IMG/VR virus record: IMGVR_UViG_3300042923_001792 | Span: 1-22,670 of that record | Direction: 5' to 3' (one strand) | From: a virus | Length of the DNA stretch: 22,670 nt | Part shown: positions 1 through 22,670 of the stretch, piece after piece | Position numbering within the stretch: position 1 is the stretch's first letter | Layout: each line of letters starts with the position of its first letter | Made by a program: the position numbers and the translations under genes | Notes under the pieces: model-generated | Told to the model about the DNA's origin: nothing | Databases searched by the model: none | What the model saw: the letters and a program-made list of their open reading frames with translations, nothing else

Positions 1-540
1 TTAGTCTCTATAAAATATATTTTTTTCTTCCCTACAGAACTTTAGGATCTGTAGGTTAAAAACTAACAAGGAAGGGATCGCCCAAGATTCTAATGAAGGA
101 TACTTAGTACTTTTCATTCCATACATTTCAAGAATATCAATATCTGGATTACAACAGCTTATAAAGCCTGAACTAGTTAAGTATATACCATCCCAATCCA
201 ATGCCATCTTTTCAAAATCAATCTCAATATAATTATCAACTTCTAATGGATATCTATCTATTAATTTTATAAAATCCTCATAGCAATTAATAAAATATAC
301 TCTGCTAGTATCTTTAACCTCATAGACCAAGTAGTAGGGCCTGCTGTGGCATTCGACCATTTCTGGGTCATTATATACATATTCTAGCCATACAGACGGA
401 TATTTTGACCCTGGTGTATAATCGCTTAACCAGTATCCCCAGATTGGTCTGTAGCTCCCTGGGTAATTAGTATTCTTAACCGAAATAAAATCTCCGTATT
501 CTATAGGGTCACCACTATGCACCTGTAAAGGAATTTTCAA
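1..540 (-). CDS. uncharacterised phage-associated protein (about 180 aa)
   Basis: I do not recognise a named family with certainty. The protein is soluble, aromatic-rich and without a signal peptide. Its C-terminal half has a block reading LDWDGIYLT followed by an ESW...LLVFN block. From memory this resembles small phage proteins with an 'YDGI...WDC...WN' pattern, but the match is weak and unverified. The frame is open from a GTG at 549, but that codon lies directly against the GAGGAG ribosome binding site. A TTG at 540 sits 8 nt after GAGGAG and is the better start. The stop (TAA) is exactly at the window edge, so the gene is complete. It lies downstream of the lysis genes on the same strand, where prophages often carry lysogenic-conversion genes. 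Toxin or conversion roles are possible but not shown. Confidence 0.6.
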   Translation of the reverse strand: MKIPLQVHSGDPIEYGDFISVKNTNYPGSYRPIWGYWLSDYTPGSKYPSVWLEYVYNDPEMVECHSRPYYLVYEVKDTSRVYFINCYEDFIKLIDRYPLEVDNYIEIDFEKMALDWDGIYLTSSGFISCCNPDIDILEMYGMKSTKYPSLESWAIPSLLVFNLQILKFCREEKNIFYRD

Positions 541-581
541 ATAAAACACTCCTCACTTTAGACTTAAAAAACACAAATGTT

Positions 582-638
582 AGTATTATCCGTAACTTCA
601 CAAGAGAATAATTTCTTGTGACTTCAATTACTAATACT
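582..638. repeat. long interrupted inverted repeat (stem-loop) between two minus-strand genes
   Basis: Three nested pairs of arms share one centre: AGTATTA (582-588) with TAATACT (632-638), GTAA (592-595) with TTAC (628-631), and TCACAAGA (598-605) with TCTTGTGA (614-621). The outer right arm overlaps the stop codon of the small membrane protein gene. It may act as a terminator for that gene, although no clean T-run follows on the minus strand. Confidence 0.5.
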
Positions 639-918
639 ATATTTCTTTCTTCCTAAACCTTAACCACAAACCGTGCAAGGTACTTACAACACTCATCGTT
701 CCGAAAGCAAAAGTACAAACAAAGTACCCTAGTGCTCTTTCCCATCCCACTGAATCTGCTTCTAAGAAAAAGTATTGTTGAACAACTATGAAAGTAACTG
801 ATGGTATGAATACCTTTATCCAGCCATACTTATATCTCGATTTTATTAAACTATGCTGTAGAAAGAAAGTAATGATTAGTATTAAAACGAATGAAGAAAA
901 AAGAATCAATTCGTACAT
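637..918 (-). CDS. small membrane protein (93 aa)
   Basis: The 93-aa product has three hydrophobic stretches: about residues 4-20 (LILFSSFVLILIITFF), 35-50, and 60-85. It should therefore be an integral membrane protein with two or three helices and a basic C-terminal end (RFRKKE). The ATG at 918 follows GGGGGTAACACC, an acceptable ribosome binding site. I see no motif that identifies a family. It sits just beyond the holin, so a second holin-like or lysis-accessory role is conceivable, but a conversion membrane protein is equally possible. Confidence 0.55.
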   Translation of the reverse strand: MYELILFSSFVLILIITFFLQHSLIKSRYKYGWIKVFIPSVTFIVVQQYFFLEADSVGWERALGYFVCTFAFGTMSVVSTLHGLWLRFRKKEI

Positions 919-1012
919 GGTGTTACCCCCAAATACTTTTAAATGTATATATTTTACAAAAATTATAGAAATCCTTTAATAATCTTGTCAAAAAATGAAA
1001 AATGCCAAAGCA

Positions 1013-1255
1013 CTAGGCTCTGGTATCATCATTATCAATAAGCTCAACTTTCGGTGTTTCAACTCTTTTTCCATCTACATTGGCTTCAGCTAGAATATAT
1101 ATAACAACCGAAGAAAATGCACCGATAACTGCGGATACTTGGGAAATTACAGTTGCCTCTACTTTCACCAACACCAAACCGGCAGCAATAAGCGCCATAA
1201 GTAAACTCCAGAACTTCCGTGAGCTTAATTTCCTCATCCAATCAATTTTTGTCAT
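1013..1255 (-). CDS. phage holin
   Basis: An 80-aa protein with an N-terminal KIDWMRKLSSRKFW block, the classic opening of many Firmicute phage holins. Two hydrophobic segments follow (about residues 16-30 and 37-56), then a charged hydrophilic tail rich in Glu, Asp and Lys. Holins form membrane lesions at a programmed time and release the endolysin to the cell wall. The ATG directly abuts the TAA of the lysin gene (TAAATG), so the two are translationally coupled, and AGGAGGGAAA provides the ribosome binding site. The lysin-then-holin order on one operon supports the call. Confidence 0.85.
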   Translation of the reverse strand: MTKIDWMRKLSSRKFWSLLMALIAAGLVLVKVEATVISQVSAVIGAFSSVVIYILAEANVDGKRVETPKVELIDNDDTRA

Positions 1256-1648
1256 TTATTTTCCCTCCTTAATGACTTCATATAGCCTTACCATAATAAC
1301 TGCCGCCTGCTCCCTAGTTAGTTGCCCCGTAGGATTGAAATTACCATTTGAATCTCCAGCAATTAGACCAAGTGCCTTTGCTTTTTCTATATCCTTTGCT
1401 GACCAACGATCATCAGCTACATCTCTAAATACTTTACCCAATATATTTCCCCCTTTCATCACTTCAAAGACTTCTTCCTGGAATTTATGCCAACTCAAAG
1501 GATTCTGTACAAACCATCGATGACAATCCTTCCATCCTACTACTTCCTGGTGCAGCCATAGATCGCCCAATGGCTTTGGATCAAGATCCCATTCTTTACT
1601 GAGGTCTGCACAGCGGTGCACCAAAGTATTATATGTAGCCTCTGTCAT
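1256..1648 (-). CDS. N-terminally truncated N-acetylmuramoyl-L-alanine amidase with SLH domain
   Basis: Residues 1-60 look like only the C-terminal part of an Amidase_2 (type 2 amidase) fold. YNTLVHRCADL is followed by WLHQEVVGWKDC, where H33 and C42 match the last zinc ligands of this family, and then by NPLSWHKF. Residues about 73-127 form one S-layer homology domain (FRDVADDRWSAKDI ... LTREQAAVIMVR), which binds secondary cell-wall polymer. The amidase N-terminal half, with the first zinc histidine, is missing. The frame is closed by a TAA only 10 codons upstream of the ATG, and the N-terminal half is not visible in the other minus-strand frames nearby. The product is therefore probably inactive. 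It looks like the edge of a large deletion that removed the morphogenesis genes. Confidence 0.75.
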   Translation of the reverse strand: MTEATYNTLVHRCADLSKEWDLDPKPLGDLWLHQEVVGWKDCHRWFVQNPLSWHKFQEEVFEVMKGGNILGKVFRDVADDRWSAKDIEKAKALGLIAGDSNGNFNPTGQLTREQAAVIMVRLYEVIKEGK

Positions 1649-1689
1649 AGTCCCCTTATCGTCGATATTGGCCAGTTAAGCATACATTT

Positions 1690-1715
1690 CGAGGGGAGAT
1701 TCTAATCCCCCCTCG
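1690..1715. repeat. GC-rich hairpin upstream of the truncated lysin
   Basis: CGAGGGGAGATT (1690-1701) pairs with AATCCCCCCTCG (1704-1715), with one mismatch in 12 pairs and a minimal loop. Neither side has a convincing T-run, so it is not a classical intrinsic terminator. It lies close to the presumed deletion edge. Confidence 0.5.
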
Positions 1716-1927
1716 TTCTTAATCATATATATGAACTTCAGAATGTTTACACCAATTTCTTGACAGATTCCAATTTCCTTCAAAATCCTTTTAAAAATTA
1801 TTTAAATTTCAAAGATACATTAAAGCTAATACGATGTAATAGGGTTGATGGCAACCTATCGTTTTGTCGTAGAAAATAGATTTAGATTAAGTTTGTATTT
1901 AGTTGATTAAAAATTTTACTTCTAATG

Positions 1928-2180
1928 CCTTTCGAAATTGTCTCCTTTATGCCTTAGGTTTTGGAAACGGAAAGGGCAATGAAAATTTTTTTGTATCTAG
2001 CGGAACCTTGGGCTTCGCTAGACCCGCAGCGTTCATGGACCTCCCAAAGTACCTTTTGTTTTTTGCCCTCTCTCAATGTAATATATGTGGTATTCTATTA
2101 CATTCAAATAGAATTTTCTCTTCTTTATATATCATCAGAAAACGCCACCTGAATGTAATGTTCTTTGTTTTTGTTACATT
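1928..2180. repeat. cluster of four stem-loops in a non-coding stretch
   Basis: Four inverted repeats follow one another. CCTTTC (1928-1933) pairs with GAAAGG (1970-1975). GGGCAA (1974-1979) pairs with TTGCCC (2063-2068) and encloses CTAGCG (1997-2002) with CGCTAG (2016-2021). AATGTAATA (2075-2083) pairs with TATTACATT (2096-2104). AATGTAA (2152-2158) pairs with TTACATT (2174-2180). There is also a short direct repeat, TAATGCCTT / TTATGCCTT (1924 and 1948). The open frames here show no coding character. This could be a structured RNA, a palindromic interspersed element, or the end of a transposon. Confidence 0.45.
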
Positions 2181-2533
2181 GCTTTTTTAGATGAAAACAA
2201 TTTCCGAATTTCATGTCTATCTTCTTAAATAGCCTGTAGAAATTCATCGTCTTCAAGTGCAGTTGGACCATAAAATGCAAAGGCTATTTTTATAATTATC
2301 TTTGCGTTTAATCTCTGGTATTATATTTATAGGGTTCTATTATTAATCTTTTAACATCTATGTGAATAGAACCATCAGAAATTCATTAACAAAATGTTTA
2401 CAAGTGAGAACCCTGCTCTGCAATATGTGAAATTTCACTACGCATACTCATTATTCTGTAGAGGATTTCTTCTACCTAGATTTCTGTGCAAAATAAAAAA
2501 AGCCAGAGCATTATGCATGCCCCAGCATCTTCA

Positions 2534-2894
2534 CTATGTCCTAGCAAATTCTTCCTCATCGGAAAAATATCGTTGAAAACATTCAACTACTTCATCAATT
2601 ATATGATCAATTTGGTTCTTGCTATACTACAGTCTTGGAATCCATGGTAGTAATTCATAGATTCTTTCAACTACCATATGATATTTCAGTTCGCCAGGGC
2701 TATTCCCATATCACCTACATTCTAATCTTTGGTTAGTAGTTCTATAGGTACTTCTTAGCTGTTAGTCTCCCTATCTTCATAAGCCGTTCAGCTCCAATAT
2801 TGATCTTGAACATTGGTTCAATTTATTTGGTCATGCGCCTTTCATCGACTCAAATAGCTTGAGTTCTCACCTATTTTCGAATATTATCATCCAT
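2534..2894 (-). pseudogene. decayed gene of unknown function (three nonsense codons, at least two frameshifts)
   Basis: Reading on the minus strand from an ATG at 2894 gives MDDNIRK, stop, VRTQAI, stop, VDERRMTK, stop, then IEPMFKINIGAERLMKIGRL and TAKKYL. The three early stops are TAG, TGA and TAA, and each is one C-to-T change from a sense codon. Coding resumes in other frames: VPIELLTKD, then NVGDMGIALA, then PGELKYHMVVERIYELLPW, and finally SKNQIDHIIDEVVECFQRYF ending at TAG (2534-2536). The pieces run in the same order and direction and look like one original protein of about 110-120 residues. I do not recognise the family. Its position just after the small terminase suggests a former phage gene. 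Confidence 0.5.
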
Positions 2895-2990
2895 TTTCAA
2901 CTTTTTTCAAAAGTTTTCAAGGAAAAAGTCATTTTTTTAGTGTGTGTGAAAATTAGGGATACCCTCCGGTCTTTTGAATTCGTATTTTTT

Positions 2991-3014
2991 TCGCCAGGGT
3001 GGGGGGGGAGTGGA
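2991..3014. other. poly-G tract (cos-like candidate)
   Basis: GCCAGGGT is followed by eight consecutive G and then AGTGG, an extreme G-run in otherwise AT-rich DNA. It lies between the small terminase stop and the decayed gene. Cohesive-end sites of Firmicute phages are often short GC-rich stretches beside terminase genes, so this is a candidate. The position downstream rather than upstream of the small terminase gene argues against it. Confidence 0.25.
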
Positions 3015-3101
3015 ACTTATCCATGATTCACTTAAAACCACTCCCCAATATGTCTTCCTTTTAAATCTTTACATACTTGCATCATTTGTTCCCTGTATGC
3101 T

Positions 3102-3869
3102 TTACCACATCTTTGTCTTATCCATTTCCTTGGTATGCTCGAACCGTTCTCTTTCAAGTTCAAGCTTTTTCTCGCTAAGCTCTTTCCTATGCTGCAGCTC
3201 TGGATTCTGAATTTGCATCCTCAATCTTTCAACTCTCAGCTTTTGTTCCTCAGTAGCTGTATCCCAATTAGCATGAAGCATTTCATTATAGTCTTTAATC
3301 AACCTGGATAATGTAGCCATTGCTCTGGATTGGGAATTTAGCAGGTTTGCTTGTCTATCCCATGCTTGCTGAATCTCATATTCTTCTTCCCTATATGTTT
3401 CAACAAGCATCTTTGCATCTTTTGGGCCTTTTAGATCTTGTTGGCTTTTAAATTTCTTAAGCTCTTTTGATTTATCATGTTCATCTTTAACATACATGAT
3501 TTTCTGAGACCTAAGTATATTGATCCATTTGGTCATAATCATTGCCCATTGGATGTCTAACGGCGACCCTCCAGCTTCCTCTGCCTCTTTGACTAGATTT
3601 CTCACCTCTGTTGGAAGATATTTTGAATACCATCCATGCTTTCTTGCGTATTGATTTGCTTCTGGAGCTCCAGTAGCATTTTTATTACCTAACGGAGCCC
3701 CACCTTTTGGATTGTATTTTCTCTTCCAATCATCTGCATTTCTCCAATACTCAACGTTTTTCTCTTTCTCATCAAGTAGTCGTGCTAATTCTTTGGTTGT
3801 TATTTTACCTTGATGCTCTCTGTATATTTTAAATGCTTTTTCTCTATTAGGATTTCGATTTCTTGCCAT
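3102..3869 (-). CDS. phage terminase small subunit
   Basis: A 255-aa DNA-binding packaging subunit. The N-terminus (MARNRNPNREKAFKIYREH, then ITTKELARLLDEKEKNVEYW) is a helix-turn-helix of the PBSX-like small terminase type. The linker carrying GGAPLGNKNATG and HGWYSKYLP is typical of this family. The second half (about residues 105-255) is highly charged and predicted coiled-coil, as in oligomeric small terminases. It would recognise viral DNA and recruit a large terminase, but no large terminase follows. The ATG at 3869 has a GGAGGAAGT binding site. After the stop, another frame stays open for about 25 codons (KAYREQMMQV...), so the C-terminus may have been altered by a frameshift. Confidence 0.85.
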   Translation of the reverse strand: MARNRNPNREKAFKIYREHQGKITTKELARLLDEKEKNVEYWRNADDWKRKYNPKGGAPLGNKNATGAPEANQYARKHGWYSKYLPTEVRNLVKEAEEAGGSPLDIQWAMIMTKWINILRSQKIMYVKDEHDKSKELKKFKSQQDLKGPKDAKMLVETYREEEYEIQQAWDRQANLLNSQSRAMATLSRLIKDYNEMLHANWDTATEEQKLRVERLRMQIQNPELQHRKELSEKKLELERERFEHTKEMDKTKMW

Positions 3870-3885
3870 ACTTCCTCCTATCAGA

Positions 3886-4196
3886 ATAACTCGTATTTTT
3901 AGCTAGGGATACAATTGCTATATAATGTTTTCTTATCGTCATTTGAATTAGTTTAGTTGTCAGTTCCATTCAATTTTTCACCTTCCAAAATACGAGTTAT
4001 AAAATGTTCTCCTTATCGTGTTTTTACATGGAATTAGCTTCTAACCTTTAAATTCAATGGCTAGAACCACTTTTTTGTCCCAAAAATGAAAGTCGGGTTT
4101 ATATGGTAAATCATGCTTTCAAAAAATTTTTTTCTTACATTATATATCATCGTTTTTTGACCCTCCAATGTCGAACTGTTAAAAAATCCGACTTTC
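3886..4196 (-). promoter_or_regulatory. small-terminase upstream region: inverted repeats, late-promoter candidate, possible pac/cos
   Basis: This gene-free stretch (3870-4236) holds several symmetrical elements. ATAACTCGTATTTT (3886-3899) and AAAATACGAGTTAT (3987-4000) are a perfect 14-bp inverted repeat 87 bp apart. A related pair of direct repeats, ATGTTTTCTTATCGTC (about 3925) and ATGTTCTCCTTATCGTG (about 4004), sits inside and beside it. GAAAGTCGG (4088-4096) and CCGACTTTC (4188-4196) are a perfect 9-bp inverted repeat. Between the latter, on the minus strand, TTGGAG and TATAAT with an 18-bp spacer form a plausible promoter for the terminase. The repeats are candidates for late-activator binding or terminase recognition. 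Confidence 0.4.
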
Positions 4197-4236
4197 GTTA
4201 TTTTAGTCCCCCTTTTTCTTTACTCATTGTCCTTAC

Positions 4237-4683
4237 CTATTTTTTCTTTTCCTGTGCAGCTTTTCTTCTCGTCTTAGCTGATATTTCACGGATATAGTCA
4301 TAGGAATACCCCAGTTCATCGGCGATCTCTATAAGCTTTTTCTTTTGAAAGTCCCTCATGTAAACCACCTGATTTTCAATCCCACTTAGTTGTGAAACCT
4401 TTTCTTCCATCTTTCTTTTAGTCTCCTCCAGATGTGCAATGGCCTCCTCATGGAGTAAAATATGGCTTTTTATTTTCTGAATTCTTTCAAGGGCCTCCAG
4501 AAAAGGCATCTGAACAAAACCACCTGAACGCACCTCAGAATAGTTCACTGCCTTAATATCGCTAGGTCCATCTAATCTTGCCAATCTGGTTAAAACCTTC
4601 AACTCTCCTTTATATCCTTCCAGCCTTGCTTTCCATGCATCAATGGAATTGCACAAATCCATGTATGAATCACTTAACCTCAT
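4237..4683 (-). CDS. ArpU/RinA-like phage late transcription regulator
   Basis: A 148-aa protein. The N-terminal half (YMDLCNSIDAWKARLEGYKG) and the middle (LHEEAIAHLEETKRKMEEKV) form coiled-coil helices. The C-terminus (KKLIEIADELGYSYDYIREI) is a sigma-70 region-4-like helix-turn-helix. This architecture is that of phage transcriptional regulators (ArpU, RinA and DUF1492-like families) that switch on packaging and structural genes, and the small terminase lies immediately downstream. An open frame reaches a TTG at 4719, but that codon lies inside a terminator stem. The ATG at 4683 has AAGGTGGAG 7 nt upstream and is the preferred start. Confidence 0.75.
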   Translation of the reverse strand: MRLSDSYMDLCNSIDAWKARLEGYKGELKVLTRLARLDGPSDIKAVNYSEVRSGGFVQMPFLEALERIQKIKSHILLHEEAIAHLEETKRKMEEKVSQLSGIENQVVYMRDFQKKKLIEIADELGYSYDYIREISAKTRRKAAQEKKK

Positions 4684-4710
4684 CCTTCTCTCCACCTTCC
4701 CATCTTCTAT

Positions 4711-4751
4711 AAAAAACAAGAAGCCCAGGTTTATCCTACCTGGGCTTCTTG
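4711..4751 (-). terminator. strong intrinsic terminator of the early minus-strand operon
   Basis: CAAGAAGCCCAGGT (4717-4730) and ACCTGGGCTTCTTG (4738-4751) form a perfect 14-bp stem with a 7-nt loop, followed on the minus strand by six T (4711-4716). The stop codon of the Com-like gene lies in the loop. It separates the early genes from the late regulator. Confidence 0.9.
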
Positions 4752-4874
4752 AGCCTCTATCTTATATGTATGTGTCGTCTTACACTTCGGGCATTTGATC
4801 TCGATCTCTACCTCTGTTCCCTCGGGAATCTTTCCCAACACCTTCTTACAAGCAATACATCTAATTTCTGTCAT
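4731..4874 (-). CDS. Com-like zinc-ribbon protein (47 aa)
   Basis: A short gene encoding MTEIRCIACKKVLGK ... IKCPKCKTTH. It has two CXXC knuckles (C6/C9 and C28/C31) spaced as in the Mu Com family, a tiny zinc-binding protein. In phage Mu, Com binds mom mRNA and lets the DNA-modification gene be translated. Com-like proteins are also common in Firmicute phages, where their target is unknown. The TAA stop lies in the loop of the terminator hairpin, so the last nine codons are part of the stem and may link translation to termination. The ATG follows GGTGGGACATA. Confidence 0.7.
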   Translation of the reverse strand: MTEIRCIACKKVLGKIPEGTEVEIEIKCPKCKTTHTYKIEAQEAQVG

Positions 4875-4894
4875 TATGTCCCACCATCCTCGTC

Positions 4895-4960
4895 CTATAC
4901 TGCTGCCTTTTTCAATATATACTCTTTCCTATCATTATTGGAGGTATCCATACACATCAT
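4895..4960 (-). CDS. possible 21-aa peptide
   Basis: MMCMDTSNNDRKEYILKKAAV follows a GGGG-containing upstream stretch and lies between two convincing small genes of the same operon. Too short for any family call; it may be real or simply spacer. Confidence 0.25.
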   Translation of the reverse strand: MMCMDTSNNDRKEYILKKAAV

Positions 4961-4976
4961 CCCCTATTTAAATCCA

Positions 4977-5138
4977 TTAATTTTTATTTCTTAATATCCT
5001 GATACGTTCATTATCAAGTTTCCTTACAGCATAATCACCTATATACCTCATTTCTTCTTTTCCACATTTTGTGCATCTGTACTTATTGTACGCCCCACAG
5101 TGTTTGATAAATTCCCATTTGTGAAAATGAAATCTCAT
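4977..5138 (-). CDS. small zinc-ribbon protein (53 aa)
   Basis: The product begins MRFHFHKWEFIKHCG and contains CTKCGKEEMRYIG, a zinc knuckle. Together with H6, H14 or C15 this could complete a metal site. The ATG is preceded by GGAGGGTGATAT, an excellent ribosome binding site. It belongs to the run of small early genes that ends at the 4711-4751 terminator. Zinc-ribbon mini-proteins of this kind are common in phage early regions; the function is unknown. Confidence 0.65.
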   Translation of the reverse strand: MRFHFHKWEFIKHCGAYNKYRCTKCGKEEMRYIGDYAVRKLDNERIRILRNKN

Positions 5139-5163
5139 ATATCACCCTCCACTCAATCTTAGT

Positions 5164-5334
5164 TTAAGATACAAGTAGCACACCTGATACAAGAAACAAT
5201 GCAATTCCAGTTCCTGCCCCTAAGTTTCCATGACCGTCACCATAGGCATTTTTCCTAAATCCATTAAGTAAGACTAACGCGATCATTATGTCCATACTCC
5301 CAATTATCAACCTCATTAACTTCAACACTTTCAC
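5164..5334 (-). CDS. small membrane protein (56 aa)
   Basis: GTG-started frame with two hydrophobic segments: about residues 7-23 (MRLIIGSMDIMIALVLL) and 41-56 (GTGIALFLVSGVLLVS). They are separated by a polar loop rich in Gly and Asn (NAYGDGHGNLGAG). No strong ribosome binding site precedes the GTG, and the ATG seven codons in is an alternative. No family recognised. Confidence 0.45.
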   Translation of the reverse strand: MKVLKLMRLIIGSMDIMIALVLLNGFRKNAYGDGHGNLGAGTGIALFLVSGVLLVS

Positions 5335-5858
5335 AATTTATTTTTCAATAGGCCTGCTTTCACCTGATTCCCATCCTACCTAGTTCATTATTTAAGCCAT
5401 AGATTTATGTAGTATGTGAATCCTCCAGAATTTTTAAACTAATGGTAATTATTTTGAGTCGTATTTTTAATTTCCTTATTGTGTATAAACATGATTTTCT
5501 TTGATCATAATTAAGGTAATCCTTCGACTCTACCCAGATAATAGTTTTTAAAAACCTATTGAAGGCGGTGAATGGATGGAACTGAACATTCATATCAAGT
5601 TAGATAATCACACTGTCATAATGATTTTAAGCTACTTGATATCACTAGTGAAGTAATATCCATTTACTAAAGATAAGACCTAGATATACTAAAGATTTAT
5701 TTGCTTAAAAAGTACTTAAGATAAATCTGTGTGGGGTTGAGGGAAACTTATATTTTAGCCATCTCTAAAAATCATTAGTGGAGGATTAATTTACTGTTTG
5801 CTGGATACTCCTAAGATAAACAAATATTACAACAATACTCACGTTTCATAATGTAAAA
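5335..5858. other. gene-poor stretch with a possible plus-strand peptide
   Basis: No convincing gene is seen. A minus-strand frame at 5405-5593 lacks a ribosome binding site. A short plus-strand frame (5576-5656) is listed separately. On the minus strand near 5850, MKREYCCNICLS ends in a stop after 12 codons and may be the start of a lost zinc-ribbon gene. ACTAAAGAT occurs twice near 5670-5700. Confidence 0.4.
5576..5656 (+). CDS. possible 26-aa peptide on the opposite strand
   Basis: MELNIHIKLDNHTVIMILSY plus six more residues, preceded by AGGCGGTGAATGG, a fair ribosome binding site. It runs against the surrounding operon. Small phage proteins starting with a similar 'M-x-L-N-I-x-I-K-L-D' strand exist, so this may be a shortened relic, or a hydrophobic type I toxin-like peptide. 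Confidence 0.25.
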   Translation: MELNIHIKLDNHTVIMILSYLISLVK

Positions 5859-6092
5859 TCACAGACTGCTTATAACTTTTATATCTTTTATTGCTTGTTG
5901 CAAAGCTTCCAAAGGTGTTTTGCATCCGTATACATGAGTTTTTTCTAAATCTTTATCCTTGAAAGGTTCTGTATTAATTTTGCAATGCCATCCCATTGGA
6001 TGATATCCTGTCTCCACTTCATAATCTGATTCATCAAAATAATTTAGCAATGGACTATATCCTTTGTATTTGAGTAATAGTTCTTCTAACAT
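5859..6092 (-). CDS. uncharacterised phage protein (77 aa)
   Basis: A 77-aa acidic protein beginning MLEELLLKYKGYSPLLNYF, with a central HPMGWHCKI segment and a C-terminal amphipathic helix (TPLEALQQAIKDIKVI). The ATG at 6092 has AGGTGG 7 nt upstream. It lies 20 nt after the ASCH gene in the same operon. The layout of a short beta-rich core followed by 'EALxxAI' is seen in small phage early proteins that I cannot name. Confidence 0.6.
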   Translation of the reverse strand: MLEELLLKYKGYSPLLNYFDESDYEVETGYHPMGWHCKINTEPFKDKDLEKTHVYGCKTPLEALQQAIKDIKVISSL

Positions 6093-6112
6093 ATTTCATC
6101 CACCTTTCTTCT

Positions 6113-6574
6113 CTAAGTCTCAATTTCGCCCCTAAAGTTCCATAAATTTAACTTCCCTTTAGCTGGTATAGGTTCCTTAAGAATTTCAACATCCTCCAAT
6201 ATCCATGCATATCTTTCTAAGCAGTAATTTCCAAACTCCACTTCATTGCCTGAAACTTTCTGATCGTTTTCCAATGTTGCTCCTATAATTCTGAGATTAT
6301 CTCCTAGTTCCCAATCTATAATTTTAAGACAGTCAACCAAGTTACACCTTGCAATGATGGCTCCTATCGGCAATTTTTCAAAGGAATCTATGCCGTTACT
6401 ATGCAAGGTTGAATAAAATGGTTCTTTATCACATATGAACTTTTCAATCTTCTTGCTCGAATGGATCAGTAACGGTCCCCTATATTTGGTTGCCCAGGAT
6501 CTAGTCTCAATTCTCTTTTCACCAGTGGCTATCAATGTGGCCCATGGTTGAATTATAGATAAAGTTTTCATCAT
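6113..6574 (-). CDS. ASCH domain protein
   Basis: A 153-aa single-domain protein of the ASCH family (ASC-1 homology, a PUA-like beta-barrel that binds nucleic acid). The opening SIIQPWATLIATGEKRIETR and then SWATKYRGPLLIHSSKK is the hallmark: the 'QPWA..I..G.K..E.R' and 'YRG...IH.s.k' motifs line the putative ligand groove. GAIIARCNLVDCL and the terminal GKLNLWNF also fit. Phage copies often lie among early genes and may bind RNA or modified nucleotides; some ASCH proteins are nucleases or cytidine-derivative hydrolases. Its ATG overlaps the stop of the upstream gene (ATGA), so it is translationally coupled. Confidence 0.85.
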   Translation of the reverse strand: MMKTLSIIQPWATLIATGEKRIETRSWATKYRGPLLIHSSKKIEKFICDKEPFYSTLHSNGIDSFEKLPIGAIIARCNLVDCLKIIDWELGDNLRIIGATLENDQKVSGNEVEFGNYCLERYAWILEDVEILKEPIPAKGKLNLWNFRGEIET

Positions 6575-7080
6575 TCCACTACCTTTGCTTTTTCTATGGC
6601 TGCCATAATTCTATTTTGAAGTTGATGATCTTCTCTATTCCAACCATTCAACTTATCATGACACTCTTTCAATAATTGCACAAAATCACGATTTAATGCT
6701 TTTAGATCATGACATTTCATCATCAAAGGAGAAAGGATATTTACTGTATCTGATAATGTATCAAGCTGCTCCATCAGCTCATCGTATTCGTTTAGCCTTC
6801 TAACGAGTTCTTCTTCTATTTCTATGTAGTTTCCATTGATTTCTACACCTTGAACCTCTAGCAATAACAGTACATCTCTTACGCCCTTTGAATGATCAAC
6901 TTTTAAACCTTTCATTCTTCCACAATTACTTTCTACAAGCACCCGTCTGCAGCATTCATTCAGCAATTTATCATCTATGGACTTTAATCCAAACTCATTT
7001 CGTATTTGGTTGATAGAACTTTTTCCTTCAAGTAATCTATCCAATGCATTTTTTGCTTTTTCAATAATGTCATTTCCCAT
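6571..7080 (-). CDS. uncharacterised helical phage protein (169 aa)
   Basis: A mostly helical 169-aa protein with a heptad-like middle (ELVRRLNEYDELMEQLDTL) that suggests coiled-coil oligomerisation. There is a basic segment with two cysteines (LLNECCRRVLVESNCGRMKG) at about residues 40-60. No enzyme motif is visible. It is transcribed between the radical SAM gene and the ASCH gene, and its last codons overlap the ASCH start. The residue-15 to 35 stretch (LLEGKSSINQIRNEFGLKSI) could be a helix-turn-helix, so a DNA-binding role is possible. Confidence 0.55.
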   Translation of the reverse strand: MGNDIIEKAKNALDRLLEGKSSINQIRNEFGLKSIDDKLLNECCRRVLVESNCGRMKGLKVDHSKGVRDVLLLLEVQGVEINGNYIEIEEELVRRLNEYDELMEQLDTLSDTVNILSPLMMKCHDLKALNRDFVQLLKECHDKLNGWNREDHQLQNRIMAAIEKAKVVE

Positions 7081-7116
7081 CTTTATCCCTCACTTTCATT
7101 CAATCTTATTTTAGCG

Positions 7117-8124
7117 TCATATCACCATGCTTATCTGCTCACTGCATTCTCTTTGAGCTTTCACCCAGGGTTCATACTCTTCAAACTCACACACCGTATG
7201 GTACCTTCCGTTTATCCATCCTGCAAAACAGTGGTGTTTCTTAGATGGATATTGCTTGTTATATGGCATGACATATGGCTTGATACCTAGTTCTGTAAGC
7301 TTTCTATATCGATACATGTCTTCTTCGAATGTTGTATTGTATCCGATGAGCATAAAGCACATGTGACGCCATTTCTTTGCTCTTTCAGAGAGAATATTGA
7401 TCCCTTCGATGATTTGTTTTTCAAACCCCATTAGATCCCATGCATAATGTATTGATCTTAGATGCTTAACCTCTGACAATGCTTGGGCAATCTCTGGGGT
7501 TATGAGTCTAACATCTATACCTTGGGAGATATCAACTACAAGTCCCCTGTCCCGTATCTCATGGAGCTTATCAACCGCCAGTGGGTCAGCAGTGATGTTA
7601 TTGTCCAAGAGAATCACAACATTACTCTCTGGATTGATCAAATCCTCTATGGTAGCAACCTGTCGGAATTCTCCTTCCTTGGGTGGTACAAAACAGAATC
7701 CGCATTTTCTTACGCAACCTCTTGATGTAAATCCGATACCTGCATCTATGATTGTCTGGGCCTTCTTTACCTTACTTTCCTTGCTTGCGATCCCACCATT
7801 GATCCTTGGGAGAATATCTTCGATCATGTAAAGCTCATAATCAGGATTACAATTTTCAACTTCAGCAGGAAGTCGCTTATGTATATCCCATCCTGTACCG
7901 CCATATTCAATATTTGGATATACCTGCTGCAGCTGTTCAGCTTTTCTTTTGCTCCAGGTGAACAACACAGAGCAGAAAACTTTATCTGCATCTTTTGGTA
8001 CGTTATTTAAGAATATCTCTGCCCCATGCTGTTTATAGTAGGTGCTTAGCTTCATCAGTGCCAGATTAGGTATCTTCCCGTCAAAGTCTATTAATCCTAC
8101 TTTCAAGCCTTCACCTTCTTTCAT
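7117..8124 (-). CDS. phage radical SAM protein
   Basis: Radical SAM enzyme of 335 aa. Residues 8-100 resemble a B12-binding-like Rossmann segment (VGLIDFDGKIPNLALMKLS, YGGTGWDIHK). The cluster motif is C137-VRK-C141-GF-C144 inside RGCVRKCGFCFVPP. NITADP, DISQGIDVR and the HYAWDLMGF region fit the TIM barrel. The domain order matches the radical SAM proteins carried by many clostridial phages, whose substrate is unknown. The ATG at 8124 directly abuts the methyltransferase stop (TAAATG). A TTG at 8106, preceded by GAAGGTGAAGGC, would give the 'MKVGLID' N-terminus expected for this family and may be the true start. The pairing hints at a role in DNA-base modification, which is inference. Confidence 0.85.
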   Translation of the reverse strand: MKEGEGLKVGLIDFDGKIPNLALMKLSTYYKQHGAEIFLNNVPKDADKVFCSVLFTWSKRKAEQLQQVYPNIEYGGTGWDIHKRLPAEVENCNPDYELYMIEDILPRINGGIASKESKVKKAQTIIDAGIGFTSRGCVRKCGFCFVPPKEGEFRQVATIEDLINPESNVVILLDNNITADPLAVDKLHEIRDRGLVVDISQGIDVRLITPEIAQALSEVKHLRSIHYAWDLMGFEKQIIEGINILSERAKKWRHMCFMLIGYNTTFEEDMYRYRKLTELGIKPYVMPYNKQYPSKKHHCFAGWINGRYHTVCEFEEYEPWVKAQRECSEQISMVI

Positions 8125-9768
8125 TTAACCGATTTGTCTCTCATCCTCCACAACATCACATAATTCTGGAAGATTTGCCCTTACTAGGTGTTCTGCAAAA
8201 GGCGGTGGTACCGCATTGCCACATCTAGCCACCTGAGCTGTCTTTGGATACTTATTTCCTTTGTGGTCCCTATCTATGATGTAATCTTCCGGAAACCCTT
8301 GGGCTCTAAATAGTTCATGGGGCTCAAGCATCCTCATCCCGATATCTACGATTTGATAATCCTGTCCATGGATGGTTACTATCCCAAATCTATCTCTGGA
8401 TGTTATAGTCCTTAATGGTCCATCAACACGCTGCCCAGCATCATCACCATTGCCGTAGTATGTCATGAGGAATGTTCTTACTTCTCCAAAATGACCTGGA
8501 CTTGCGACAATCGTCCTTAAGGGCTCCGTTGCCTTTTGCCCATCACAATTCTTATTCATTTGTATCAAGTGACTTGTAACGAGCGAATGTACTGGCCTAG
8601 CTGTAATCGTGTGTAATGCTTCATGTAATCCCGAAGCAACTGATCTGCTGCATCCGTCATAGTACTTTGAAATAAATGTTGCTACAAGCCCGAATCTATT
8701 CGATGTATCCAATGTATGTATTGGTGAATTTACGCTTAGTCCCCGTACTTCATCTTCGGTAGTTTCAGAGTGGTAGCTTGTTAGAAATGGTGTGACTAGA
8801 CAATGTTCAGCCTTAGTCGTAATGGTAGTCAATACATTCTCTAATGAATAAGAAATCCTATCCCCTCCAAAACCAGTCTGGCCTATGCGTGCAATGTAAG
8901 GTGTAACAACATAGTGACCATTTACCGATGTAATTGTGCTCAATGGTTTGAATGCACTTTCAGGCTCGTTCTCAAACTTATATCTCAAAATAAATGGATT
9001 TGGATTATCAATCACAAATTTTTGAATCCCTCGAGCGATCCGTCTCAACGTATTTTCTGCTAACGGCTTTTTCCTCTCAAATATTGAAGGGCAAGGAATG
9101 GACCAATCGATAATCTCAGCAGCTGTTCTCCATGGTTTCAATAATCCGCATCTTACCTCAAGTCTTTCAGGATCTCCATGGGTTGGCTCCGGCCAGACAA
9201 TCGGCTTACCATCACGCCGTGCTATCATGAAGAATCTCTTTCTAATTGTTGGCGCGCCATAATCACAGGCTCTTAATTCCCTGAAATCTACTCTATATCC
9301 TTGCTTTTCTAATGCCTTGATAAATAGTTCAAAGGTTTCTCCCTTTCTCTCAGGGTCTGGGTATAGATTTCCTTGGTCATCTTCTTTTAGTGGTCCCCAT
9401 GATTTAAATTCCTCAACATTCTCTAACATGATCACACGAGGTTTTACCTGCTTGGCCCACTTCACAGCTACCCAAGCCAGTCCCCGGATATTTTTATCTA
9501 CAGGCTTGCCACCCTTTGCTTTGCTAAAGTGCTTGCAGTCTGGAGAAAACCAAGCCAATGCTACTGGCCTACTCCTAACTGCTTCCCTGGGATCAACTTC
9601 CCAAACTGATTCACAATAATGCTCAGTTGTGGGATGATTCGCCTTATGCATTGCGATAGCAGCAGGATCATGATTGATAGCTATGTCTACACTCCTACCT
9701 GTTGCCAGTTCTATTCCTGTAGATGCTCCACCACCTCCAGCAAAGTTATCTACGATGATCTCTCTCAA
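8125..9768 (-). CDS. DNA (cytosine-5) methyltransferase with repeat-built recognition region
   Basis: C5 methyltransferase, about 547-550 aa. Numbering from the GTG at 9777: motif I NFAGGGGASTG (SAM binding, residues 11-21), catalytic Cys81 in SPDCKHFS (motif IV, with Asp between Pro and Cys as usual in this phage subfamily), ENVEEF (motif VI, 119-124), IRKRFF (motif VIII, about 178-183) and RCGNAVPPP (518-526) near the end. Between 278 and 470 are six copies of a 32-37-residue unit starting P/V-L-x-T-I-T and followed by 'H/F-x-x-V-T-x-x-L'; this is where the target-recognition domain should be. The GTG touches the GGGG of the ribosome binding site, so the TTG at 9768 (AAAGGGGTGG 5 nt upstream) is the better start. 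It would protect phage DNA or prepare cytosines for the coupled radical SAM enzyme. Confidence 0.9.
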   Translation of the reverse strand: MREIIVDNFAGGGGASTGIELATGRSVDIAINHDPAAIAMHKANHPTTEHYCESVWEVDPREAVRSRPVALAWFSPDCKHFSKAKGGKPVDKNIRGLAWVAVKWAKQVKPRVIMLENVEEFKSWGPLKEDDQGNLYPDPERKGETFELFIKALEKQGYRVDFRELRACDYGAPTIRKRFFMIARRDGKPIVWPEPTHGDPERLEVRCGLLKPWRTAAEIIDWSIPCPSIFERKKPLAENTLRRIARGIQKFVIDNPNPFILRYKFENEPESAFKPLSTITSVNGHYVVTPYIARIGQTGFGGDRISYSLENVLTTITTKAEHCLVTPFLTSYHSETTEDEVRGLSVNSPIHTLDTSNRFGLVATFISKYYDGCSRSVASGLHEALHTITARPVHSLVTSHLIQMNKNCDGQKATEPLRTIVASPGHFGEVRTFLMTYYGNGDDAGQRVDGPLRTITSRDRFGIVTIHGQDYQIVDIGMRMLEPHELFRAQGFPEDYIIDRDHKGNKYPKTAQVARCGNAVPPPFAEHLVRANLPELCDVVEDERQIG

Positions 9769-9875
9769 TTTGTCCACCCCTTTACGTCAATGAATATTTA
9801 TTATTCGAAGCCGTAATTATAGTAAAAATCCCTTCTCTTTCTTATGTGATGCTGCTTTTAAATCAACTTTTTTAA

Positions 9876-10034
9876 TTAACTACCAAGTAGTTTTCTATTT
9901 GATAAGGCCATGGTGATTTCGAATATCTGCTTTGAAATTGGCGCGACAAGATCAATCGCTCCTTTTGTTAAACATTTTTGCTGTGCCTCCTGCAGTCTTT
10001 CTATCTGTTCTTCTAAAATTTGTTTATAATCCAT
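9876..10034 (-). CDS. small helical protein (52 aa)
   Basis: MDYKQILEEQIERLQEAQQK then CLTKGAIDLVAPISKQIFEI forms two amphipathic helices. The ATG follows GAGGTGATATGA, a good ribosome binding site. It lies between the 133-aa protein and the methyltransferase and shares their strand. Unknown function; the first helix looks like a short coiled coil, so it may be an adaptor or inhibitor of a host complex. Confidence 0.6.
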   Translation of the reverse strand: MDYKQILEEQIERLQEAQQKCLTKGAIDLVAPISKQIFEITMALSNRKLLGS

Positions 10035-10048
10035 TCATATCACCTCAC

Positions 10049-10450
10049 TTAGCTATCTATTTTCTTTGTTAATTCCACAAAGCCATCCTCTAATATTAAC
10101 TTTCCATTGAAGTCCAATTCTCCAACATAGAATTCTCTCCCATTTTTATCTTTTGAAAAGTACTCTTCGGACTCGTTATCTAGGTAAACTTCATAAATTG
10201 CATCAGCCTCCACCATTGCCACTACAGAAGACTTATCACAATTCATTACATAAAACCCTTTCACGGCTTTAATCAGTATCTTTTTTTCTAAGGTCTTCAT
10301 TCTCTCTTCCAATTTTTCAACATGGTCAATCAAAGCTAGAATAAACCCGCAAATCAAGTCTCCTTCGTCTTGAGTAGTCCATTTTTCATGATGATACTCA
10401 TTTAAAAGAAACTGTTGAAAAGATTTTATATTGTTCTTCAATCCTTCCAC
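10049..10450 (-). CDS. uncharacterised phage protein (133 aa)
   Basis: GTG-started frame with GGAGGTTAATAAATA before it. Residues 1-60 are helical (FILALIDHVEKLEERMKTLE, coiled-coil-like). The second half is beta-rich and acidic (EADAIYEVYLDNESEEYFSK, NGREFYVGELDFNGKLILED). No known motif. The layout resembles small two-domain early phage proteins, and I cannot assign a function. Confidence 0.55.
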   Translation of the reverse strand: MEGLKNNIKSFQQFLLNEYHHEKWTTQDEGDLICGFILALIDHVEKLEERMKTLEKKILIKAVKGFYVMNCDKSSVVAMVEADAIYEVYLDNESEEYFSKDKNGREFYVGELDFNGKLILEDGFVELTKKIDS

Positions 10451-10510
10451 TATTTATTAACCTCCATAATTGATTCGAATTCTCAAAATCTCTAAGTACA
10501 GCTTGCCTCC

Positions 10511-10648
10511 CTATTTGCTCCCACAATAAAAGTGGCACCCTTCTTTGCTGCATTTCTCTTTGGTAAAGCTGCAGTAATACTTATCACCTTTTTTCTGAAG
10601 CTTGCTACACTTTTGCATGTGCCTGATAAAATCCCAATCTTTCTTCAA
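10511..10648 (-). CDS. Cys-rich mini-protein (45 aa)
   Basis: TTG start with GGAGG 8 nt upstream. The product begins MKKDWDFIRHMQKC and carries C14, C26, C33, C38 and C42, with H39 between the last two (KCSKEGCHFYCG). This arrangement suggests one zinc site. A different frame starting at an ATG 5 nt upstream runs only 16 codons. It follows the 209-aa Cys-rich gene by 12 nt. Function unknown. Confidence 0.55.
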   Translation of the reverse strand: MKKDWDFIRHMQKCSKLQKKGDKYYCSFTKEKCSKEGCHFYCGSK

Positions 10649-10660
10649 ACCACATACCTC

Positions 10661-11290
10661 CTAACTCACCATCATTCCACCTAGAAACTCATCAAAGGAA
10701 ATCTGCTTGCCAACCATTGGCACTGCCTTGGGGACGATGCGAACTTCGATTTTCTTTCTAGTTTCGGGTATCTTTGGTTCAGTCTTCTCCTGTGGAACTA
10801 CCGCTTTAGAAACCTTGGTGCCCACATACTCTACTGCTGCACCTATCCCATATTTCCTTAGAAAATCCCTGATCGTAAAAGCGGTTTTCTCCGTCACTGC
10901 CCTGCCGTTGTAGTTATGGATGTTGTACTTTTCCTGCCCGATAGAAAGAAACACCCTGCACACGGCCCGATCCGTATCGCTGAATTTTTCATCCACGCAT
11001 TTTTCAAGGAGCATTCCCTCATGCCATAGGATGCTGCCATCCTTGAACTGCCCTTTCAAATCCTCACGCTCCTGCTGATTTAAAGGACGGGTATCCCTGT
11101 GATAGTCACTTCTCTTTCCGATGTGAAACATTCTTCCCTTGATCTCCAGATAAAGGTCCTTCCCCTTAAAGAAATTCAACCCCTTCGCCAGTTTCCTTTG
11201 GTAATCACACTCGTCCCTGTGGTCATGGGTACTGACACACATCCCTTCTCTGCTGCACTGCCGATAGGAGCCACAACATGCAAAACTCAT
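10661..11290 (-). CDS. uncharacterised phage protein with Cys-rich N-terminus (209 aa)
   Basis: The N-terminus has six cysteines in the first 28 residues (CCGSYRQCSREGMC, then DECDY) plus nearby histidines, which look like a zinc- or Fe-S-binding module. The middle (KGKDLYLEIKGRMFHIGKRS) is beta-rich. The C-terminal 50 residues are a Lys/Pro/Val-rich low-complexity linker ending in ISFDEFLGGM, which could be a partner-binding tail. ATG with AAAGGAGG upstream. Proteins with this Cys-rich head occur in clostridial phage early regions without assigned function. Immediately upstream are the 66-aa protein and the replication protein, so a DNA-metabolism role is plausible but unproven. Confidence 0.6.
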   Translation of the reverse strand: MSFACCGSYRQCSREGMCVSTHDHRDECDYQRKLAKGLNFFKGKDLYLEIKGRMFHIGKRSDYHRDTRPLNQQEREDLKGQFKDGSILWHEGMLLEKCVDEKFSDTDRAVCRVFLSIGQEKYNIHNYNGRAVTEKTAFTIRDFLRKYGIGAAVEYVGTKVSKAVVPQEKTEPKIPETRKKIEVRIVPKAVPMVGKQISFDEFLGGMMVS

Positions 11291-11303
11291 AACCGTTCCT
11301 CCT

Positions 11304-11504
11304 TTATGCCACAGCCCTCATATACATGACTTCAATGGTTTTCTGTGGAATAACTTCTCCGATCCGAAAGTGCAAATGATTCTTCATTTCCTCCAGCTCA
11401 TTGTGAACCTCCGCCATGGCTGCCAGTCTATCGAACTCTGCAAAATCACCATTTAGGTATCTAACAATGCTTTGGGCACAATATTGCCTTACTTGATCCG
11501 TCAT
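11304..11504 (-). CDS. uncharacterised small protein (66 aa)
   Basis: MTDQVRQYCAQSIVRYLNGD followed by a helical acidic stretch (EFDRLAAMAEVHNELEEMKN). The ATG seven codons upstream (11525) has no ribosome binding site, whereas the ATG at 11504 is preceded by AAGGAGTGGGAAAGG. Predicted all-helical. It is located just after the replication protein gene and could be a replication accessory or helicase-loader-like factor, but there is no motif to support that. Confidence 0.55.
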   Translation of the reverse strand: MTDQVRQYCAQSIVRYLNGDFAEFDRLAAMAEVHNELEEMKNHLHFRIGEVIPQKTIEVMYMRAVA

Positions 11505-11533
11505 CCTTTCCCACTCCTTCCCCATTGGTTCTT

Positions 11534-12484
11534 TTACTTATGCCTTAACATATTTTCAAGCTCATCATTGGTATACTCAAAGGTCGTTGGTTCAAAGTTA
11601 TGGAACCGATTGGGTGCCCTGTTTTTCTGCACACCCCTATCGGTCTGCTGCTTTTTCATCTGGTTCTCCATCATCACGATCTTCTCTCGGAGCTTCCCTG
11701 CCGACAGGATATTGTTCTTCCAAAAGGAGTCCTCCTGACACCACAGGATCAACCCCTTTATTTCCTCGATTCTATATCCCTTGCTGCTATCTCCACCTAT
11801 AGGACCAATCCTATGAAGCTTCTCCATCTCAGAAACCCACTTGTTATAGTTGCTCGTCCCCTTCTCAGGCACACTGGCCCGGGGATTATTGTCAGTGATC
11901 TTCTTGATCAGCAGCTCCGTTAGGGCAACAATAGTTGGCGGATGTTTTTTATCTACTTGAGATTCGTCGGACTTCTTGGAAGTCGGACGTATATCTTTTA
12001 TCTCTCTTGTAATCTCTGTGTTAATCTCTGGTAATGGTTGGGGCAAATTGCCCTGATCCATTGGTGCATTTTGCCCTAATGGCATTGGGGCAGATTGCAC
12101 CAATGCATTGTGCGATTTCACCTTTTGGTCAGCGTATGCTTCCATCAACTCATCAAGCTTTTCATAGTCGAGGGAATACCACTTGGTTCGATCTCTTTTC
12201 ATTTCATTGAGAACATCTGTTAACAATATGCCTTTGTTTTCTAGTTTACTGAAAACCCTCTTTACCGTATCTATACTCCAGAAAGGAAAGTTCTGTGATT
12301 GCCAATTTTCAATTGAGTTGTACGTCCAATACCGATCATTTATGTAGTTCTTGCCCGTCTCTTTGTTGATCTCCAACCAGTAGTGAACCTGCTGGATCAC
12401 GATAGCCTCATTCACGCTAAAGCATGTGGCTAAATCGGTATCAACCACGATCGGTTTCTTGTTCAATAAATGCTTGCTGCTCAA
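11534..12484 (-). CDS. phage replication initiation protein
   Basis: A 316-aa protein. The N-terminal ~130 residues (VVDTDLATCFSVNEAIVIQQ ... WTYNSIENWQSQNFPFWS, TVKRVFSKLENKGILL) form a winged helix typical of Firmicute phage replication initiators. Then comes a Gln/Pro/Met-rich linker (about 130-155), whose DNA carries four iterons, and a C-terminal helical region (IEEIKGLILWCQEDSFWKNN), a DnaD-like arrangement. The protein should bind its own iterons and load the host helicase; no phage helicase loader is obvious here. The start is TTG at 12484 with GGGGGTGA upstream; a nearby ATG at 12488 is out of frame. An origin inside the initiator gene recalls lambda O. Confidence 0.8.
   Translation of the reverse strand: MSSKHLLNKKPIVVDTDLATCFSVNEAIVIQQVHYWLEINKETGKNYINDRYWTYNSIENWQSQNFPFWSIDTVKRVFSKLENKGILLTDVLNEMKRDRTKWYSLDYEKLDELMEAYADQKVKSHNALVQSAPMPLGQNAPMDQGNLPQPLPEINTEITREIKDIRPTSKKSDESQVDKKHPPTIVALTELLIKKITDNNPRASVPEKGTSNYNKWVSEMEKLHRIGPIGGDSSKGYRIEEIKGLILWCQEDSFWKNNILSAGKLREKIVMMENQMKKQQTDRGVQKNRAPNRFHNFEPTTFEYTNDELENMLRHK
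12038..12122. repeat. four iterons inside the replication gene (candidate origin)
   Basis: Four related units of the form TTGGGGCA-NN-TTGCCC, each an imperfect palindrome, start at 12038, 12061, 12085 and 12108, i.e. 23-24 bp apart: TTGGGGCAAATTGCCC, TTGGTGCATTTTGCCC, TTGGGGCAGATTGCACC and TTGTGCGATTTCACC. Beside them, 11990-12037 is AT-rich and carries TAATCTCTG twice (12010 and 12022), a possible unwinding element. Encoded in frame as a Gln/Pro/Met-rich linker. Confidence 0.65.
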
Positions 12485-12501
12485 TCATACTCACCCCCAT
12501 C

Positions 12502-12642
12502 CTAGAAAAACATATGTATAATACTTAGAAGTACTGTCAATCCTAAAAATAAGAAAAGTACTCCTTTTAACTTTCTATAACGTTTTTTATATTTGAGCGG
12601 AGTATGCCCCCGCTCTATGTAAGAAATCATTGACTTTTTCAT
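12502..12642 (-). CDS. single-pass small membrane protein (46 aa)
   Basis: The first 27 residues (MKKSMISYIERGHTPLKYKK ...) are strongly basic, followed by one transmembrane helix, VLFLFLGLTVLLSIIHMFF, ending the protein. ATG with GGAGG 5 nt upstream. It precedes the replication gene by 17 nt. The positive cytoplasmic tail and single helix could make it a membrane anchor or a superinfection-exclusion peptide; no family recognised. Confidence 0.6.
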   Translation of the reverse strand: MKKSMISYIERGHTPLKYKKRYRKLKGVLFLFLGLTVLLSIIHMFF

Positions 12643-12672
12643 ACAATCCTCCATTGAAATCCTGTAATGGCT

Positions 12673-12708
12673 GTGCTAAAATAGCCATAGTTACATATTT
12701 TTTAGCAC
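12673..12708. repeat. hairpin overlapping the 3' end of the 44-aa gene
   Basis: GTGCTAAAA (12673-12681) pairs with TTTTAGCAC (12700-12708), an 18-nt loop. A mutually exclusive shorter stem, TGGCT/AGCCA, uses the left arm. Two alternative folds just upstream of the 46-aa gene could act as an attenuator, but there is no direct evidence. Confidence 0.35.
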
Positions 12709-12836
12709 ACTGATCCCTTAACAGCTGCAACTGTTGAGAGGTCTTTTTCTTTGTTAAAATCTATAAATGTTCCTTTCTCGACGATCGAAATAATTCTATG
12801 ATTTTGATACAACCACATAGCCAACTGAATACTCAT
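12702..12836 (-). CDS. uncharacterised small protein (44 aa)
   Basis: MSIQLAMWLYQNHRIISIVE then KGTFIDFNKEKDLSTVAAVK. ATG preceded by AGGAGGTGGAGGG, an excellent ribosome binding site. Short helix plus beta hairpin is likely. No family recognised. Confidence 0.55.
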   Translation of the reverse strand: MSIQLAMWLYQNHRIISIVEKGTFIDFNKEKDLSTVAAVKGSVC

Positions 12837-12995
12837 CCCTCCACCTCCTAGATTAAGAAAAACAATTCAAACCATCTTTAAAGGTTTCTATATAACGTTA
12901 CATAAATTAAATCTCGTAGATCATAACAATGCTTATCATATTTAGAACTCCGACCCCACGAGGGCATCTATCTCTTTAAGTTTCCTACTCCCGCG

Positions 12996-13169
12996 CTATT
13001 CCATATACGTTTTTATAATGTTTTCAATTTCTTCAATAACCATAACAGAGCCAAGTTCTAGCCCGATCACCAAACTAGGATCATCACTTTCCATGACAAC
13101 CTCTTGCACATTAGTTTTGCATTTTGCCAGGGCAACTTGTAACATTCCAACAATGTGTTTATCCATCAT
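12996..13169 (-). CDS. uncharacterised small protein (57 aa)
   Basis: Begins MMDKHIVGMLQVALAKCKTN and ends with an acidic helix (SVMVIEEIENIIKTYME). GAGGTGAAA lies just ahead of two consecutive ATG codons (the first at 13169). Predicted helical and soluble. Part of the early run between the regulator genes and the replication gene. No family recognised. Confidence 0.55.
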   Translation of the reverse strand: MMDKHIVGMLQVALAKCKTNVQEVVMESDDPSLVIGLELGSVMVIEEIENIIKTYME

Positions 13170-13177
13170 TTTCACCT

Positions 13178-13528
13178 CTAAAAGTTAAATTCTTTTTCCT
13201 CCAGCCTCAAACTATAAGAAGCATCACTAATTCTTTTAAGCACATCATTGGCTGCTTGCAGCTGCTCTTTATACAAAATCAGTTGTTCCATATGCTTTGC
13301 ATACCATTTGTGTGCGTTAGAAAGATAATTTTCTTTATTCTTTCTGTAAACGTTATGAGCTTCTTCACACCAGTCTACTTCTATGGCATTGTTATAATAA
13401 AGAATCGTTACCATGTATCCGTCGAGAGACTGAATGCACTTATCTATTGATTCTTGTATTTTATACTTTTCAAGATATACGCTGCTATCCATCAGTTCAT
13501 AGTCTGCTCTAGTGAAAGGATTCTCCAA
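13178..13528 (-). CDS. uncharacterised helical phage protein (116 aa)
   Basis: MENPFTRADYELMDSSVYLE is followed by long amphipathic helices (YLSNAHKWYAKHMEQLILYK, EQLQAANDVLKRISDASYSL), probably a helical bundle. The TTG at 13528 has AGGCGGGTAAA directly upstream; the in-frame ATG at codon 13 has no clear binding site. Its 5' end overlaps the preceding gene by 37 nt in another frame. No motif identifies a function. Confidence 0.5.
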   Translation of the reverse strand: MENPFTRADYELMDSSVYLEKYKIQESIDKCIQSLDGYMVTILYYNNAIEVDWCEEAHNVYRKNKENYLSNAHKWYAKHMEQLILYKEQLQAANDVLKRISDASYSLRLEEKEFNF

Positions 13529-13791
13529 TTTACCCGCCTGCCTTTCATATTTCTTTCCATTTTTACCTTTGGAAGTGCCAAATTTGTTTTAAAATGTTGA
13601 AACTTCACTATTTCCTCGGTAATAAATGTTTCATTTAGAGCGTTTTCTTGCTTTATATATCTCCTGCAGCTTGTCGGGGTCAAATCAGTTCCCAATCCAT
13701 TTTCCAGATCCTGTTCACCTACTAAAATATAATGTTCAACCATAACATCAGCTTTAACACTAACCTGATGATTTGCTCCCTTTAAATCCAA
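13492..13791 (-). CDS. uncharacterised protein, start uncertain (up to 99 aa)
   Basis: The open frame begins at a TTG (13791) without a ribosome binding site. A GGGAG motif lies 3' of that codon, near 13782-13777, and no standard start follows it at good distance; the first internal ATG is at 13743. The protein (VEHYILVGEQDLENGLGTD, LTPTSCRRYIKQENALNETF) has mixed composition and no family signature. The last 12 codons overlap the next gene. It may be a real gene with an unusual start, or a fragment that has lost its 5' end. Confidence 0.4.
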   Translation of the reverse strand: MDLKGANHQVSVKADVMVEHYILVGEQDLENGLGTDLTPTSCRRYIKQENALNETFITEEIVKFQHFKTNLALPKVKMERNMKGRRVNWRILSLEQTMN

Positions 13792-13853
13792 TAAGCTTGC
13801 TGTATATATTTAAAAGTTCTCTTTCTCACCTTTGATAGAGACCTTATCTCCAA
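13782..13853 (-). CDS. possible 23-aa basic peptide
   Basis: MEIRSLSKVRKRTFKYIQQA YWI (23 residues in all), TTG start with AAGGGTG just upstream. In another frame the same DNA encodes VIGDKVSIKGEKENF, preceded by MKLEG one base out of frame, so this could alternatively be a short frameshifted remnant. Both readings are speculative. Confidence 0.25.
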   Translation of the reverse strand: MEIRSLSKVRKRTFKYIQQAYWI

Positions 13854-13884
13854 TTACACCCTTCGAGCTTCACTCTAATTATGT

Positions 13885-14514
13885 CTATCTAACAACTCTT
13901 AACCCACTAAACATATTCAATTGCTTTGCCATCGGCTCCAGCTCATGCCACTGATTAAAGTCATCTGATAATAAGTCTTGGATCGTCGCCTGGGTTGTTG
14001 CCCAATCAATCCCAAGAGTGGCCACCATATTACTCCAATCCTCCACATCGTGTTTTACGATATCACCATCTTTGTCAATATGCCTTAACTCATGGTATAG
14101 AAGCGCAATTAACTGTTCTCGCTGCATACTATCAATGTAATAAGATCTCGTTTCTAAGATGTATTGATATCCAGTCATAGCAGATAGCTGCTTATTCGCT
14201 AACTTCATTTGGGCTATCCAAAGATTTTTTGCTGATCCTGGAGCGAAATCAACATCTTCCAGAAACAATATTAGATTGGGCTTAACATGTTTAAGCTCTG
14301 GAAACTTCTCCACCAATCTTTCAGCAATTGGTCTGTATAGATAATTTTTGATCCAATGCTTATCTCCAAATCTTCCGTTATCCAACTTTCGTATCTTTCT
14401 CAACGCTCCATCATCTGATAGATTTGTATAGGTGATGTTATATCCTCCGCTAAAAACAATGTCTTCAATGGGCTCATCGCCAGTTTCATCATAAATTACT
14501 AGTCGCTTCTTCAT
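13885..14514 (-). CDS. phage-type putative metallopeptidase
   Basis: A 209-aa protein of the phage metallopeptidase-like family (PhageMetallopep type). The metal site is visible in LIALLYHELRHIDKDGDIVK followed by HDVEDW: HELRH supplies two histidines and the catalytic Glu, and the downstream H/D in KHDVEDW supplies the third ligand. KPNLILFLEDVDFA and the AKNLWIAQMKLANKQL stretch (the central sheet and helix) also fit. Such genes lie in the early region of many Firmicute phages; their target is unknown, though resemblance to SprT/IrrE-like proteases suggests regulatory cleavage. ATG with GGGAGGAAGAGAT upstream. Confidence 0.75.
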   Translation of the reverse strand: MKKRLVIYDETGDEPIEDIVFSGGYNITYTNLSDDGALRKIRKLDNGRFGDKHWIKNYLYRPIAERLVEKFPELKHVKPNLILFLEDVDFAPGSAKNLWIAQMKLANKQLSAMTGYQYILETRSYYIDSMQREQLIALLYHELRHIDKDGDIVKHDVEDWSNMVATLGIDWATTQATIQDLLSDDFNQWHELEPMAKQLNMFSGLRVVR

Positions 14515-14703
14515 ATCTCTTCCTCCCTTTATAACTCACAGGAAGGGCATTTGAATTTAACCCTTCCTTGCTTTAATATGCTATGCCTATATCAGCAAAT
14601 TTCCTGTTATAAGTGCTATTTTTAAGCTATATCCTCAGAACTGCCATTTTTGTGGCGGCTACATCTCTCTACGTTTGCATTAGCCTAACATTAAATTCTC
14701 CTA
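14515..14703. other. non-coding gap with a small inverted repeat and zinc-knuckle relics
   Basis: No intact gene. GGAAGGG (14541-14547) pairs with CCCTTCC (14561-14567) in a 7-bp hairpin. The minus strand carries two short open pieces, NANVERCSRHKNGSSEDIA and, 50 nt later, KQGRVKFKCPSCEL. The second has a CPSC knuckle and looks like the tail of a lost zinc-ribbon gene. Confidence 0.35.
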
Positions 14704-14925
14704 CTATGCTGGCTTACCAATTGCTTCTTCGATTTTCATCATTATGGGTGTCAGTTGCTCCACTGCATAATCAATTACACAGTCCATATGAACAATAGCC
14801 CCATCACCGCACAATTTTATCTTCTCTCCTGGTAATATTCCTCCATTACAATAATCACAGGCTGCTATACCCTTGTTATTTTCTTGAATTGAATTATTCA
14901 TATATGTAATTACACAATCTTTCAT
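14704..14925 (-). CDS. small zinc-binding protein (73 aa)
   Basis: MKDCVITYMNNSIQENNKGI leads into CDYCNGGILPGEKIKLCGDG and then HMDC, a LIM/RING-like metal ligand pattern (CxxC...C...HxxC). This is a treble-clef style zinc site seen in small phage and bacterial proteins. The open frame extends 11 codons upstream to an ATG at 14958, but AAGGAGGTC lies between the two, so the ATG at 14925 is the start. Function unknown; probably nucleic-acid or protein binding. Confidence 0.65.
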   Translation of the reverse strand: MKDCVITYMNNSIQENNKGIAACDYCNGGILPGEKIKLCGDGAIVHMDCVIDYAVEQLTPIMMKIEEAIGKPA

Positions 14926-15000
14926 TGTGAATGACCTCCTTGATTTACCATTTTTCATCTGATATACTGAACTTACACAAAATTATTTTTTGAACGGCGA

Positions 15001-15219
15001 CTATCCGAGCAGTGACAGCTGCATGTGGTAGTCATCTTTCTTTTTTGACTCCTTATGTGCTTCCCTTTTACTTCTTAGATAATTATTTATACCATCTCTC
15101 TCATGAGCTATCGGACTTACAATGTGATTGTTGCTTGGGTTAGTCTGACATACCGGGCATATATTACAGCCGAAGGTTTCAGGCCATAGGTTTCTGCATT
15201 CGTTACATAATCTACTCAT
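15001..15219 (-). CDS. small zinc-finger protein (72 aa)
   Basis: MSRLCNECRNLWPETFGCNI then CPVCQTN gives two knuckles, CxxC and CxxxCxxC, at the N-terminus, with a basic helical tail (NYLRSKREAHKESKKKDDYH). A probable zinc-ribbon with a DNA- or RNA-binding extension. ATG preceded by AGGAGGTTTACA. It is the third gene downstream of the Cro-like regulator cluster's XRE protein. Confidence 0.65.
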   Translation of the reverse strand: MSRLCNECRNLWPETFGCNICPVCQTNPSNNHIVSPIAHERDGINNYLRSKREAHKESKKKDDYHMQLSLLG

Positions 15220-15229
15220 TGTAAACCTC

Positions 15230-15751
15230 CTATCGTTTGTAACCTTTCATTTTCAGTTTTCTGTTTAACCTATCTTCCAAGGATTTGATATCCATTCCAA
15301 ACTTCTCAACCATGACCACAAAGTTCAGCTTTATTGCTGGTATTAAATCTGCTATCTGTTCTTCTGCCTTCATGATTTCTTCCCAATCATGTTTAGGAAT
15401 CTGATCACCTGACTTCTTATTCTTTAATAACCTTTTGAGCTGTTGTGAATGCTTTATGAGCTCTGCAGCTTCTTCGATTACTGTATCTAGTACAACAATT
15501 ACGTTATCATCTACATTGTCCAGAATTGGTACGTTGAAAAACTCTGCCCTTTTTTCATACAAGTATTCATTTATCAGTCTAGGGCTATGGAATATCTCTG
15601 CTACCTTCTGTGCTATATCATCAGGTATTCTTCTTTCTTTACTCTCATACTTAGACCATGCTGCCTGGGTTACCCCAACTTGACTTGCTATTTCTACTTG
15701 AGATAAACCATTCTGGATCCGGGTGGTCCTTATAAGTTCTACGAAACACAT
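15230..15751 (-). CDS. XRE-family transcriptional regulator with C-terminal helical domain
   Basis: Residues about 1-60 (FVELIRTTRIQNGLSQVEIA, SQVGVTQAAWSKYESKERRI) form an XRE/Cro helix-turn-helix. The remaining ~110 residues are helical and charged (VIEEAAELIKHSQQLKRLLK) and may dimerise or sense a ligand. The frame opens at a GTG (15763) lying inside the binding site; the ATG at 15751, after AAAGGAGGTGAGAG, is the start. As an early phage gene in the lytic operon it may be a second regulator or an antirepressor-like partner. Residues 100-130 carry a KHDWEEIMKAEEQIADLI segment that resembles nothing I can name. Confidence 0.7.
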   Translation of the reverse strand: MCFVELIRTTRIQNGLSQVEIASQVGVTQAAWSKYESKERRIPDDIAQKVAEIFHSPRLINEYLYEKRAEFFNVPILDNVDDNVIVVLDTVIEEAAELIKHSQQLKRLLKNKKSGDQIPKHDWEEIMKAEEQIADLIPAIKLNFVVMVEKFGMDIKSLEDRLNRKLKMKGYKR

Positions 15752-15861
15752 TTTTTCTCTCACCTCCTTTTATTTGTTATGGATGTCTTGATATTTAAAA
15801 CTAACTGTATTACCCATCTATAGAGTTATATCAGCCTTTATTGCTATACTTAGATTAGAAA

Positions 15862-15957
15862 TCAACTTACCTTGATCGTCTTTTCTAAATCCCTTTTCAG
15901 ATCCCTAACCTTACCTATGAATATATACAGTCTTATCTTCCTGGGTGTCTTAGCCAC
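15862..15957 (-). CDS. basic micro-protein (31 aa)
   Basis: MAKTPRKIRLYIFIGKVRDL followed by 11 more mainly basic residues. GTG start 8 nt after GGAGGTGC. The GGAGG overlaps the stop of the 51-aa gene, suggesting translational coupling. No family recognised. Confidence 0.45.
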   Translation of the reverse strand: MAKTPRKIRLYIFIGKVRDLKRDLEKTIKVS

Positions 15958-15969
15958 ATAGGGCACCTC

Positions 15970-16125
15970 CTACCCAATCTCTTTCTCTTTTTTCATTTCT
16001 GCCGTATGTCTTAAGCGTACGGCCTTTCTTAGAATTGATTTAAAATCTCTCATTCGTTGCTCGTTGTCCTCATCCGGTTCTACTTTCACAAGAACCAGCT
16101 TTGGGTCAGGTAATCTTGGCATCAT
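15970..16125 (-). CDS. small charged protein (51 aa)
   Basis: Begins MMPRLPDPKLVLVKVEPDED and continues with a basic helix (DFKSILRKAVRLRHTAEMKK). AGGAGGTGAAG lies just upstream of the double ATG (16125). An acidic N-terminal strand followed by a basic amphipathic helix could bind DNA or a host protein. It lies 9 nt downstream of the Cro-like gene. Confidence 0.55.
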   Translation of the reverse strand: MMPRLPDPKLVLVKVEPDEDNEQRMRDFKSILRKAVRLRHTAEMKKEKEIG

Positions 16126-16134
16126 CTTCACCTC

Positions 16135-16371
16135 CTATGCTATTTGTTCACTTATACGTTTGGTAAGTTTGTTGTCAAAAAAAATTTCATTCACTTTATC
16201 TATTGATAAGTTTAATTCTTCAGCTAAGTTTGATATCTCTTTTCGACTAAATTCAATCATGCCTAGTTCTTTTCGGTTGTAGGTTTTTAAGGATATACCC
16301 ATCTTTGCTGCTAATTCCTCCTGTGTATATCCCTTTTCAATTCTCATGCCCTTTAGCTTATTAGGATTCAT
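16135..16371 (-). CDS. Cro-like XRE regulator
   Basis: A 78-aa XRE helix-turn-helix protein: NPNKLKGMRIEKGYTQEELA and then AKMGISLKTYNRKELG, with a short helical extension. It is the first gene of the minus-strand operon and is divergent from the CI-like repressor, the classic Cro position. The frame is open up to an ATG at 16395, but that codon is inside an operator; the ATG at 16371, after GAGGTGAG, is the start. It should bind TGGTAA-type operators and shut off the repressor promoter. Confidence 0.8.
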   Translation of the reverse strand: MNPNKLKGMRIEKGYTQEELAAKMGISLKTYNRKELGMIEFSRKEISNLAEELNLSIDKVNEIFFDNKLTKRISEQIA

Positions 16372-16406
16372 TTTTCTCACCTCGCTTATTACCATTTGGT
16401 AATTTT

Positions 16407-16435
16407 ATATTAGCATACCATTTGGTAATAAGCAA
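16407..16435 (-). promoter_or_regulatory. early (lytic) promoter candidate
   Basis: On the minus strand: TTGCTT (16430-16435), a 17-bp spacer, then TGC directly before TAATAT (16407-16412), an extended -10. The spacer is occupied by the second operator palindrome, so bound repressor would block RNA polymerase. Confidence 0.6.
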
Positions 16436-16486
16436 TAATATTTTTGTATTTTTGGTAAGTTTTATTTTCTTTTTCTACCTATGACT

Positions 16487-16492
16487 TATAAT
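16487..16492 (+). promoter_or_regulatory. repressor promoter -10 candidate
   Basis: TATAAT lies about 20 bp ahead of the repressor start. No good -35 hexamer is found 17 bp upstream; the region there is T-rich. The downstream TGGTAA half-site would place a bound regulator over the initiation region. Confidence 0.4.
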
Positions 16493-16512
16493 ATTGGTAA
16501 GGAGGTGTCCAA

Positions 16513-16893
16513 ATGGAAAGTATCGGTAATAGAATATTAAAGCTTCGTAAGGAATTAAATATGACACAGAAAGAGTTGGCTGATAAAGCTGGAACTACTG
16601 AGGCAACTCTCTCAAGATATGAAAGTGATTTGAGAGAACCTAAAGCTGACATCATCGTAAAAATTGCCGCTGCTTTGGGCACGTCGACCGACTACCTCCT
16701 CGGAAGAACTAACTATAGAGATCAAAATTTTGAGAAAGAGTCTGTAGAAAAAAAGTATGGCTTCGCTACCAAGGCCTACCATAACTTAGATGTTGGCGGG
16801 CTATCAGAAGAGGATATCTCAAAAGTTGAAGAATATATTGAATTGCTGAAGCAGAAGTATAATCCAGATGGAACTTTGAAGAAGAAAGATTAA
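16513..16893 (+). CDS. CI-like prophage repressor (XRE family)
   Basis: A 126-aa repressor. Residues 4-63 (RILKLRKELNMTQKELADKA, TTEATLSRYESDLREPKAD, IAAALGTSTDYLLGR) are an XRE helix-turn-helix. The C-terminal part (EEDISKVEEYIELLKQKYNP) is a short helical dimerisation tail, not a LexA-type peptidase, so derepression must use another signal such as an antirepressor. The strong GGAGG follows the last TGGTAA operator half-site. It is the only clear regulator facing away from the early operon. A second copy of this gene's last 31 codons lies 2 kb downstream (18869-18961). Confidence 0.85.
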   Translation: MESIGNRILKLRKELNMTQKELADKAGTTEATLSRYESDLREPKADIIVKIAAALGTSTDYLLGRTNYRDQNFEKESVEKKYGFATKAYHNLDVGGLSEEDISKVEEYIELLKQKYNPDGTLKKKD

Positions 16894-16898
16894 CTAAG

Positions 16899-16930
16899 AT
16901 ATAGCAGCTAGCTGCTATATTATTTTTACT
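16899..16930 (+). terminator. terminator of the repressor gene
   Basis: A perfect 22-bp palindrome occupies 16899-16920 (ATATAGCAGC and GCTGCTATAT flanking TA), followed by TATTTTTACT. It starts five bases after the repressor stop codon. Confidence 0.8.
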
Positions 16931-16989
16931 CAATAATAGAAAATTTTTCTAATAATAGTATTTCATGTAATTATTAGGGGTGGGGGATT

Positions 16990-17496
16990 ATGACATTAAG
17001 GTTAAACAAATATTCATATCGCTTTGCTGAACAAGTATTGAATAGTAAATTATCATTGAAACAAGAAGTGGAAGATATCTTAACATCTACATCTATAAAC
17101 ATTAGTGAGCTTTCTAGACCTGGATTTAATGCTCTATTAGAAGAGAAATTTGTAAGTAAAGGTTGGGAAAGTCAACCTCCAGTATTTGATGAACCGGGTG
17201 ATCCTTCAGCAAAGATGGACTTCTTAAAAGATCGTATTGGAATTGAGGTAGCATTTGGTCATCCTTCTTTCATTGGTATAGATCTATTAAAATTTCAGGT
17301 TGCTTCATATTCTGGACTTGATAAGATCGATGTTGGTATTTATATTGTTACTACGAAGAGCTTTCAGTCTCATATGAAAAAGCGTCATGAACAAAACTGG
17401 ACAGGCTCTTTATCTTATGAGCGAGTAGTCAGATATCTTCCTCATTTTAAAAGTGCTATTCAGATACCTATTTATGTGATTGGTATAGATATTTAA
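16990..17496 (+). CDS. BglII/BstYI-like restriction endonuclease fold protein
   Basis: A 168-aa protein that matches the BglII/BstYI restriction endonuclease family in layout. The PD-(D/E)xK-like site is KMDFLKDRIGIEVAFGH: D77 and E86 are nine residues apart, the same spacing as D84 and E93 in BglII. The third position (Q95 in BglII) is Ala88 here. FIGIDLLKFQVASYSGL follows, as expected. No dedicated methyltransferase is adjacent, and the phage C5 methyltransferase is 7 kb away in the lytic operon. The Ala88 change may mean altered or lost cleavage. The ATG has AGGGGTGGGGG ahead. It could be a defence cargo gene. Known family facts are from memory. Confidence 0.75.
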   Translation: MTLRLNKYSYRFAEQVLNSKLSLKQEVEDILTSTSINISELSRPGFNALLEEKFVSKGWESQPPVFDEPGDPSAKMDFLKDRIGIEVAFGHPSFIGIDLLKFQVASYSGLDKIDVGIYIVTTKSFQSHMKKRHEQNWTGSLSYERVVRYLPHFKSAIQIPIYVIGIDI

Positions 17497-17534
17497 ACAC
17501 TTTCAAAAACAAATTTCATTTAGGAGGAATAACT

Positions 17535-18134
17535 TTGAACTTAGATTTTCTTTCAACCTTAACTGGTTTAGGCCTAGATGTATTCAATATTGTTCTTTCA
17601 GGATATTCAATATTTAAAAAATCGAATGTTGAAATTTTTTTTGATAAGCTAAATAAGAGTAATCAAAATCTAACCACCATTGGCGAACGTCCTGAACTTC
17701 AAAGATATTTTTTCAAAATCGTTGATGAAGTTTCAAGGGAAGCTAATATTGAAAAACTTGAATCATGGAAAAATGTCGTAATTCATTTAGCTACAGATTT
17801 TCTTGAATTTGAGTATAAAGATAATTTTTTACGGACTCTATCCGATCTAACTGTTTTTGACTTAACTGTTCTTCATAAAATCTATAGTACTACATTTGAT
17901 TTAGAGAGCTTTGAATCTCCACTTATTGAATATTTTGAGACTAAAAATATCAATTCTGGTTTTGTGAAACAATCTTTAAAGCGATTGGCATCACATAACC
18001 TTATCGATGAAAACTTCTTTAATGCTTTTACTTTTAGTGGCTTACAGGACAGCCCTCTCACTAATTTGATTTATTCAAAAAATGATCTTGGAAAAAAATT
18101 CTTAGTATTTGCTTCTGATTGCTCAAATCTATAA
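17535..18134 (+). CDS. uncharacterised cargo protein, possible abortive-infection type
   Basis: A 199-aa protein with a hydrophobic, Gly-spaced N-terminus (LSTLTGLGLDVFNIVLSGYS) that could insert in or touch a membrane. A helical domain follows (LQRYFFKIVDEVSREANIEK, KRLASHNLIDENFF). The end, LIYSKNDLGKKFLVFASDCS, resembles the C-terminal 'TpLGkkF' ending of a group of helical bacterial defence or exclusion proteins (DUF4393-like) that I recall but cannot verify. Start is TTG with AGGAGG 7 nt upstream. It lies 38 nt after the BglII-like gene, so it is probably co-transcribed. No catalytic motif is visible. Confidence 0.5.
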   Translation: MNLDFLSTLTGLGLDVFNIVLSGYSIFKKSNVEIFFDKLNKSNQNLTTIGERPELQRYFFKIVDEVSREANIEKLESWKNVVIHLATDFLEFEYKDNFLRTLSDLTVFDLTVLHKIYSTTFDLESFESPLIEYFETKNINSGFVKQSLKRLASHNLIDENFFNAFTFSGLQDSPLTNLIYSKNDLGKKFLVFASDCSNL

Positions 18135-18328
18135 ATTTTGCTTTTCTATCAAATGTACATGAAAATGCGTTCATAAAAAGGGATATGTATATTTAGATCT
18201 AAATAACAATATCGATGAACCAGGTATTTTATATATAAAATAACCAGTAATAATTTATCTATCATAGGTGTGAAGTTCATGTAGAAAATACTTTAAAGGA
18301 TTTTATTTGACATCAGGAGGAATGATCT

Positions 18329-18841
18329 ATGAATGACACTTCAACAATAAATAAAAATAAAAAGAAGGTTGGCGGATGGCTACTATTGTTTATCGCAACT
18401 CTTATAATTATCTACCCTATAAGTTCATTTATGAAAATTTCTTGGATTCTAAATAGGATCAATTTGCTAGGTGAGCAATATCCAAAGTTTACAACTTATG
18501 GGATACTTGCTATTGTTTTAACCACTCTAATTGCTATTCTAGGCATTTATGCTGGGATATTGCTGTTCAGATTAAAATCAAATTCATTGAAGATCGTAAA
18601 AATTTTTCTAATATTAAAGATTTTAATTACTTGCTTAGATAACTTTTTATTAATTAATTCTGGGGTTCTTGCTGATGTAATTTATGGAGTAGCAATAGCA
18701 TACAAATTGTCCCCCGAAGCTAGTAAAGAAGTTTTAACTAAAGTTGGAACAAAGAATGTCTTACAATCACTTGCATATTCCGGGGTATGGTATGCGTATC
18801 TTATTAATTCGAAAAGAGTCAAAGATACCTATAATTTTTGA
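18329..18841 (+). CDS. DUF2569 family membrane protein
   Basis: A 170-aa, four-helix membrane protein. KKVGGWLLLFIATLIIIYPI opens the first helix; two further helices lie at about 56-78 and 87-105, and the last spans the VLQSLAYSGVWYAYLINSKR region. The GGWLLL start and the terminal W-x-x-YLINSKRVKDTY are the signature of the DUF2569 family, whose role is unknown. ATG with AGGAGGAATGATCT upstream. It is the last gene before the orphan repressor tail. Membrane proteins of this type are frequent cargo in prophages. Confidence 0.75.
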   Translation: MNDTSTINKNKKKVGGWLLLFIATLIIIYPISSFMKISWILNRINLLGEQYPKFTTYGILAIVLTTLIAILGIYAGILLFRLKSNSLKIVKIFLILKILITCLDNFLLINSGVLADVIYGVAIAYKLSPEASKEVLTKVGTKNVLQSLAYSGVWYAYLINSKRVKDTYNF

Positions 18842-18868
18842 TTTTTTATATCCGGCGTAGTCTTATAC

Positions 18869-18961
18869 CTATTAGATGAAAATATTGCTAAGGTTGAAGA
18901 GTATATTGGGTTATTGAAGAAGAAATATAATCCAGATGGGACATTGAAGAAAAAGGATTAA
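18869..18961 (+). pseudogene. orphan 3' end of a second repressor gene
   Basis: The last 31 codons encode LLDENIAKVEEYIGLLKKKY and NPDGTLKKKD, almost the same as the end of the CI-like repressor (EEDISKVEEYIELLKQKYNP, DGTLKKKD). The final 72 nt differ at about 12 positions (near 83% identity), so this is a diverged paralogue rather than a recent copy. No start or ribosome binding site is present. It marks the far edge of the accessory cassette. Confidence 0.75.
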
Positions 18962-18989
18962 AGACCAGAATTGGTCTTTTTTTATTTTT
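18961..18989 (+). terminator. terminator after the orphan repressor tail
   Basis: AAGACCA (18961-18967) and TGGTCTT (18972-18978) form a 7-bp stem with a 4-nt loop, followed by a long T-run. The stem begins at the stop codon. Confidence 0.85.
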
Positions 18990-19072
18990 CGACATATTTC
19001 TCAAGATTTTAGTACCTTTTGCATATATAATTTTAAATGAATTATTAGCACTAGCCTAACAAACAGTCTTTT

Positions 19073-19120
19073 TACAAATTCATACTAAAATTTGTAGGTT
19101 ATGTGTTTCCCTAATATACC
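19073..19120 (+). promoter_or_regulatory. possible regulated promoter of the deaminase-like/dUTPase operon
   Basis: TACAAATT (19073-19080) and AATTTGTA (19089-19096) are a perfect inverted repeat with an 8-nt gap. TTGTAG (19092-19097) and TATACC (19115-19120) have a 17-bp spacer, so the dyad covers the -35. A repressor binding the dyad would block this weak promoter. The regulator is unknown. Confidence 0.4.
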
Positions 19121-19186
19121 CTAGATGTTTGTATTCACCTATTTATCTACTGAAAGTATTAATTAGAATGAAAGGATTGTGATACC

Positions 19187-20011
19187 ATGCCATGGTTAAA
19201 GACTGGAGTGTTATGCGATAGACAGATTAAAAGTTTGCTAGGCAAGAAAATTTTCATCTATCCTTTTTATGTTGAAAATTTAAAAGGTTCTACCTATAAT
19301 CTAACAGCTAGCATGTATGCATTTTCCGCTTCAGAAAATGAGCTTCTCATTAACGAAAAAGGCAAAATACAAATACCTGCTGGTGAAACTGCTTTAATAC
19401 AAACTGAAGAGAGTATCTTTGTTACTAAAGACATATGTGGTACATATCATTCCAAAGTCAAATTAGTTTCTAAAGGATTATCACATATTGGAACTACCTT
19501 AGACCCTTTATTCTTTGGCACATCGTTAATCGCAGTTCATAATCATTCAAAGCAAGATCAATATATTTCTGTTGGAGAAACTTTTGCCTCAATTATGCTT
19601 CATAAAATGCCAAGCTCTACAAAATTATTGCATGACAATCAACCGTTTAGAAGTGATATTACAAATATGAACATCACAGAGTTTAAATATGACTTGCCTG
19701 AAGAAACAAAAGATGCTATAATTTCAAAAATTGAAGAGTGGAAGAATCAACCATGGCGGACTAATAAACAGTCATTAATTGATATAGTAAAAAATTATGT
19801 CAAGAATAGAGACCGCTCCGGTCATTTCCTTATTCTTAAGTTTATATCGATTGCCTTAAGTATTGCTATTGTGAGTGTTTTCGTTTATCTAAGTTATAAA
19901 AACAAACTAGATGACAAATATATGCCTTATATTATTGCTTTAGTAGGATTTGTTAGTCCAATTATCACTTCAATTGAAGAAATAATAAAAAACTATCTGA
20001 AGGGAGAATAA
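19187..20011 (+). CDS. membrane-anchored dCTP-deaminase-like protein lacking catalytic residues
   Basis: A 274-aa protein. Residues 8-145 follow the dCTP deaminase/dUTPase beta-barrel: [11 protein letters not shown] (CDRxI), [34 protein letters not shown] and [10 protein letters not shown]. Aligned to E. coli Dcd, catalytic S111, R115 and E138 correspond to V91, S95 and A116, while the DP of the nucleotide site (D106-P107) is kept, so deamination is unlikely. After a polar helix (about 165-205), two transmembrane helices follow at about 213-237 and 245-263, facing the membrane with a short end KNYLKGE. A dUTPase lies four nt downstream, so a nucleotide-sensing or defence role is inferred. The ATG has AAAGGATTGTG at distance 7. 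Confidence 0.75.
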
Positions 20012-20015
20012 AAGT

Positions 20016-20444
20016 ATGAAACTATATATTGAGAAGATTAATGAAAAAGCTCAATTACCTAGCTATGCGCATCCAGGAGATGCCGGACTTGATTTATTTT
20101 CAATCGATAATACCACTATAACTCCTGGTGAAATCAAGCTGATTCATACTGGGATAAAAATACAACTGCCACATAATACAGAAGCACAAATTCGTCCTAG
20201 AAGTGGATTGGCTTTAAAAAATGGGATTACTGTCTTAAATACCCCTGGAACTATTGATGAGGGATATAGAGGGGAAATTGGTATAATAATAATAAATCAT
20301 GGAACCGATGAATTTATAGTAACTGAGGGAATGAAAATAGCTCAAATGGTTATCAAACCTATCATAAAAGTGCAAGTTGAACAGGTCGAAAAGCTAACAG
20401 ATTCAGAACGAGGTTCTGGTGGCTTTGGATCAACTGGCTTGTAG
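20016..20444 (+). CDS. dut: dUTP diphosphatase (trimeric dUTPase)
   Basis: A 142-aa dUTPase that hydrolyses dUTP to dUMP and PPi, with all five motifs. They are PGDAGLDLF (20-28), [11 protein letters not shown] (60-70), [20 protein letters not shown] (75-94, D81 catalytic), [10 protein letters not shown] (104-113) and [10 protein letters not shown] (132-141, the P-loop-like C-terminal arm). It starts 4 nt after the deaminase-like gene, with GGGAGAATAAAAGT before the ATG, so the two are co-transcribed. Phage and satellite dUTPases keep uracil out of DNA and can also act as regulatory signals (for example lifting SaPI Stl repression). Here it is expressed from the lysogenic side. Confidence 0.95.
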
Positions 20445-20468
20445 TAATTTAATATTAGGTGCTTCATT

Positions 20469-20510
20469 TAGTACTATACCTATTTCCGATAGTACTATAC
20501 CTATTTCCGA
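20469..20510. repeat. perfect 21-bp tandem duplication
   Basis: The unit TAGTACTATACC-TATTTCCGA occurs twice in a row (20469-20489 and 20490-20510) without a mismatch. Each unit begins with the palindrome TAGTACTA. The rest of 20445-20856 holds nothing else I can identify. Confidence 0.85.
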
Positions 20511-20856
20511 AAAAATAATTCTTTCAGTAATAAAGAATGTAGAGCTAAATTAAATTCTTGGATTTTAGAAAATCATATGAATGAGGTATGAAAAACAATA
20601 TAGTTTTTGTTAATCTCAGATAAAAAAACAGCAAAACCAACGATGCATTAGCAAATAAGCTAAAAGCTCAGATGCTACATAGCCACAACTTTATTTGAAA
20701 TAGATTAGATTAGACAGAATCATAATGATCATAGCCCTCATTATTCAGGAAAGCGAATAATCCTGTAGGCTTGGATAGAAGTGAAATAAATTTATGGGTT
20801 TTTGGTAGACCATAATTATCCATAACCCTCTTAACTACTAAGCTCTTTAAAAATTA

Positions 20857-20906
20857 AGAGACTATCAAGGTCAGATTTTTCGATCAATTTAACCTTGATA
20901 GTCTCT
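20857..20906. terminator. strong stem-loop between converging genes (two-way terminator)
   Basis: AGAGACTATCAAGGT (20857-20871) and ACCTTGATAGTCTCT (20892-20906) form a perfect 15-bp stem with a 20-nt loop. T-rich tails follow on both strands (CGTTTTAAT on plus, TTAATTTTTAAA on minus). It separates the dUTPase operon from the convergent HEPN gene. Confidence 0.7.
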
Positions 20907-21027
20907 CGTTTTAATAAGCTTAGAAAAATGGATTATGGAAACCCACCTACAAAATTAGATATAGTCTCTCCTCATCTTGGATAAAGCAACTCAGGAATAA
21001 TCAATTTGTAAAGTCCGGTGTTTCTTA

Positions 21028-21084
21028 CTGACAGGTGGTCAGTTTTAAACCGTCATTACGGTCAAAAATAATCTGATGTTGACA
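21028..21084. mobile_element. possible IS21-like insertion-sequence end
   Basis: Read on the minus strand, the sequence begins TGTCAACATCAG, then contains TTTTTGACCGTAATGACGG and TTTAAAACTGACCACCTG, a repeated TGACC motif. I recall this arrangement (TG...CA edge, repeated TGACC boxes) from IS21-family ends, but I cannot verify it. No transposase gene is present, so it would be a remnant. Confidence 0.35.
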
Positions 21085-21092
21085 TAATGGTA

Positions 21093-22670
21093 CTATTTCA
21101 TTAGTAATTCAATATTACTTAAAGTTGGTTCACTATTAATTAAGTTAATACTAACGCTTGCTCCAACACAAACATCATAACTACCATTATAATGAAAATC
21201 ACCTTCGAAATATCGCGTGCAAGATAAATGACAATCAAAAATCACATAATATTTCCTATGTCCCTCAACAATTATATAGCTAATATCTGGTTCGCATAAT
21301 TCTATTCCATCTATTGTGCCCCAATCAGCCATTAAGCTTGCACATATTATTTGATTTGTCACATCTCCACATGTAACTTCGGCTGCTATTTTTTGTAACA
21401 TTTCATCTATATGTTCTTCCTTACACTCTAACTTTTCAGCTTCTTGCTTTAAGTTATACATTTCTTTTTTTCTAATGTTTGTCCATTGGCATTCACTCAT
21501 AATTTTATCTATCAAATCAACACATTTTTTATATGACCACGAAAAGCTAATCTCACCGAATTGTTTTTTAGCCCAGTGATTATATTTAATACTGTCATAT
21601 CTGAACTCTCTTGTTTTATTCAAAAAACTTTCATATTTATCTATTACACTTTGAATTGCTGAAATTTTGTGTTTTACTTCCGTAAAGCTTGTTACTATTT
21701 TTAATTGTGATGCTCGATTCAGCTCTCTAAATACTTTAGTCACATGATCATGATTTTTTGCGATTTCATCGCACGTTAAATCACTGCATTTAATAAAGAA
21801 GTGAATTGAATAAATAATTTTACTGTGCAAAATGTCTATAACAATATTCTCAATAATATTTGATCTAGTTTTTAAAAAAAACTTTGTTTTGTCATTTGTA
21901 ATAATTGAATCTAATAACTGGTCAGAATGATTTGTAAGAATAAGTTTATCTAGCTGCTCAACTAAAAAATCATATAAAGAAAAATAATGATAATGATCAT
22001 ACCCTATCAGTTCTATAATTTTTATATCGTTTTTATCAATTAAGGAAATCTTATCTTTGTTATTGAATGTATCTGTACAGATTTCGCAATCTTTATATCT
22101 TGAAATCAAATCAATTATCGAAGTTAATCTCCAAACATTTCTTTTATGGTATATATTTTCTATATTATTTTGTACTTCACTAATTTTGACAAAATCATTA
22201 AATTCACTGATATTCTTAGAAAATATATTTATTATGATAGGTAGTACGCTTGAAATCAAAAATTCAACTTCGATTCTCTTAATTGTTACTTCATAATGGC
22301 TTAATGCATTTCTCCACTTATTTAACTCCTTAAACATTCCATAAGTGTGCTCATCAATATCTTGGTTATATAGTATCAGTACCCTGTTAATAGCATCTAT
22401 GAACTTAATCGTTTGTAATTCATTATTGTTTTTATTGTTATTTAATTTAATATTTAGCTCTTTTTCAAAAGCTTTAAATATATCTTCATAGACAAAATAT
22501 TTACTCTTTTTCTCTACCAAATATTTGCATAAAATTTCTAGTGAATGATGTAAGTCAAGAATTATATCTTTAAGATAGAACTCTAAATCATCATCTTTTA
22601 CTCTATCTAATTCAAATAGTTTATTTAGAGATTTCTTAAAAGAATGCATTCCATTATCAATACAATTCAT
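21093..22670 (-). CDS. HEPN-like protein with RX4H motif (525 aa), candidate RNase/defence effector
   Basis: A 525-aa protein that starts at an ATG on the window edge (22670), so the gene may continue upstream. Residues about 35-130 form a helical domain with HHSLEILCKYLVEK and LNKWRNALSHYE: R120-NALS-H125 is the RX4H motif of HEPN-domain ribonucleases, and the helix-loop-helix layout matches. The middle is helical and Lys/Asn/Ile-rich. The C-terminal ~110 residues (YIIVEGHRKYYVIFDCHLSC) are beta-rich and may be a sensor domain. The codon use is more AT-rich than that of the phage genes, which suggests separate acquisition. HEPN proteins often cut RNA in abortive defence or toxin-antitoxin pairs. 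Function here is inferred. Confidence 0.6.
   Translation of the reverse strand: MNCIDNGMHSFKKSLNKLFELDRVKDDDLEFYLKDIILDLHHSLEILCKYLVEKKSKYFVYEDIFKAFEKELNIKLNNNKNNNELQTIKFIDAINRVLILYNQDIDEHTYGMFKELNKWRNALSHYEVTIKRIEVEFLISSVLPIIINIFSKNISEFNDFVKISEVQNNIENIYHKRNVWRLTSIIDLISRYKDCEICTDTFNNKDKISLIDKNDIKIIELIGYDHYHYFSLYDFLVEQLDKLILTNHSDQLLDSIITNDKTKFFLKTRSNIIENIVIDILHSKIIYSIHFFIKCSDLTCDEIAKNHDHVTKVFRELNRASQLKIVTSFTEVKHKISAIQSVIDKYESFLNKTREFRYDSIKYNHWAKKQFGEISFSWSYKKCVDLIDKIMSECQWTNIRKKEMYNLKQEAEKLECKEEHIDEMLQKIAAEVTCGDVTNQIICASLMADWGTIDGIELCEPDISYIIVEGHRKYYVIFDCHLSCTRYFEGDFHYNGSYDVCVGASVSINLINSEPTLSNIELLMK

Follow-up and report, generated by a model that had tools for sequence, protein, structure and literature searches.

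Repressor, cargo genes and a repeated repressor tail

The DNA analysed here, 22,670 nt in length (IMG/VR record IMGVR_UViG_3300042923_001792, positions 1–22,670; hereafter, the window), is prophage DNA of a clostridium-like bacterium and covers the left end of a variable slot of mostly defence-like genes. The following features were identified, with the evidence for each given in brackets.

16135..16395 (-): divergent HTH protein in a Cro-like position (PF01381, E=1.3e-10)
16513..16893 (+): ImmR-type repressor (HTH_3, E=1.9e-18; tail profile, 93.8 bits; AlphaFold2 model)
16765..16893 (+): tail 1, the linker and C-terminal helix common to related repressors (sequence comparison, tail profile)
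16898..16931 (+): terminator 1, a 10-pair stem (16898-16921) followed by a T run (consensus scan)
16990..17496 (+): BglII/BstYI-like type II restriction endonuclease (PF09195, E=7.5e-44; BstYI 1sdo, E=1.7e-8; PADLOC REase_II)
17535..18134 (+): 199-aa protein (p199) with a TTG start (weak phrog_22938 match, E=2.1e-5)
18329..18841 (+): hydrophobic DUF2569 protein (PF10754, E=1.9e-12)
18869..18961 (+): tail 2, the final 30 codons and stop of what was once a repressor gene, an orphan 3' end lacking a start codon (80% identity to tail 1)
18960..18989 (+): terminator 2, an 8-pair stem (18960-18979) followed by a T run (consensus scan)
19187..20011 (+): dCTP deaminase-like protein with a hydrophobic C-terminus, more cargo of the same slot (PF22769, E=2.1e-6)
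20016..20444 (+): dUTPase, more cargo of the same slot (PF00692, E=7.8e-35)
21093..22670 (-): 525-aa protein, more cargo (slot extent)

Based on its Pfam HTH_3 match and an AlphaFold2 model, in which the linker is of low confidence, the repressor has the ImmR-type layout of an N-terminal HTH, a linker and a C-terminal helix. The HTH half comprises residues 1–65 and the conserved tail residues 85–126; the model (mean pLDDT 79.8, based on only 8 sequences) contains an HTH bundle, a helix at residues 73–82, the low-confidence linker and a C-terminal helix at residues 99–115. Using a profile built from the tails of relatives, we found the same C-terminus on repressors whose HTH domains differ greatly (mean amino-acid identity among 20 repressors: 0.47 in the HTH half, 0.67 in the tail). 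The tails are alike because the linker and C-terminal helix are a conserved part of the protein. At synonymous codons, the tail showed no greater similarity than the HTH half (0.500 vs. 0.478 in 190 repressor pairs; 4 pairs significant one way and 2 the other, about the chance level), therefore this conservation is mainly at the protein level. A general recombination signal in the tail, i.e., synonymous identity above that of the HTH half, was not found in the 190 pairs, and frequent homologous exchange between tails is not supported by this comparison. In a phylum-wide sample, no tail of this repressor family was found except in the window's own genome. That genome encodes another repressor of the same tail family at locus L013 (G000:C10:196000-214000; 10255-10629, minus strand), with the same sequence and 3' flank as in IMG/VR 3300042923_001807.

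The end of the repressor gene recurs about 2 kb downstream, as an earlier note on this DNA had described. The last 93 nt of tail 1 (16801-16893) and tail 2 (18869-18961) form an ungapped direct repeat of 93 nt with 74 identical positions (79.6%; BLASTN E=1e-19, searched inside the 2.2-kb stretch), and 13 of the 19 mismatches fall at third codon positions. The repeat unit consists of 30 codons plus the stop (LSEEDISKVEEYIELLKQKYNPDGTLKKKD vs. LLDENIAKVEEYIGLLKKKYNPDGTLKKKD) at 80% identity, where about 83% had been claimed. Each tail is followed by its own terminator, again as described, and hairpins like terminator 2 also lie 3' of the G011 and G001 repressors. Tail 2 continues the reading frame of the DUF2569 gene beyond the TGA of that gene, within a 39-aa frame that scores 53.9 bits with the tail profile; this frame has no ATG, GTG or TTG start and no HTH upstream. 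Tail 2 is an orphan 3' end that encodes only the C-terminal helix and the end of an ImmR-type repressor. It is 81% and 80% identical to the tails of other repressors and 79% to tail 1; this equal closeness shows that it did not arise by recent duplication of tail 1. Chance and misassembly as sources of the repeat were ruled out by the E value, the 20% divergence and the recurrence of second tails in independent genomes, one of which (Petroclostridium X23) is a single 5.5-Mb contig.

Between the tails lie the three genes named in the earlier note: the nuclease and the DUF2569 gene (Pfam PF09195 and PF10754) and the gene of the 199-aa protein, which has no match in Pfam, NCBIfam or PADLOC. The PF09195 match of the endonuclease spans residues 13–167, most of the protein, and no cognate methyltransferase adjoins it (its neighbours are the repressor, p199 and DUF2569 genes). 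The sequence AGATCT occurs 11 times in 56 kb of the locus, cassette interior included, with 24 occurrences expected from dinucleotides. The DUF2569 protein is probably located in the membrane. Beyond tail 2, the dCTP deaminase-like protein also matches TIGR02274 (E=9.1e-9, under that model's cut-off). The dUTPase gene is directly 3' of it (19187-20444), and the two, which have no PADLOC match, may form a defence pair acting on the nucleotide pool. The 525-aa protein matched nothing in Pfam, PHROG or PADLOC. Scans of viral contigs returned no relatives of the nuclease, the 199-aa protein or the dCTP deaminase-like protein, protein searches of phage records returned none of the nuclease or the 199-aa protein, and a family-wide genome search returned none of the 199-aa protein; the earlier home of the cargo was therefore not traced.

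The slot between the repressor and the ImmA-like gene

Twelve scaffolds were compared. In 11 of them the repressor has an ImmA-like gene downstream, and in seven of these 11 a serine integrase match follows right behind that gene; the twelfth (L248) is a contig piece that ends without an ImmA-like gene. The order of the locus is repressor, variable cargo, ImmA-like peptidase and serine integrase. The ImmA-like proteins of G011 and G993 match PF06114, and that of the window's genome has an open reading frame and shares 74% identity with the G011 protein. The distance from repressor to ImmA-like gene ranges from 0.1 kbp in G993, where the slot is empty, through 0.7 kbp (G999), 0.9 kbp (G011), 5.0 kbp (G970), 6.5 kbp (G520 and L250), 8.1 kbp (G379), 8.2 kbp (G340), 13.7 kbp (G015) and 15.0 kbp (Petroclostridium X23) to 28.6 kbp in this genome; in G042 it is 7.9 kbp. 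Tail 2 sits 2 kb into this 28.6-kb slot with cargo on either side, and the variable genes run on to the ImmA-like gene; therefore, the right edge of the slot is the ImmA-like gene and tail 2 is an internal scar. Accordingly, of the model in the earlier note, in which the cargo occupies a slot behind the repressor bounded on the right by the second tail, the slot itself stands and the right boundary moves to the ImmA-like gene, 28.6 kb away. In partial support of this model, relatives have different cargo behind the same kind of repressor, and near-empty sites with one tail occur (G993 and G011).

Across the scaffolds, the slot carries cargo that is defence-like by family name, including AbiU, GmrSD/NsnA-like and SIR2/ThsA-like genes, AAA ATPases of Septu/AriA type, C5 methylases accompanied by MutH, RE_BsaWI or RE_NgoFVII, and genes of the HSDR_N and Shedu families. 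This genome adds a viperin-like radical SAM protein and a UvrD helicase. Such genes would have anti-phage activity if they act as their families do. In this genome, the part of the slot beyond the window (G000:C9, about 36000-60800; L294 and L014) also contains a GapS6a-like N-terminus, IS21-like genes, a UDG-SocA fusion and a thymidylate synthase-like protein, alongside the viperin-like radical SAM gene; the UvrD helicase there forms a pair with HNH.

Exchange between close relatives and second tails in other genomes

Exchange was analysed in one set of near-identical prophages, the Ruminiclostridium trio G340, G379 (R. papyrosolvens) and G520. Their left flanks are 94–95% identical, with the alignment running to a point about 0.7 kb short of where the (first) repressor ends, and their right flanks are 91–92% identical from just before the ImmA-like gene over 9–18 kb. 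In the centre, the HTHs of the repressors differ and the cargo is unrelated. Between these close relatives, the alignments show joint exchange of the putative immunity domain and the cargo. G340 and G379 each contain two intact repressors, the second of which is common to both at 86% identity, and pieces of the early gene upstream lie between the first and the second repressor, so that the second looks like part of a retained older immunity region. Homology between these two prophages stops about 15 nt short of the stop codon of the second repressor, with different cargo behind it. By such alignments, some cargo junctions do lie at repressor 3' ends.

The intact second repressors also bear on the cassette model of the earlier note, which had named a second tail within an intact, independent regulator gene at the same site as evidence against it. 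This is the arrangement in G379 and G340, and it suggests that the orphan tail is the remnant of a former repressor. The tandem state of these two prophages is best understood as a stage that precedes erosion of the old repressor. Tandem intact repressors of another subfamily were found in G171, R. sufflavum and G520.

Second tails recur across genomes. In Petroclostridium X23, an orphan tail of 42 codons lies 1.6 kb behind the repressor, past a SAP-domain gene and two small open frames. This tail is open and well conserved, and compared to the intact tail it has a single mismatch in its first 52 nt and 22 in the 80 nt that follow (p=9e-5). Such a mosaic is suggestive of recombination inside the tail. 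The G970 prophage (IMG/VR 2585428090) carries a frameshifted second tail behind an HSDR_N gene, followed by a terminator unit repeated at 92%, and a weaker case is found in L250, where a 43-nt tail fragment lies directly 3' of the repressor. The codon at which the orphan tail starts differs among the window, X23 and L103. Two further candidates, the decayed single repressor of G999 and the truncated single repressor of G276, were set aside because they are not second tails. In the latter (L224, 7872-7994), the HTH half is gone, a TTCGTTATTTACGAAC palindrome precedes the remaining tail fragment and a transposase-like open frame lies just upstream.

Origin of the second tail and comparison with known systems

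Tail 2 most probably represents what is left of an earlier, replaced repressor. Together with terminator 2, it is 83% identical over 115 nt to the 3' end of the repressor of G011, a member of the same family, above its match to tail 1, and nothing aligns with G011 past the terminator. Tail 1 itself is 86% identical to the G011 sequence at the nucleotide level, with HTH halves that are 47% identical. We propose that recombination between related phages replaces a block that extends to the ImmA-like gene and starts either in the HTH half of the repressor or immediately 3' of the repressor; if the block is replaced as a whole, immunity specificity and cargo would tend to change together. With left junctions often in or next to the repressor gene, the 3' end of the old repressor, or the whole of it, would stay behind. 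Here, an incoming block with the new HTH, tail 1, terminator 1 and the nuclease, p199 and DUF2569 genes would have replaced most of a G011-like repressor, whose last helix and terminator were left before the dCTP deaminase-like and dUTPase genes. The remnant would now lie between these genes and the nuclease-p199-DUF2569 group. This order of events is inferred, and the incoming block is its simplest reading. The displaced repressor is deduced from 115 nt, since no intact G011-like repressor before the same dCTP deaminase-like and dUTPase genes was present among the relatives found. As a whole, we regard this account, in which the repressor-to-ImmA block is replaced jointly and tail 2 and terminator 2 are what remains of a G011-like repressor, as probable, and exchange seems to affect immunity type and defence genes jointly.

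Other origins of tail 2 were weighed against this evidence. In the form put forward in the earlier note, the cargo is a cassette bounded by two repressor tails, its content swapped via homologous recombination in the shared tail. Evidence on whether the tail is a recombination site points both ways. The cargo junction of G340 and G379 at the repressor 3' end and the X23 mosaic are in agreement with recombination near or within tails, as is the terminator unit that flanks the cargo gene of L103 on both sides (92%). The slot, however, ends at the ImmA-like gene rather than at tail 2, synonymous identity over the 190 pairs is not raised in the tail, the two tails of the window are 20% divergent, and the orphan tails begin at different codons in the window, X23 and L103; this origin is therefore unlikely. 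A plain tandem duplication, in which deletion or cargo insertion removed the HTH half of a second intact repressor and nothing passed between phages, would fit the tandem arrangement of intact repressors of this tail type in G379 and G340, and the tandems of the other subfamily. Yet the tails of other phages are as close to tail 2 as tail 1 is, terminator 2 is of the G011 type, and the early-gene remnants between the repressors of G340 and G379 fit joined immunity regions and not simple duplication, which makes plain duplication quite improbable.

Tail 2 could also be functional, translated by readthrough or from an unannotated start into a C-terminal-helix peptide that modulates the repressor or serves as a decoy for ImmA. 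The excess of third-position differences from tail 1, the single stop codon between its frame and the DUF2569 gene and the likewise open and well-conserved orphan tail of X23 are compatible with translation. However, the 39-aa frame has no start codon, a frameshift interrupts the tail copy of L103, that of L250 is a fragment, and the third-position bias is expected if divergence preceded orphaning, inside a working repressor; we give a functional tail very little credence. On the preferred account of joint block replacement, a more general role for the tail can be considered: it might be a standing junction in this ImmR/ImmA prophage clade, where a new HTH half and defence genes enter together and orphan tails record the exchanges. 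This extension is tentative, and rather doubtful at present; if true, a single step would give a phage both another immunity group and other defence cargo.

The slot is of the same kind as the prophage antiviral hotspots reported by Rousset et al. 2022, which include a Vibrionaceae hotspot between cI and the integrase. As in the part of that report considered here, variable genes, restriction and other defence genes among them, turn over rapidly between conserved phage genes, in the order regulator, variable genes, peptidase and integrase. In our data, conserved phage genes flank the variable ones on both sides in 11 of the 12 scaffolds, the content turnover is high in the Ruminiclostridium trio, and known defence families are present (AbiU, GmrSD/NsnA-like, ThsA-like SIR2, restriction, Shedu and viperin-like). 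Compared to the hotspots in that part of the report, the slot is larger (up to 28.6 kb), and two features go beyond their description there, namely that the HTH half of the repressor changes with the cargo in close relatives and that scars of repressor 3' ends are left in the locus. This joint change of repressor specificity and cargo links the immunity of the lysogen to the defence genes of the prophage, which are usually treated apart. Should a single recombination event change both, the scars of repressor tails could be read as a record of swaps, and the stretch from an ImmR-type repressor to ImmA would be a simple place for new defence genes in clostridial prophages.

In ICEBs1, ImmR is cut by ImmA at F95-M96, in the linker ahead of the last helix (PMC8960796). 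The loci described here resemble this system in the size of the repressor (about 126 residues), in its layout of HTH, linker and C-terminal helix, and in the pairing of the repressor with a PF06114 peptidase that adjoins an integrase; by analogy, the repressor of the window may be cleaved by ImmA. Unlike in ICEBs1, the cargo parts the repressor from the peptidase gene in most loci, and the integrases found here are serine integrases. A defence gene in the lysogeny region of a prophage is also found in S. aureus phage 80alpha, where tha of the Tha/Ith system is carried on the cI transcript and expressed in the lysogen (PMC11087260), whereas a terminator separates repressor and cargo in the window.

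A short motif, TTCGACA, lies 3' of the terminator behind tail 2 (18988-18994) and of both terminator copies of L103 (8380-8392 and 9975-9990), and the equivalent site of G011 reads TGCGACA. TTCGACA, the complement of a Spo0A-box core, may be part of a cargo promoter or a chance occurrence.
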